Source: Anaerobiospirillum succiniciproducens DSM 6400
GTDB taxonomy: Bacteria; Pseudomonadota; Gammaproteobacteria; Enterobacterales; Succinivibrionaceae
Direction: 5' to 3'
DNA length: 64,000 nt
Assembly (NCBI RefSeq): GCF_000482845.1
Contig: NZ_AXWV01000006.1
Location: forward strand, 1 to 64,000
The stretch's first letter is position 1. Every line of letters begins with the position of its first letter. The notes beneath the pieces were generated by a model. It was not told the DNA's origin, did no database searches, and saw only the letters and a program-made list of their open reading frames with translations. The translations under genes were made by a program, and so were the position numbers. This document shows, in pieces, positions 1-64,000 of this stretch.

Positions 1-84
1 TTTTCTTTGGCTACATAACTCTTTGACTGGGACATGGGGACTCCTAATTTCCTACTTCTAGAAAATTATATCAAATTCATCTCC

Positions 85-600
85 TCAAGTTGCGTTAAGA
101 GGTGGAAAGAGTTTCTTATCCTTTGCCTTGAGGGTGTGGAGCATTCTAAAGGCTACTTCAGGCTTGCCTAAGATGGTGATGCTAGAAACATCTTTGCCAT
201 TGGTACCGGCGCATGAGTAACCCTTGATGCCGTTGAGTATGAACTCAAAGTAGAGCAGGTCGCCTTGTCTCTCAATTGGATTAACTTTAGCATGCTGAGC
301 TACTAAGGTTCTTTGTAAGTCAGTAAGTAACTTAGTTGGGTGAATCTGACCAGAGCCTACGACGATATTAACGCTAGATTGCACACCAGGATTAACGAAG
401 TTGACGTTAACTGAGTGCGGCATGTTCTGAGGTCTTCCTTGTACATGCCAGGTGTTGCCTAAATCTACGGTAAAGAAGTGAGTTTTGAAAACTTCAGCAG
501 ATGCAGTTGCAGGGAAGGTTAGTGTAACTGCAGCCATAACTAATCCAAGTAATGGGAGTGTAAGTTTTCTTGTAAATTCCCTTACTGACAGTTTTAGCAT
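85..600 (-). CDS. exported hypothetical protein
   Basis: I do not recognise this 171-residue protein. It begins with a classical signal peptide: a basic start (MLKLSVREFTRK), a hydrophobic stretch, and a likely signal peptidase I site after ATASA, so the mature protein should be periplasmic. The mature part is a compact domain of about 140 residues with no catalytic motif that I can name and a single cysteine. I chose the ATG at 598-600 because AAGGA lies about seven bases upstream of it; a longer frame opens 12 codons earlier without a ribosome site. No partner gene is adjacent, and the next gene lies 1.5 kb away on the other strand. Confidence 0.7.
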   Translation of the reverse strand: MLKLSVREFTRKLTLPLLGLVMAAVTLTFPATASAEVFKTHFFTVDLGNTWHVQGRPQNMPHSVNVNFVNPGVQSSVNIVVGSGQIHPTKLLTDLQRTLVAQHAKVNPIERQGDLLYFEFILNGIKGYSCAGTNGKDVSSITILGKPEVAFRMLHTLKAKDKKLFPPLNAT

Positions 601-2102
601 AGTCACGTCCTTAGCCTCATTAGGCGCTAAGTGCAAAAGACAGGGAGTAGTTTGTCTTTGGCAATGAAAATAGGGTTCTAAACTATGATTTGAGTATATG
701 ACACTTGCTCAGATTATAAGAAATCGATCATCTGACAAAGTGAAGCGAGTCAAGTTTTAAATTGCGAATATCTTGCCAATCATACTTAACATGTGTGCAG
801 TAAGAAACGATCCACGTTTTTATAGTCTAAAAATAGCAAAAGACAGAGTGCCTTTAATCAACTTGACGTCATTAAGTGTGAGCAACATGTTTATTTTTCT
901 GAGCAGCTAGGAAGTGTATATGTTGGGCTCTATGCAAAGAACTCTGAGGCTAAAGATATCCTTGAGGCCATATAAGTGCAGATACAGCCAAGTTTTACCG
1001 TATATGCATCAAAACTTAATAACTTTAGGGTAGAATATGCGGCCTTAGCTCATAGCATATGCTAAACAGCGTCAGACTATTAAGGTATCTGCATACACGC
1101 CTTTGGTTCGTGTTAGCGCTCTTACGTGGTTTTGATAGATGTTTTTAGGTTTTGTACTGGCATGTACTTATGGGCTTTATTGGTATCTTAGCGAGCAGGG
1201 TACCTAAGTTTGGTCAGTAGTTCTTTTTACAGGCCAAATGGCTAGTCAATTGCGCGGCGATATTTGATGAAAGATAAGCAGTGTACTTACCTAAGATACT
1301 TTGCTAATTGAGAGAAACTGTAAGGTTTTACTCGCTAGTTTGGTGATGACGTACTCAAAATTGCTAAGCGGTTGAGGATCGATCGTGAAATATTCTTAAA
1401 AGTAAGTAATATTAGACTTTGATATGTGTGTGGTTATGACTGATGAAATGTCTTTTTTAGTGTAATCACAACAGAATCACATACTGCTTTTTAAAGTATG
1501 CACGATCTTTGCTTAGAGCAAAGTGTTGTTTTGTTTTAGTCGCTATCTCGACCCATTAAGTAGCCTTAATGGAATCTCTTTTGTGTAGGCTTTATCCATG
1601 GCACTTTTTAGTGCTTTTATGCTAAAGCTTATGGCATAAGAGTAAATCTAGATGGCTTAGGTGTGTGATCTTATAGCACCTCATCAAAACGACGGCTTTG
1701 ATGCAATGTAGTCTTTTGAGCAAGATTACTGTTAAAGCGATCTTTCTTGAGGATGTTTTAACTCAAGAATAGGTTTATAAATTGACTCAACATTAGGGAT
1801 TTGTATAGCGTTTGCTATGCATGATCTCTATTGACTAGGCATGCACAGAGATAGTCATTAAGAGTTAATCCTTGTAGTTCACGAAAAGTACTGTTAGTTG
1901 ATTTGTCCGTAACTTCAGTGCCTTTTCTTGCCATAGCTGTACAAAACGGCCAGTGGTGGTGGCAACAAGGTGCTTTTGCTTAGCTTTGTGATGCTCGTAG
2001 CTCGGGGCATATGCAACACCTTTATAGCCAGGTGCTGTCATGTGTAATTGCTATTGGTTTACTTTCTCTTATTAGAGAAACTTTTTAGGGGCATGTCTGA
2101 AA
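601..2102. other. gene-poor region, possible decayed ORF
   Basis: About 1.5 kb has no intact gene on either strand. From about 1339 to 1560 one plus-strand frame reads in protein-like fashion (FGDDVLKIAKRLRIDRE) but is cut by several stops, which may be the remains of a dead gene such as a transposase. I see no RNA gene here. Confidence 0.3.
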
Positions 2103-3572
2103 GTGCGGAACACTAACCAAGAGTTCAGAAAGGCCAAGCAAGATCCAAACGTAAAGCTAATGCTGGCCGCTGGTCCAAAGCTCACTCACTTAATGCCGGG
2201 TGATAGACCAGCTAAGCAAGACAAACCTGCCAATGACATGGGTAGGCCTGCAGCTCCACAGCAAGCTGCATCCACAGGTATGTCTACTGTCGAAGCTTTG
2301 GCTAAGGTGTTTTTCAATGCACCTGCAGCCCAAAGCTCGCCTGCAGCAAAGGCAGATCCTAATGCAGCGGCTGCTCAAAATGGAGTCAAGAAGCATACTA
2401 CCGAGCGCAGTTACTTTGAAAATGGCATGATCCGCTCTGAGACGCCATTAGTTGATGGTATTCGTCACGGACGCGAGCGTGTGTTTTTTGCCAACGGTAA
2501 TGTTCAAATCGAAACACCTTGGGTAAAAGGCTATAAAGAGGGTGTTGAGAAGCAGTACTTTGAAGACGGTGGTATTCGCCGCACTACTAGCTATCGTCTT
2601 TCTAAAAAGCAGGGTGCTGACACTGAGTACTTTGAGCAGGGTAATGCTATCCGTCGAGAGTCATACTACACCGATGACATCATCGATGGTACTCAGCGTG
2701 AGTTCTATCCAAACGGCACCATTAAGAATGTAAATCAATACGAGCACGGTGATCGTCACGGCATTAGCTCTACCTTCACCTCTCAAGGTGCCATCATGAA
2801 TGAGACACCTTATGTGCATAACATTATTCACGGTGTAGCTCGTTCTTATTATTCAGATGGCCAGCTCAACCATGAGACACCATTCCAAAACGGTGTTAAG
2901 CATGGTGTTGAGAAGTGGTTCTACATTTCTGGCAAGATTCAGCGTGTAGCTTTCTACCAAGATGGTGAACTCAACGGCACTCGTAAGATGTATTACGAGA
3001 ATGGCTACATTGAGTCAGAGACTACTTTCTCCGATGGCAAGAAGAATGGCTGGGATCGTGAGTACTACTCTTTAGACACTAGCACTGAGCCAGAGAGTGA
3101 GGGTGCTAAGGCAACCCAAAAGGTTTTAGAGACTTCAGGTGTTTCTATCATCAAGCCAAAAGATGAGAACGGCGATCGTAAGATTGTGTTCATGGGTGAT
3201 GATGAGAAGCGTGGCTTAATGAAGCATGAGGCTTTCTATAACCACGGTGAGCCAGAGGGCTTAGAGCGTACTTATTACGACAATGGTAATGTCGAAACTG
3301 AAGGTAACGCTGTAAACGGCTTCTGGGAAGGCATTGCTAAGACTTACTATGAGAGTGGTGTGATTCACATGGAGTCAAACTTCAAGGCTGGTGTACGTGT
3401 CGGTGAAGAGCGTCACTACAGCTTAGCAGGCCACCTCAAGTTCATCGTCTACTATGATGAGAACGGCAAGCCATTTGAAGGCAAGTGTGCATGTGGTAAG
3501 AAGTTTACCCAAGATCAGCTCGATGCTTTCTACAACGGCTCAGGCGATCCAACCTGCGATCACCGCCGTTAA
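2103..3572 (+). CDS. MORN-repeat protein, YwqK type
   Basis: A 489-residue protein related to the COG2849 (YwqK-like) family of MORN-type repeats. Residues about 1-100 are low-complexity and rich in Ala, Pro and Gln. From about residue 100 to 455 there are roughly fifteen repeats of about 23 residues with the pattern YFENGxIxxETPxxxGxxHGxxxxYY. The tail holds a CACGKK motif followed later by C and H, possibly a metal site. There is no signal peptide, so it is probably cytoplasmic. The frame starts with GTG, with AGGGG 11 bases upstream; an ATG at codon 20 is an alternative. YwqK-like proteins are often annotated as toxin-antitoxin antitoxins, but no toxin partner is visible. It is followed by its own terminator. 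Confidence 0.85.
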   Translation: MRNTNQEFRKAKQDPNVKLMLAAGPKLTHLMPGDRPAKQDKPANDMGRPAAPQQAASTGMSTVEALAKVFFNAPAAQSSPAAKADPNAAAAQNGVKKHTTERSYFENGMIRSETPLVDGIRHGRERVFFANGNVQIETPWVKGYKEGVEKQYFEDGGIRRTTSYRLSKKQGADTEYFEQGNAIRRESYYTDDIIDGTQREFYPNGTIKNVNQYEHGDRHGISSTFTSQGAIMNETPYVHNIIHGVARSYYSDGQLNHETPFQNGVKHGVEKWFYISGKIQRVAFYQDGELNGTRKMYYENGYIESETTFSDGKKNGWDREYYSLDTSTEPESEGAKATQKVLETSGVSIIKPKDENGDRKIVFMGDDEKRGLMKHEAFYNHGEPEGLERTYYDNGNVETEGNAVNGFWEGIAKTYYESGVIHMESNFKAGVRVGEERHYSLAGHLKFIVYYDENGKPFEGKCACGKKFTQDQLDAFYNGSGDPTCDHRR

Positions 3573-3616
3573 TAAGCTTTAGCTTAAGCATAAGCATAAG
3601 CACCGCAAAATCCTTA

Positions 3617-3646
3617 AAAGCAGCAGTCATTCGACTGCTGTTTTTA
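3617..3646 (+). terminator. Rho-independent terminator of MORN gene
   Basis: CAGCAGTC and GACTGCTG form an 8-bp stem around a 4-base loop, followed by TTTTT. It sits about 50 bases after the tandem TAA TAA stops of the MORN-repeat gene. Confidence 0.85.
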
Positions 3647-4135
3647 CTTTAGCTCCATAAAAATGCCGCGCACACATTGTAGGCATGAGATCATCGTGAT
3701 GGAATCGTCTTTCTTATAGAAGTGCGCTAGTTGTGTCATTGTTTAGCCACAGGCTGTTTAGAGGTGCTAGCGCTAGCTTGCTGTAGCAAGCTGCTCCACC
3801 ATGTTTGCGCTCATAACCCTAAGCTATTGAAAAGCTATGCCGCTGTAAAGGCATAATGCTGTAGCGAAGTAAATGACAAGGATCATGGGATAGGGCAATA
3901 AGCTTTTGGAGTGTTATTGCGCATAAAAGAGGGATGCAGGAGAGGGACTGCACTCGCTGCGGATAGGGCTATGAGGCTGCAGCGGTTGGCATGGGTCAAT
4001 GCATTGCGTGGCGGCTATATTGTTTAGAGTACCGTGCCAGGGTAGGGGTTATGGCACGGTAATGAGCACTTATCACTAGGCGGTAGTGGATGTGGTAGTG
4101 CGGCGTTAGCTGATTGGGGTTTTAGTCAGATAGCA
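3647..4135. other. intergenic, nothing recognised
   Basis: About 490 bases between convergent genes. No ORF, RNA gene or clear repeat was seen. Confidence 0.5.
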
Positions 4136-4705
4136 CTATTCGTAAAAGAGCACGTCATCCCACTCGATGCCTAGAGCCTCATCAATAGCGTCGTCTTGGC
4201 CTTGCTCTTTGAAGTTCTTAAGCTGATTGAGACTGTCTTTGAGGTAGGTCTTATTTAACACATTGTTTTTGTGAAGATCATCGAGCATGTAGATGAAAAA
4301 TGCAGTTTCCTCATCTTCATACTGAGACTCATCAAAGTCCTCAAAGTCGTCAGGATCATCCATCTCAAAGATCTCGACTACCTCAAGAAAGACCTTGGCA
4401 TTTTTGCCTAAGTACTTGTCTAAGAACTCGTGGCTGTCGTTAGATAATTGGTTGAAAGTCTCGTCAGATAAGACACCTTGCTGATGGCAGTTATCTAAAA
4501 ACTCAAAGAAGTTCTTGTAGCCTGCATCAAAGTCACCACATAAGGCTAGAGGATCGTCACTTTCCCAGATATGGGATTTAACTTTAGTGCAGTTGCCACT
4601 AACCATGAGGATGTGGCTAAGAGGGATTTCATAGGCCCACTCAGAAAGGCCCTCAAACCCCTCACTATCTGGAGTTTTAACGTATAAATAGCTGCGGTTG
4701 CTCAT
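4136..4705 (-). CDS. hypothetical protein of the MxNRSYLY family
   Basis: A 189-residue acidic protein without signal peptide or membrane segment. The N-terminus MSNRSYLYVK and the following SEWAYEIPL segment resemble a widespread uncharacterised bacterial family whose members start with M(A/S)NRSYLY. The middle carries a very acidic run (about residues 117-131, mostly Asp and Glu), and the C-terminus is helical and acidic. The ATG at 4703-4705 is preceded by AAGGAA at good spacing. It stands alone between the convergent MORN gene and the por operon. Proteins of this look often sit near polymorphic-toxin immunity genes, but nothing here proves that role. Confidence 0.7.
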   Translation of the reverse strand: MSNRSYLYVKTPDSEGFEGLSEWAYEIPLSHILMVSGNCTKVKSHIWESDDPLALCGDFDAGYKNFFEFLDNCHQQGVLSDETFNQLSNDSHEFLDKYLGKNAKVFLEVVEIFEMDDPDDFEDFDESQYEDEETAFFIYMLDDLHKNNVLNKTYLKDSLNQLKNFKEQGQDDAIDEALGIEWDDVLFYE

Positions 4706-4966
4706 GATAATTCCTTTTTACAGCAAGAGACAGAAGCTAAGCTAAGCTAAGCCAAGATAAGCTTGATTGTGCAAGCAAAAGCTTGCTTTCTACTGCTGCG
4801 TGCAATGATACTGAAGTTAGCATAGCACATCGCTTGATATATAGGAGGGTTTATACCAGGAACTGTGAGGATTGATCGCTTGAAAGCTTGGGGAATAATC
4901 TTTTAGGGTTTAATTAAGGGAAACGCACTGTTCTTGTAGATTTTCGTGCTAGTTGGTGAGCGGCAA

Positions 4967-4992
4967 TAAAAAAGCGGGCTTGAGCCCGCTTG
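4967..4992 (-). terminator. terminator of the por operon
   Basis: An AAGCGGGC/GCCCGCTT stem with a 4-base loop is followed, on the minus strand, by TTTTTTATT. It lies about 90 bases past the last gene of the operon. The rest of the interval 4706-5079 holds no gene. Confidence 0.85.
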
Positions 4993-5079
4993 AGATAAGG
5001 GAGAAACCCCTTCAGATTAGAATTTAGTGTTGGATTCAGGCAGGCGTCCCCGCCTGAACCACTAGATGGGACAAAGAGA

Positions 5080-6708
5080 CTAGATCTTCTCTGGAACCAT
5101 CTTAATGTGACCGCAAGGACACTCCTGAGCACAAACACCACAACCCTTACAGTAGTCGTAGTTGAACTCATAACCCTTGCCTGGGCCTAACTTGATAACA
5201 GCGTTGTCAGGGCATACGCCGTAGCAGTTGTCGCACTCCATGCAGTTACCGCATGATAAGCAACGACGAGCCTCGAAAACTGCGTTCTCTTCGGTTAAAC
5301 CGTGCTGAACTTCGTCGAAGGTTGAGGTACGACGAGCAAGCTCGAGCTGAGGACGAATCTTCTTAGGAGCATCGGAGTAGTAGAATGGGTGCATGTCTTC
5401 CCAACGTGCATCCTCGTGCTTCTCTGCCTTTACGTATGGACGGCCAGATAAGAAGCCGTGAACACCGCGAGCTGCATGCTTGCCCATGCCGATAGCGGCA
5501 GTTACGGTACGGTCACCTGGAACCATGTCACCAGCTGCGAAGATACCAGATACGGTAGTCTCGAAGGTAGTGGTGTTAACGGTAACAGCGTCCTTCTGTA
5601 ACTCTAAGCCTGGAATAGCCTGTAAAGGAGATAAATCAACGTTCTGACCGATAGCTAAAACTACGGAGTCAGCAGGCATGTCCTCGTACTCGCCAGTTGG
5701 CTGTGGGTTGCCCTTCTCGTCAAGTGCCATCTTCTCGATCTTTAAGGTCTCGCCTTGAGCCTGATCGATGGTGGATAACCACTTAACCTCAATACCTTCC
5801 TCGATAGCGCCATCCATTTCTTCTTCGTTAGCTGGCATCTTATCGCGGTTACGACGGTAAACGATGATTGGCTCTGCGCCTAAACGACGTAAAGAACGAG
5901 CTACGTCAACAGCGGTGTTACCACCACCGTAAACTGCTACCTTACGGCCGATCTGAATGTCGCCATCGGTAGAAACCTTCTCTAAAACGTCTAAAGCGGT
6001 AAGAATACGGGTAGTATCACCAGATGGGATGTCAACATTTGAAGATAATGAAGCACCCATGCCCATGATAACTGCGTCGTACTTGCCGTTTTCCTTCTCA
6101 GCAAGAACATTTTCGATCTTACGGCCGTACTCGATGGTTACGCCCATGTCGAGAATGCGCTGTACTTCAGCGTCTAAGATCTCACGTGGCAGACGGTATA
6201 CAGGGATACCGTAACGCATCATACCGCCAGCCATCTTAGCCATTTCAACGATGTGAACAGTGTGGCCAAAACGACGTAAGTGGTAAGCAGCGGACAGACC
6301 AGCAGGGCCTGAACCGATAACTAATACACGCTTGCCGGTCTCACGAGCTGGCTTCTTGAAAGCTAAGTTGTGAGCTAAAGCGTAGTCACCTAAGAAGCGC
6401 TCAACAGAGTTGATACCTACGGACTCATCTAAGAAGCCACGGTTGCACTTGCCTTCGCAGGTGTGGTAGCAAACACGACCCATACATGCTGGGAGTGGGT
6501 TTTGCTCAACTAAAACGCGCCATGCGTGCTCATAGTCACCCTCTGATGCGTAGTAGAGCCACTGCTGGATGTTCTCACCAGCTGGGCACTGCTTGTTGCA
6601 AGGTGGGAGCTTGAATACGTTAACTGGACGTAATGTACGCCATGAACCGGTGTGATTGCTTAAGGATGAAGCAGGATCAAGGGTTGTGGCGAATGGTTTT
6701 TTCATCAT
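5080..6708 (-). CDS. fused FAD/NAD(P) oxidoreductase-ferredoxin subunit of pyruvate oxidoreductase
   Basis: A 542-residue iron-sulfur flavoprotein that probably moves electrons between pyruvate oxidoreductase and NAD(P). N-terminal cysteine clusters (CNKQCPAGE near residue 38, then ACMGRVCYHTCEGKC) match the GltD-like Fe-S domain. A Rossmann motif GSGPAGLSAAYHLRRFG binds FAD, and a second one (YGGGNTAVDVARSLRRLG) binds NAD(P)H. FAAGD is the usual late FAD contact. The last ~60 residues hold two ferredoxin motifs (CLSCGNCMECDNCYGVCP and CKGCGVCAQECP). This replaces the free-standing small delta ferredoxin of four-subunit enzymes. It starts 13 bases after porB, with AAGGAG overlapping the porB stop. 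Comparable NAD(P)-linked 2-oxoacid oxidoreductase subunits are known in other proteobacteria; the electron acceptor here is inferred. Confidence 0.85.
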   Translation of the reverse strand: MMKKPFATTLDPASSLSNHTGSWRTLRPVNVFKLPPCNKQCPAGENIQQWLYYASEGDYEHAWRVLVEQNPLPACMGRVCYHTCEGKCNRGFLDESVGINSVERFLGDYALAHNLAFKKPARETGKRVLVIGSGPAGLSAAYHLRRFGHTVHIVEMAKMAGGMMRYGIPVYRLPREILDAEVQRILDMGVTIEYGRKIENVLAEKENGKYDAVIMGMGASLSSNVDIPSGDTTRILTALDVLEKVSTDGDIQIGRKVAVYGGGNTAVDVARSLRRLGAEPIIVYRRNRDKMPANEEEMDGAIEEGIEVKWLSTIDQAQGETLKIEKMALDEKGNPQPTGEYEDMPADSVVLAIGQNVDLSPLQAIPGLELQKDAVTVNTTTFETTVSGIFAAGDMVPGDRTVTAAIGMGKHAARGVHGFLSGRPYVKAEKHEDARWEDMHPFYYSDAPKKIRPQLELARRTSTFDEVQHGLTEENAVFEARRCLSCGNCMECDNCYGVCPDNAVIKLGPGKGYEFNYDYCKGCGVCAQECPCGHIKMVPEKI

Positions 6709-6721
6709 TTTGAACGGCTCC

Positions 6722-7780
6722 TTAGACTAACTCTTGACGCTCGTAAGCCTGAATGGCGGTTGGTACGGTCTCAGGGACGGAATCGCCCATCATGTCGTAC
6801 TGGCGAATGTTCTCTTCGCACATCTTCTCGAGAGCCTCGAGTACCTTAGGATCGGCCTTCTTGCCGGTTAAGTGAGCATAGCGGCGCTGTAACTTGAGGA
6901 AGTTGATGATTGGCTGCTTCTCTTTGATCTTGTGTACAGAAGTTACCTTACCGTACTCAGCCTCGAATACTGGGTAGAAGCCAGTCTCAACAGCTAAACG
7001 AGCAACAGTTACAGTGCTTGATGATGCGCTACCCCAGCCTAATGGGCATGGAACGAAAATCTGGATGTAACGAGCACCACGGTAGCTCATTGCCTTCTCA
7101 ACCTTGTACTCAAGGTCACGAAGATCAGCTACGGTTGCGGTGGCTACGTAAGGAATACCGTGAGCCATAGCAATCAGTGGAACGTTCTTACCCTTACCCC
7201 AATCAGAACCTGGGTGATCACCAACTAACTGAGTGGTTGCAGTACGAGCTGATGGAGGGGTAGCAGATGAACGCTGTACACCGGTGTTCATGTATGCCTG
7301 GTTGTCGTAGCAGATGTATAAAACGTCATCGTTACGCTCAAACATACCAGAGAGTGGACCAAAACCGATATCGGTGGTACCACCGTCACCACCCTGGGCG
7401 ATAATACGGGTCTCTTTGCCACCATACTTTAAGGCACGAACCTTAGCAGCGGCAGCCATACCAGTACCTACAGCAGCTGCGTTACCGAATAAGGAGTGGA
7501 TCCATGGTAAACGCCATGCTGATTCAGGATATGGAGTAGAGAAAACCTCAAGACAGCCAGTAGCATTACATACAGCTAAGTTGCCGTTGGTTGCACGCAT
7601 TGCAGCGTCGATAGCGGTACGAGCACCTAAAGCTTCACCGCAACCCTGGCAAGCACGGTGGCCAGAGGTTAAGGTGTTAGGACGATCCACCTCGGCCTGA
7701 ACAGCGCGCATGGATGGGTTTAAAAGACGGTTACCTACGGTGTTGGAACCGGTCTGGTAGAAATGAATCTTGTCTAACAT
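6722..7780 (-). CDS. porB: pyruvate:ferredoxin oxidoreductase beta subunit
   Basis: The thiamine-diphosphate subunit of a 2-oxoacid oxidoreductase, 352 residues. CQGCGEALG near the N-terminus and later cysteines (CNATGC and a C-terminal CPLGWG) are the usual cluster ligands. GGDGGTTDIGFGPLSG plus YDNQAYMNTGVQRS make the ThDP and magnesium site. These wordings are typical of pyruvate enzymes rather than 2-oxoglutarate or indolepyruvate ones. It is longer than the usual ~310 residues because of a C-terminal extension of about 40. Its ATG has a TGGAGA ribosome site in the 14-base gap after porA. It is third in the operon order gamma-alpha-beta-fused subunit, and the enzyme should cleave pyruvate to acetyl-CoA and CO2 with reduction of a low-potential carrier. 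Confidence 0.92.
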   Translation of the reverse strand: MLDKIHFYQTGSNTVGNRLLNPSMRAVQAEVDRPNTLTSGHRACQGCGEALGARTAIDAAMRATNGNLAVCNATGCLEVFSTPYPESAWRLPWIHSLFGNAAAVGTGMAAAAKVRALKYGGKETRIIAQGGDGGTTDIGFGPLSGMFERNDDVLYICYDNQAYMNTGVQRSSATPPSARTATTQLVGDHPGSDWGKGKNVPLIAMAHGIPYVATATVADLRDLEYKVEKAMSYRGARYIQIFVPCPLGWGSASSSTVTVARLAVETGFYPVFEAEYGKVTSVHKIKEKQPIINFLKLQRRYAHLTGKKADPKVLEALEKMCEENIRQYDMMGDSVPETVPTAIQAYERQELV

Positions 7781-7794
7781 TGCGATCTCCAGAA

Positions 7795-9036
7795 CTAGCG
7801 TACAGACTTAATGATGTCGCTCTCAGCGATAGGGCCGTCTGCAAAAGAAACACCCTCGGCATCCTTTAAGTAGTTGTTGAGGACATTAGGTTGAGCATCA
7901 ACGAAGGTTAATTCCTCAACTAACTTGCCCTGAAGAGCCAGATCAGCGATGTTCTTGATGGTTGAACCTAAGATTGCACGACCACCTAAGCCAGCTACTA
8001 CAGAACGGATCTTGCAGTCAGTGCCGTACATGGAGCGCTCAACCTCTGGGCCGATAATGCCACGAGCACCGATGGAGAATGCACGCTCAAGAACAACAAC
8101 GTTCTTGCAGTCGCCGATAGCTGCCTTCATTGCCTCGTATGGGAATGGACGGTAGGCCTTTAATGAGATAATGCCAACCTTGTAGCCCTGCTCATTGAGA
8201 CGATCAACTTCGTCCTTAGCAGTACCAACTGAAGAACCAGCGATAACGATCTTAACGTCAGCATTGTCGCAGTTGTAGCACTCAACTAAGCCGCCAGAGT
8301 TGCGACCGGTGAGCTTACGGTACTCTTCGGTAACCTTCTCGATAACGCCAATAGCCTTAGCCATCTTGCGCTGCTGTAAAATCTTAACCTCAGTAAATGC
8401 CTCTGGGCCAACCATAGCACCCATAGAAATAGGCTGCTTAGGATCTAAGAACTCCTTAGGGTTGTACTCAGGTAAGAATGAATCGATCTGCTCTTGTGAT
8501 GGAATGTCCATACGCTCAAAAGCGTGGGTTAATACGTAGCCATCCATCAGAACCATGACTGGAAGACCAACTTCTTCAGCGATCTTGAAAGCCATGATGT
8601 GGGTGTCAACTGCGTCCTGGTTGGACTCACAGAATAACTGTAACCAGCCAGAGTCACGCTGTGACAGGGAGTCAGAGTGGTCGTTCCAAATGTTAATAGG
8701 AGCACCGATAGCACGGGATGCTACGGTCATAACCATAGGAAGACCTAAACCTGATGCGTTGTATACGCCTTCTGCCATGAACAGGAGACCCTGAGAGGCA
8801 GTAGCAGTGTAGGTACGAACACCACCGGCTGCAGCACCGATGGAGATAGACATAGCGGAGAACTCGGATTCACAGTTAATGAACTCGCACTCCTTGAGCT
8901 TGCCTTCCTTTACGAGCTTACCTACGTTCTCAACGATGTGAGTTTGTGGGGAAATTGGGTAAGCACATACAGCACCAGGACGGCAAAGGGCAACGGCCTC
9001 AGCGATACCAAGAGAACCTTCGATTTGCTTAAGCAT
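7795..9036 (-). CDS. porA: pyruvate:ferredoxin oxidoreductase alpha subunit
   Basis: A 413-residue alpha subunit containing domain I and domain II of the oxidoreductase. EGSLGIAEAVALCRPGAV and AYPISPQTHIVE near the N-terminus are typical of PorA, where the Thr of PQTH contacts pyruvate. Later segments (FINCESEFSAMS, the NIWNDHSDSLSQRDSGW substrate loop, and VIAGSSVGTAKDEVD of the C-terminal domain) agree. It overlaps the 3' end of porG by 8 bases, and its ribosome site GGAGG lies inside porG, so the two are probably translationally coupled. Codon use matches highly expressed genes of this window. Confidence 0.93.
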   Translation of the reverse strand: MLKQIEGSLGIAEAVALCRPGAVCAYPISPQTHIVENVGKLVKEGKLKECEFINCESEFSAMSISIGAAAGGVRTYTATASQGLLFMAEGVYNASGLGLPMVMTVASRAIGAPINIWNDHSDSLSQRDSGWLQLFCESNQDAVDTHIMAFKIAEEVGLPVMVLMDGYVLTHAFERMDIPSQEQIDSFLPEYNPKEFLDPKQPISMGAMVGPEAFTEVKILQQRKMAKAIGVIEKVTEEYRKLTGRNSGGLVECYNCDNADVKIVIAGSSVGTAKDEVDRLNEQGYKVGIISLKAYRPFPYEAMKAAIGDCKNVVVLERAFSIGARGIIGPEVERSMYGTDCKIRSVVAGLGGRAILGSTIKNIADLALQGKLVEELTFVDAQPNVLNNYLKDAEGVSFADGPIAESDIIKSVR

Positions 9037-9607
9037 TTGCGCCTCCGTTCTTGATGTTGCTAATAAATTCGTAAGCTAAAGCAGCGGTCTCAGCGTTAGC
9101 ATCACCGACCTTGCCTGGATAGCGGGTTTGGAATGACTTCTGTACTGACTCGAGCTTGAAGATGCCGGTAACAGCTGCTAAAGCGGCGATCATTGGTGCA
9201 CCTGGAAGTGGACGACCAATCTTCTGCATAGCAAAGTCAGTTGCTGGTACAGTGTAAACGTGACCAGCTGGTAAACGCTTAACCAGCTCTGGAACGATTT
9301 CCTCTGGGGACTCGTTGGTGTTGATGATGGCGTAGCCATTATCAGATAAACCAGCGAATACGTCTAAAGCGGTTAATAAAGTACGATCCTGAACAACTAC
9401 AGCATCAGGACATAAAATTGGCTCGTGAGTTCTGATCTCTTTTTGATCAATACGAGCATATGCAACAACTGGAGCGCCTGTACGCTCGGAACCGAAGCTT
9501 GGGAAAGCTTGTGCACAGTGGCCTTCTAAGAATGCTGAGAGTGACAGCATTTCGGCTGCGGTAACTACGCCCTGACCGCCACGGCCGTGTAATCTAATCT
9601 GAAGCAA
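9029..9607 (-). CDS. porG: pyruvate:ferredoxin oxidoreductase gamma subunit
   Basis: A 192-residue gamma subunit and the first gene of the por operon. The family hallmark IRLHGRGGQGVVTAAEML is at the N-terminus, followed by FPSFGSERTGAPVVAYARI and a C-terminal helical end. The start codon is TTG (9605-9607). No ATG or GTG fits, and a strong AAAGGAG lies about six bases upstream, so this start looks real rather than an error. The TTG may limit expression of the leading gene. The operon terminates at about 4967. No transcription factor gene is adjacent; the divergent side is empty for 2 kb. Confidence 0.92.
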   Translation of the reverse strand: MLQIRLHGRGGQGVVTAAEMLSLSAFLEGHCAQAFPSFGSERTGAPVVAYARIDQKEIRTHEPILCPDAVVVQDRTLLTALDVFAGLSDNGYAIINTNESPEEIVPELVKRLPAGHVYTVPATDFAMQKIGRPLPGAPMIAALAAVTGIFKLESVQKSFQTRYPGKVGDANAETAALAYEFISNIKNGGANA

Positions 9608-9779
9608 AGTAGGCTCCTTTAATATGCATCAAATCAATTTTCTCTTAGCCTTAGCTACTTACTTATGACTTCTGCACAGGGATACGACTTTTCTTTTACT
9701 ACGCGATGCATTAAGAATGTTCTAATATGAGGACTTTCAGTAAGCATCAAGATTGAAGCTTTATTTGCAAACGCCTTTT

Positions 9780-10260
9780 CTTGGCGTTTGTGTCAACACA
9801 TCAACCGTTAATACTTAACTGATGTATTAGCCATTTTTTAAGTAGTAAAAGCCAAGTGCACAATATCTTGCGATACTGTCTCGAAACAGCAGGTATAAAA
9901 GGCATACAAGGAGCACTTGACTTGAGTGCATATCCTTTAGCCTTAATACATACACAGACCTGCAAGAAATGACTGTGTACAACCGCTCCGAACCTTGTTA
10001 CGGGGCACTTAAGACAGTTTGACAAGGACTGCCGTCGTAGTCCGCTTACCTTCAGGAGATGTCAGAAGACAATCCTAACGTTTAAGCAAATGAACTAACG
10101 GGAAAGATCCGCAAGTTACGCCATTAAGAGTTCTTATCTCACCTTCAGTCTCCACGAAAGAGGGAGCAAAACAGCTTAACTTAGGTGCTTGATGTATAAG
10201 AGAAAGCTTACACGCAAGAGCACCTGCGAAACTCAAAAACAATATAGTCAACAACACCGT
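9780..10260. other. hairpin-rich non-coding segment
   Basis: No credible ORF is present, but several short inverted repeats follow one another: TACACAG/CTGTGTA, CCTTGT/ACAAGG and GGACT/AGTCC, all between about 9940 and 10045. The spacing would suit a folded RNA, but it could equally be decayed DNA. Orientation is unknown. Confidence 0.25.
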
Positions 10261-11718
10261 AAAAAGCCACGTACCAATTCTGATTTTGGTTAGCGTCGGA
10301 TAACTATAAACGTGATGATCTTCACACTAAATTGCCAAAACGGTGCCCATGGCAGTGCGGTTGCACTAAAAATGATAAGTATAAATATTATGTCATAGAT
10401 AAAATCGGTGATCTAAAAGCGCATAAATCCCTTATCTACAAAGGTTAGCTATAGGTAATTGGGATTAGGCTAGATGGCTATGATGTAATCTAGATCACAA
10501 CTTGTGACATTCAGAACTTTAATAAACCTACTTAATTAAATGATTTTAATAAATAGCTATCGCCACTAAATTGATGTGAAATTTTTCAAAAGATGATGTG
10601 CATGCTGTTTATAAGCACGTGTATCTATTTGAGAATAAAAGATATATAAGTAACGCTTATGGAAAATCGGTTCTTAAACGCAGTCACATCCGCATCAATT
10701 AATAGGTGCTAAACCTAGTAGATTAGCCAAAGTTGGGCATTATCTTGGATCCAAGGTGCCGATTACTGCAAAAACACTGCAAAGAGTCTCACTTGAAAAA
10801 CTAGTATCAAAAGGGCGCTTTTTAGGTCATATTCTGGAGTGAAGTTTCAATTTGACATGTCTCAATGAAATTAAACTCCATGCCAATTACCGCTGCACCT
10901 TCTCTTTTCGCCCGCAATGGTGCAAAGCAAATTACGCAAAGCTACTCATTATCAACTCAAAGTCACGAGGCCTACCAAGCCCATAATGCAATGCCAGGCT
11001 AGCACATAGTTGAGGCTGCCTATGCTATAGCGTGTGGCAGCCGATCTTATAGCGTGAGGCCTCATCACCATCTATAACTAGGCAGGTTGCTATTTCAAGC
11101 AACAAGCTTAATATCTATTGAATACTTCAGCCAGGTAACACGTTCACAGGCATATACATACATACATACATATATATGTATCAGCTGACTGCATTGCTCA
11201 TAAGATGGTACCTGTGTAGGTAATCGCAATGCCAAAGTAGCTGCAGCTAAGGTCAGATAGTGTCCATCTACATATATAGAAGCAGTACAGACTTTAGTAA
11301 CACCAATCATTCTACTGGGCTATGTATATGACCATCATTAATGGATTCAGAACCTTTAGTTGACCTTAAAGTTATATCTAGCAGTTTAAGATCTTGGTGG
11401 TATAAGTCATACAGTAACGCCAGGCTTACCTCGTTGCTGCTCTCAGATCAGGTATCTTACGTTTGTGCTTAGTTTGGCGGGCTCTAAGTTGCTTAGTGAA
11501 TCTATTAATGTAGCTCGCTCAGATGGACGGTTGTTTCTTTAGAGAATGATTCAGGACTTGTTAACAGAATAGATAGACTAACCTCAGCAGTCTATGACAT
11601 GGTAATCAGTATCGACCACTGTTAAACAAGTTTGTTAAGCATGAAGACAGAACAATCATGTTGCAGGCTGCTTCTATTTTATATACAAGGTAATGGTAAG
11701 GGGTGTACAAAGGAACAA
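10261..11718. other. long gene-free region
   Basis: About 1.45 kb without a convincing gene on either strand. A short (CATA)n microsatellite lies near 11155-11180. A 26-codon frame (11719-11799) with an AAAGGA box just upstream ends where the methyltransferase remnant begins. It could be a leader peptide or a gene remnant. Confidence 0.4.
10484..10499. promoter_or_regulatory. CRP-like site
   Basis: TGTAA-N6-TCACA matches the CRP consensus TGTGA-N6-TCACA at nine of ten positions with exact spacing. A CRP very close to the enteric protein is encoded at 48750-49385. The site is about 880 bases upstream of porG and 1.3 kb from the methyltransferase remnant, so its target is not evident and it may be fortuitous. 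Confidence 0.3.
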
Positions 11719-11801
11719 ATGTTTGAAATCATGCTTGAGATAGCTGAAACATCGTTGCAGATGCTTGGCAGGGATTTGAGGAATCAAATGAAAGGTTGAG
11801 T

Positions 11802-12839
11802 ATGGCAAGACAAGCAACAAATAAGAACCTACAGAAAGCCAAGAGGCTTAAAAGCGACGAGTTCTATACTCAACTTTGCGATATAGAGCGTGAATTGCAG
11901 CATTATGATGGTTGCTTTGTAGATAAGGTTGTTTACTGCAACACCGATGATCCTAAAGACAGTAATTTCTTTAAGTTCTTCAAGCACAATTTTAGAAAGC
12001 TTGGGCTGCGCAAGCTAATAGCTTCGTGTTACAAAGAACAAAGTAGGGGTCTTTTTAGTGAGCCTGCTAGAGGGCAAGCATATTACTGTGTTTATGAAGG
12101 TAGCGAAGAGACGACTAAAGTAGGCTACTTTAAAGGCGATGGTGATTTTAGAAGTGAAGAGTGTTTGGCCTTACTTAAGCAGGCAGATATTGTTGTCACT
12201 AACCCACCATTTTCACTTTTCAGAGAGTTTGTAGCTCAACTTGTTGCATATCAAAAGGATTTTTTAGTAATTGGCAACATTAACGCAATCACTTACAAAG
12301 AGATATTTGAGCTAATCCAAGGCGATCGTGCCTGGCTTGGCGTTAATCTTGGTCGTGGCATTTCTGGGTTCATTGTCCCTGACCACTACGAGCAATATGG
12401 TAGCGAGGTTGATATTAATGCAAACGGGCAAAAAATCATCTCCACTAATAACTGCCTCTGGCTTACTAACTTGGATTTAGCTTAAAGGCGCAATGATATC
12501 AATCTCACTAAACATTATTCAGGAAATGAGCGCTGCTATCCTAAATACGATAATTGCGACGCTATCAACGTAAACAAGACCAAGGATATTCCTAAAGACT
12601 ACCCTGGACTCATGGGAGTGCCGATAACTTTCTTGCACAAATACAATCCAAGTCAATTTGAAATTGTAAGGTTTAGAAAAGGCGATGACGGCAAAGACCT
12701 ACGTGTCAACGGCAAATGCCCGTACTTTAGGATCCTTGTGAAAAATAGGGCACCTTTGACATCCACCATTATCCCCACAAATGGCCAAGCACCAGCGCAA
12801 GCATCAGCATCTGCTCTGAATATGCAAACAGGCAAGTAG
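11802..12839 (+). pseudogene. EcoRI-family adenine DNA methyltransferase, broken by in-frame stop
   Basis: The frame encodes an N6-adenine methyltransferase of the EcoRI modification family (PF13651 type). Visible marks are KSDEFYTQLCDIERELQHY, VVYCNTDDPKDSNFFKFF, motif IV NPPF in TNPPFSLFREF, and FLVIGNINAITYKEIFELI. The reading frame meets TAA at 12483-12485 (codon 228) and continues in the same frame with family-typical sequence, including YPKYDNCDAINVNK and MGVPITFLHKYNPSQFEI, to a stop at 12839. One base change (for example AAA to TAA) explains this. The ATG at 11802 has AAAGG six bases upstream; a TTG two codons earlier lacks room for one. The total of about 345 codons is normal for the family. 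No restriction endonuclease gene is adjacent. A sequencing error cannot be excluded from this window. Confidence 0.85.
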
Positions 12840-13269
12840 TTGCATCTGGTCAGAATATGCAAATGACCGAGCTGATGCGGCTGATTGAATAGCAAAGCTT
12901 ATTTGGGATTGTCGTTTTTCATACACTGCAAAGTTTGCAGAAAGCTGCTTATGCTGCAGTGCGCTTTTATGGTAGAGATTGGCTGATCTTTTTGTTTGTA
13001 AATGGCTTAAATATGCTATTCGTGGGCAAGTAATGTCTTGCCTTTTCGCAGTCGCAACAATTTTTTATCTATGTAGTATGGCGCTCAATGCATATCTAGG
13101 CGCTGAAAATCCCATAGATATGCAAATCTTGATACATAATCAAAGCGTAGACAATCTCTTTATCAGTGATAATTTGCTTGAGTATATGATAACAATTTGC
13201 AAATACTTATACTAAGTATTGTGGCCATAGTTCATTATTGATGTAATAGCCACCGAACAAGTCTTGATC

Positions 13270-13316
13270 GCGTCCTGTATTACTGTGAACCCAGTTGAGT
13301 ACAGGGCGCTTTTTTA
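13270..13316 (+). terminator. terminator downstream of methyltransferase remnant
   Basis: GCGTCCTGTA pairs with TACAGGGCGC (10 bp with one wobble) across a 20-base loop and is followed by TTTTTT. It probably ends transcription from the methyltransferase locus. The loop is longer than usual. Confidence 0.55.
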
Positions 13317-14154
13317 TTTTGGCCCTCCAAAAAATCAGATACAGCCATTCGTCCTCTCTTTTTCACTCATCCCAAGCATACAGACACAATCCCTGCAGAG
13401 ACTGCTGCCCTTCACTTACAAAGCCGTTGACAGCTCTACAGGTAGCACCGTATAAAGGCGTCACATCCCGTAACTGCTTAGTCATTTAGCCCGTAGCATT
13501 GGTATGCAGTCGGTCTCAACTTGCTTGTCTCACACCTCCTAACTAGATGCTTAATGGATGCTTACATCGGGTTATTCTGCCGTGCTAATAAACGAGGTAC
13601 TTGCTGCACTAGCCATGGGGCGTGGTGCGTGAGATCTTTGTTCGCCATCTATAAATGAGAGTGTGGTGGGCAATAGCCATCAAATTTGTAAGTTTAGTGG
13701 CCTTGGTTGCTAATACGCTGCCTTTTGCCTTATGGGCTGGCAAGGTGGCCGTGCTTAAGATATAAGCACAGGGGATTATTGAGATTAAGTCGCATGAGGG
13801 CTATAAAGTGAGACATGAGCCTGTGTATTGGCAAAAGCTTGAGATAGGCCTCAGGACTTGCATGCTAGTCTCATGCTAGAATCAATAAGATGCCGCTTTG
13901 CTATCACTGAGCATGTATGAGCTCGTGATTAGGGGCGCTTCGGTGTTTTTACTTACTTGGCGATTAGTCATTTTGTGTTAAAAATGTGTTTGCTATTTTG
14001 AGGCCTTTTTGTACTATATGGCGGACAAAGCTCTTTTACGAGCGTCATTGGATAGGTCAAAAGTAGCTATCTTTATTTTGAGCAAGCGATACCTTACAAA
14101 AGGCAGAGCTTGAGTGTTAGTGTGTTAATCCTTGTTTAGTTTAGGGTGCCATTA
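13317..14154. other. intergenic, nothing recognised
   Basis: More than 800 bases between the methyltransferase locus and the ROK regulator. Plus-strand frames are interrupted by stops; no RNA gene or repeat was seen. The regulator's promoter presumably lies at the right end but no good -35/-10 pair stands out. Confidence 0.4.
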
Positions 14155-15153
14155 GTGAAAGATATCAACCAACTGTTGATGAGCCATGATATCCGTGAGA
14201 AGAATCTTGAGACAGTTCTCAGGACTCTTCATAAAGAACAGGTATCAACTGCAACTAAGCTAAATAAGCTCACCGGCTTATCTGTAGTTACTGTTAATAA
14301 GCTCCTCGATCAGCTTGTTGAGTCTGGACAGGTTAGAGTAGGTGCTAATACTAAGAACCTCAAAGGAAGACCTGCCTCTACTTATCACTTTAATGCAGCC
14401 TATAAATTAGTGCTCATCATTTCATGTTACAAGAGAGGCGGCCACGACTATGCGGGCTACTCGATTCATGATCTGTTTGGTGAGTGTATTGAACGCCGTG
14501 AAGAGTTACTTGCGACCGTCCATACTGATGAGTTTAAAGTAGCGATTGAGAACTACTTAGAGCGCTTCCCAAAGATCTCCATGATCGGTATCTCCATGCC
14601 ATCTGAGTCGATTGGCGGCCGTATGGCTTCAGCACTACGTCGTGATCCTCTGTCACGTCGTTTAGCGCAGCATATGAAAAATCGCTTCCACCTACCGGTC
14701 TTTTTGGAAACTGATATTAATGCTGCTACTTTAGGAGCCTTTAAACGTCACTCTCAATACGAGTTCGTGTGCGGTTTAGCATTAGTACCAGGTAGATCTC
14801 CTGTGTGCTCCTTCTGTTATAACGGCTCCTTGATCCGAGGTCGTGATGGCTTAGCTGGTGAAGTTAAGCACTTCCCGATGTATAACAATATCGGTATCTT
14901 GCCACTTGACCCAGATGCTGCTGATGATCTTGCAGTACGTACACTGCAGGCAGTCACCTGCGTGCTTAATCCTGCACTGATCGTCGTCTATACTGAGAGC
15001 CTTAAGTCTGGGCCTGCTCTTGCTGATCGCCTTAAGCGTCGTCTGACTAATGAGGCAGAAATCGTATTAATGCCAAAGATCGAGGTTACCGATCATATGC
15101 GTGAAGACATTGTCTCAGGCATGATCACCTTATGCTTAGAACATCTAAGCTAA
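14155..15153 (+). CDS. ROK-family (NagC/Mlc-like) transcriptional regulator
   Basis: A regulator of about 332 residues with a MarR-like winged helix-turn-helix at the N-terminus (VSTATKLNKLTGLSVVTVNKLLDQL, written with residues 31-55 in mind) followed by a degenerate ROK sugar-kinase fold. The kinase-like half keeps TDINAATLGAF and GEVKHFP, counterparts of ENDANAAA and AGEIGH. It lacks the zinc motif CxCGxxGC, so effector binding may differ from NagC. The second GTG (14155) is preferred because AGGG lies eight bases upstream; the first GTG (14146) overlaps that box. It is monocistronic with its own terminator. The operon it controls is not adjacent. Confidence 0.75.
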   Translation: MKDINQLLMSHDIREKNLETVLRTLHKEQVSTATKLNKLTGLSVVTVNKLLDQLVESGQVRVGANTKNLKGRPASTYHFNAAYKLVLIISCYKRGGHDYAGYSIHDLFGECIERREELLATVHTDEFKVAIENYLERFPKISMIGISMPSESIGGRMASALRRDPLSRRLAQHMKNRFHLPVFLETDINAATLGAFKRHSQYEFVCGLALVPGRSPVCSFCYNGSLIRGRDGLAGEVKHFPMYNNIGILPLDPDAADDLAVRTLQAVTCVLNPALIVVYTESLKSGPALADRLKRRLTNEAEIVLMPKIEVTDHMREDIVSGMITLCLEHLS

Positions 15154-15200
15154 GAAACACTGCTAAAAGATTTGATAAGGCACAAGTTGCCATCATAAGA

Positions 15201-15232
15201 GGGTCTAGGAGCACTGCTGCTAGGCCCTTTTT
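15201..15232 (+). terminator. terminator of ROK regulator
   Basis: GGGTCTAG and CTAGGCCC form an 8-bp stem with one wobble around an 11-base loop, followed by TTTTT. Confidence 0.85.
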
Positions 15233-16839
15233 CATAAATAGACTTACATCGCCACCTAAACTCTTCGAGTTATCGGCGGAGAATTACGCCTATTAGTTAA
15301 ATCGGATAAATCTTTAGAGCAGCAATCTTAAAATAAAGGTCAGGGCTATAGGATAGGCAGCATAGCGGATGTCGAATTGAACGAGATCATTTGGGGCACA
15401 AGGAATATGACTGTGCATTTTGTGCTTTGGAAGAGACTAAATGATGGTCTACTAAACATAACTAAGCTCCTCAATAGGATATTAGTTGGCTTTTCAGCAA
15501 TATGAGTTCACTTATAGGGAGATAAAAGTGAGACTTTATCTCTATATCAATTGTTCTGTTATATAGTATTTGAACTCTATCAACTAGGCTAATTGGCTTG
15601 AACATTGATCTAAGTTTTGTGTAAGTGCGTTTAAATCCTAGATACTCTTAGAAAACTTTATGCTACAAATCAAAAATAAGGATACTCATCAGTCCAATAA
15701 ATAAAATTATTGCACATAATGCCAAACATGCTTACACAACTATAGTTGACATAATTTATATAAGTGTTAAAATGAATTGTGAAACAGTTCACTAAAGGTG
15801 TTGTATACTAGTATGGATCAGCTAAGTTAGCTCATATGCTAGCTTGTTCAACGAATTAGTTAAGATTTAAACCTTGTCTAAACCTACAATTGAGTGTGAC
15901 AAGTACATAAATATTTAGTTAACCATCATTTGCATTGAATGCCATATGCACATTGGTGCTATACTCTTTTTCGTTGCAGCACATGAGTTCTAGCCTCTGT
16001 CATGCCTTTTGGGGCCATACAGGGCATTACTAAAACTGATACAACCCTTAAGCTCAATATATGCACATTCAGTAACTTAGAACTTCATTTTTTAAACACT
16101 GAATGATTTTATGCATGTTTTGCTCTAGACATAAGAATTGGCTGTAATACCCAACTACTTATATATAGAGTAATATTTGAATGCTTTAGGTATGCAACTA
16201 AGTTAAGACTTCTTTGCTTGCTCATGCAGAGGCATCTTTAATCAACGCTTATACATGTTAGGCAGTTAGTGCTCTGATCTTATACATGTATGCTCCTTTA
16301 AAGAGACCTTTGTCATTTACTTATATTTGTTGTTTCCGCTAGGTTACTTCATAAAGTAATGAGCAGTGAAATAGCTTGATTCACTGATTGGGACAGCACA
16401 AGATAAGCTTAGTTTGCCATCTGTTGTTGGCTTTACCTTAATGGTAAAGTCTGAATATGCAAACCTTTTGAACTTATAGCCTGTAGCTAGTAAGACAAAG
16501 GGTTTGTGGTAGTGTATGCACAGTTAGATGTAGATTTTTGTGTGGTTAAGGTTCACCAGAAGACTTGTTGCAATGAGTGCTTGGCTTATTGCGCTCACCT
16601 TGTGTGAATGATACTGCAAGATTGTTTATATTGGCCGATGCGCACTTTAATCGTTGTTTAATCATATGTCGTATGTGCAGGATCTGTTGTTCATTGTGTG
16701 GTTCATACAGCACAGCGACAATTTGCGATTTTAAGCTGGCTTGATGATAGGAGCTTGGTGCTAGTGTTACGTTTTATCAACATTAGTAGCTATCAGTTAA
16801 TACTGCTTAAATGAGCAAGTACTATGAAAGGGACAAGGT
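15233..16839. other. AT-rich gene-free region
   Basis: 1.6 kb of AT-rich sequence without a gene on either strand. I see no tRNA, rRNA or strong repeat. It separates two regulator genes and may hold the promoter of the WYL regulator. Confidence 0.45.
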
Positions 16840-17865
16840 ATGGCAGCAAACTCCTATTCAAGCACGAATGGGTCTGAAACAGAGTCAATGGATCCACCCG
16901 CAATTGCCTTTAAGTGGACCCAGGCACGACGCCTTGAGTTTATTGACTTTCGTTTAAGTTCAGACGGACGCGTTAATCGTAGTGACCTCGTTGATTTCTT
17001 TGGTATCTCTGTACCACAGGCATCTTTAGATTTAGCTCGCTACCTTGAGTTAGTTCGCAAAGCTACTCCAAGACGTAAGAATCTTATCTACAATCGTCAT
17101 CTTAAGTACTATGTTCGTACTGAAGACTTCAAGCCACTGTTCCCAACGGTATCTAATCCGCAAAGCTACTTAGCTGATTTGCTTGCTCTGTGCCGTGGTG
17201 AGTTACCTCAGTCCCGCAATTTCTTTGGCTATGTACCAAATGTAGGTGTTGCCACCTTCGTACCTCCACGCCGTAGTGTCGACCCTGAGATTCTCTTCAA
17301 TATTCTTGAAGCAATTCGTTGCCGTATGGCTGTGCACGTTACCTACATGAGCGTTAGCTCTGATGGTGATCAGTCACACCTGATTGCTCCTCATGGTCTT
17401 GCTTACGATGGCAACCGTTGGCACGTACGTGCTTACTGCTACAATCGCCATGGATTCCGTGATTTTGTTCTATCACGCCTGCTTACTTGTTCTGCACCGG
17501 ACATCCAAGCACCTGAAGATCGCTTCACTGCTCCTGGTGGTAACGGTGTCGTAATAGTAAGTACCTCTGGTCGTGATGATCGTGATTGGAATACTCTTAT
17601 CGATCTCGTATTATGCGCAAATCCTAAGTTACCTGAGCGTGCTAGACGTGCTGTTGAGATGGATTACGGCATGGAAGAGAATGGTACTGTGGTTTACACT
17701 TGTCGTCGTGCCTTAGTCTTCTATACCCTGCAGTGGTTACGACTCACTCCACATGATGTTAACTTACCTCCAGAGTGCCGTCAGATTGTCTTAGACAATG
17801 AAGACGAGGTAATGGCAGTTTTAGAGAATGACAACTTCTCCTCATTAACTGTTATTCATGAGTGA
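16840..17865 (+). CDS. WYL-domain transcriptional regulator, BrxR/CapW type
   Basis: A 341-residue regulator. Residues about 26-70 form a winged helix (RLEFIDFRLSSDGRVNRSDL, then FFGISVPQASLDLARY), wording typical of the BrxR/CapW group, followed by NLIYNRHLKYYVRTEDFKPLFP. A WYL domain spans about 155-225 (IAPHGLAYDGNRWHVRAYC, then RDFVLSRL), and a WCX-like C-terminal domain completes it. In known members these proteins repress BREX, CBASS and other phage-defence operons and are relieved by a nucleic-acid or nucleotide signal. Here no defence operon is adjacent. It is monocistronic, with GGGACAAGG just before the ATG and a terminator after it. Confidence 0.8.
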   Translation: MAANSYSSTNGSETESMDPPAIAFKWTQARRLEFIDFRLSSDGRVNRSDLVDFFGISVPQASLDLARYLELVRKATPRRKNLIYNRHLKYYVRTEDFKPLFPTVSNPQSYLADLLALCRGELPQSRNFFGYVPNVGVATFVPPRRSVDPEILFNILEAIRCRMAVHVTYMSVSSDGDQSHLIAPHGLAYDGNRWHVRAYCYNRHGFRDFVLSRLLTCSAPDIQAPEDRFTAPGGNGVVIVSTSGRDDRDWNTLIDLVLCANPKLPERARRAVEMDYGMEENGTVVYTCRRALVFYTLQWLRLTPHDVNLPPECRQIVLDNEDEVMAVLENDNFSSLTVIHE

Positions 17866-17949
17866 AACGATCCTGCAAGTCAGGTATTCGTTGCAAATTC
17901 TGGTCTAAAGTCGCTCTCTAATTCTCAAAAGCGCAAGTAATAGACCTAA

Positions 17950-17985
17950 AAATGCCCTAGCAACTCAAGTTGCCAGGGCTTTTTA
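17950..17985 (+). terminator. terminator of WYL regulator
   Basis: GCCCTAGCAAC and GTTGCCAGGGC pair over 11 positions with one mismatch around TCAA, followed by TTTTT. A-runs on the other side make it potentially bidirectional. The stretch on to 18539 holds no credible gene. Confidence 0.85.
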
Positions 17986-18539
17986 GTTTCTGCATACAGC
18001 ATATCTTGCAGCGCTATCCTCGCCTCAATCTTTGCACGCATCAACGTAGCTACAAGCGCTTTAGGCAACACGCGTCTAAGTTATATGAAAGGGCAGGAAT
18101 GTGTACTCTAAAGGATGCAGTGAAGGTATGTAGATGCAAATCTCTAAGGCTATACTAGCAGCAAGGCAATTATGCTATGTATAGCCTAGGCGTATAGCTC
18201 ATTACATATTAGAGCTGTCATCTTTGATACAAGATAGGGTGTCATCGCTTTTTAGCTAGATACTTGCGTTAGCACGCAATTTAGCTATATCTTTTGGTCT
18301 TTTACAATCAAGAATGCAAAGTTTGTTGTATCATGTATCATAGTGCAACAATTGTTTAGCAATCCCGGTGAGTGTTGTCAGCCCACATGGTGTGCTGCAA
18401 ACAATATATAAAGATCAACTAATGGATGAGCCTTGTAGAGGCTTTCTCTAAGCTAGTTTGTTTTACGACCTAGTCACAAGCAGTGTATTCGTGATTGATC
18501 TTTTGGACTTTTCAATCAGACAAAAGCAAGGTGGAATTT

Positions 18540-19430
18540 ATGCATCTTAGCGGCAAGACGGTTTTACTCCAGGCAGGTGATTACACTGCGACTATCGTAA
18601 CCATCGGCGGTGCAATTGCTAGCTTAAAGTATTTAGGTCATGACATCGTCATGCCTTGGAAGCCAGAGTCTGTTCCTGAGGGCTATCAGGGCAAGATCCT
18701 CGCTCCATGGCCAAATCGTATTCCTGATGGTATCTATACTTTTGCAAATCAAGAGTACAGTCTTCCTATCAACGACAAAGAGACTCAGTGTGCCTCTCAT
18801 GGTTTAGTGGCTTGGCAAGAATGGTCCATCAAGAGTATGTCAGCAAGCGGCGTTGAGCTGCAGTGCTTTATTCCTCCACAGCCAGGTTATCCTTTCTTAA
18901 TCAGCCTGCAGGCTAATTATGAGCTTATTGAGGGCATGGGTCTTAAGATCGACATTACTGCTCAGAACGTAGGCAAGGAAGACGCTCCATATGGCATCGG
19001 TATGCACCCATATATCACTATTGATGGTCAGCTCATCGATGAGTGCGTATTATCCATGCCATTTACTCGTGCCTTTGCCTTATCCGAGCGCAAGATCCCA
19101 ACTGAGGTTGTCTCTGTAGATGACTTAGGCTTCAACTTCCAAAAGCCACGTGCTATGGGCCCAGTTGAAATCGATCACTGCTTCATCTCTGAAGGCGCTG
19201 CTCGCATGAATACCGTCATGCTCGAGAACAAGGATCTGAAGGTTTACTGCAAGTCTAATGCTCCATTCATGCAGCTGTACACTCCAGATAAATTAGGTCG
19301 TAAGTGCTTAGCTGTTGAGCCTATGACTTGTGCTGCTAATGCCTTTAACAATGGCTACGGGCTCATCACCTTAAAGGAACATCAGCACAGCACCTTAACC
19401 TACATCATTGGTGCTGTTAAGCAGGTCTAA
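18540..19430 (+). CDS. galM: aldose 1-epimerase
   Basis: A 296-residue galactose mutarotase-like enzyme that interconverts alpha and beta anomers of aldoses in the cytoplasm. ILAPWPNRIPDG near residue 58, SHGLVAWQEW, GIGMHPYI (catalytic His) and AVEPMT (catalytic Glu) appear in family order. The length is slightly below the 330-350 of classical GalM and suits the YihR-like or unspecified aldose epimerase subgroup, so substrate range is uncertain. The ATG at 18540 is chosen because AAGGTGG precedes it; an upstream in-frame extension of 15 codons has no homology look. It is monocistronic, with a terminator following. Confidence 0.88.
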   Translation: MHLSGKTVLLQAGDYTATIVTIGGAIASLKYLGHDIVMPWKPESVPEGYQGKILAPWPNRIPDGIYTFANQEYSLPINDKETQCASHGLVAWQEWSIKSMSASGVELQCFIPPQPGYPFLISLQANYELIEGMGLKIDITAQNVGKEDAPYGIGMHPYITIDGQLIDECVLSMPFTRAFALSERKIPTEVVSVDDLGFNFQKPRAMGPVEIDHCFISEGAARMNTVMLENKDLKVYCKSNAPFMQLYTPDKLGRKCLAVEPMTCAANAFNNGYGLITLKEHQHSTLTYIIGAVKQV

Positions 19431-19463
19431 GCGCTAGCTTAATAGGATATATGCTTTGATTAA

Positions 19464-19497
19464 AAAATGCAGACCATCACTAGGCCTGCATTTTTTT
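19464..19497 (+). terminator. terminator of galM
   Basis: AAAATGCAG pairs with the CTGCATTTT side across a 13-base loop, and a run of seven T follows. The remaining sequence to 19856 holds no gene. Confidence 0.75.
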
Positions 19498-19856
19498 ATG
19501 CGCCCAATCTAAATGCCTTAAGGTTTTGCACCTTATGAAGTGGTCCCATGTATAGGCGCATTTATACAAGCAGCAATTATCTATTTACTCATACAAACAT
19601 GCAAAAGCGAAAAAATATTGGATCGTCTATCGCAAAATAGCATTCGTATCATTGTTGTTCGCGCTTTGCTCGGCTATAGTATAAAATTAGACTAAGAGTA
19701 CTAACGTATTTGCTTGCGATGCTCTGTGAAAGTTACCTGCTTCACCGTAGCTAAAAACTCCAGCAAGACGTGTTAATGCCATTGTGCGCTCTGTATGCAC
19801 ATAAGGATAAGAGCTTCTTAGGTAACGAATAATCCCATCCACACGGAGAATTGCAG

Positions 19857-20396
19857 ATGTTAAAGATTGCCAAGATTGCATTAGTGTCAGCTATGTTAAC
19901 CGCTGGTTTAACCGGCTGTGGTGACAATGCTCCAGATGCATCCATCCCTGCTAAGGTTTACGCTGACGGTGTTGTAAACAGCGACTTACACAAGATGCTG
20001 TCAGTAATGGATCTTTCTGACGTATCCAAGGAGAACCAGAAGTTAGTTTCTCAGAGCTTAGGTGAGATCTTAAACACCACCAAGGCTATTGCAGCAGCAA
20101 AGGGTGGTTTTGCTAAGTACGTTGTTACCGACATTACCGCTGAGGGCAATGAGGCTGTTGCTAACGTTAAGTTCATCTTCAAGGATGGTAGCGAAGTTGT
20201 TAGTGCAATCCCAATGCGTTTATCTGGCGACAACTATGCTGTTGTTTTAAACCAGGCTCGTGCTGAAGAGACCGCTGAGGTTGCTGCTGAGGACTTAGTT
20301 CCTGCTAATGCCGAAGTTCAGGCTGCTCCTGCTGAGCAGGCTGCAGCTCCTGCTGAGCAAGCAGCAGCTCCAGCTGCAGAGGCTAAGGCTCAGTAA
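19857..20396 (+). CDS. small lipoprotein
   Basis: A 179-residue predicted lipoprotein. The signal peptide MLKIAKIALVSAMLTAG ends in the lipobox LTGC, so Cys would be lipidated and the protein anchored in the inner or outer membrane. The central ~110 residues form one domain with alternating helix and strand patterns. It resembles small DUF4878-like lipoproteins, but I cannot confirm the family. The last ~45 residues are an Ala/Pro/Glu-rich tail with the repeat APAEQAA. ATG 19857 is chosen over the TTG two codons earlier because GGAGAA sits six bases upstream. Codon use suggests good expression. Function unknown. Confidence 0.8.
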   Translation: MLKIAKIALVSAMLTAGLTGCGDNAPDASIPAKVYADGVVNSDLHKMLSVMDLSDVSKENQKLVSQSLGEILNTTKAIAAAKGGFAKYVVTDITAEGNEAVANVKFIFKDGSEVVSAIPMRLSGDNYAVVLNQARAEETAEVAAEDLVPANAEVQAAPAEQAAAPAEQAAAPAAEAKAQ

Positions 20397-20452
20397 GCTG
20401 CTAGCTTCAGGCAACAAGATAGGCTATAGCAATACTAGAGCCTAACATCATG

Positions 20453-20497
20453 CAAAGGCATCATGGGATCATAACCTGTGGTGCCTTTGTTGTTTTT
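20453..20497 (+). terminator. terminator of lipoprotein gene
   Basis: CAAAGGCATCA and TGGTGCCTTTG make an 11-bp stem with one wobble, followed by TTGTTTTT. Confidence 0.8.
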
Positions 20498-20656
20498 GGT
20501 CTTAAGAAAAAGATCGTGATAGTGGTAAAGGCTTTAGCATGTGCATGATCTTTTACTAAGCTAGCAAGTTATAAGAGCAATTGACATTAAAGTGCCTTGG
20601 ACCTTCAACGTGAGCTTGTGTACTGCTAAGGTTAGGCGTTCACGTTAGTGCTACTT

Positions 20657-21322
20657 TTAGAGCGATTGAGGATCATCAAAGACATAGATGATTTTAAGAT
20701 TGGGATCTTCGATAAATGACTGCGGGACGTAATAATCGCCCTCGTTGAGCGGAATGTTTAAAAATGTCTTGTTAACTTGCATGGTGACGTGATCTTGTAG
20801 AGCAAAGATCACCATCGAGCTACAGTAGATGGATTGTGGATCTGGAGTGATAGTAAAGGGCTGGCCTTCAATACTCTTAAGATAGTTTTGCACCTGCACA
20901 ATAGAGCTGTCTTTAAGATCTTGATAGCGTCCAATGGCTAGAGAAGAGGCCTCGCTAACAAAGTTCTTAAGGGGAATAGTAATCACCCCTTCAAAGTTTG
21001 AGCCTGCATCATCTGCAGTGGTGGCGTGCGTAACTAAGATCTCAGGCTCGATAGCGCTAATCATACCCATATGTGAGTACTTACTATTAGTGACATCTGC
21101 AATGACAAAGCTATCAGCACCAACTCCCATTCTAAAGATAAGATCACCCACCTTAAGCTTAGGAAGTGGCGCAATACTCTCCAAGCTTAAATGCGTTACG
21201 CTCGATGATGTGATCTCATTGCGCAGGTATACAGCAGTACTTAGAGCACCAACTATGGTCAGTGCTGCACAGGCTGCGATTAACTTAGTGCGCTTACGTA
21301 GATGAAGTTTGCTTGAAGACAT
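20657..21322 (-). CDS. YiiX/YebB-like permuted-papain (NlpC/P60-fold) protein
   Basis: A 221-residue membrane-anchored protein. Residues about 11-32 form an uncleaved signal anchor. The domain begins with LKVGDLIFRMG and carries the two expected catalytic signatures of the YiiX/YebB group (PF05708, DUF830): His in KYSHMGMI and Cys in IYCSSMVIFAL, the order reversed compared with ordinary NlpC enzymes. Such proteins are thought to act as amidases or acyl hydrolases on lipids or peptidoglycan; the substrate here is unknown. The ribosome site is weak. It is convergent with the lipoprotein gene, and the next gene to the right is 4 kb away. Confidence 0.8.
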   Translation of the reverse strand: MSSSKLHLRKRTKLIAACAALTIVGALSTAVYLRNEITSSSVTHLSLESIAPLPKLKVGDLIFRMGVGADSFVIADVTNSKYSHMGMISAIEPEILVTHATTADDAGSNFEGVITIPLKNFVSEASSLAIGRYQDLKDSSIVQVQNYLKSIEGQPFTITPDPQSIYCSSMVIFALQDHVTMQVNKTFLNIPLNEGDYYVPQSFIEDPNLKIIYVFDDPQSL

Positions 21323-21811
21323 AGAGTAGGCAATAAAGGTAATAAATGATTAGCACAAGGGCTGCTATGCATATTGTATCAGTAGCTCATAGCTTTATCT
21401 TAAGCTAAGTGCACAGACTCACTAGGATCAGAGCACTGCACTCATCTTCTAAGCATAACGCATGAGCGTTAATGGCATGACTTACCGCTGGCGATCTTAT
21501 CAAGTGGCACCTTCAGCTTATTCTATTACCATACCATTTAACGAAAGGTCAGAAGAGCAGCACAGTCTAGGCACTGCTTATTCAGCAGCATGAGAGATGC
21601 GCGGCATGAACCATCACTTATCAATAATGATTAGCGTGCCATGCTGTTATACGGCTGTGAATTAGGCGCGACCACCACTCTAGGAGCAATCTTACTTAAA
21701 GAGCAATAAGTCTGCTCTTTAGCAACTGGCCATGATCCTAAGCAAGGATCATTAGTGCTCAGCGGTGATCCTCTGATAAGCCATACTTCAACGATCTTGC
21801 TACAGGATCAC

Positions 21812-22040
21812 AGGGTAGCGCGTGATCCCATTGAAAGCTCTAGGCAAAGGGCCTGATCCTTTTCAAAAGATCAGAATATAGTCAGTGATCTTTCTAATAG
21901 AACAGAAGATAGCCAGTGATCTTTCTAAGAGATCAGAGGATAGGGCGTGATCCTGTTGAAAGCTCAGAGGATTGGGCGTGATCTTATTGAAAGAACAGAG
22001 GATAGGGCGTGATCCTATTGAAAGATCAGAGGAGAGTCTG
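21812..22040. repeat. GATC-rich 31-bp tandem repeat
   Basis: About seven imperfect copies of a 31-bp unit of the form GTGATCYTNTTGAAAGATC followed by AGAGGATAGGGC. Most units carry two GATC sites arranged as a small inverted repeat. GATC sites continue in looser form from about 21690 to 22210. There is no ORF. The spacing of 31 bp is close to three helical turns. Confidence 0.8.
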
Positions 22041-22385
22041 TGATCTTTTTTTGAAAGATCATGAGATCAGAGCGGTGATCTTGTTTGATCTTTTGCAAAA
22101 TAGAGAAAAGATCACCACTGTTTGTGGTTAAACGGCTTATTTATAAGGTTTATAGTGCAGCGATCTCATAAAAAGGCGGTGATCTTAGGGGCTGAGATCT
22201 CATGATCTTGTGTAAAAAGCGCCAGTTGTCATACAAGTAATGGTGATTTCGACAAAATTGCACTGTTTATAGCAAAGCGCATAAATAGGGGCGTTTGTTG
22301 TTGTCTACACGTACAAAAATTATTTCTAAAAAGATTTTTTAAAATCTAGTGGAAAAGAGGGAACTTTTATGTGAAACTATACGTA

Positions 22386-22795
22386 GATTGATTGTTGAGC
22401 TTGCTTAGCAATCAGTTAGGAATGACGGGTCGCTCCCTGACTTCCGAATTTCTATAAAGCCTCTTTTTTTATAGCGGATCTCTTCGGAGTGAAGCTAACG
22501 TACTGACCAGAGTGCAACGTTATTCATAATAGGTATCATGCGTAAGCCTGTTATGAAATTCTTTGAAGTCGGAGCTTTGTCGGTATGGTCTTGGATTGGA
22601 ACTGAGCAGCAGCTAAGCTTGCTTAAATAGCAGAGACATGATGCTGTATAAGACAGAACGCACTTCTAGGGGAAGCCACGGGGTAGGATCCGTGGAGCAC
22701 TGAACCTAGAGGATTGTGTAGTCTTTCAGGTACTCGCCGAGACAGGGGGCTTTATCGATATAGCCCATCCCCTCTAGCTAAGTTCTTAGCAAACT
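22386..22795 (+). ncRNA. candidate structured RNA
   Basis: A chain of stable hairpins without coding potential: a 10-bp stem at 22390-22413, a CTC-TTCG-GAG tetraloop near 22480, an 11-bp stem at 22523-22557, and a nested double stem at 22665-22710 (TCTAGG/CCTAGA around CCACGG/CCGTGG). GGGGGCT/AGCCC lies near 22750, and GCTAAG-TT-CTTAGC near 22778. I do not recognise it as tmRNA, RNase P, 6S or SRP RNA. Strand is a guess, and neither promoter nor terminator is clear. Confidence 0.3.
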
Positions 22796-25305
22796 AATCT
22801 CCCTCAAACAAAATCTTCTTCTTAAACATACCCTTTTTGCGCCCATCGCATCCACCATATATCTCTTCATCATCATCATTTTTCACATCTTCTTATTGCC
22901 AATAGCCCTTAGTGCCATCGCGTCTCAATCTGCAAATGTTTTCATCAAACAGCAAAATCTTGCAGCCATCAGCACCAAAAGCAAGCGTCTCATTGTGAAG
23001 ATTATTCTTTTTCATTGCATCATGCTGCAGCATGATTATTCATAATGCGCTCGTAGCCAATGCAGCTCAGCCCATTACGCCGTCACTTAATCTAGTACTA
23101 ACGTAATTGTCTAGCAGCTACAACAGCGTAGCAATGAAGGTAGGCGGATGTAAAAGGATAAGCTTATGAATACCAGTCCCAAATATGAGCAAACTCAAGG
23201 CTAAGCAGGCAGACTCGTATGGGCATAGCTCTATACATTTATCTTTCTGTGTAAGGATGAGAGAAAGTAAGCTATTTTGTTGATGCTGCTTAACTACCAA
23301 TACGTACGCTACGGCATGTATCAAAGAGTAACTTACTGGCCATGTACTCAGGCTTTGGCCATGAGTTCGCATTAGCGCATGTCTGCACTTTGATACTACA
23401 GATTGGCACTGCCGCTTGATGCTACAGCTAGACGCTACAGCCATACGCATTCGCATTGGCGCGGCAGGTAGTCATTCCTTTGGTTAAGCTTATAGCTACA
23501 CTATGCTGCACCGGATTCACTATGGCTAGTCATTATGCAAGGTAGGTAATTCAGAGTACGTGTTTTAGTTGTGCTGTATGTGATGGTGCACTATCAGTCT
23601 GATCTTAATGGATACCCTGCATGGCATAAACTACTCCCAGTGCCTTGCGCACAATGGATCTCACGTTCTTTAGGTTAATGGAGCTAACGTCCTTTTGCTA
23701 AATGGATGGCGTGCCTGGGGGCAAGTTTCTGCGCAGCTAGGTGCCAAATGGATGACGTGTCTACTGTCAAATGGGCAGATGTGCCTGATTGATGGCGTCA
23801 ATAGACAATGTAGGTATGAGTAGACGCAATGGTGGCGTGTTGAGCGTAAGGATTAGGATTACGATGAATTTGGGAGTATTTGTGAGGATAGGTTAAGAGG
23901 ATTTGCAAACTAAGTAGCCTCCAACTAAACCTGCAGTAATTGGAGGTACAAAGAAAAGAGCATTTTGCGTATAACGCTCAAATCTTATGCAGCTGCTGGT
24001 GCCTCAGCATCGAATACCTAGGCCGTGAGTAATCGATACGGTGTATGAACCGTAAATGAACAACTTCTTGTAGCGCCTTGATTCACAGTCATGCGATTGC
24101 ATTGTGAATATGGCTTTAATTCTGACTTTCAAAGTCAGTCTGACACCTTAGGTTGGTTCAAGACCTACCATGCAGGTTAGGTGTAAGTTTTATTACTGCT
24201 ATAAGTTGTTCAGGACGTATGTCAGTCTGAGCCCTTGGTACAAGTCCAGTGTCTTTGCAGTTCTTAAGAACGCATCGATGCTGGGTGATTTGCCCAAATC
24301 AATAGAGCTTCTAAGTGCATTAAGAGCTAGAGCTCTTATGCGTTAGATGCAAGCCCTATCAAGCCTCTTACATATAGAATGCATCGCTAAGCACAGATTA
24401 AGGAAATCTGAAGCTCTTGATTAGCTCCGACACCCACCATTAAAGCCTCTTACCTCTGAAAATGGTGCCGCATCGGCTGTACAGTTACGTCATTTAAAGT
24501 TGAAAGCAATACTAACTTACGTAAAGCCGTATCATAAAATCAACTTTGTGCAGCACGGACTGCTTATGACTTTAAACTCCAATGAGGTTGATAGCTAAAG
24601 CAACACTTAAGTAGGCTAGGTGTTAACTGAGCTATTCAACAAAGAACTCTTGACCATCCACACCAAATTGCGAGTATGGTACTCGTAACGAAAAAACCTT
24701 AAGTTTAGCTTAAGGATAAGAGGAAGAGTTGCTTTGTCATAACGGTAGGCTCTTAAGGTCTACCCTCATTGCAAGTCTCTTGTCTTAGTAGCTTTAATAG
24801 CTAAGACAAGTGCAGTTCAGATGAGATTAGCGACATCTGACACTAAGATAGACATTGATTTGGGCTAAAAGTTTCCAGAAGCTGCCAAAATTTTTTAAAA
24901 AAGTGTTAATAATTTTTTAAAACATGATGAACATCGTGTTTAGTGGTTGAAAACTTGTATACAAGATAATGGTCTATAAGCAGGTGTAATGTCTTTTTAG
25001 CAATCGACTCTTGGCATACAGTTAAGTTAAGAAAACAGCTGATTAATCACATTATTAAGTTAAATCCCATCGCCATAAAGACAAAGCATTGCATACTTTG
25101 AAACAATATAGGTACTGATGCACGAGTAATGTTAGCTATTTGGGCAGCTGTTAGAAATCTCAGAGTGCATTATTAACGCTTTCTTTAGATTATGGTCTGT
25201 TCCTCATAGCATGGCAAAATGAGCCATGATGTGCTGCTTTAAAGCTCACATATAGCAATTAACAGCTGCATGGAAGATAGACCTGATTAAGTTTAGTGAG
25301 GTTGT
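22796..25305. other. 2.5-kb gene-free region with hairpins at 24000-24860
   Basis: No convincing gene lies on either strand. Between about 24000 and 24860 short inverted repeats are frequent: ATTCACA/TGTGAAT around an inner ATGC/GCAT stem near 24100, CTGACTT-TCA-AAGTCAG near 24133, and a stem with one bulge at 24317-24341. One plus-strand frame near 24430-24597 stays open for about 58 codons without a start and could be a decayed gene. Confidence 0.35.
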
Positions 25306-26325
25306 ATGGGGCTAAGCATTCTTAATAGCGGGCATCTAACACGCAAAGCTTTTGACGAACTTGATTCAAGCGAGAAACTCGACTTGATGGTTAAGCTTGG
25401 CGAGCTCTATAACATGAGCTTTATTAAGCTTCAGACTTTCAAGCGCTATGGGCAGCACTGTCACACGGGTGTGTTTGAGTCAGACGGCCGTCGTTTTGTG
25501 TTTGTGCCTGGTGATGAGGTTACCTTAGGTTGGGATCACTTTGCTCAGGGACTTAACGAGGATAGTCAGGCTGAGCTTGACGAAGTGATGAGTGAGTATG
25601 AGTTTGACAAAAGCCCTGAGGAATTTATTAGACAAAGCATGAGTCCAGTACGTAAGGCCATCATTGGACCTATGCTAGTTGCTCAAGAATTAGAAGAAAC
25701 AAGTTACGAGTCTATCGACATGGGCGATCCAAGATTTGCTAATGAGCCAAAGTTTATCAAGAAGTACCAAGAGTTCGTCGATAGCGACTCTAAGTGCCTC
25801 ATCTGGTATAACACCATACGCTTTGAGCGCATTAACAAGCATATAGTCATAAGTCTTTATCAGCCAAGCGCTTATCAGCAAGTAGTTAAGTCCTTGCAAG
25901 AGCAAGGTTTTTCATTACCAACTGCTGATGAATGGGCCTATCTATGCGGTGGTGGATGTCGTACCCTCTTTGCATGGGGTGATGGCATGGACTATTCGAT
26001 GCACCTTAAGCATTTTAGTGTGATTGATGCAAAGAACAATGAGCAGGAATCATCTGATGGTGGGCAGTCAGATAGTAAATATGACATGCAAAAACCAAAT
26101 TTCTTTGGTCTGAGTATTGGCTATGACCCGTATATGCGCGAGTTAGTACTTGCAGATCAGTGCACTAGTTGTGGTGGTGACGGTGGCTGCAATATATGTG
26201 GCGGTTTCGGGCCGTTTCTTGGCTTTTTATCATGCTCTCCTCATGGCAAAGCTGAGGTGCATGAAAGTGATGAGGTTGATGGCGATTACGATTTCATTAG
26301 ACCAATCATCAGGGTTCAGGTATAG
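25306..26325 (+). CDS. FGE/SUMF1-like domain protein
   Basis: A 339-residue cytoplasmic protein. FVPGDEVTLGWD near residue 65 and the C-terminal block LPTADEWAYLCGGGCRTLFAWGD, split here as residues about 204-226, then NFFGLSIGYDPYMRELV and CGGDGG, match a group of formylglycine-generating-enzyme-like (SUMF1/EgtB/PvdO fold) proteins. Cysteines are numerous (CTSCGGDGGCNICGG). No sulfatase or ergothioneine gene is nearby, so an oxidase role is not supported; many members of this group are uncharacterised. The ATG at 25306 follows GAGG. A DUF6547 gene lies 174 bases downstream on the same strand and may be co-transcribed. Confidence 0.65.
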   Translation: MGLSILNSGHLTRKAFDELDSSEKLDLMVKLGELYNMSFIKLQTFKRYGQHCHTGVFESDGRRFVFVPGDEVTLGWDHFAQGLNEDSQAELDEVMSEYEFDKSPEEFIRQSMSPVRKAIIGPMLVAQELEETSYESIDMGDPRFANEPKFIKKYQEFVDSDSKCLIWYNTIRFERINKHIVISLYQPSAYQQVVKSLQEQGFSLPTADEWAYLCGGGCRTLFAWGDGMDYSMHLKHFSVIDAKNNEQESSDGGQSDSKYDMQKPNFFGLSIGYDPYMRELVLADQCTSCGGDGGCNICGGFGPFLGFLSCSPHGKAEVHESDEVDGDYDFIRPIIRVQV

Positions 26326-26499
26326 CCTTGCAGTCTTGTCGCTACGTACAGGCTTTGTCAGCATGGACACAAGCCTTGCTTGATAGCTTTACTTGATAGC
26401 TTTGCACCAGTCTCAATAAAAGCTTTAGCTTTTGCGATGCTTGAGCAATTATCAGCACTGTATGACGAATATCTACTTTGCAATCTTTGGGTGGTTAGT

Positions 26500-26850
26500 A
26501 TGAAAAAGCAACTAGAACTATATAAGTCTTTTGTAGATGGTCTTGTGGAGCGTAAAGAGTCGATAACAGCTCGTCGCGTCTTATCTGAGGGGCTGCCAAA
26601 CATAGCCGATAATGCTCAGGACAATCAGATCTTAAGTACCATGTCTCAAGAGCAGCGTGAGCTTTTAGCTAAGCTCCTTACACAAGAACGTATCAGTGGC
26701 ATGCATGACACTCTTAGCTATATTAATGAGCTCATGGATTTAGAAGATCTAAAGCTAATACAGGATGGAGAGGCTTTGGATAATAACAATTTTGAGAGCC
26801 TGCACTACGACTTCATGTGCCGCTTAGAAGGGGATGAGTGGCCTGAATAG
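26500..26850 (+). CDS. DUF6547-family protein
   Basis: A 116-residue helical protein resembling the DUF6547 family: YKSFVDGLVERKESITARRV at the N-terminus, LPNIADNAQDNQILS, EQRELLAKLL in the middle, and the conserved ending LHYDFMCRLEGDEWPE. The frame is open further upstream, but the family start and a GGGTGG box support the ATG at 26500. Small stand-alone proteins like this often accompany immunity-type genes, yet no toxin is visible here. Function unknown. Confidence 0.7.
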   Translation: MKKQLELYKSFVDGLVERKESITARRVLSEGLPNIADNAQDNQILSTMSQEQRELLAKLLTQERISGMHDTLSYINELMDLEDLKLIQDGEALDNNNFESLHYDFMCRLEGDEWPE

Positions 26851-27554
26851 ACTGTGAGCTCATTCTCATAGATAGTACCTGATGCTATAGCGTATAGCTG
26901 TAGCATCAAGCTGTTGTATCAAGCAGCGCTTAAGGATGAGATTAGTGATGCATCGCGTGTACTATGGGGTGCAAAAATTATGGCAAGCGTTGATGGGTGA
27001 CTGCAAAGATTGCAGAAGATGACAAATTAGTAAGCAATTTTGTTGCTTTTCACTGTCTTTAGATTATGGTGGCTGTCTATACAGCTGTGGCAAATTAGTG
27101 ATGCCAAATGGTTTGTTTTGGGGAAAATGTGATCTTTGACTAAGATTTGTGATACGAATTTGTGATGTTAATCATTGCTTTGCAAGTCCAAAGATACGCC
27201 ATTAGTGACTGCAAAAATTTCAAGAATTAGTGAAAATAATGCAAAGGTCTCTGACATTGGCTTGATAAATTCAATCATCTTTGTGCTATTCTTGTTTGAA
27301 ACTAGTGCCAAAGAGAGTTTAGGCACTTTATTGTGTGCAAAATGTTAGAGCATAGAAGCTCTATCAGCATATGCGTGGTCGCTTTGTAAGTAGTGTGGTC
27401 CTTAAAAATCTTACCAAGCACTTAAAAACCACTGCGATACTGATACTTATCTCTGCTTGTATTGCTTATTTTTAAAGGCAAGGTCTGTATTAGCTACAGC
27501 AAAGTTGTAGTGATGTTATACAGCTGCCAAAGCTTTCAGTTTAGGGGACGTCAC
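26851..27554. other. intergenic
   Basis: About 700 bases before the LacI-type gene. It contains repeated GTGAT words near 27130-27170 and presumably the promoter of that gene; no RNA gene was seen. Confidence 0.4.
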
Positions 27555-28502
27555 ATGGCCAGAATCACTTGTATTGCAAACGAAGTTGGAGTATCCCCAG
27601 CAACCGTATCTCGTGCCTTGGCTCGTCCTGAGATGGTGGCTAAAGCAACACGTGAGCGTATTCTTGCTAAAGCCAAAGAGATGGGTTTTGATGTTTCTAA
27701 CAACCGTGGTTTAGGTGATGGTCAAAATCTTTTAGGCGTGATCGTTGCCGATCTGACTAACACCTTCTCAGCAGGTATTCTCAAAGCTATTACCTCACTT
27801 GCTGAAAATGACGGTATGCAAATTCTGCTCGGCGTGACCAATGAAAACTCCATGGTCGAGCGCAAGATCATTTCAGACTTCAATCGCTACTCTTTAAGCG
27901 GTTTAATTGCCATGCCTACTGGTTCATCTCAATGCCCTGTTATTGAGTGCCGTAATGTCGTGGCTGTTGACCGTCCTTTTATTAACCGCGAAACTAAGTG
28001 TGCCTTAATCAATAACCAAAAAGTGGTTAAGATTGCTTATGAGCATTTAAACCTTAAAGGCCACAAGCACATCGTTTATATCAGCGGTAAGAGCTCTTTA
28101 TTCACTTTCAAAGAGCGTTTAGTCGCTGCATCTTCTTATGACAATGTAGAGTGCATTGAGTTAGATGCTCTTGAGTACAACGATCTGTACACCAAGGCCT
28201 TTGAGCTTACCAACATCTTGCTCACTCGCCACTCTAACCGTCCAAGCGCCATTTTGACTGCCAACAATGCCATTACCTCTGGTGTTGCTTATGCGCTAAG
28301 CCTGCGTAATGTAGTTATGCCACGTGATATGGCCTTAGTGTCCATTGGTGATCCTGAGTGGTGCCGTTTCTTTCCATGCCCAATCACTACCGTGAAACTG
28401 CCTGAAGATGACTTAGGCAGTACTGCCTATGAAATGCTCAAGCAAAGCGATCACCATGTTCGCTTCATTGAGCCAATGCTTCTGCCTCGAGCTTCTAGCT
28501 AA
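27555..28502 (+). CDS. LacI-family transcriptional regulator
   Basis: A 315-residue LacI/GalR regulator. The N-terminal helix-turn-helix (ITCIANEVGVSPATVSRALA) is followed by a hinge helix (RERILAKAKEMGFDVS) and a periplasmic-binding-like effector domain (NLLGVIVADLTNTFSAGILK, AVDRPFINRE, VSIGDPEWCRFFPCPITTV). The CPITTV segment corresponds to the usual PPLTTV. The sequence is a little shorter than the usual 330-340. The ATG at 27555 is chosen because AGGGGA lies about six bases upstream and the DNA-binding domain starts there; the frame extends 31 codons upstream without homology. No sugar operon is adjacent, so the effector is unknown. Confidence 0.9.
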   Translation: MARITCIANEVGVSPATVSRALARPEMVAKATRERILAKAKEMGFDVSNNRGLGDGQNLLGVIVADLTNTFSAGILKAITSLAENDGMQILLGVTNENSMVERKIISDFNRYSLSGLIAMPTGSSQCPVIECRNVVAVDRPFINRETKCALINNQKVVKIAYEHLNLKGHKHIVYISGKSSLFTFKERLVAASSYDNVECIELDALEYNDLYTKAFELTNILLTRHSNRPSAILTANNAITSGVAYALSLRNVVMPRDMALVSIGDPEWCRFFPCPITTVKLPEDDLGSTAYEMLKQSDHHVRFIEPMLLPRASS

Positions 28503-29114
28503 CGATGCAAGCTGTTAATTGCTCCAGTTAAGTCGTAAGCTCCAGTCAAATCCTTAGCATTAAGCCCAAAGATGCATCTGCTCAAGCTGCAGCATCAAGT
28601 TTAGCTGCAGCATAATACTAAGCAGTGCATCTTGATACGATGCTGCATCCTAAGTCAAAGCTATATTGTGCAAGCTAAACTATAGTGTATGAAGCTAATG
28701 CTCATGCATCATATACTCATGCATGTAGTACATGGATATGCCAATACCTGGCATTAAGTTACATGGATTGCTCATGCCAAGACTATAAGCCACATGGAAG
28801 GCTCATGCCTGTGCATTAGTATCGGCCATGCTTATGATAGTGCTTTTAGATAAATGGTTATGCTTATGTTAATGACGTGGCATGAGGTCAAAGTCCTAAT
28901 CATGGCTAGCTAGATCTTGCGACTAATAACTTGAGCAATTTGGCAAATTCTTACTTTCTATAGCAGTTAATTTTTGTGAAGTGTGATCAAGGCTTGCTTG
29001 TGCGCTAAACATAGCCCTGCAAGGAGACTATACGGTTTGCTACAATGCATAAGGTTAAGCTCAATTTGAGCTTGCACTAAAGATTACAAATTTGGATTTA
29101 CCGAGGTTGGATAG
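28503..29114. other. intergenic with short imperfect repeats
   Basis: About 610 bases. The segment 28680-28870 repeats CATGG and CTCATGCC words at irregular spacing. No gene or terminator stands out. Confidence 0.35.
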
Positions 29115-29924
29115 ATGTTCTCAATGCGCTCATTGAAAGTGACTGCTATGGCCGGTGCCATTGCAGCTTCATTAGGTTGCTTCCAAACTGTATCAGCAGC
29201 ACCTGATACTAAGTCTCTGTTCACTCCTGAGCAAAAAGCTGAGCTTGAGACCATCATTCATCAGTATATTGTCGCTCATCCTGAAGTGCTCGTTGAGGCA
29301 TCAAAGGCCTTAGAGACACAGGCTGCTGAAAATCAGCAAGCTGCACTTGAGCAAGTATCCTCCATGATCCGTGCTGACCCAATGGTGCCAGTTCGCGGTA
29401 AGCCAAATGCTAAGCACTATTTAATTGAGTTCTTTGACTACAATTGCGGCTATTGCAAGGTAGTACGTCCATACACCAAGAAGTTCTTAAAGGATAACGA
29501 CGCAGCTATCTTCTATGTAGAGCTGCCAATCTTATCCCCAATCTCAGTACGTGCCTCAGCCATTGGTTTAGCTCTGTATAAAGTAGATCATGACAAGTAC
29601 TTTATCTACCAAGATGCCCTCATGGAGTCAAAGGAGAAGATCACCTCAGAAGATCAGCTCAAGGCTGCTGTAAAGAAAGCAAAGGGTGATTACGAGGCTC
29701 TTTCTAAGATGGTATCTGAGGATACTTCTATTCAAGAGGCCATGCGTAAGAATATGGAGTTAAGCCAGAAGATTGGTCTGCAGGGTACTCCTTTCTTTAT
29801 CTTAAACGGTACTGCTATTCGTGGTGCCATCCGCGACTACTCTGTCTTTGCTGATATCATCAAGGAGACAGAAAAAGAGCAAGCAGCTGCTAAGGGCAAT
29901 GAGAGCAAGGATGCCAAGAAGTAA
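29115..29924 (+). CDS. DsbA-family thiol:disulfide oxidoreductase
   Basis: A 269-residue exported thioredoxin-fold protein. A signal peptide ends near VSAA (residue ~29). An N-terminal helical segment (about 35-90, EQKAELETIIHQYIVAHPEV) resembles the oligomerisation region of ScsC/Com1-type DsbA proteins. The active site is FFDYNCGYCKVV (CGYC), and the cis-proline is in GTPFF. The end is a charged Lys/Glu-rich tail. It should form or isomerise disulfides in the periplasm. No dsbB-like or scs gene is adjacent. Alternative ATG at 29124. A terminator follows. Confidence 0.87.
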   Translation: MFSMRSLKVTAMAGAIAASLGCFQTVSAAPDTKSLFTPEQKAELETIIHQYIVAHPEVLVEASKALETQAAENQQAALEQVSSMIRADPMVPVRGKPNAKHYLIEFFDYNCGYCKVVRPYTKKFLKDNDAAIFYVELPILSPISVRASAIGLALYKVDHDKYFIYQDALMESKEKITSEDQLKAAVKKAKGDYEALSKMVSEDTSIQEAMRKNMELSQKIGLQGTPFFILNGTAIRGAIRDYSVFADIIKETEKEQAAAKGNESKDAKK

Positions 29925-29990
29925 TCTTGCTATAGGCTAAAGTCTCTTTAGTGCCAGATGCATTTGTACGAACATGTATTTGGCTACATA

Positions 29991-30026
29991 GGCGGTTGCA
30001 GAGTAGTCTGTAGCCGCTTTATTTTT
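29991..30026 (+). terminator. terminator of DsbA-like gene
   Basis: GCGGTTGCAGA and TCTGTAGCCGC pair over 11 positions (two wobbles) around GTAG, followed by TTTATTTTT. Confidence 0.8.
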
Positions 30027-30053
30027 GGACGCAGGATAAGATAGGGGGTAGAT

Positions 30054-30521
30054 GTGAATTGGGTTGTGATTGTGGCCATTGCTGTGCCAATCTTATTTGT
30101 TATTGGCATGATCAATAATGCCTTTAAAGATCAAAAGAAGCTTGAAGAAGGAGCACTGCGTAACTATTTATCTAAGCGCAAGGGCAAAAGAGCTAATGGC
30201 TATGACGATGATGACGATGACTGGGGTGTCAAAGCTCGTGCCTTAAAGCGTGCAGTAAAGGAAGATAACACTCCAAGTGATGTTACATCATCTGATGCGC
30301 TGGCACGTGAGGGAGCAGCCTCCTCTGCCATCTCAAAAGATCTTGCAGGTGATATCGACACCTTACATCCATACGCGCCACGCTCCTCTGAGGCAAGCTA
30401 TAAGCCTATGGGTGATACTCAAGCAACCAATGCTGCCTCGTATTTCTCAGCCTACTATAAGCAAGACGAAGTTAAGGATGAAAAAGAGGCATCATCCGCT
30501 GCGCCCAAGTCCAACAAGTAA
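30054..30521 (+). CDS. small membrane-anchored hypothetical protein
   Basis: A 155-residue protein of unknown function. Residues 2-20 form a membrane segment (WVVIVAIAVPILFVIGMI), followed by a basic/acidic linker with DDDDDDWG and a low-complexity Ser/Ala-rich tail. It starts with GTG at 30054, with AGGGGG seven bases upstream; the overlapping ATG at 30052 runs straight into TGA. Downstream, its last codons are copied by a 32-bp tandem repeat. A cytoplasmic orientation of the tail is plausible. I cannot name a family. Confidence 0.65.
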   Translation: MNWVVIVAIAVPILFVIGMINNAFKDQKKLEEGALRNYLSKRKGKRANGYDDDDDDWGVKARALKRAVKEDNTPSDVTSSDALAREGAASSAISKDLAGDIDTLHPYAPRSSEASYKPMGDTQATNAASYFSAYYKQDEVKDEKEASSAAPKSNK

Positions 30522-30611
30522 GTGCTGTAGTGGTGTCTAAGTCCAACAAGTAAGCGCTGCAGTGGTACCTAAGTCCAATAAGTAAGCACTGCAGTGGCAA
30601 CTAAGTCTAAT
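30507..30611 (+). repeat. 32-bp tandem repeat copying the end of the preceding gene
   Basis: A 32-bp unit beginning AAGTCCAACAAGTAAG starts at 30507, 30539 and 30571, with a partial fourth at 30603. The first unit contains the last codons and stop of the membrane-protein gene. Because 32 is not a multiple of three, later copies are not in frame. Confidence 0.85.
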
Positions 30612-31747
30612 GCTTTAGATAGCACTGCACAAAGGCATCAAAGTTGGACAACGAGTTTGCTATCAGTGTTTATTAGCAATTATGGCCTCTTGCCAAGCGC
30701 TAAGGTCAAGCTAGCTAAGTGCTTTAGGTAGAAGGGCATCAATCAAACTAAAAGAGCTGCACTGGCACAGATACGTCCTAGTTTTGCTTAGATACTCATC
30801 ATTTAGCCTGCTTAGGCGCATTCCTCATTACATGCAAGCACCAATACTGCTTGCATACCATTCTAGACATAGCATCAGTTAATTGCTTCAGCCCAGCTCT
30901 GCACTGCATTCTTTTTCACGCTACGGCGTTGTATGCCAGATCATTAGCTAAACGATCAGGCCTAAATCGGGACCAAATCCAGTCCTAAATCCAGTTTTGC
31001 TCTCTTTGGCGCTGTGATCTTTTTGCTTTGATCCTATTGCTGTGATCTTTTGGCTGTGATCTTAACTTATGCGAAGGCAAGGCTTTAACCTCATGGCTTT
31101 ACGAGATTTGCCTTTAAGCCATAGGTATGGGCTTGAACTTATCTTGAGGATCTGAGGTCTTGGAAAGAATTAATTGCTTTGCTGCAGCTTAGTGAGAATT
31201 GGGCATGGTCAAAAAGGTGGTTAAGCTGCGCTTACGTGGAGTGGTGTATTAGGCTCTGCTGCACTCTTGTGTGATAGATACTCATTTTGTAAGAGTGATA
31301 TAAATGATCCTTTGACTACTTTTTGTGCAATCAAAGCATCATTTGCGGGAGGATGGCGCTTTTTGCGTTCACTTAGTGAGCATTGCGCTTTGCAGCTGTT
31401 GAATCAAAAGTAGCGATCTTGCAAACTGACAACAAGCCACATTCAAGTGGTGCTAAATGTTCGTGAGATTTTAGCTCTCCGTGAGCAGACGAAACTACAA
31501 CTTAATTCATCAGCAGCTAAGTTCAATATTTGCGCTTAGTGCACGGCAACATCAAGCCATACGATGAACCTGAGCTTTAGGCATTCAGACAATGAATGCA
31601 ATAGCTACTAAGAGACTATCGCTACCGTGAGCAGCACTCTTAGGCACTTAAGCAATAACTTAAGGCAGGGTCTTAACACTCTTACCAGAGAAAAAGATTT
31701 GATTTGTAGGGAGCATGCTTAGAAAAAAGAGGGCAGGAGTTTTTTAG
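30612..31747. other. gene-free region with GATC-containing short repeats
   Basis: About 1.1 kb. At 31008-31065 a 14-15 bp unit of the form CTGTGATCTTTTGG is repeated about four times, echoing the GATC repeat at 21.8 kb. No gene or RNA gene was seen; the cstA promoter should lie at the right end. Confidence 0.5.
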
Positions 31748-33475
31748 ATGACAGGCAGTGTCTTGTTTTGTATCTGCTTAGCGTATTTTGTGGTTGCATA
31801 TTACGTCTATGGCGGTTTCTTATCCAGAGTTTTCAAAGTAGATCCTCAGCGTCCAACCCCAGCTGAGACCAATTTCGACGGTGTTGACTATGTTCCAACA
31901 CCAGCTGTGGTGCTCTTTGGTCACCACTTTGCCTCTATTGCCGGCCCTGGCCCAATTGTTGGCCCAATCATGGCTGCATATTTTGGCTTCCTTCCTGCGC
32001 TGATCTGGATTTTAGTTGGCTGTGTTTTTGTCGGTGCGTTCCATGATTTTGCCGCTTTAGTTATGTCAGTACGTAACAAGGGCAGATCTATTTCATTCAT
32101 CATGGAAAAACTGATGGGCTTTACCGGCCGCCAGCTGTTCTTAGGTTTCTGCTTAGCATGCCTCATCCTCGTTGTCGGTATCTTCTCGATTCTGATTGCA
32201 GGTATGTTTGTATCACTGCCTGAAGTTGCTAGCGCATCGCTCCTCTTTATCTTAATGGCTCCTGTGTTTGCTTTTTGCACCATGAAGTTAGGTTGGAGAT
32301 TATCTCGCGCTTCCTTAATCTTTGTACCGCTGGTCTTTGTTACTGTTTTAGTTGGTATTGAGTTTAAGTTAGATCTCGTTGCATTATTTGGCATTACTGC
32401 CTCTGAGGCTAATATGGTATGGCTCGGTGTATTAGCTTTATACATCTTTGCTGCCTCAGTTGTTCCAGTGCAGTGGCTGCTGCAGCCTCGTGATTACCTC
32501 AACAGCTATCTCTTGTACGGCATGTTAGCTTTAGGTTTTGTAGCTATCTTAGTCTACAACCCAGAGATCAAGATGGAGGCCTTTGTAGGTTGGAATGCGG
32601 TAACTGCCGATGGCAATATGACTAATCTCATTCCTGCATTGTTCATCTTCGTAGCTTGCGGTGCTTGCTCTGGCTTTCACTCCTTAGTAGCATCAGGTAC
32701 CACCTCAAAGCAGATTCGTTCTGAAAAGGACATGCTGAAGGTTGGCTACGGCGGCATGATCATGGAAGGTGTATTAGGCGTGATGGCCTTAGTAGCTGTA
32801 ATGGCCTTAGATCCAGCCGTCTTTAAGGAAGTAGGTAAGAATCAGCCATTAGCTTTCGCAACCGCTATTGCATCATTCTCTACTGCCTTAGGTATCTCTG
32901 AGGAATTTGCACGTACTTTCTTATCCTTAGCTATTGCTGCATTCATGATGACCTCATTAGATACTGCAACTCGCTTAGGTCGTTTCTTACTGCAAGAGAT
33001 CTTCTTACCTCGCACCATCGATAAGGCAGGTAATGAGATCCGCACAGATGTTAATGCTGTACCAGCATGGCGTGCTTTTGTAACTAACCCATACTTTGCT
33101 GCAGTGTTTGTTGTAGGCGTATCCATCATGTTAGCTTTAACTGGCTCTGCTGCCTCAATTTGGCCAATCTTTGGTGCCTCTAATCAGTTAATGGCTGCAT
33201 TAGCTTTCTTAGCTATCACCATCTATTTGTTAGTTAAGGGTTCTAAGTGGTACATCGCCTTTGTACCAATGATCTTCATGATGGTCATGAGCTTATGGGG
33301 CATTGTGCAGGTAATCGGCCAGCAATGGGGTAAGAGCACAGTGTTAGTTACCGCTGGTATCTTCTTACTCGTAATGGCTGTGATGATGATTGCTTTAGGC
33401 TTATCCATCATCTTCCACTACCTCAAGGCTCATATGCGTGGTCAGACTCCTCATATCGAGGTTGAGCAGGCCTAA
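31748..33475 (+). CDS. cstA: CstA-family carbon starvation transporter
   Basis: A 575-residue integral membrane protein with about 16 hydrophobic segments. The N-terminal signature DGVDYVPTPAVVLFGHHFAS, then IAGPGPIVGPIMAAYFGFLP, is diagnostic for CstA. FHDFAALVMSVRNKGRSI and ACGACSGFHSLVASGTTSKQ also match. It is shorter than E. coli CstA (about 700 residues) and corresponds to the short form common in anaerobes. Relatives import pyruvate and peptides during nutrient limitation. AGGAG precedes the ATG. It is followed by a strong terminator. CRP control is usual in relatives, but I see no clear CRP site directly upstream. Confidence 0.93.
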   Translation: MTGSVLFCICLAYFVVAYYVYGGFLSRVFKVDPQRPTPAETNFDGVDYVPTPAVVLFGHHFASIAGPGPIVGPIMAAYFGFLPALIWILVGCVFVGAFHDFAALVMSVRNKGRSISFIMEKLMGFTGRQLFLGFCLACLILVVGIFSILIAGMFVSLPEVASASLLFILMAPVFAFCTMKLGWRLSRASLIFVPLVFVTVLVGIEFKLDLVALFGITASEANMVWLGVLALYIFAASVVPVQWLLQPRDYLNSYLLYGMLALGFVAILVYNPEIKMEAFVGWNAVTADGNMTNLIPALFIFVACGACSGFHSLVASGTTSKQIRSEKDMLKVGYGGMIMEGVLGVMALVAVMALDPAVFKEVGKNQPLAFATAIASFSTALGISEEFARTFLSLAIAAFMMTSLDTATRLGRFLLQEIFLPRTIDKAGNEIRTDVNAVPAWRAFVTNPYFAAVFVVGVSIMLALTGSAASIWPIFGASNQLMAALAFLAITIYLLVKGSKWYIAFVPMIFMMVMSLWGIVQVIGQQWGKSTVLVTAGIFLLVMAVMMIALGLSIIFHYLKAHMRGQTPHIEVEQA

Positions 33476-33514
33476 ATATAACGCCTCATAGCAAGAATAA
33501 GTAATACCTCAATT

Positions 33515-33546
33515 AGGGCTGGTTCTTTTTTAGACCAGCCCTTTTT
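33515..33546 (+). terminator. terminator of cstA
   Basis: AGGGCTGGT pairs perfectly with ACCAGCCCT, followed by TTTT; the loop is T-rich. Confidence 0.88.
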
Positions 33547-34444
33547 CATTTTGAATGCACATAAGTACAGTAACCATCGAAAATTTCAGTTGTAACGATG
33601 TGTTTACAATTGCCGCTGAGGCAAACATACCAGAGCAATCTCTAATACAAGATTATGACACTATCAAAGTACTCGCCGTATGTAACTGCAGCTAAATAGT
33701 TGAAAGGGTGGAGTCTTCAGCCTCGTCTGTGAGCATTTGGGCTTAAGACCAAAAACAAAAAGCCACCAAAAACTCAAGAGCCAGCATGGACATGGCCTTG
33801 TGAGCTTTTTAGATAGTCATCAGATGGGCCTATCTGGACAGTCATTCTAATTACCAAACGTCTCATGCTTTGGCAGATAAGCACAAGCATCATTTAAATT
33901 GGATTTAGGATACGCGCTGGCAAATTTTGGGGAAGTTTTTTTGGGATGGGCTTGGTGTCAATGCGACGTGTAATGTCTCTGGGGATAAGCACATTGTCTT
34001 AGCGTAATAAGCGTGCTTTGTGCACTTGATAATAAGATAGAATCAACACCATACTTAACAGCGCTTAGAGCGCTTGTGTCATGCACATTTGTGGCAAGTT
34101 AGTGAGATGCAACTCTCAGATTTTGGCGTAATAACTTTAATCTCAAAGACAAAAGAATCACAATTTAGTGCAATTGTTGTTGTCTGAACATGCTGGCACT
34201 TTAAGCCTAATTGGCTGATTGCATCCCCAAAGTTAGCTGTGAGTACTCATAGTTACTGATGACTTGCTTATATGGTAGTGTGCTTTGTGCTTTTTTGCTA
34301 TCAAGCCTAAGCTTAGTTTCTATGTGTATATTAAGTATTGAGTATGAGTCAATGTGCTCGTACTGTGCCTTTTAGCACTGTTTTGAATTAGATCTATGCG
34401 AGCTTAGATCGCTTTCTTATGTTTTGTGAGGTTGAGGGCCCTTT
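33547..34444. other. intergenic, nothing recognised
   Basis: About 900 bases without ORF, RNA gene or repeat that I can support. It contains the promoter region of the following LacI-type gene. Confidence 0.4.
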
Positions 34445-35476
34445 ATGAAGGTTACAGTCAAAAGTCTGGCTTTGGCTGCAGGCGTATCACGCGGTACGGT
34501 AGATCGCGTACTTCATAACCGTGGATCGGTTAAACCTGATGTAGCCAAACGAGTGCGTGCTCTGGCCAAACAGCTAGGCTATGTTCCTAATCGAGCTGGA
34601 CTTGCTTTAGCTGCTCACAAAACGCCAATTAAGATCGGTGTACTCATGCCATCAGTGGGTAATGCCTTCTATCAAATCATCATTGACGGCATCTCTGATG
34701 CTCAAAAAGAGTATGCTGACTTAGGTTTAAGTGTGGTGATTAAAGAGATCAACGGCTTTAATGAAGACGATCACTTAGCTGGTATTGATGATTTAATTAA
34801 GCAAGGCTGCAAAGGTTTATGCCTAGCCACAGTTAATACGCCTAAGCTTAGAGATCGCATTAATCAACTGCACGACAATCATGTAGCTATCGTGCTCTTC
34901 AATACAGATGTAGAGGGCACCAAACGTCTTTGCTATGTGGGCTCTGATTACATTACCGCAGGCGCAACCTGTGCGGGCATGGTAGCCTTATCTTGTCATG
35001 AAGAGCAGTATGTTTTAGTGGTGACGGGATCACGCAATATGCTCGGCCACAATCTGCGTATTAAGGGCTTTGAGGACGAGCTTAAAAATCAGAAAGTGCC
35101 TTATCAAATCATCAGTATTGTTGAGAGCTTTGATTCAGATATCCGCGCTCAACAAGTCACCTCTGAGGCCTTAAAGAAATATCCATTCATCAACTGCGTC
35201 TATATCACTGGTGGTGCGGTGCAGGGAGTAGGTTCAGCCTTAATTGCACATGATGATCCTAAGATCTTTGCTATGGGCTTTGACGAGCTATATGCAACTA
35301 AGCAATTAGTCAGTGAAGGCATCATTAAATTTGTTATCTGTCAGCAGCCACGCCGCCAAGGCTATCATGCGGTTAAGCGAGCCTATCAGGCTGTAGCAGG
35401 TCAAATTATCGAGGGTAATGTTCAGGACTTCATCACTGATACCATTATCAAGATCAAACCAAACCTAGGCCGCTAA
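34445..35476 (+). CDS. LacI-family transcriptional regulator
   Basis: A 343-residue LacI-type regulator. The helix-turn-helix is TVKSLALAAGVSRGTVDRVL, with the NRGSVKPDVAKRVRALAKQL hinge following. The effector domain begins IKIGVLMPSVGNAFYQIIID and resembles ribose/xylose-type periplasmic binding proteins more than the GalR core: it has FNTDVEGTKRLCYVGSDYI and VTGGAVQGVG-like ITGGAVQGVGSALI. This subgroup (SRGTVDRVLHNRG) usually controls sugar uptake operons. No transport operon is adjacent; cstA lies about 1 kb upstream on the same strand. AGGG lies about six bases before the ATG. Confidence 0.9.
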   Translation: MKVTVKSLALAAGVSRGTVDRVLHNRGSVKPDVAKRVRALAKQLGYVPNRAGLALAAHKTPIKIGVLMPSVGNAFYQIIIDGISDAQKEYADLGLSVVIKEINGFNEDDHLAGIDDLIKQGCKGLCLATVNTPKLRDRINQLHDNHVAIVLFNTDVEGTKRLCYVGSDYITAGATCAGMVALSCHEEQYVLVVTGSRNMLGHNLRIKGFEDELKNQKVPYQIISIVESFDSDIRAQQVTSEALKKYPFINCVYITGGAVQGVGSALIAHDDPKIFAMGFDELYATKQLVSEGIIKFVICQQPRRQGYHAVKRAYQAVAGQIIEGNVQDFITDTIIKIKPNLGR

Positions 35477-36482
35477 ACAAAAGCTCATCACTGCAATCTT
35501 GGCAAGTATTCAATAGCCACCGAGACCAACTATCAGCCATATGATGAGCAGATCATCGACATAGAGATGCCTAGGCCTATGCTGTGGCAACAGCCACAGC
35601 AATGCTATAGCAATAGCAGCAGTAGCAAGGCTATAGCCACAGCTCATACTCAGCCATTCACGTTGATCATAAGCTTACGCACACTCGCCATCGGTCATTT
35701 GCATGAGAGGCAGCTGACAAGCAAAGCTATCAATCATGGAAAGCTATCAATTAGGCAAGGCGAACAATCACGCAAATTGAGAACGCCGTGCAATATTCAC
35801 CAGCATGATCCGCGCTAGCTTTTACTAGCTAGCAAGAGAGAAGAGCTGTGATCTTTTCTAAACGCAAGCATGCCTTTTCCCGCCTCAACAATATCTCAAG
35901 TTCCTAACCTCAATTAAGATGCCGCCGCGCTCGTAGTTGATACAAATGTGCGAGTTGTATGGCCTTACGGTCAAAATTTAGGTAACTGTTAATTGACCTA
36001 AGCTTAAGCTAGGTATCGGGTCATAAAATGAGGGCGATTTTTTGATGATGACATTAAGAGCTATGCATAAGCCTTTATACAAATGGCTTGGCAGAGCTTG
36101 CAATGATCTCTTGCTCTCTTAGTCAAATCTAAATCTCTGCATCTAGCTAGCCTCCAAGATTATGATGAGACTGCTTTACACTGATATGAATGCTGACTAA
36201 GACGTGAATGAAGATGGCAAGTTAAGCTCTTATTGTGTATGTCATCAAGAAACAGAAGTAATCTTTATGCGTTTGCTAGTTGCCTGCAGATTGCGTTTGT
36301 ATCAGGTACTAGTGGGTGTGATGATTCGTCATGAGCATCTTCGCATAGCTTTTGTGCGCTTTATTGTACAGATGTCTTTGCATTGAAAACTTGCCAGAAC
36401 GAAGCGTTGCACCTTTGCTTGTTTTGATCGCTCAGAGCAATGAGAAGCAAGATTACATTTAGTACTGAGGTGTTATAAAGTT
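35477..36482. other. intergenic, low complexity
   Basis: 1 kb. The segment near 35570-35650 is rich in AGC/CAG words (GCTATAGCAATAGCAGCAG) and yields only a low-complexity shadow ORF. No gene is supported. Confidence 0.4.
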
Positions 36483-37232
36483 ATGAACCGTTTTGTTAAA
36501 GCCTTGCTCATAGCGGCTTTAGTCTATACTTTGTTGATTGTATTCTTTGGACAGCTGTATTTTTATAAGTGGACGGGCAAGCTTTGGCATGAGATCGCCG
36601 GAACTATAGTGTTCGTGCTGGTGGTGATTCATTTGCTGATGATGAAGTCTATCTTTAGCTACATCACTAAACAGCGCTCAGCCTTCTTCATCTACCGCGA
36701 TATCATTTTGCTTTTGATGGCCGTGGACTTCATTGCCGTAACTATCTTTGGTATGGCCATGTCCAAAAATCTCTATCCAGGCTGGATTCCAATTGAAAAA
36801 GCGATCGCACGTCAATCTCACACCTCTTTGGCGATCTATCTGTACATCTTAATTGGCCTGCACTTAGGCTGCTATCTAAGCAAGCTCTTATCCATGCTCA
36901 ATGACGCCTGGGCTATACGTGTGCAAGAAAAGGCAGCAGCATGCTCTATTAAGGAGTCTAAGTGCCCGTTCAAAGGTAGCAAGGCTCCTGGTAATTGGGT
37001 ATTGCTCAGCCTGCATATCGTGGCACTCAACGGCTTTTTAGAAATCTGTAAGCCTTACTATTGGGATGTGATCTTATGGCAGTATCGCAAGCTTGCAATT
37101 GATCGTGACCGCTCCTACATCTTAAATACCATTGATCAGGTATCCATCACGGTCTTCTTTATGATTGTCTCTTACTACGTAGCTCGCTACTTGCTGTTAA
37201 AGGGTTCTCGTGAAGATCGCATCAGTGCCTAA
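36483..37232 (+). CDS. DUF4405-like cytochrome b-type membrane protein
   Basis: A 249-residue inner-membrane protein with five or six predicted membrane helices. Histidines sit in helices at positions expected for heme ligands in this group: LWHEIAGTIVFVLVVIHLLM (helix 2) and RQSHTSLAIYLYILIGLHLG (helix 4). This fits the DUF4405 family, thought to be cytochrome b subunits of membrane electron-transfer systems. No redox partner gene is adjacent, so its electron donor is unknown. The ATG at 36483 follows a weak ribosome site in GTGTTATAAAGTT. It is terminated by the large palindrome at 37391. Confidence 0.7.
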   Translation: MNRFVKALLIAALVYTLLIVFFGQLYFYKWTGKLWHEIAGTIVFVLVVIHLLMMKSIFSYITKQRSAFFIYRDIILLLMAVDFIAVTIFGMAMSKNLYPGWIPIEKAIARQSHTSLAIYLYILIGLHLGCYLSKLLSMLNDAWAIRVQEKAAACSIKESKCPFKGSKAPGNWVLLSLHIVALNGFLEICKPYYWDVILWQYRKLAIDRDRSYILNTIDQVSITVFFMIVSYYVARYLLLKGSREDRISA

Positions 37233-37390
37233 TCAGAACTGCAGCTCATACCCATCAGCGCAAGCTCATCAACATGAGCTTACTTGCTAAAGCTAAGATA
37301 GTGAAAGCCACTCATCTATAGTGCTACAAACTAAATATCTAGACTACAGCGTACTGATATCAAAGTTCTGCAAACGAAGTTAAATAAGCA

Positions 37391-37430
37391 AAAAGGCCTG
37401 ATCGCTCAACATGTGGCGATCAGGCCTTTT
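37391..37430. terminator. large bidirectional terminator, copy 1
   Basis: A 15-bp perfect stem (AAAAGGCCTGATCGC and its complement) with a 10-base loop. A-rich and T-rich ends make it work in both directions, for the DUF4405 gene on the plus strand and the CbrC-family gene on the minus strand. It is identical to the copy at 38630, and the identity extends 7 bases to the left (ATAAGCA). Confidence 0.9.
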
Positions 37431-37466
37431 AGCTTCTAAATTAAGCTAGTAAAGGCCTAAATGGCC
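37431..37466. repeat. left arm of 36-bp inverted repeat
   Basis: Starts AGCTTCTAAATTAAGCTAGT and is the inverted counterpart of 38553-38588 with a single mismatch. The arms bracket the CbrC-family gene. Confidence 0.9.
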
Positions 37467-37582
37467 GAAATGTCCCCTTATGCGTCTATAATGTAGTCAT
37501 CGCTAAGATTACTAAAGAAGCCCATATTCAATTACCTTTTGTTGCTCTACCAACTAAAAGTGGTCAAGTGAGTGTTTTCGCC

Positions 37583-38491
<909 letters not shown>

Positions 38492-38552
38492 CTACTATAT
38501 AATTAGGCTAAAGCTATCTTTGGCTGCTTTGTAGGGCTCTTTCGGCCCTTTA

Positions 38553-38588
38553 GGCCATTTAGGCCTTTACTAGCTAAATTTAGAAGCT
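38553..38588. repeat. right arm of 36-bp inverted repeat
   Basis: The reverse complement of 37431-37466 with 35 of 36 positions matching. It lies about 107 bases upstream of the CbrC-family start codon. Confidence 0.9.
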
Positions 38589-38629
38589 AAATTACTTATG
38601 GCCTTTAGTTGGTATTAGCATCATAAGCA

Positions 38630-38669
38630 AAAAGGCCTGATCGCTCAACATGTGGCGATCAGGCCTTTT
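38630..38669. terminator. large bidirectional terminator, copy 2
   Basis: Identical over 40 bp to the palindrome at 37391 and, with the leading ATAAGCA, part of a 47-bp direct repeat. On the minus strand it ends rubrerythrin transcription. Confidence 0.9.
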
Positions 38670-38812
38670 TCATCTTGCCCATAGCTAAGTAGAACTAAAA
38701 CTATGCTTACAAGCACTGCTACTGAGCAACATGGCAGCTCTTAGTAAGCTATGCAGCAAATACTGCAGGGCAGCTCCTAGCAAGCTATGCAGCTAAGGCG
38801 GTAGGGCAACTA

Positions 38813-39388
38813 TTAGTAATCAGCGCGTAAGACCTCAAAGTAATCTTGTGGGTGATTACATGCAGGGCATACCTTAGGAGCAACAGTGCCCTCATGGATA
38901 AAGCCACAGTTACGGCAGCGCCAGATAACCTTGTCACCACGCTGGAACATGGTGCCAGCCTCTAAGTGGGCTAAGAGATCAAGATACTGCTTCTCGTGCT
39001 GCTTTTCAGCTACTGCAATGTTCTCCATTACTGCAGCAATAACAGGGAAGCCCTCTTCACGAGCAATGGCAGCGTACTTAGGGTACATGTCAGTCCACTC
39101 TTCGTTTTCACCCTCAGCAGCTGACTTTAAGTTAGCAGCGGTGTCACCAATAACACCGGCAGGGAATGTGGCAGTAATTTCAGCATTACCACCCTCAAGG
39201 AACTTAAACAGACGCTTTGCATGTTCTTTTTCCTGATTAGCGGTCTCTTCGAACATGGCTGAAATGAGAACATAGCCTTCTTTCTTAGCTACAGAAGCAA
39301 AGTAGGTGTAGCGGTTACGAGCCATAGACTCGCCAGCAAAAGCAATTAAGAGGTTCTTCTCAGTCTGAGTTCCCTTTAAGCTAGGCAT
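38813..39388 (-). CDS. rbr: rubrerythrin
   Basis: A 191-residue non-heme iron peroxidase that reduces hydrogen peroxide in anaerobes. The N-terminal four-helix domain holds the di-iron ligands (LLIAFAGESMARNRY, ETANQEKEHAKRLF, EEGFPVIAAVMENI, AVAEKQHEKQY). The C-terminal rubredoxin-like domain has CRNCG and CPACN. The length is exactly typical. The ATG at 39386-39388 is preferred because AAAGGAG lies six bases upstream; an in-frame ATG six codons earlier would contain that box. It is monocistronic, with terminator copy 2 downstream. It should work with an NAD(P)H- or ferredoxin-linked reductase elsewhere in the genome. Confidence 0.95.
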   Translation of the reverse strand: MPSLKGTQTEKNLLIAFAGESMARNRYTYFASVAKKEGYVLISAMFEETANQEKEHAKRLFKFLEGGNAEITATFPAGVIGDTAANLKSAAEGENEEWTDMYPKYAAIAREEGFPVIAAVMENIAVAEKQHEKQYLDLLAHLEAGTMFQRGDKVIWRCRNCGFIHEGTVAPKVCPACNHPQDYFEVLRADY

Positions 39389-40354
39389 GTTAATCTCCTT
39401 TGACATGATTAACCGGCTTAAGATAAAGATCTCTAGATGTGTTGGGATACATAGATCGCAACATGTTTTGAGATAAAGATCATCGCAAGCGCGGTTATGG
39501 ATTTTTGATTGAGATAGTGAGTTCTTAACCAAGCCATCAACATAAGATCTTGCCAAGTGCCGTTATCAACAGCTATCAAAGCAAGGCTAGATTGTAGGTA
39601 GATGAGCGCTCCCATCAGCTTGATGAGAGGACTAAGAACTTGCAGCAATCAATCTCAAATATAAGTGCATGCTCTAGATACAGTACTTTGCTGCCCATTA
39701 TGCCTGATAAAGCTTATTTACAGGCCAAAGTTATGGAGCAGCTTCCTTGATTTAGCATACAGATCCTGCCTTGTATAATGACCCTTGAACAGCGCTTTGT
39801 CAAATTACGCGGCATCCTATTGTGAAAAGTCGCTTGAGTAATAATACAAGTGTGATACGAAAGTGCCATCTAACTCGCATTGTCAAACAAAATATTCTCC
39901 TTAGTGCTTCAGCTACTGCAGTTAAGGCTAAAGCTAGGGCCAAAAAGGCCGCCTTTTAGCTACCGCTATTTGAGCTACGATACTGCCTCAAGCACAGCTA
40001 CTAGCCAGCATCCACAAAGTCTCTACAACACCCAAGCCAATCAAGCCTAAAACAAAGATAGCTAAGAAGCTAGGTAATTGAGAGCCACCTGAGTTACCCA
40101 CACTAAACCATGATCAGTGCCAACACTGCTATGCTTAGGCTAGCTAACCAAGCTAGGTCGAGACCAAGTCAAATATGCTCAATAGTGCTTCACGTACAAA
40201 TAGCTTAGCCATGATCTTTTTATGAAGACATGCAGATACTTTGCATCACCAGGACAGAGCCCTTGTAAATAGCTCTAATAGCTCAAGCTGAGCTCAGATT
40301 AGGCAGGGAGTGATGGTATTAATAGGATATTTTGAGTTTTTCGTTAAATCTTTG
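39389..40354. other. gene-free region before tRNA-Pro
   Basis: About 970 bases without a supportable gene. The rubrerythrin promoter should lie at its left end. No repeat beyond short AGCTA-type words was seen. Confidence 0.4.
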
Positions 40355-40383
40355 TTGACAGTAGATCATGACTTACCTATAAT
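40355..40383 (+). promoter_or_regulatory. consensus sigma-70 promoter of tRNA-Pro copy 1
   Basis: TTGACA at 40355-40360 and TATAAT at 40378-40383 with a 17-base spacer, a perfect match to the sigma-70 consensus. A GC-rich discriminator (GGCGGCC) follows, as in stringently controlled stable-RNA promoters. Confidence 0.9.
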
Positions 40384-40392
40384 GGCGGCCAT

Positions 40393-40469
40393 CGGTGATT
40401 AGCGCAGTCCGGTAGCGCAACTGCTTTGGGAGCAGTGGGTCGTAGGTTCGAATCCTACATCACCGACCA
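40393..40469 (+). tRNA. tRNA-Pro (anticodon TGG), copy 1
   Basis: A 77-base tRNA with encoded CCA. The acceptor stem is CGGTGAT/ATCACCG, the D arm is AGCGCAGTCCGGTAGCGC, the anticodon stem is ACTGC/GCAGT with loop TTTGGGA (anticodon TGG), and the T arm is GTAGGTTCGAATCCTAC. It has its own consensus promoter and terminator. The gene is identical to the copy at 46747 and lies inside a 97-bp perfect direct repeat (40389-40485 and 46743-46839). Confidence 0.97.
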
Positions 40470-40479
40470 TCTAAAAGAG

Positions 40480-40501
40480 GCACCGCAAGGTGCTTTTTTT
40501 T
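40480..40501 (+). terminator. terminator of tRNA-Pro copy 1
   Basis: GCACC-GCAA-GGTGC followed by eight T. The tetraloop is of GNRA type. Confidence 0.9.
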
Positions 40502-40552
40502 CGCCTTTTGAAAATGTCCTCCCCGACAGCTGCTCCTGTAGCAGCCTCTAAG

Positions 40553-40588
40553 TTCATTCATTCATTCATTCATTCATTCATTCATTCA
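40553..40588. repeat. (TTCA)9 microsatellite
   Basis: Nine perfect TTCA units. It lies outside any gene, just after the first tRNA-Pro terminator, and has no counterpart after the second tRNA-Pro. Confidence 0.95.
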
Positions 40589-40894
40589 CTCACCTCATAA
40601 ACCTTTAGCCCATATCTTCATTGCCGCAGTAAGTAGTAGAGCTTATTTGCTCGACCAAAAGCTACAGTTCAAAAATCATCTGGCAGACAAATTTAAGACT
40701 AGTCGATGTCGCGCTCATTCCTTCTAAAGCTTAATTAGTGCTAATGCTACTCTCGTGCATTATCCCCACAGCTAATTGAGAGTGTATATCATGGCAACCT
40801 TGCAGCAAGCAAACTCTAAGTAAAGTAAACGCCTTGTGTTGTATTAGCTTCGCCACAAATAGGGCATAGGGCGCGTTCAATCACTTTTTGATGC

Positions 40895-40943
40895 TTGACA
40901 ACTAGCAACATAATATGTTATTATTCAATATCATATTATGTTG
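40895..40943 (+). promoter_or_regulatory. promoter with 12-bp inverted-repeat operator
   Basis: TTGACA (40895-40900) and TATTAT (40919-40924) are separated by 18 bases. CAACATAATATG (40906-40917) and CATATTATGTTG (40932-40943) form a perfect 12-bp inverted repeat whose arms flank the -10 box, a typical repressor-site layout. It lies about 90 bases upstream of the 143-residue ORF. Confidence 0.65.
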
Positions 40944-41029
40944 AACACGCTAAAAGTAATTCATGTACCTCCAGGTACGTGGGTTAGGCTGCCGCATGAA
41001 CTCTATGATCCACGAGAATAGGGTTTGAT

Positions 41030-41461
41030 ATGTCGCAAAAAAGATCTCATGCTTTGTCTAATGTTGTGACAGGCGAAAGTAGGTTTACCTCCAAGCAAAT
41101 TAAGCGTGTGCGATTAAAAGAGAACGTCACTCAACAGATTGAAAATACCTGTACAGGACTTCTTTTAAAAAGGCTACGCGGGTTGCTTGGTGAGCCTAAA
41201 TGGCGAGATGCTCAAAGGAGGTTTGATGAGTTAAGCAACAAGACTGCATTAACTCAAGAAGAAATAGAAGAAAAGCAAGCACTGAGCGTCACGATCTGTG
41301 AGCTCAAAAAGCGTTTTCGCATCACCAGAAATCACATGTATGAAGAAGCAGCTAAGGTTAATCATCATTTTGGATGCGTCCTTAGTAGTATTGAGTCTCA
41401 AGATGTTGCCACTAAAGCTTTTGTTGAGTTTGAAAAAGCTCATTTCTGGCAAGCAAACTAA
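41030..41461 (+). CDS. unrecognised 143-residue protein, possible transposase fragment
   Basis: A basic, helical protein. FDELSNKTALTQEEIEEKQA, then FRITRNHMYEEAAK and a final SQDVATKAFVEFEKAHF, weakly recall the N-terminal helical region of TnpB-like (IS200/IS605) transposases, where a similar QxxATRAFxAxEKxxFGK motif occurs. If so, it is a truncated remnant, because nothing nuclease-like follows. It could also be a small DNA-binding protein acting on the palindrome upstream. A GGGTTTG-type weak ribosome site precedes the ATG. It is the first gene between the two tRNA-Pro copies and is on the same strand as the ATPase triplet. Confidence 0.5.
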   Translation: MSQKRSHALSNVVTGESRFTSKQIKRVRLKENVTQQIENTCTGLLLKRLRGLLGEPKWRDAQRRFDELSNKTALTQEEIEEKQALSVTICELKKRFRITRNHMYEEAAKVNHHFGCVLSSIESQDVATKAFVEFEKAHFWQAN

Positions 41462-41668
41462 CTTCTTCTCAAGCTTGATGGTGTCACCATTGAGCTTTCA
41501 TTAAAGGTGATGACTTAAGTTGTTATCTTAACGTCAAGCTTGAAAAGCACAAGACGTTACATATGAGAAGCGACGGGGTTATACATGCATCTCTTTTCTA
41601 AAAGAGTTGGTACATAACCAAGCTATGCTAGGCCTAAACTAGTGTAGTTATTTCTTCTCACTATCCTG

Positions 41669-41882
41669 TCTTCAATGGTCAGCGACTTGTAGCAGACTCC
41701 GACAATCTTGTCGGATAAGGTCACAGGTAAAAGCCAGTCCCATTTCGGGACAATTCTCTATGGGATTGCACAAGAACCTCGAGAATTTGCTCATTGGTAC
41801 TTGTCAGTGGCTTGCCTGTTGTAGGTAATTAACTGTCTGCAACCCATAGCCAACTCAATACGTTAGGTTAGGTTATAGGTTT
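41669..41882 (+). promoter_or_regulatory. conserved leader of ATPase copy 1
   Basis: A ~210-base non-coding leader repeated almost unchanged before each of the three tandem ATPase genes. It contains TCCGACA-ATCT-TGTCGGA and GTCCC-ATTTC-GGGAC hairpins, and the TTCTCTATGGGATTGCACAA block is invariant. No strong ribosome site precedes the ATG (only ATAGG). Confidence 0.7.
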
Positions 41883-43262
41883 ATGCTGCCAACAAAATTT
41901 AGCTCAGGTTCCAACAAAACATTTGCCCAATATCTTCAAAGCGAAGCCGTCTATGTCGATAAGACCAAGTTTGCGTGTGATCTTGCAGAAGATTATGCAA
42001 GCTTCATGTTTCACCGTCCACATGGCATGGGTAAGAGCCTCTTAGTTTCAAGTCTAAAGCACCTTTTTTCTAAGGGTACGGTTGGTACAGAGGGACTTTA
42101 CTGTCACGATCATTGGCCAGAGGAAAATTGCTATTTTGTCTTCCACCTTTCTTGGGCTGAAATCAACGCCAGTAGCCGAGAGTCTTTTAAGCAAGGTGTT
42201 AACGAACAGTTGCAGCCTTACGCCGAATTATTTGGCGTCTCTCTGGAAGAACGTAGCTACATTGGTTGGAACTTCGAAAACTTAGTTAAAGAATGCGAGA
42301 AGAAGTTAGCAGACGAGAACTTTTTAGCTAAGCATCCTGAGCTTACAGATGGAGATCGGCCTCTTTGTAACGAGATCGTGCTCATGGTTGACGATTACGA
42401 TGCTCCGCTTAACCAAAATTTAGATAATCCAGCTCTTTTCGAAGAACTTAGTGATACTGTCCGCTCTTTCTTTTGTACCGTTAAAAGTATATGCCTGCGT
42501 TTTGTATTGATTACTGGTGTCAGAGGCATTGCTCTTTGTGATATTTTTGGCGGTGCTAATCAGTTTATCGATATCTCACTTGATCGTACGTACGCTACAA
42601 GCTGCGGCTACACTTTAGAAGAGATCGAGCGCTACTTTGAACCGCAGATCAAGCATGCGCAAGAAGTCCTTAACATAGATCATGATGAGTTTTTGTCTAA
42701 GTTAAGCTACTACCTTGATGGCGCTATATTTAGTGATGAGCCTGATGTTAACGTTCATCAAAATAAGGTCTTCAATCCAGTTGTCATAAGTTCTTTCTTG
42801 AACAATCCAGATCAGGGGTTTGAACAGCCTTGGCCTAAGCCACGGCTGCCATATAACCTTTTGGTTAAACTCATGCAGGAAGCAGCTCAAGTAGTATATT
42901 CAGAAGTATTTCACAAAGCATATCCAGATTGGCGCAATAATGATCAAGCACAGTCAAAGCCTCTTGATGATTCGAGCGCATCTATGTGCTCGATTACCTT
43001 GCTCGATCAAACGTATGATCAGAGTTGTAATGGCGATATCAAACTGCTATTGGTCGATTTTTATCTGTTGAAAGATAAGCTTTATATCTATGAACAGAAT
43101 TATTCTTGTTCAGCTGTCACCCTTTTGTTCCAAGAAGGCTATCTAACTATCAAAGCCATCGAAGACGATATGGCTTACCTTGGAATTGCAAATAAGAATG
43201 TGGCAAAGTTGCTTGCTGCATTTGAGTTGAACAACTCAAGCACGGTGGGTCAAGAAGAATAA
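41883..43262 (+). CDS. AAA-ATPase-like protein lacking nuclease domain, tandem copy 1
   Basis: A 459-residue member of the AAA-ATPase-like family (PF09820), of unknown function and greatly expanded in gut bacteria. VYVDKTKFACDL, a Walker A of the form HRPHGMGKS (residues 44-52; most relatives have RPRRFGKS) and a Walker B IVLMVDDYDAPL (about 166-177; relatives have DEYD) are visible, followed by ITGVRGIALCDIFGGANQF. The catalytic Glu is replaced by Asp. The usual C-terminal PD-(D/E)XK region (PF08011) is absent: the protein stops just after FQEGYLTIKAIEDDMAYLGI. Probably cytoplasmic. Copy 2 is nearly identical, and all three copies sit between the tRNA-Pro repeats. Confidence 0.85.
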   Translation: MLPTKFSSGSNKTFAQYLQSEAVYVDKTKFACDLAEDYASFMFHRPHGMGKSLLVSSLKHLFSKGTVGTEGLYCHDHWPEENCYFVFHLSWAEINASSRESFKQGVNEQLQPYAELFGVSLEERSYIGWNFENLVKECEKKLADENFLAKHPELTDGDRPLCNEIVLMVDDYDAPLNQNLDNPALFEELSDTVRSFFCTVKSICLRFVLITGVRGIALCDIFGGANQFIDISLDRTYATSCGYTLEEIERYFEPQIKHAQEVLNIDHDEFLSKLSYYLDGAIFSDEPDVNVHQNKVFNPVVISSFLNNPDQGFEQPWPKPRLPYNLLVKLMQEAAQVVYSEVFHKAYPDWRNNDQAQSKPLDDSSASMCSITLLDQTYDQSCNGDIKLLLVDFYLLKDKLYIYEQNYSCSAVTLLFQEGYLTIKAIEDDMAYLGIANKNVAKLLAAFELNNSSTVGQEE

Positions 43263-43346
43263 TTTGAAGGATAAGGTCTATAAAACTTACTAGCAATGCA
43301 AGGAAGAGCGATTAACAGCTAGAGAGTAGTTCATATCAATATACGC

Positions 43347-43554
43347 TCTTCAATGGTCAGTGATTTGTGGCAGACTCCGACTATCTTATCGGATAAGGTC
43401 ATAGGTAAAAGCCAGTTCCATTTCGGGACAATTCTCTATGGGATTGCACAAGAACCTTGAGTCTTTGCTCATCGGTACTTGTCAGTGGCTTGCCTGTGTA
43501 GGTAATTAACTGTCTGCAGCCCATAGCCGCCTCAATACGTTAGGTTATAGGTTT
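43347..43554 (+). promoter_or_regulatory. conserved leader of ATPase copy 2
   Basis: Second copy of the leader. GTTCC-ATTTC-GGGAC keeps the stem by a wobble pair, while the first hairpin is shortened to TCCGA/TCGGA. Confidence 0.7.
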
Positions 43555-44934
43555 ATGCTGCCAACAAAATTTTGCTCAGGTTCCAACATACCATTTGCCC
43601 AATATCTTCAAAGCGAAGCCGTCTATGTCGATAAGACCAAGTTTGCGTGTGAGTTGGGGAAGAGACGGTCAAGTATCATGCTTCACCGTCCACATGGCAT
43701 GGGTAAGAGCCTCTTAGTATCAAGTCTAAAGCACCTTTTCTCTAAGGGTACGGTTGGTACAGAGGGACTTTACTGTCATGAGCATTGGCCAGAGCAAAAG
43801 TGCTATTTTGTCTTCCATCTCTCTTGGTCTGAGATCAACGCCAGTAGCCTAGAATCTTTTAGGCAAGGTGTTAACGAACAGTTGCAGCCTTACGCCGAAT
43901 TATTTGGCGTCTCTCTGGAAGAACGTAGATACATTGGTTGGAACTTCGAAAACTTAGTTAGACAATGCGAGAAGAAGTTAGCAGACGAGAACTTTTTAGC
44001 TAAGCATCCTGAGCTTACAGATGGAGATCGGCCTCTTTGTAACAAGATCGTGCTCATGGTGGACGATTACGATGCTCCACTTAACCAAAATTTAGATAAT
44101 CCAGTTCTTTTCGAAGAACTTAGGGATACTGTCCGATCTTTCTTTTGTACCGTTAAAAGTATATGCCTGCGTTTTGTATTGATTACTGGTGTCAGAGGCA
44201 TTGCTCTTTGTGATATGTTTGGCGGTGCTAATCAGTTTCACGATATCTCACTTTATCGCAGGTACGCTACAAGCTGTGGTTACACTTTAGAAGAGATCGA
44301 GAGCTACTTTGAACCGCAGATCAAGCATGCGCAAGAAGTCCTTAACATAGATCATGATGAGTTTTTGTCTAAGTTAAGCTACTACCTTGATGGCGCTATA
44401 TTTAGTAATGAGCCTGATGTTAACGTTCATCAAAATAAGGTCTTCAATCCAGCTGTCATCAGTTCTTTCTTGAACAATCCACAGCAGGGGTTTGAACAGC
44501 CTTGGCCTAAGCCACGGCTGCCATATAGCTTTTTGGTTAAACTCATGCAGGAAGCTGCTGAGAAAGTGTATTGGAGGTTGTTTAGCGAAGCATATCCAGA
44601 TTGGCGCAATAATGACCAAGCACAGTCAAAACCTCTTGATGATTTGATGGCATCGATGTGCTCGATTACCTTGCTCGATCAAAAGTATGATCAGAGAATT
44701 AATGGCGATATCAAACTGCTATTGGTCGATATTGATCTGTTGAAAGATAAGCTTTATAGCGTTGAAGAGATTTATTGTGATACAGCTGTCACCCTTTTGT
44801 TCCAAGAAGGCTATCTAACTATCAAAGCCATCAAACACGAAAATGCTTACCTTGGAATTGCAAATAAGAATGTGGCAAAGTTGCTTGCTGCATTTGAGTT
44901 GAACAACTCAAGCACGGTGGGTCAAGAAGAATAA
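43555..44934 (+). CDS. AAA-ATPase-like protein lacking nuclease domain, tandem copy 2
   Basis: A 459-residue close paralogue of copy 1, differing by scattered substitutions clustered near residues 32-42 (GKRRSSIM in place of EDYASFMF) and in the C-terminal third. It has the same HRPHGMGKS Walker A, VDDYD Walker B and early end without nuclease domain. The repeat unit including leader is about 1.67 kb, and even the bases after the stop codon are shared with copy 1. Recent tandem duplication is the simplest origin. Both copies keep open frames of equal length, so they are probably under selection or very young. Confidence 0.85.
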   Translation: MLPTKFCSGSNIPFAQYLQSEAVYVDKTKFACELGKRRSSIMLHRPHGMGKSLLVSSLKHLFSKGTVGTEGLYCHEHWPEQKCYFVFHLSWSEINASSLESFRQGVNEQLQPYAELFGVSLEERRYIGWNFENLVRQCEKKLADENFLAKHPELTDGDRPLCNKIVLMVDDYDAPLNQNLDNPVLFEELRDTVRSFFCTVKSICLRFVLITGVRGIALCDMFGGANQFHDISLYRRYATSCGYTLEEIESYFEPQIKHAQEVLNIDHDEFLSKLSYYLDGAIFSNEPDVNVHQNKVFNPAVISSFLNNPQQGFEQPWPKPRLPYSFLVKLMQEAAEKVYWRLFSEAYPDWRNNDQAQSKPLDDLMASMCSITLLDQKYDQRINGDIKLLLVDIDLLKDKLYSVEEIYCDTAVTLLFQEGYLTIKAIKHENAYLGIANKNVAKLLAAFELNNSSTVGQEE

Positions 44935-45018
44935 TTTTAAGGATACGGTCTATACAACTTACTAGCTATGCAAGGAAGGGCGATTAACAGCTAGTGAGTA
45001 GTTCATTTCAATATACGC

Positions 45019-45232
45019 TCTTCAATGGTCAGTGACTTGTAGCAGACTCCGACTATCTTATCGGATAAGGTCACAGGTAAAAGCCAGTCCCATTTCGGGA
45101 CAATTCTCTATGGGATTGCACAAGAACCTCGAGTCTTTGCTCATCGGTACTTGTCAGTGGCTTGCCTGTGGTAGGTGATCAACTGTCTGCAGCCCATAGC
45201 CCCGTCAATACATTTGGTTAGGTTAAAGGTTT
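45019..45232 (+). promoter_or_regulatory. conserved leader of ATPase copy 3
   Basis: Third copy of the leader, as closely conserved as the others even though the gene it precedes has diverged more in its body. GTCCC-ATTTC-GGGAC is intact. Confidence 0.7.
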
Positions 45233-46627
45233 ATGCTGACAACAAAATTTAGCTCAGGTTCCAACAAAACATTTGCCCAATATCTTCAAAGCAAAGCCGT
45301 CTATGTCGATAAGACCAAGTTTGCGTGTGATCTTGCTAAAGAACATCAAAGCTTCGTGCTTCACCGTCCACATGGCATGGGTAAGAGCCTCTTAGTTTCA
45401 AGTCTAGAGCACCTTTTTTCTAAGGGTACAGTTGGTACAGAGGGACTTTACTGTCACGAGCATTGGCAAGATCCAAACTGCTATTTTGTCTTCCACTTCT
45501 CTTGGACTGATATAAGTGCTTTTAGCCGTGATTCTTTTGAACGTGGTCTTTATGCGCAGTTAATTCCTTACGCGGAGCTCTTTGGCGTTACTCTTGACGA
45601 GGAATATAACATTTGGGTCAATTTTATAAAATTAGTCAAAGAGAGTGAGAAGAAGCTATCCAAAAAGAGCTTCTTAGCAAAGCATCCAGAGCTTACGGAC
45701 GGAGATCGGCCTTTGTGTAATAAGATCGTAGTGCTCGTTGATGACTACGATGCTCCTCTCAACAAAAACTTACAAAAGCCAGAAGTTTTCAAAGAGATTA
45801 AAGAAGCTGTAGGTTTGTTCTTTCGTTCTTTCAAAAATATAAGCATGCGCTTTGTATTACTCACTGGTGTCAGAGGCATTGCTCTTTGTGATATGTTTGG
45901 CGGTGCTAATCAGTTTATCGATATCTCACTTGATGGCAGGTACGCTACAAGCTGTGGCTATACTTTAGAAGAGATCGAGCGCTACTTTGAACCGCAGATC
46001 AAGCATGCTCAAGAAGTCCTTAACATAGATCATGAGACTTTTGTATCCAATCTTCACTATTATATTGATGGCGCTGTACTGAGTGATGAGCAGGGCGAAA
46101 ATAGGCAAGATATCAAGGTCTTCAACCCCGTTATCATTAGTTCTGTCTTGAATAATCCAAAGCAGGGCTTTGAAAAACCTTGTCTTGAGCCATATCTGCC
46201 GTATAACTTTTTGGTCAAAGTCTTAAAGGAATCAGCTAAGGCTGTGTTTTTAGAAACGATGCCCAAAACAAATATACATCTTTTTAGTGCTGATGAGCCT
46301 GTGTACAAAGCTGTTTACAACTCTATTCTTTCTATGACTTCGGTTATGTTGCTTGATAGAGAATATGATATGTTTGGCCAGGGTGGTGATAAACTTTTAG
46401 AAGTTGATGTCAATAGGCTAAAGGATAAGCTCGATAGTGTTGCGGATATTGATGCAGCCAAAGCTATCCTCATTTTGTTTCAAGAAGGCTATTTAACTAT
46501 CAAAGCCATCAAAGATGAAATTGCGTTTCTTGGTTTGGCAAATATTAAAGTTGCACAGCTACTTTCTCCGTATTTCATACAGAACTCGCCCTTAGCAAAG
46601 ATCTTCAAAAAATGGCAAGAAAATTAG
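45233..46627 (+). CDS. AAA-ATPase-like protein lacking nuclease domain, tandem copy 3
   Basis: A 464-residue paralogue with a mosaic pattern. Residues 1-80 (including HRPHGMGKS) and about 205-265 (ALCDMFGGANQFIDISLDGR, then SCGYTLEEIERYFEP) are nearly identical to copies 1 and 2. Residues 90-200 and the last 180 differ strongly. Walker B is VVLVDDYDAPL, again with Asp for Glu. The end is different and longer by a few residues (IFKKWQEN) but still lacks a nuclease domain. Gene conversion among the copies, or recombination with an unseen relative, would explain the patchwork. Confidence 0.85.
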   Translation: MLTTKFSSGSNKTFAQYLQSKAVYVDKTKFACDLAKEHQSFVLHRPHGMGKSLLVSSLEHLFSKGTVGTEGLYCHEHWQDPNCYFVFHFSWTDISAFSRDSFERGLYAQLIPYAELFGVTLDEEYNIWVNFIKLVKESEKKLSKKSFLAKHPELTDGDRPLCNKIVVLVDDYDAPLNKNLQKPEVFKEIKEAVGLFFRSFKNISMRFVLLTGVRGIALCDMFGGANQFIDISLDGRYATSCGYTLEEIERYFEPQIKHAQEVLNIDHETFVSNLHYYIDGAVLSDEQGENRQDIKVFNPVIISSVLNNPKQGFEKPCLEPYLPYNFLVKVLKESAKAVFLETMPKTNIHLFSADEPVYKAVYNSILSMTSVMLLDREYDMFGQGGDKLLEVDVNRLKDKLDSVADIDAAKAILILFQEGYLTIKAIKDEIAFLGLANIKVAQLLSPYFIQNSPLAKIFKKWQEN

Positions 46628-46708
46628 GGCTAAAAGTACTGGCTATGCTAGGAAGAGTTATGCTGTGCAAGCTTTATTGCTTGTGCAGCATAATTTTCAA
46701 ATAAAGTG

Positions 46709-46737
46709 TTGACACGGGATCAGGCATTACATATAAT
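46709..46737 (+). promoter_or_regulatory. consensus sigma-70 promoter of tRNA-Pro copy 2
   Basis: TTGACA (46709-46714), a 17-base spacer and TATAAT (46732-46737). The boxes equal those of copy 1, but the spacer differs, so the promoter is not part of the perfect repeat. Confidence 0.9.
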
Positions 46738-46746
46738 AGCGCCCAT

Positions 46747-46823
46747 CGGTGATTAGCGCAGTCCGGTAGCGCAACTGCTTTGGGAGCAGTGGGTCGTAGG
46801 TTCGAATCCTACATCACCGACCA
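46747..46823 (+). tRNA. tRNA-Pro (anticodon TGG), copy 2
   Basis: A 77-base gene identical to the one at 40393, with the same anticodon loop TTTGGGA and encoded CCA. It lies about 120 bases after the third ATPase gene. The distance between equivalent points of the two tRNA genes is 6354 bp. Confidence 0.97.
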
Positions 46824-46833
46824 TCTAAAAGAG

Positions 46834-46854
46834 GCACCGTAAGGTGCTTTTTTT
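46834..46854 (+). terminator. terminator of tRNA-Pro copy 2
   Basis: GCACC-GTAA-GGTGC followed by seven T. It differs from copy 1 by one loop base, and both loops are GNRA. Confidence 0.9.
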
Positions 46855-47042
46855 ATGCCCGCAATAAAACAAGCCACTTTGAGGCTCCATCCTTTTTGAT
46901 CTAGCAATTCATAGCAGATCCCAACACATCTCGTTCGAATACCCAAAACAGTTAAGATCGCCATATTAAAACTACAGCAATTTTCTGCATGCATCTCAAG
47001 CAATAGGCCATATCTGAGCATAAGATTAATTACAAGCATGGC

Positions 47043-47160
47043 AAGACAAGCGTTGTAAGTACCAATACCTTGAGTCTAGGCTATGCATAGTAAGACAAGC
47101 GTTGTAAGTGCCTATGTCTTAATTTTGAGGCTATGTATGGTAAGACGAGCGTTGTAGGCA
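47043..47160. repeat. 49-50 bp tandem repeat
   Basis: AAGACAAGCGTTGTAAGT-type units start at 47043, 47092 and 47142. The spacing between them diverges, and the ends share GGCTATG. The surrounding interval 46855-47288 holds no gene. Confidence 0.7.
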
Positions 47161-47288
47161 TATTGCCTTGAGTCCCGATCTGGGGTGGATGTGAGATTGG
47201 GATAAGAGGCGCTTTGAGATCGCCTCTAGTGAGTATATATAAGGATATTGAGGCTTGGCTTGAGGTAGGGTGAGTGGCGCTAGAAACA

Positions 47289-47336
47289 AAAATGCCCTCG
47301 AATGCTGCTTAATTGCAGCGCTTGAGGGCACTTTTT
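47289..47336 (-). terminator. terminator of fabA
   Basis: TGCCCTC...TGCTGC pairs with GCAGC...GAGGGCA around TTAATT with a few internal mismatches. T-runs lie on both sides, so it can act for fabA on the minus strand. Confidence 0.75.
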
Positions 47337-47365
47337 CAAGCTTAAGGGCACTAAGGTGCTAGCGA

Positions 47366-47893
47366 TTAAGCCTGAGGAGGAATGAGGCCTACCTGCAGAT
47401 CTTCGGCGGTGTAGATGTGCTGACCGTCAACGAATACCTTGCCATCAGCAAAGCCCATGTGGAGCTTGCCACGAGCTACGATACGCTTCATGTCGATAAC
47501 GTAGGTAACCTTCTTGCAGCCTGGTAAAACTTCGCCCTTGAACTTAACTGACTTAACGCCTAATGCACGGCCCTTACCAGGACCACCACGCCAGCCTAAG
47601 AAGAAGCCAACTAACTGCCACATAGCGTCGAGACCTAAGCAGCCAGGCATAACTGGATCACCTGGGAAGTGGCAATCAAAGAACCACAGTTCAGGAGTAA
47701 TATCGAGCTCTGCTGTAATCTGGCCAAGACCATGCTCGCCATCGTCATCACGAATAGAGGTAATGCGATCAAACATCAGCATGTTTGGAGCTGGTAACTG
47801 TGAATTGCCAGGTCCGAATAACTCACCTCTTGAACAGGCAAGAAGGTCTTCTTTATTGAATGAATGAACGCCGCGTTCACACAGTGATGCCAT
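47366..47893 (-). CDS. fabA: 3-hydroxydecanoyl-ACP dehydratase/isomerase
   Basis: A 175-residue cytosolic FabA, which dehydrates 3-hydroxyacyl-ACP and isomerises the C10 intermediate, opening anaerobic unsaturated fatty acid synthesis. [20 protein letters not shown] contains the catalytic His (HFPGDP) and the later Asp (GLDAMWQL). The length matches E. coli (172). The ATG at 47891-47893 has AGGAG six bases upstream; the frame continues seven codons further without support. It is monocistronic. FabA usually implies FabB elsewhere and supports placement in the gammaproteobacteria. Confidence 0.95.
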
Positions 47894-48680
47894 TTTTAAC
47901 TCCTGTAGATACAAGCTCTGCTTAAGGTGAACGTTGAGTCCCTGTCTAAAACCTTAGCATAGGGGGCAAACAAGATCAGAGCCGTATTGGTAAATAGGTA
48001 TTCTGCTGCAAGACTAAAGCATAGATGGCGTATATAAGCCAAATATCTAAAACTTTTGCTAGTCTCGTGCAAAAATCCGTGCATAGTATAGCACAAGGAA
48101 GCAAATTGACATGATAAGGGAACAAATCAGCACTGCAAAGCTGATGTAATGCACACTTCTATGCGATCTTGTCTACTCAAAAGTCTACATTTGCTGATGG
48201 TGTCAGACACATTACTTGCCTTTTTCGCCTGAGAGTATGTCTTAATAGCTAGTTATGATGACGTGAAAAGGGCTTATCTTTAGCTTACGTGCAAGACTAG
48301 GCAATAAGCTGGGCGCGAACCATATTTCTTGGTGATTCAGAACTTTTGGCGATGAGGTAGCTTAATTCTAGAGCTATTGATTATCTTAGGCGTGCTATAA
48401 AGCTTTGTTTGGATCATCGCTGGTGTTGAGGGCGATAGGTTCAAGATGTTCTTTGCTAAGTCATAGCATTTAAAACTGGGGCATAACGTTGCTGTAAGTT
48501 AGAAGACGGACTGTGGCGATGCAATGCGGCAGATTCTAGATTAGCTTGGGGCTGCGTCGTAATACGGATAGGGGCTTAAGTATTTAACTTAGGCAGGTGC
48601 TACGGCTCTGGGCTGGTATTTTTGGTGGCGCTATGATGTAGTGGCAGGTAAATGATTGTGGCGGTGTGATTTTTGGTCGG
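47894..48680. other. intergenic
   Basis: About 790 bases between fabA and the crp terminator with no gene or repeat that I can support; the fabA promoter lies in its left part. Confidence 0.4.
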
Positions 48681-48723
48681 TACAAATACAAAAGCCCAGC
48701 AAAACTGGGCTTTTGTATTTGTA
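48681..48723. terminator. long bidirectional terminator of crp
   Basis: A perfect 19-bp stem from TACAAATACAAAAGCCCAG and its complement with loop CAAAA. A- and T-rich flanks allow action on either strand; it lies 26 bases beyond the crp stop. Confidence 0.92.
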
Positions 48724-48749
48724 AGCCAAGGGTGCTTGGCTTATGGAAA

Positions 48750-49385
48750 TTAACGGGTGCCGTAAACTACGATGGTCTTACCGTGAGCATGGATGAGGTG
48801 GTTCTCTTCCATCATCTTTAAGATACGACCAACGGTTTCACGAGAGCAGCCAACGATCTGACCAATTTCCTGACGGGTGATCTTGATCTGCATGCCGTCT
48901 GGGTGAGTCATTGCCTCTGGCTGGTGAGCGAGGTTTAACAGAGTCTTAGCGATACGACCGGTAACGTCGAGGAAGGCTAAGTTAGATACCTTCTTAGAGG
49001 TATCAGCTAAACGCTCAGCCATCTGCTGGCTTAAACGCATTAAGATTTCAGGGTTAACCTGAACGAGCTGCTTGAACTTGTTGTAGGAAACCTCAGCAAT
49101 TTCGCAAGCAGTCTTGGCCTTTACCCAAGCAGTACGGGTTGGGTTTTCCTCAGACTCGTTGAAAAGACCGAGTTCGCCGATGAAATCGCCCTTGTTAAGA
49201 TAGGTCAGGATCATCTCGTGGCCGTCGTGATCTTTGATCAATACAACTACGGTGCCCTTAACAATGTAGTACAGAGTCTCAGCCTTTTCACCAGCGTGGA
49301 TGATGGTGCTTTTCTGAGAATACTTGTGAATATGACACTGACTAACGAACCAAGAGATGGTGCTGTCTGCAGGTGGCTTAACCAT
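48750..49385 (-). CDS. crp: cAMP receptor protein
   Basis: A 211-residue CRP, nearly collinear with the E. coli protein (210). The cAMP-binding domain contains [20 protein letters not shown] and the phosphate-binding cassette GELGLF followed by TRTAW. The C-terminal helix-turn-helix [20 protein letters not shown] matches the E. coli recognition helix residue for residue (RETVGR). Target sites should therefore follow TGTGA-N6-TCACA. The frame opens at a TTG two codons earlier, but the ATG at 49383-49385 with AAGG upstream is preferred. There is a short insertion near residue 83 ([10 protein letters not shown]). It is monocistronic, with a strong terminator. Confidence 0.97.
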
Positions 49386-49986
49386 AATCAAAACCTTAGA
49401 CGATTAAAAAACTATCACACGTTTTAGATCATAGCATGATCTCTTAAGCACATGAGAAAATGATGTGCGTCATGCCTTAACAGGCAATTAAAAATGTGAC
49501 AATGGATAATGTTCTACTAAGCAAACATTAAAGCTTAGGAGAAATCTTGCTTCTTTGTAAAACACAAATCTTTTGTACTCGTGTAATTGTATACGATATT
49601 GATAACATATACGACACACAAGAGGCCTAAGATCGAATTTAGAACAATTTAAGAGCAAAATTAAACAAAGCTCTATGCAAGCATATGGTTTGTTTGAGAG
49701 TGAAAATGCTGCCAAACTAATTTAGTTCAATCAAAGCAATTGTTATCAACTTGCTAGCTTAGTCACAAAAAATCGACGTGTGTGCCCTAAGAGGCGTATG
49801 CTAGCGGCTTAATTCATGGTGATAGATACTAAAATCGCCTCATGGCAAAAGATGCAAAATAGCTTACAGTAAGGTTAATTTTGTTGCCTACTTAAGTTAA
49901 GACTGAGATCTTAAGCTATTACAAGAGTCTGCAGCCAGAATGGGTTTGATTGGCCCAGGGCTCATTGCTAGGCCCTGAGCTCATTG
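49386..49986. other. crp upstream region and intergenic
   Basis: 600 bases, AT-rich. It should hold the crp promoter on the minus strand. No gene, RNA gene or strong repeat was seen. Confidence 0.4.
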
Positions 49987-51786
49987 CTAGGCGTGCTTTT
50001 TGACGAAGCTATGCTTTTTAATTTTCGGTGTTTGGGATCTTGCGCCTTTGTCATTGAGCTTATTCATTACAAAGCTCTCGAGTGCAAAGGATATAGGCCC
50101 ATCAGTCTCTACAGCAGCTTGCTTAGCATTGCGCTTACCCTTCTTATTACAGCGTGTCTTTGTCTCTGATGAGCTTTGTAAAGCCTCTGTAGCGCAGTGA
50201 GAGCAGTTGGCAGTGTCTTGAGTTTCTGTAGCCTTATTCAGGCTCTCTTGAGGCACGCTTTCTGTATTTTGCGACATGTTATTGATTAAAGGTGCCTTAG
50301 GCTTATCTAATGGCTGTGATGCCTGTGATCTTGTGGATGGGTCTGTGTGTTCTTGTGCTTCATCGCAATGGGCAAGATCTTGGTTAAAAGGACCAATCTC
50401 TGGATAGTTACTACGTAATGAGTAGTTGAAGGTCATGCGGTAATTGTTGAGTACTTCAAGCTCATTGGAGCCATTCAGTTGCTCTAATAAGAGCTCATCC
50501 TCAGTCTTGTGATTCTCTTTAGTAGTGCGCTTATCACTGTTTGCCTTGCGCTTAGCTTGCTGAGCCTTTAGCGCAGCACGTAATGAGATCATGGCCATAT
50601 GGTCAGTAGCGCTATAGTCATTATCAGAGCTCTGATTTTGTGAGAAAAGGGAGCTGAGATTTGGCACGTGCTTAGGTACATCTTGATCTTGGCAAACTGC
50701 ACTTATGCCTTGCAGATTGCAAGTGCTTTGTAAGATAAGCTTATTTAAAGTCTCTGGATCATGCTCAATTAATCTTCCAATATACAGATTCAGGCTGTTT
50801 AGAGCGTTGCAAGCATCACCATCGCTATCATGTTCTAAGTAGTTGGAAACTTGATCCTTACTAAGATCAGAGCAAGCGTTATAAAGCTGTGCAATTAGCT
50901 CTGGTGAAGTAATAGCTAGCTCATGGCTCTGATAAAGGTATGATGCTAAGTCATGGCATACATCTTCTGCATTGTTATCACTGGCAGCAGTTGCAGCATC
51001 CTCGCTAAGAGCTTGGTGTATGTTTTTAAGATCCTGCATGCTCTTGCAGGCCAATAAATTAAGCGCATTACCTTCGATATAGGCATCATCTGCGCTTGAA
51101 TTGAGTCCGTTAAAACCAGCGCAAGTTTGATTAATTGCTGCAGCACTAGTGATCTTCTTGCCTCTATAGTCATCTGATTGCTTAGGTGAGCTGAGCACTT
51201 CATGACAGTGCATAAGCTTGCTTACTGAGGTAAAGTCAGGGATCGGGGCTGACCAAGCAAAATCGTATGGGTCTGATGAGATAAAAGCACTAGCACTTGT
51301 TAAAGCTTGGGTGTTCTCCTGCTTGTAGGCTTGGCTTGATGCAGCGCTATCTGCGGCATGCTCACAGCCATAGGCTTGAGACTTATTGGTCTTGTTCTCA
51401 TCGTTTGTTCTCTTGGATAAGGCCTGATTACAATTGGATGAGGTCTGATTGCAATTACTCTTAGCGCTTACTTTTATAGAGGCAGACTTTGAGCTTGCCT
51501 GGCTTGCATCATTAGGCAAACGGGCTAAAGTCTCAAGAGAGAGTTGCTTTTCACGATTTACCTGGCCACGAAAGTTAGGGTGGTAGCGACGGTTACAGCG
51601 CTGGAAGTTATCAATTAGATTGAAGCTGTTTTTATTGTTCAGACACAGCTTGAGCTGTGCAGGTGCAGCAATAAAATGCGGGGCACAGATCATGGCTCCT
51701 AATGCCATGGGAGAGTAGTTTTGATCTGATACTGAAAAAGTAGCGCTGATCTTAAGATCATCAAATGTCTGTGGAGTAGCTTTCAT
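49987..51786 (-). CDS. unrecognised 599-residue protein
   Basis: I cannot place this protein. It has no signal peptide or membrane segment. Residues about 1-85 form an ordered start (FNLIDNFQRCNRRYHPNFRG), followed by long Ser-, Ala-, Gln- and Asn-rich low-complexity stretches and many Asp/Glu. A more conserved-looking block occurs near residues 440-475 (LLLEQLNGSNELEVLNNYRM, FNYSLRSNYPEIGPFNQD). The C-terminus is basic (KIKKHSFVKKHA). The start is uncertain: ATG at 51784-51786 has no ribosome site, and a TTG precedes it. A 300-base gap separates it from a second large unknown gene on the same strand, with which it may form a unit. Confidence 0.6.
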   Translation of the reverse strand: MKATPQTFDDLKISATFSVSDQNYSPMALGAMICAPHFIAAPAQLKLCLNNKNSFNLIDNFQRCNRRYHPNFRGQVNREKQLSLETLARLPNDASQASSKSASIKVSAKSNCNQTSSNCNQALSKRTNDENKTNKSQAYGCEHAADSAASSQAYKQENTQALTSASAFISSDPYDFAWSAPIPDFTSVSKLMHCHEVLSSPKQSDDYRGKKITSAAAINQTCAGFNGLNSSADDAYIEGNALNLLACKSMQDLKNIHQALSEDAATAASDNNAEDVCHDLASYLYQSHELAITSPELIAQLYNACSDLSKDQVSNYLEHDSDGDACNALNSLNLYIGRLIEHDPETLNKLILQSTCNLQGISAVCQDQDVPKHVPNLSSLFSQNQSSDNDYSATDHMAMISLRAALKAQQAKRKANSDKRTTKENHKTEDELLLEQLNGSNELEVLNNYRMTFNYSLRSNYPEIGPFNQDLAHCDEAQEHTDPSTRSQASQPLDKPKAPLINNMSQNTESVPQESLNKATETQDTANCSHCATEALQSSSETKTRCNKKGKRNAKQAAVETDGPISFALESFVMNKLNDKGARSQTPKIKKHSFVKKHA

Positions 51787-52089
51787 CAATATACAGCGCG
51801 TAGTAGCACCTTGTGGGGCGCAGCAGTGCGCTATCTCCTGTAGTGGGTGGTAATGTGGGTAGTCGTTTAAATAAAAGGCGGCGATCTTAGCGCAAGGTTA
51901 GCTTGAGTATCATTAGATGCCAACATGTGGCATTGAACAAGCGTGTGCTCTTATAGCATGTATGGCGCGGCATTGCTTGTAGCGATCTAGCTGCAGCGCG
52001 ATCTCACTACATAGCGAGATCGCTGCATCGCTAGCTCACGGCATAGCATCTCAATGTATGACCATCAAGATGCTTGATGCTCTGAGAGC

Positions 52090-54609
52090 CTAGTATTTAA
52101 GCGGTATGAGGCTTGTGCCGATCTCTTTATAATCTTTGTAAGATGCATGTAGTTCGTCAACTGAGTATTCGCTATCGATGAGGTTTAGGATCAGCGACTT
52201 GTTATCGATGTTAGATACATGCACTTTTCCTTTCAGCAGATGCAGGGGATTGAACTCATTGCTTTGGTACGTATAGGCGACGCCTCGATAGCGACCGTGG
52301 ATGGTGCTTAAATATTTAGTACCGAGGCCATAATAGTGGCCTTTGATGATCTCAATATGATCGTCAAATAAAGCTATTTGATACTCTGAGCCACGTGGTC
52401 CGTAAAGCTTAGATATATAGTTAAGCTCACGAGCCTTCACAAAGATGGCCTCAAGAATGTCAGGATTGAGGCGAGCCTTGCTTGAGGCAGTATCGATGAT
52501 GTATTGAGCAATAGCTGAGACACTTAAATGCTTCTTAAGTTCCTCAAGCAGACGGTTATCTAAGCGGCGAGCTAAATGTTCTCTTTTGAGTGCGCCAAAG
52601 GTTACGGCAAGTCCTAAACGGTCATACTTACTGCACTGTAGAGCAAAGGCTTTGGCACTAAAGAGCTGACTTTGGATCGCTATACCATCACTAAGCTCAA
52701 TCTCATAATGGGTCTTAGATAGGCGATCGGGGATCGAAAGTAATGAGAGCGGAGATTTGTAAGCAGATGTAGCCAAGCTATCAAGGCTTGATCTGTCATG
52801 CTCTTTATAGTTTTTGTAACTCTGCTTAGATAGCGGAATGCAGCTAATTAAGACTTCATTATGCTTACCAAAGCTAAAAGTTACATTGCGTCTAGCCCCA
52901 TGCTGCAGCTCCATTAAACTAAGCCTGCCATTGTATGGATAGCGGCTTATTAAGCTAAACTCATTATCTAAGTTAGCTTGTTTTAGAGGATAGATGCTAA
53001 AGCCTGGTCTATGAACAGCTATGGTGGCTTGAGTAGGTCTGTTAGAGACTAACTGTGCTTGATTATCTTGGTAGACGTCTAGCTGAGGTAGATGCGCTAT
53101 TGAGGCATCTAACTTAGGCTTTGAGGTTCTATTTACATCTAACTGAGGCTGATGGGCTCGTTGTGCATCCAGCTTAGGCAGCTTAGGTTTATGGGAAGGA
53201 TCATCATGCTTATGGCCATCATGTACATAGATATGGTTAGTTGCAGACTCCTGCTTGAGGTTAATGAATCTTTCTAAGAGTGCTGATGGCAGATTCTTGC
53301 GTTTAGCTACCTTCTCATCTTCAAGCTGATCATATAAATAGCCATAGTCATTCAGACAGGTGAACATAGAGTAAAGCTCACCAATGGCCAGGCCTAAGAC
53401 CACCTCTTCAAATGTATAGCTGCAGTTGTCGATATGACATAGAGCGTAGGTATAACGAGGGATCTTTAAGCCCATCTGCAGCTTAGTTAAGCGCATCGGA
53501 CGAGTTCTGTTGGTATTGAGAGGCTTGTAAGGACGCATAGCCTCACCCTCATTAAAGCTGACTAAGTACAAGCAATTGATGTAGCACAGCTCGAGCTCAT
53601 CGGCCATAAACACAAAGTCATACTGATGATTATCAGCAGAATCTGCAAAGGCAGGATCATCGCCATGATGGAAGCTATGATCATGTAGAGCGACATTAGC
53701 AGGGTACATAGCAACAGAAGATGCATGATGAGCACGAAGATCTTGGCTAGCTAAAGAGACGGTCTCTTTAGTGTTCTCTGCCATTAATGTCTGAGTACGA
53801 GCGGTATTAAGATCATGGCGAGGCACTGCAAGCTTACAAGCAGCACGATGATCTTGGGCTGCGTCAGTGAGATCGTGGTGCTGATAAAAGGCATTGGCAG
53901 ACTCTAAATCAGTCGGTGAGCACAGCTCCGGCCTAGTGAATAGAGCTTTGAAACTCTGATCTACACAAGCATGGGGATCAATAATCTTGTTTGCGGTGGA
54001 TCCTTTAGAACTATCCTTGCCAGAGAAAGCTTTTTCAATCTCAGCTGAGGTACGAGGCGACTCTATGCAGCTTACTTTATGAACTAAAGTACGCTTGCCA
54101 TAACAAGTGGAGAGCTTCTTAAAGTCTGAATGCTGAGCAATATGTTCTTGTGCAATGCTTGAAAAACGACGACTAGCAGTGTCCTTGTGGCATGACGAGG
54201 CAGCATTTGAGTTTTCTAGCAAGTAATTTGTTTGCATCAATTGCTCAAGATACTGATGGGCATATAAAGGTGCAGCCATGAGACTGACATGATCGCAAGT
54301 CTCAATGTGCTCAGTACTCTGATCTGCTGCTAACACTGCAGAGACTTTATTGCCGTGAGGGCGCAGGTTAAGGAGGCGGACATTACGCAGTGAGTTAATC
54401 CTGCCCTTGCTTGGACTAAGTTGACCAAGCTTAGTTACATCATCTAAAGAAAGCTCCTGAGAGTCATAGATATCCCCTTTGAGTTTAGAGCTGCACCACT
54501 TGTCATCTTCAAACCCGCAAAGCTTGCTAGGCTTGTCCTCTTGTATATAGGCAGATGGGCACAGTACTGCTTGAGATAGCTTGTTGGAACTTTCTTTTAC
54601 GCTTGCCAT
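52090..54609 (-). CDS. unrecognised 839-residue protein with decapeptide repeats
   Basis: Not recognised. The first ~330 residues look disordered. Residues about 330-460 appear folded (FMADELELCYINCLYLVSFN, LTKLQMGLKIPRYTYALCHI, FEEVVLGLAIGELYSMF). Then come about six copies of a 10-residue repeat of the form P(K/Q)LD(A/V)xxxxx, coded near 53020-53200. The C-terminal ~270 residues look like a second folded region (LAVTFGALKREHLARRLDN, then HYYGLGTKYLSTIHGRYRG). There is no signal peptide. AGGAG precedes the ATG at good spacing. Two palindromes of the form TTTTGCGAT-N4-ATCGCAAAA lie within 265 bases upstream and probably regulate it. Confidence 0.65.
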   Translation of the reverse strand: MASVKESSNKLSQAVLCPSAYIQEDKPSKLCGFEDDKWCSSKLKGDIYDSQELSLDDVTKLGQLSPSKGRINSLRNVRLLNLRPHGNKVSAVLAADQSTEHIETCDHVSLMAAPLYAHQYLEQLMQTNYLLENSNAASSCHKDTASRRFSSIAQEHIAQHSDFKKLSTCYGKRTLVHKVSCIESPRTSAEIEKAFSGKDSSKGSTANKIIDPHACVDQSFKALFTRPELCSPTDLESANAFYQHHDLTDAAQDHRAACKLAVPRHDLNTARTQTLMAENTKETVSLASQDLRAHHASSVAMYPANVALHDHSFHHGDDPAFADSADNHQYDFVFMADELELCYINCLYLVSFNEGEAMRPYKPLNTNRTRPMRLTKLQMGLKIPRYTYALCHIDNCSYTFEEVVLGLAIGELYSMFTCLNDYGYLYDQLEDEKVAKRKNLPSALLERFINLKQESATNHIYVHDGHKHDDPSHKPKLPKLDAQRAHQPQLDVNRTSKPKLDASIAHLPQLDVYQDNQAQLVSNRPTQATIAVHRPGFSIYPLKQANLDNEFSLISRYPYNGRLSLMELQHGARRNVTFSFGKHNEVLISCIPLSKQSYKNYKEHDRSSLDSLATSAYKSPLSLLSIPDRLSKTHYEIELSDGIAIQSQLFSAKAFALQCSKYDRLGLAVTFGALKREHLARRLDNRLLEELKKHLSVSAIAQYIIDTASSKARLNPDILEAIFVKARELNYISKLYGPRGSEYQIALFDDHIEIIKGHYYGLGTKYLSTIHGRYRGVAYTYQSNEFNPLHLLKGKVHVSNIDNKSLILNLIDSEYSVDELHASYKDYKEIGTSLIPLKY

Positions 54610-54666
54610 AGTTCAACTCCTAAGCACTAGTCGATGGCATGCACTGTAAAGTCGAATTGATAAAGC

Positions 54667-54688
54667 TTTTGCGATGGCTATCGCAAAA
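54667..54688. promoter_or_regulatory. palindromic operator-like site 1
   Basis: TTTTGCGAT-GGCT-ATCGCAAAA, a perfect 9-bp inverted repeat about 58 bases upstream of the 839-residue gene's start codon. Confidence 0.65.
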
Positions 54689-54853
54689 CTGATTTATTTA
54701 CGCAAGCGCATATATATCTAAGGCATACCTAAGTGCCTAGATACCGCATAAATAAGCACTTTGTAGGCGAGTAAAAAATTTGAGGATAGGGTCTTAAAGA
54801 GTTTTGCGATCCCCGTCATAAAAAGTCATAAATCGCATATATAGGCTAAAGTT

Positions 54854-54873
54854 TTTGCGATGGCTATCGCAAA
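54854..54873. promoter_or_regulatory. palindromic operator-like site 2
   Basis: TTTGCGAT-GGCT-ATCGCAAA, the same palindrome with the same four-base centre, 187 bases from site 1. A half site TTTTGCGATC lies between them near 54812. Confidence 0.65.
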
Positions 54874-55154
54874 TGTACGCTGAGATAGGCCATATTTGGC
54901 GCTAAAACCATTGGTTGCAGGCAAGTTGCAACACGAGGACTTAACTAGGCGTTTTGCTGCATGAAAGGGCATGAATACAGGCTTTGAGAGAGCAGGGTGT
55001 ATAGGCTAGACAGAAGGTGTACTTGGGGAATGATGGCGTCTAAACGCGACTATAAACAATACGCTTGGCTTGAAGACCAAACTTTTATAGAGAAATGAGA
55101 GAAAAAAGACACGATTCGAGCAAGTTATGGCTTTTTAAACAATGTTCTATACAT

Positions 55155-55172
55155 TGTGATGGCTATCGCAAA
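55155..55172. promoter_or_regulatory. palindromic operator-like site 3, imperfect
   Basis: TGTGATGGCTATCGCAAA keeps the right half and the GGCT centre, but the left half reads GTGAT in place of GCGAT. Confidence 0.5.
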
Positions 55173-55204
55173 AATTTTGTAAGTTTTGATGTAGTAAGGC
55201 GGTA

Positions 55205-55303
55205 AAAATGTTGTATCAAGATTGCGTGCTTTTCAGGCCAAAATGTTGTATCAAGTTAGATACAGCTTTGTAGTATCTATAGCGAGCGATTGTGTAGTAT
55301 CTA
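55205..55303. repeat. short direct repeats with GTATC core
   Basis: AAAATGTTGTATCAAG occurs at 55205 and 55240 (35-bp spacing). TGTAGTATCTA occurs at 55269 and 55293, and a related TTAGATACA lies between. They look like iterated binding sites. The interval 54689-56029 otherwise holds no gene. Confidence 0.55.
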
Positions 55304-56029
55304 GTTACGCATTAAAATGTGATAAATAGGCTATCTTTGAACATGATGATAAAAATTTATTAATCAAGTACTTGCATCTAAGACGTAAAAATCTTACTAT
55401 GTGATTCAGTATCTAGGAACAAAGATTGAAGCTAGTGAAGTTCGGCGCGTTTTTGTAAAGAATAGATACAGCAAACAAACATAAGAGAGTTAGCTGCTTG
55501 TCAAATGTGCATAACATTTGGCAAGCAGATATTTTGCTCTTTAACGCGATGGTTTAGCTTACAGGCTATTTCTAACACGCAGAGCAATTTACAGAATTCA
55601 AAAAAGAATAGGCGCTAGTGCAGCATTTAATAATGATGCTTTGCCTAGACAAACTGACATAAGGCTGTTAAGACCTTTATAGGCTATGAGTTAGTCAACT
55701 TACTAAAACTCTTGTAGCTTGAGTCTTCCCCTCCGTCGTTAGCTTTTTCCTATTCTTTAATTAAGCATGCACAACAAGCGCATTGAGCAATATTAAGGTT
55801 GCTATCAATTAGAGCTTGTTCAAATCAGACTATTGCACTAATAGCCATACTCAAATATCAAAGAGAAGTTCTTGGATATTAGGCCTTTACAAAGAAGCGG
55901 TAGCTAAACTGACCGCTAGAGCATCATCACGACTTGCTTCTTTAAAAAGCTTGTCAGAATACACGAATACATAGATTGGCCTTGAGTTATAGCTAAATAG
56001 ACTGAAGTTACCATCAAGAGGATGTAAAA

Positions 56030-56695
56030 ATGTACATGACAGACTCAAAAGCAGGTAAACAACGCTCCTGCCATGATTTGTCAGAGTACGTGAACAAGAT
56101 TGCTGCGGCAGATCATAAGCTTTCCCATCACGCTATAAGCTTAGAGAAGGCCAAGGCAAGCGCATTTGCTACAACTAAGATTATTAGTCCACGAGCAAAT
56201 GCACGTAATGATTTACCTGGTCACGGCGACTTTAACAAACCAAAGAGCATGAGCAAAGAAGACTTAGTAGCTCAGATGCTGTGTTCTAAAGTTTCAACTA
56301 AAGAGATTAACTTAGAAAAGTTACTCCAAAACTTATTTGACGCAAAGGGCTTTAAGACTCGTTGCTGTGCTGAGAGCACTTCACGCAGCGCGACCTTAAT
56401 TGTCTCAACTCCAAGCAATGTCAAAGTAAGTGTGCAGATAAAGCAAAGCGCCCGCCCATTAACCGAGCCTATGATTGAGATTGCCAAAGAGGTTATGACT
56501 ATCTATGGCACTAAGCACTCATTACTGGTATCCCTTGCTGGCTTTACTGAGAAGACTTTAGCTGCAGCTAAGCAAAACGACGCTTCATTAAAACTCTGGA
56601 GCGCTAAAGACATAGCTAAAGAGATCATTGCTAACTATAGCAATATGGACACACAAGTGCGTTCTTGCTTTGACAAGGTAATGAGCGTCAAGTAA
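56030..56695 (+). CDS. Mrr-like restriction-endonuclease-fold protein, catalytic Asp apparently lost
   Basis: A 221-residue soluble protein. The last ~130 residues follow the Mrr catalytic-domain pattern: LEKLLQNLFDAKGFKTRCC (from residue 95), then the strand ATLIVS, the QxK motif VSVQIKQS (QIK 136-138), SLLVSLAGFTEKTLAAA (GFT 171-173) and a final KLWSAKDIAKEII. In Mrr enzymes the strand before QxK carries the metal-binding Asp (GGIDLI); here the equivalent reads SRSATLIV with no acidic residue. Cleavage activity is therefore doubtful. The N-terminal ~90 residues are unlike Mrr's winged helix. AGAGGA lies eight bases before the ATG. It stands alone. Confidence 0.6.
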   Translation: MYMTDSKAGKQRSCHDLSEYVNKIAAADHKLSHHAISLEKAKASAFATTKIISPRANARNDLPGHGDFNKPKSMSKEDLVAQMLCSKVSTKEINLEKLLQNLFDAKGFKTRCCAESTSRSATLIVSTPSNVKVSVQIKQSARPLTEPMIEIAKEVMTIYGTKHSLLVSLAGFTEKTLAAAKQNDASLKLWSAKDIAKEIIANYSNMDTQVRSCFDKVMSVK

Positions 56696-56990
56696 GGCCT
56701 TTTACTCAAGTAGGCTCTGTATACAAGCTATTGAGCTTACTTAGTAATACCGCTTTATAAGAGATTTAGCAGAGTTAAAGCTTGCTAATCTCAACTCCTA
56801 ACAAAACTTAGGAGCAAAAAAATAAGTGCATAGTGACCAAGCACCATATGCACTTAAATATTCGTACAGCTGAGTATACGAAAGACACTAAGGAGTCTGC
56901 TTAGATAGGCAAGCATTTCATGCTACATAAAGGCCATAGGCAGTCTTTTATTAGAAAGCTCATCCATTAGATGAGTCGAAAGGAAAATCT

Positions 56991-57260
56991 TCATAACTAC
57001 GGGTGGGTCTTGCAGCTCGCAAAACTTAACAAGGCCCATCACCTCTAGTAGTTATCCAAGCTTGTTAGATAAACAAGCGCACGACATAAAAATCTTCATA
57101 ACTACGGATGGGTCTTGCAGCTCGCAAATTTATACAAGGCCCATCACCTCTAGTAGTTATCCAAGCTTGTTAGATAAACAAGCGCACTACCAAAAAAACT
57201 TCATAACTACGGGTGGGTCTTGCAGCTCGCAAATTAATACAAGTCCCATCACCTCAGGCA
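56991..57260. repeat. 105-bp tandem repeat with internal hairpins
   Basis: Copies start at 56991, 57096 and 57201 with TCATAACTAC. Two are full and the third is about half length; a stray start recurs near 57294. Each copy can fold GATGGGTCTTG with CAAGGCCCATC (11 bp in copy 2, wobbles in the others), and the first two also CTTGTT/AACAAG. The period is 35 codons, so one plus-strand frame stays open through the copies, but no start codon with a ribosome site exists. Confidence 0.85.
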
Positions 57261-57299
57261 GCATTGATACTATAGCTGCAACTCACTACACAAACTCAT

Positions 57300-57766
57300 A
57301 ACTACGAGCGCGAATCATAAAGCTAAACATAGCCTTTGCAAAAGTGCGCCACCTTTTTCTATTAGAGAAGCAATGTGGGGCTCCAAAGTGTTGGGGCCCT
57401 TTGTCTTCTAAAGCTGCATGACGGTCATGCAGATTTTCCAATACGGTAGTGAGTGAAAATTTTTAGAGCATTGTAATTGAAATTACTAGCACTTAGCTAA
57501 CTAATTGTTTTCCGCTGTCAAATAATTAGAACGTGATCTAATTTTTCAACTTGCAAAAGGCAATTCTATCCCTTTTATCCACATTTGTATTTGCACGTAT
57601 CGCGCTTCTTTCAAATGCTTATGAGCTCTATGGCAATAATATAAGTCCTGTAGCTTTGAAAATATATCACAACAGCAAGCTAAGCTAAGAGCTGTTGTCG
57701 TTGCAACCATCAGCGCAATTAACGACTACGGCCCCTTCAAGTGGGTATGTGAGGTAGTTAAGCTAC
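57300..57766. other. intergenic before insertion
   Basis: AT-rich sequence with host-like composition and no gene. GGGGCTCCAAAGTGTTGGGGCCC near 57375-57397, split here as GGGGC...GGGGCCC, is a modest inverted repeat. Confidence 0.35.
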
Positions 57767-57991
57767 ATGAATATGGCACTCCTTATTGTCACTGAAAAGC
57801 TGTTTCCTCATTTGGAGGAAATCGACACCGCCTGCCGGGAGCGGCTGGAAATTATCGAAAAAGCCATGATGCAGCAAGAGGGCGTCACGCAAGCCCTGAA
57901 ATCTGCCGACCAGATGGCATGGGTGCGCTCCATGAACTCCATCCACAACAGGGCCGAGGAAATCGTCCTGGCGAAGTTGGTCTACTGTTGA
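57767..57991 (+). CDS. tnpV: TnpV-family transposon protein, N-terminally truncated
   Basis: 74 residues resembling the C-terminal half of TnpV, a small protein carried by Firmicutes transposons whose function is unknown. KLFPHLEEIDTACRERLEII and EGVTQALKSADQMAWVRSMN, ending EEIVLAKLVYC, are typical. Full-length relatives are about 120 residues, and the missing part coincides with the insertion edge. A stop lies four codons upstream of the apparent start, and no good ribosome site is present, so it may be a silent remnant. The DUF6809 gene starts 13 bases after it. Confidence 0.7.
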   Translation: MNMALLIVTEKLFPHLEEIDTACRERLEIIEKAMMQQEGVTQALKSADQMAWVRSMNSIHNRAEEIVLAKLVYC

Positions 57992-58004
57992 GGGAGGGAA
58001 CGCA

Positions 58005-58280
58005 ATGATTTTCGAAGCCATGTATAACGGGGAGTTTTATCCCTGTGAAACCGTTGTTCCCACATCCCAGGAATACCGCAAGGCGATTCAAACCTGTGCG
58101 GCGTTGATGGAGCAGCTATCCCAGCGGCTCAGCAAAGAGGACTACGCTCTTGTGGAGGAACTCCGGGCGCAGAACGCTATCGCTCAGTGCGAGGAAAGTG
58201 AGAGCCATTTCAAGTATGGCTTTTCGGAGGGGCTGATTGTCCAGCAGGAGGCCCATGAACAGCTGCAAAACAAGAAATAA
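58005..58280 (+). CDS. DUF6809-family protein
   Basis: A 91-residue acidic helical protein resembling DUF6809 proteins that accompany Firmicutes mobile elements. The start MIFEAMYNGEFYPCETVVP and the end YGFSEGLIVQQEAHEQL are the recognisable parts. GGAGGGAACGC precedes the ATG, a strong ribosome site. It is probably co-transcribed with the tnpV remnant and convergent with rhuM, with a shared terminator between them. Function unknown. Confidence 0.65.
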   Translation: MIFEAMYNGEFYPCETVVPTSQEYRKAIQTCAALMEQLSQRLSKEDYALVEELRAQNAIAQCEESESHFKYGFSEGLIVQQEAHEQLQNKK

Positions 58281-58292
58281 GCGATGGCCGAA

Positions 58293-58333
58293 AAAGCCCA
58301 CGCAGCCAGAAAGAGACCGGTGGCGTGGGCTTT
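58293..58333. terminator. terminator between DUF6809 and rhuM
   Basis: AAAGCCCACGC and GCGTGGGCTTT form a perfect 11-bp stem with a 19-base loop. A- and T-runs on the two sides suit both convergent genes. Confidence 0.7.
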
Positions 58334-58346
58334 GATGTATATATGG

Positions 58347-59366
58347 TTATTCTGTCAGATCATCCGAAGTTTCCGCAACCAGCCGGTCAAAGTCGCTCTG
58401 ATAGGTCCGATCCTGCAATACCAGGAACTTTTCAAACTCTTTCTCAGCAAAGGCTTTGGCGATGGCAGCGATCACCTTGCCTTTATCATGCAGAATATCT
58501 TCCTCGTTGAACTGTAAAAATGCGTCAAGCCGCTTGACCCAATCGGCCATATACATGACATTTCCTCGGCGGGCCTGCCGTTTTGCATAGTCAAGGTACA
58601 TGGTGACGATCTCGTTCAGGTTTCGCATTTTAGTTTCGTTCAGATAGTTTTGGGCGACGGCGACATCCGATTTGCAAATACGGCCTTTGGGTGCGTTTTT
58701 CCATGTGGTAAGCCCCATGTTGGGCTTGGTACTGTCGGCACGGCCATATACGATCTCGGCGTCGGTATGATGGGGGAGCGCATAGTGGAGCTTGTTCTTC
58801 ACATTGGCGAAAAACTCCTTTGTGATGGGGCTTTCCACATCGTAGTCGGAGCTGCACTGGGAATAGATGTCCGTGATTTTCTGGTAGAACCTTCTCTCGC
58901 TCTCCCGGATACGTTCCAGTTGTTCCTCGAAATAATCCTTGCCGAAAAAGTTCTCTGGCTCCCGCAGCCGTGCGTCATCCATCACATAACCTTTGATGAT
59001 GAACTCTTTCAACACCCGGTTCGCCCAAATGCAGAACATGGTCGCCTTTTTGGAGGTCACACGATACCCCACAGCGATAATGGCGTCCAGATTGTAATAG
59101 TTGGTCTGATACCGTTTCCCGTCCGCCGCAGTTGTTTCCATTTTGGAAACAACTGAATCCTCGTTCAGTTCGCCGGATTCAAAAATCTTTTTCAGATGCT
59201 TGGAAATGGCTGCTTTCTGTACATCGAACAGCTCTGCCATTTTTGCCTGTGTCAGCCAGAGGTTTTCCTGAAAGAGCAGGATTTCCACCCGCACTTCTCC
59301 GTTTTCGGTCTTGTAAAAGAGGATTTCTCTGGTTTCATACGAGGTCAGCCCTTGTTCCTTGCTCAT
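58347..59366 (-). CDS. rhuM: RhuM-family protein
   Basis: A 339-residue protein of the RhuM (virulence protein) family, often carried by pathogenicity islands, conjugative elements and defence islands; its molecular role is not established. The N-terminus EILFYKTENGEVRVEILLFQ and NLWLTQAKMAELFDVQKAAI contain a helix-turn-helix-like region, followed by SVVSKMETTAADGKRYQTNY and YNLDAIIAVGYRVTS, the family signature. A Fic/DOC-unlike helical C-terminus closes it. GGAGGTAACC precedes the ATG. The length is normal, so it is probably intact. Base composition is foreign to the surroundings. Confidence 0.9.
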   Translation of the reverse strand: MSKEQGLTSYETREILFYKTENGEVRVEILLFQENLWLTQAKMAELFDVQKAAISKHLKKIFESGELNEDSVVSKMETTAADGKRYQTNYYNLDAIIAVGYRVTSKKATMFCIWANRVLKEFIIKGYVMDDARLREPENFFGKDYFEEQLERIRESERRFYQKITDIYSQCSSDYDVESPITKEFFANVKNKLHYALPHHTDAEIVYGRADSTKPNMGLTTWKNAPKGRICKSDVAVAQNYLNETKMRNLNEIVTMYLDYAKRQARRGNVMYMADWVKRLDAFLQFNEEDILHDKGKVIAAIAKAFAEKEFEKFLVLQDRTYQSDFDRLVAETSDDLTE

Positions 59367-59714
59367 TCCTGGTTACCTCCATCCGTCCGGCTCTTGTAGA
59401 CATTGTACTGATTTTTGAACCGTGGGCTGCAAAAGGCGGCGTTGGACCTGCTGCCCAGAAACACCTTCTATCAGTGCTTGCACAGGCGCTGGGGCTGATC
59501 CCCGTCCACCAGCATGAAGCTGAACATCATCTGTATAGCCAGCAACAGGGAATGGAAATCCCAGTAATAGGCTGTTGCTAAACGAACACAAGCAAACATG
59601 ATATTTGCGTGGTTATCCTGAGCATTATATGAAGATCTAGTTAGCTATTTCAGCTGACATCGTGTTAAAGGGCTTATACTATGTAAGCAGCATCGCTAGC
59701 TTAATGTACGAGGT
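59367..59714. other. right end of insertion and junction
   Basis: 59400-59580 is still GC-rich and reads as a short, start-less, protein-like frame (LQKAALDLLPRNTFYQCLHR) ending at a TGA, probably the remnant of another cargo gene. From about 59580 the sequence returns to host-like composition. Confidence 0.4.
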
Positions 59715-61619
59715 ATGATTATGGTGCCAAGAAAAATTGCCTCAGGTTTTTATAAATCATTTAGTCAGCTTATTCACGACAAATTTGTCTATGTTGATAA
59801 GACTAAAGCTGCCTGTTTTATGGCAGAGCGAGAAGAGTGTTACTTATTAACTAGACCTCGTCGCATGGGCAAGAGCACCATGGTCTCAACCTTAGAGTAT
59901 TTGTTCTCTAAAGGCATGGTAGGCACAGAAGGTCTCTACTGCTACGATCATTGGCCAGAGACTCAGCGCTATTTCGTCTTCAAGTTTGTATTCAGTTTAT
60001 TTGATATCACCTCAATAGACTCGCTAAGAGATAAGTTCCGTAGTGAATTGAAGAACTATGCAGGTTATTTTGGCGTTGAGATCTCTCAAGATGATCCTAT
60101 ACACGTATGTTTTGAGCAGTTAGTTGCTCAGAGTGTGAAGAAGCTATCGGATAAGAGCTTTCTAGCAGACCACCCTGAGCTTCAGGATGGGGATCAGCCA
60201 TTATCCACGGATAAGGTAGTCTTACTAATTGATGAGTATGACACTCCGCTTACGCATTATTTAGAAACGAATAGAGATCCTCATGAGCTTCAAGAGTTTT
60301 ACTGTCATCTATTTGCAACCATCAAGAAGATAGGCTTCCGCTTCGTATTTGTTACGGGTATAAGCTCATACAAGCAGAGCTCCATCTTCGGTGGCTCAAA
60401 TCAGTTTATAGACATTTCACTCGATCCAAGATACGCCACCAGCTGCGGCTATACTCAAGAGGAACTTGAGCATTACTTTGCACCAGAGCTAGAGAATGCT
60501 CAACAAGAGTTTAACCTTAGTCGTGACGAGCTAATGAATAAGCTTAGTTATTACTATGGTGGGTACTTTTTCAATAGTCTCCATGACAGTCATAATGATA
60601 CTCATAAACTCTTTAACCCAGTTAGTGTTTCCTCGTTCTTGAGCGATCCATCAGATGGCTTTGATAATTACTGGGGTAAGACAGGTGGTGGTTCTGATTT
60701 CTTGTTAAAGCTGATATTTCTCAGCTCACAAGAGATTAATAGGCAGCTCTTGAGGAAGCTCTACAAGAGTGTATTTGACTCACTAGATCTCAGTGATCCT
60801 AAGGTGAATGAGTTCATCGAAGCTTGGTCGCCATTCTTCCTATTTGAGCTACTTTCACATGATCAACCTCAGGACAAAGATCGCTTGTTTTGCAAGGATG
60901 CAGATTCACTAAAGGTCGACTTATCTGAAGATGAGCTTTTCACTATTGATAATGCTATTGCTATCCTGTACCAGGCTGGATACTTAGCCATTAAGCATGT
61001 TGATGACGACAAAGTATACCTAGGTCTTGCCAATTACGACGCTACAAAGTCTCTGGTATCAGTTATTAATTCTGAAGGAAGCTTTATCAAAAGCACTTAC
61101 TATAATCTTGCAAAAATGCTGGCGTCTCTTGAGGAGCTCCGCTTAGATATTTTTGAGCGGCTGCACAAAGGCAAATCCAATATAGGCAAGTATTTTCAGG
61201 GGATACTAAATACTGTCCCTGATAGCCTACTCACTAGAGATGGTGGTGAAAAGCAGCTTGCCTTCTTTAGCTACTGGGTCTTGAAATTCCAAGCCATTGT
61301 AAGGAAATGCGATGTTAAGCTGGACGCAGATCAGGCCAAGGTAATTATCTATCAGCCTCATCAGGGCGAATTGGCAGATGTGGCTGAGGATATTGTCATT
61401 GAGTTTAAGCTTGCCAATAGTCAAGAAGAACTCAAACAGCTTAAGGCATCATCAGTACAGCCCCAGGAAAATGACTCAGATAAAAGCCCTGCAGTAACAG
61501 ATCCATATCGCTATTGCGTGCTAATAAGCCTAGATCAGAGGCTAGTAGCTGCCATCAGTGCAATGAATGCCGATGGTAGCTCAAAAACAGTGTATGTTTC
61601 AGATAAGCTGAATGAATAA
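59715..61619 (+). CDS. AAA-ATPase-like/PD-(D/E)XK protein, degenerate nuclease site
   Basis: A 634-residue protein. The N-terminal ATPase (PF09820 type) has VYVDKTKAACFM, Walker A RPRRMGKS (about residues 47-54), Walker B VVLLIDEYDTPL and VTGISSYKQSSIFGGSNQF, the standard forms. The C-terminal region corresponds to the PD-(D/E)XK nuclease (PF08011): IVIEFKLANS supplies E-x-K, but the upstream strand reads QAKVIIY where relatives have GRADLV, so the metal-binding Asp seems lost. It ends NADGSSKTVYVSDKLNE, the same ending as the next gene. ATG at 59715 or, with better GAGG spacing, 59721. Function unknown; some relatives are suspected defence or mobile-element proteins. Confidence 0.85.
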   Translation: MIMVPRKIASGFYKSFSQLIHDKFVYVDKTKAACFMAEREECYLLTRPRRMGKSTMVSTLEYLFSKGMVGTEGLYCYDHWPETQRYFVFKFVFSLFDITSIDSLRDKFRSELKNYAGYFGVEISQDDPIHVCFEQLVAQSVKKLSDKSFLADHPELQDGDQPLSTDKVVLLIDEYDTPLTHYLETNRDPHELQEFYCHLFATIKKIGFRFVFVTGISSYKQSSIFGGSNQFIDISLDPRYATSCGYTQEELEHYFAPELENAQQEFNLSRDELMNKLSYYYGGYFFNSLHDSHNDTHKLFNPVSVSSFLSDPSDGFDNYWGKTGGGSDFLLKLIFLSSQEINRQLLRKLYKSVFDSLDLSDPKVNEFIEAWSPFFLFELLSHDQPQDKDRLFCKDADSLKVDLSEDELFTIDNAIAILYQAGYLAIKHVDDDKVYLGLANYDATKSLVSVINSEGSFIKSTYYNLAKMLASLEELRLDIFERLHKGKSNIGKYFQGILNTVPDSLLTRDGGEKQLAFFSYWVLKFQAIVRKCDVKLDADQAKVIIYQPHQGELADVAEDIVIEFKLANSQEELKQLKASSVQPQENDSDKSPAVTDPYRYCVLISLDQRLVAAISAMNADGSSKTVYVSDKLNE

Positions 61620-61859
61620 GGCACAGGCCAAAGAGAGTTGTTATAGGCAGGGAATTGGTGCATCGAACTGTCGTTAGACGCATTCAAGATGAGCAGAATG
61701 TTTCTCTTAGTAAAGATGTACTTCTGTTAATTCTATTGTTGATTTAAGTTACTTCATCTTTGCCATGAAATAAGGCGCTTTGCTGAACCTATGCCTTAGC
61801 TAAAGCGTTATAATATCTAAAGATGCTATGTTTCATTCAAGTCAAAAACGGGGCTGCCA

Positions 61860-63794
61860 ATGGAGACAAGATTCATAACCGATGGTGATTTAATTCCTTT
61901 TGATGATCTTATAGCAGGTGACACGGTATATGTTGATAAGACTAAATTCGCTTGTGAACTTGCAAAAAGACGCGGATCTTTCCTGCTCACAAGACCTCGT
62001 CGCATGGGCAAGAGCACCATGGTCTCAACCTTAGAGTATTTGTTCTCTAAAGGTACTGTAGGCACTGAAGGTCTCTACTGCTACGATCATTGGCCATTGA
62101 CTGAGCGCTATTTTGTCTTTCGCTTTGACTGGAGTAAGTTTGTAGTATCTTCAGAAGAGCAGTTTAAGCAAAAGTTTGGACAAGATCTCGATTTGTATGC
62201 TTCTTACTTTGGCGTTGAAATCCCAACAAATATACGTGTAGCTATGCGTTTCGAGATTTTAATCAAATTATGCCTAGAGAAGCTGACAGATGAGGCTTTT
62301 TTATCCCAACATCCAGAGCTAAAAGATGGAGATCTCCCATTATCTTCTAAAAAGGTCGTGCTATTGATCGATGAGTATGATGCTCCTTTGACTAGAAGCC
62401 TAAATAATCCTGAACTTTTTGACAAAATAAGATTAGAATTCATAGAGTTTTTCTCATCAATCAAGGCTCTTAGGTACTTTAGGTGGGTTTTTGTTACAGG
62501 AGTCAGTTCATACGCGCAGACTTCCATCTTCTCTGGTGCTAATCAGTTTAAGAATATCTCTCTTAATGATGAATACGCTACTTGTTGCGGCTACACTCAA
62601 GATGAGATAGAGCACTATTTTGCTCCAGAGCTTAAAAACGCACAAGAAGTTCTAGATTTGGACTATGATGAGTTGATGGCAAAACTTAGCTATTTCTATG
62701 ATGGCTATCTTTTTACTCAGCTTGGGAATCGAGATAACAGAAGCAAAAATGTATTCAGTCCAGTTAGTGTTTCTTCTTTTCTGACTCGCCCAATAAATGG
62801 GTTTATTAATTACTGGAGCGGCACAGGCGCTCAGAATTCCTTCATTTTTAAGCTCTTCGGAACATGTTCTCAAGTTGTTAAATCAAAAGTGTTGAAGAGG
62901 TTGTATCCAGACTTCTTTGAATCTATTGAACAAAATAGTCCTGAGTTGTTGAAAGTTATTGAATCAATGAATCTTGTATTCATGCTGGATCTTAATGATA
63001 GACAACTCAATGATTACGATGCTCATCTGATTAAAGTTGATATTGATTCATTAATCTTTAAGATTGACAATTTAGACGATATAAATGATGAATGTGCAAT
63101 TGCCGTCTTGTTCCAATCAGGCTACTTAAGCATTAAACGAGTTGAAGGAGAGTTTGCATACATAGGTCTTGCAAATTATGAGGTTGCCAAAACATTCACT
63201 AAATTTGTAATGTCGCCTTCATTCTATAAAGAACCGGCACAACACAAGCTTTATGAAAAACTCCAAACCTTCTTTGACAACAGAGATAGTCTTTTTGCTA
63301 GCTTCCATGAGGGTGGGCATAGTTTAGCAAAGCAGATTAACTTGATATTAAATCTTGCACCTGAGGACTTATTTGCACCTAATAATCGCGAAAATGTGGT
63401 AACTGGCTTTTGCTACATCGCCATTAAATTCTCTGGTATTGGTGTTGCTCGCGAGGTTCACTACGTCTTAGGGCGTGCTGATTTAGTTGTCTATAAGCCA
63501 GACCTCAATATCTTGGTTGAAGATACTGTATTTGAGTTTAAGCTTGCTCGCCACGGTGAAAACATACTCACAAAGCTTGCCGAAGGCACCAAACAGGTCA
63601 TCGACAAGAGATATGGTCTAAGCTTAGAAAACCCTAATCCATATCGCTACTGCGTCGTATTTAGTAATGATCTGAGACAGGTGGGAGCAATTGAAGCAAT
63701 TAATGCCGATGGCAGCTCAAAAACTGTGTATGTTTCAGATAAGCTAAATGAAGATGGCACTGTTAACAGCCAGCTTTTGCCAAGCAAAGAGTAG
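61860..63794 (+). CDS. AAA-ATPase-like/PD-(D/E)XK protein, intact motifs
   Basis: A 644-residue paralogue with all motifs present: VYVDKTKFACEL, Walker A RPRRMGKS (45-52), Walker B VVLLIDEYDAPL (DEYD 171-174), VTGVSSYAQTSIFSGANQF, and a nuclease-like end with GRADLVVY (Asp 541) and TVFEFKLARHG (E559, K561). It is the best candidate for an active ATPase-nuclease in this window. It follows the 59715 gene by 240 bases on the same strand. Its first 85 residues resemble copies 1-3 at 42-46 kb closely (KGTVGTEGLYCYDHWP), showing common origin of the five genes. Confidence 0.88.
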   Translation: METRFITDGDLIPFDDLIAGDTVYVDKTKFACELAKRRGSFLLTRPRRMGKSTMVSTLEYLFSKGTVGTEGLYCYDHWPLTERYFVFRFDWSKFVVSSEEQFKQKFGQDLDLYASYFGVEIPTNIRVAMRFEILIKLCLEKLTDEAFLSQHPELKDGDLPLSSKKVVLLIDEYDAPLTRSLNNPELFDKIRLEFIEFFSSIKALRYFRWVFVTGVSSYAQTSIFSGANQFKNISLNDEYATCCGYTQDEIEHYFAPELKNAQEVLDLDYDELMAKLSYFYDGYLFTQLGNRDNRSKNVFSPVSVSSFLTRPINGFINYWSGTGAQNSFIFKLFGTCSQVVKSKVLKRLYPDFFESIEQNSPELLKVIESMNLVFMLDLNDRQLNDYDAHLIKVDIDSLIFKIDNLDDINDECAIAVLFQSGYLSIKRVEGEFAYIGLANYEVAKTFTKFVMSPSFYKEPAQHKLYEKLQTFFDNRDSLFASFHEGGHSLAKQINLILNLAPEDLFAPNNRENVVTGFCYIAIKFSGIGVAREVHYVLGRADLVVYKPDLNILVEDTVFEFKLARHGENILTKLAEGTKQVIDKRYGLSLENPNPYRYCVVFSNDLRQVGAIEAINADGSSKTVYVSDKLNEDGTVNSQLLPSKE

Positions 63795-63900
63795 GCTCAT
63801 GCTATGGACAAGTGCCTATGCTGCTTTAGCTTAGTATGTGGCAATAGCAAATAATGGGCAGTTTTGATGTGACCATTTAGTCACGTCATCCGTACCAATG

Positions 63901-63957
63901 AAAAAAGCATTAGCTCCTTGCTAAACAAATTCTGTCTTAACAAGATGCTAATGCTTT
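63901..63957 (-). terminator. terminator for a gene beyond the right edge
   Basis: AAAGCATTAGC and GCTAATGCTTT form an 11-bp perfect stem with a 32-base loop. A run of A on its left becomes TTTTTT on the minus strand, so a minus-strand gene probably lies just outside the window. Nothing else is seen after 63794. Confidence 0.55.
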
Positions 63958-64000
63958 AGATATGCGCTTATTGTGATCTCATGGCAAGTCCAATTATCTA

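Follow-up and report, generated by a model that had tools for sequence, protein, structure and literature searches.

The three tandem ATPase genes enclosed by two identical tRNA-Pro(UGG) genes of Anaerobiospirillum succiniciproducens DSM 6400 very probably represent a duplicated array of DUF1703-type genes that has grown in a tRNA spacer, and the locus is very probably an ordinary one. The stretch of DNA analysed (the window) was 64,000 nucleotides long, and its features at this site are given in Table 1. Judging from gene order in the genus, the common state at the site is several tRNA-Pro genes, and the insert is the exception.

Table 1. Features of the tRNA-Pro pair, the enclosed genes and the neighbouring genes (positions are those of the window)
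Feature	Position	Strand	Basis
Rubrerythrin, conserved left neighbour	38813..39556	-	Same place in G003, G004, G007
tRNA-Pro copy 1 promoter, TTGACA-17-TATAAT	40355..40383	+	12/12 consensus
97-bp perfect direct repeat, first copy	40389..40485	+	Self-comparison
tRNA-Pro(UGG) copy 1	40393..40469	+	ARAGORN; Rfam RF00005
tRNA-Pro copy 1 terminator hairpin and T-run	40480..40503	+	Sequence; hairpin listed on -
Sigma70-like promoter (11/12) over inverted repeat AACATAATAT..ATATTATGTT, upstream of ORF143	40895..40943	+	Promoter scan; self inverted match 40906-40943
Orphan ORF (ORF143), 143 aa	41030..41461	+	ORF list; no relatives
Strongly folding leader of ATPase unit 1	41660..41882	+	Fold scan
AAA-ATPase_like A1, 459 aa, no nuclease domain	41883..43262	+	PF09820 E 4e-34; alignment
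Leader of ATPase unit 2	43337..43554	+	Sequence match; fold scan
AAA-ATPase_like A2, 459 aa, 87% identical to A1	43555..44934	+	PF09820; alignment
Leader of ATPase unit 3	45010..45232	+	Sequence match; fold scan
AAA-ATPase_like A3, 464 aa, 63-65% identical to A1/A2	45233..46627	+	PF09820; alignment
tRNA-Pro copy 2 promoter	46709..46737	+	12/12 consensus
97-bp repeat, second copy	46743..46839	+	Self-comparison
tRNA-Pro(UGG) copy 2	46747..46823	+	ARAGORN; Rfam RF00005
tRNA-Pro copy 2 terminator hairpin and T-run	46834..46855	+	Sequence; hairpin listed on -
fabA, conserved right neighbour	47366..47914	-	Pfam; order in relatives

The tRNA-Pro pair and the same site in the genus

The perfect direct repeat of 97 bp was found to recur at an offset of 6354 bp, and the identity outside it fell to background within about 40-50 bp. 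The tRNA-Pro(UGG) gene, named tRNA-Pro(TGG) by ARAGORN, occupied 77 of the 97 bp in each copy, and the pair was found to enclose ORF143 followed by the three tandem PF09820 genes. This arrangement had been described in an earlier note on the sequence, and it was reproduced exactly by ARAGORN, self-comparison and Pfam. The repeat is far beyond what chance would give. Each tRNA-Pro gene was preceded by a promoter of full consensus, with 17-nt spacers that differ between the copies, followed by the presence of a GCACCG..GGTGC hairpin and T-run as the terminator; the hairpin scan lists the - strand only, and the + strand reading was taken from the sequence itself. The claim that each tRNA keeps its own promoter and terminator behind unlike promoter spacers was thereby borne out. 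An ATTC microsatellite of about nine units (40554-40590) was found just downstream of tRNA-Pro copy 1, and three imperfect 36-nt direct repeats with a spacing of 49-50 nt (47036-47170) were found between tRNA-Pro copy 2 and fabA.

The genus comparison comprised ten genomes, namely that of the window (G000; 3.8 Mb, 155 contigs) and nine others. The same-genus order was found to be rubrerythrin, then 2-5 tRNA-Pro genes free of any intervening ATPase, then fabA and crp, and in G003, G004 and G007 the whole order was found on one contig as in the window. The listed TTG start of rubrerythrin in the window is probably too far upstream. G003 and G004 were found to contain three tandem tRNA-Pro genes at a spacing of about 26-29 nt, with one promoter before and one terminator after them. 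G007 was found to contain two complete promoter-tRNA-terminator units with a 427-bp spacer without ATPase, and is thus an empty site in which both tRNAs are retained. Gene order was only partly resolved by the contigs in G001, G002, G006 and G008; G002 contained two tRNA-Pro units with a 170-bp spacer adjoining fabA (the contig stops at the outer tRNA), G008 contained five tandem tRNA-Pro genes adjoining fabA, and G001 and G006 also contained several copies, with contigs broken at the array. The site of G005 was divided between two contigs, and in G009 about 2 kb from rubrerythrin to fabA contained no tRNA-Pro gene. The G009 interval (L124:4488-6446) seems to contain another ORF, so that there is more than one kind of variation at the site. 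The ORF143-ATPase block was found in one of the ten genomes (G000 only), and no donor was found.

The 77-nt tRNA-Pro(UGG) was found to be uniform across all four copies of G000 (three loci) and all five copies of G003. Between species it differed by 0-6 nt, and no differences were found among the copies compared from any one genome. The identity of the bracketing tRNAs is expected, because tRNA-Pro copies appear to be homogenised genome-wide. Only about 20 more identical bp, in the tRNA flanks, were private to the window pair, and since these are identical too, the whole unit would have been duplicated or converted in the G000 lineage. The repeat appears to reflect homogenisation of a multicopy tRNA rather than to originate from attachment sites. 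The site resembles multicopy tRNA clusters with homogenisation in its 2-5 tRNA-Pro genes at one place, uniform per genome and mostly different between species, and it is unlike them in the 6 kb of protein genes that separates the two units in the window.

The ATPase genes, their leaders and ORF143

A1-A3 were found to stand as tandem units of 1672-1678 nt, and all three matched PF09820 with 105-119 bits against a curated cut-off of 26.1 (E 4e-30 to 5e-34). They share the N-terminal ATPase with the DUF1703-type proteins (AAA-ATPase_like PF09820 and PDDEXK_9 PF08011; Knizewski et al. 2007, PMC1913061). No match to PF08011 was found in A1-A3, which end about 40-50 residues before the start of this domain in the paralogs. 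The RPRR Walker A and DEYD Walker B are typical of the DUF1703 type, with a catalytic role proposed for the arginines (PMC1913061). Neither motif was present in A1-A3: in the alignment they contained Walker A RPHGMGKS and Walker B DDYD instead of RPRR(M/F)GKS and DEYD, whereas the full-length paralogs contained RPRRMGKS and DEYD. Given the changed motifs, ATP hydrolysis by A1-A3 may be altered, and the three proteins appear to form a branch that lacks the nuclease and differs in its Walker motifs. No PADLOC model matched A1-A3; some phage-defence proteins contain PF09820 according to a review (PMC10952713). The structure prediction at the locus was of low confidence (pLDDT 56). No relatives of the triplet were found in other species by the strict scan, and plasmid homologues of the ATPases, among the matches listed, were less than 30% identical.

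About 16 genes in the genome of the window matched PF09820. In a tree made by a quick method, 12 of the 13 included ATPases of this genome formed one clade that excludes the same-genus homologues (SH-aLRT 100), the thirteenth (contig C36) being distant and on a long branch. The same-genus homologues were only about 30% identical to these ATPases, and no PF09820-type ATPase was matched in G003 and G004 at the E-value used. Tandem copies were also found on contigs C42, C2 and C3, and the window itself contained a tandem full-length pair (59715-63794) of 634 and 644 aa, of which the 644-aa protein matched PDDEXK_9. An ORF on the opposite strand just upstream of this pair (58347-59366) is presumably RhuM-like. 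The full-length paralogs were about 640 aa long, and PDDEXK_9 was found near the C terminus (after residue 500) in three of the four tested, with weak matches of which one was over the curated cut-off. The ATPase gene of contig C59 (L138) was found among several similar repeated ORFs, which we take to resemble pieces of a transposase integrase core.

A tRNA-Ser(GGA) gene lies at a distance of about 390 bp from the end of the ATPase run of C42 (L136:3389-7920). At the other ATPase loci of G000 examined and at 28 sampled loci of relatives, no tRNA was found in the flanking sequence inspected, which extended about 1.5 kb or more to either side unless cut short by a contig end. A tRNA-targeting habit of PF09820 genes was rejected on these counts (one other locus in G000, 0/28 in relatives). 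The ATPases appear to be part of a lineage-specific expansion whose members are often in tandem and in most cases have no tRNA next to them. A comparable expansion in Cardinium cCpun consists of 25 full copies and six ATPase-only genes, with recombination between paralogs (PMC6387759). The ATPases of G000 are likewise multi-copy and lineage-specific with recombination between paralogs; the ATPase-only genes in Cardinium lie at a contig edge, whereas the nuclease-less A1-A3 lie in mid-contig.

The three ATPase leaders were found to be about 90% identical and to fold strongly, with folding z of -3.3 and -2.0. No leader relatives were found in the genus, the only copies being the three in the window. 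Rfam gave no match to a known RNA, and a wider RNA family was also rejected, as the covariance model R1 matched only its three source copies in the ten genomes; the three copies are too similar for useful covariation. Unit 3 was found to be a mosaic relative to unit 1: the identity was 85-98% in two parts, one made up of most of the leader plus the first 80 codons and the other lying at approximately codons 200-260, and it was 50-80% over most of the remainder. Stretches of very low synonymous difference were also found between A1 and A3. The mosaic identity suggests exchange between the copies. Such exchange would explain the similarity of the leaders, because the similarity is just as high in the first 80 codons, and special constraint on the leader was rejected for the same reason. 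The dN/dS values (Nei-Gojobori) were 0.36 for A1-A3, 0.36 for A2-A3 and 0.66 for A1-A2. Selection on A1-A3 is, by these values, mostly purifying, and the genes are for this reason probably expressed and functional as proteins. Diversifying selection was rejected, the value for A1-A2 showing no excess over the whole gene.

No relatives of ORF143 were found in 39 related genomes, plasmids, phages and viral contigs. It gave no convincing match in Pfam, NCBIfam and PHROGs as an integrase, transposase or phage gene, and only a weak partial Avs5 match among the PADLOC models (E 0.0026). Its near-perfect promoter was found to overlap a 10-bp inverted repeat that looks like an operator.

Explanations of the locus

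Gene amplification with homogenised tRNA copies, which the earlier note had offered as its alternative, fits all the data. The rubrerythrin-fabA interval is, as the comparison shows, a multicopy tRNA-Pro(UGG) site of the genus, represented here by two separate units. A nuclease-less member of the expanded AAA-ATPase_like family of G000 would have come into the spacer together with ORF143, both being present here only, followed by amplification of the ATPase gene to three tandem copies that, from their mosaic identity, would have exchanged sequence. The tRNA pair would have been kept identical through genome-wide upkeep of the tRNA-Pro copies and not as attachment sites. The placement is most simply explained by chance insertion into the tRNA spacer, an insertion-tolerant intergenic region; it is possible that the ORF143-ATPase block arrived as one mobile block. 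Given the absent nuclease and the changed Walker A and B motifs, A1-A3 may perhaps bind nucleotides and regulate the full-length paralogs or act together with them.

Like tRNA-integrated genomic islands, the window contains a block between direct repeats of a tRNA gene that is missing from relatives (all nine other genomes of the genus), the perfect repeat contains the tRNA 3′ end, and the G+C of the insert is slightly lower than that of the window (41.1% vs 43.0%). A small mobile island that integrated site-specifically at tRNA-Pro, regenerated the full tRNA at its far end and has its integrase lost or acting in trans is nevertheless quite improbable. The idea that the tRNA is the duplicated attachment site of an island failed on the relatives without the ATPases, which already have 2-5 tRNA-Pro genes there; a single attachment copy at an empty site was found in none, two or more tRNA-Pro genes being present, or none in G009, and the state with one tRNA and no insert, for which a search of relatives had been proposed, was absent from all resolved sites. 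Attachment-site repeats usually correspond to part of the tRNA 3′ end, whereas the repeat here spans the whole tRNA and 4 bp upstream, and whole tRNA units, each with its own promoter, stand on both sides. That no integrase is visible was upheld: none was found in the insert or next to it, and no such Pfam match was found among the ORFs of 40389-46839. PF00589 (Phage_integrase) gave two matches in G000, both away from the contig of the window (C26 and C11), and XerC and XerD would account for this count; PF00239 (resolvase) matched short fragments only. The cargo has paralogs throughout G000. An island at the tRNA was rejected on the tRNA-Pro copies of the relatives and the missing integrase.

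It is also improbable that RecA-dependent recombination between the repeats makes the interval an excisable or amplifiable module. A perfect direct repeat of 97 bp is in principle sufficient for homologous recombination, and the copy number of 2-5 at the site in relatives implies that tRNA copies are gained or lost here. The view that the Walker-altered nuclease-less branch, the folding 220-nt leader and the orphan gene with its operator-like promoter form a self-regulated module, recombining and lost or amplified via the tRNA repeats, is very improbable. An assembly artefact, with the ATPase block joined from elsewhere via the tRNA repeats, is most improbable of all; the contigs of G001, G002 and G006 do break at the array and the 77-nt tRNA is present four times in G000, but both outer flanks (rubrerythrin and fabA) are as expected, and such an artefact would require two misjoins independent of each other.

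Meaning of the array

The duplicated array in a tRNA spacer carries a caution: a gene block between identical tRNAs resembles an island, yet the relatives have several tRNA copies without the block. Paired tRNA genes in relatives without the ATPases imply that a mobile island was not the source of the tRNA copies. The ATPase family is already known but poorly understood, and the arrangement looks ordinary. To the little understood PF09820/PDDEXK_9 family, which expands independently in many bacteria, the array adds what appears to be a tandem branch lacking the nuclease.
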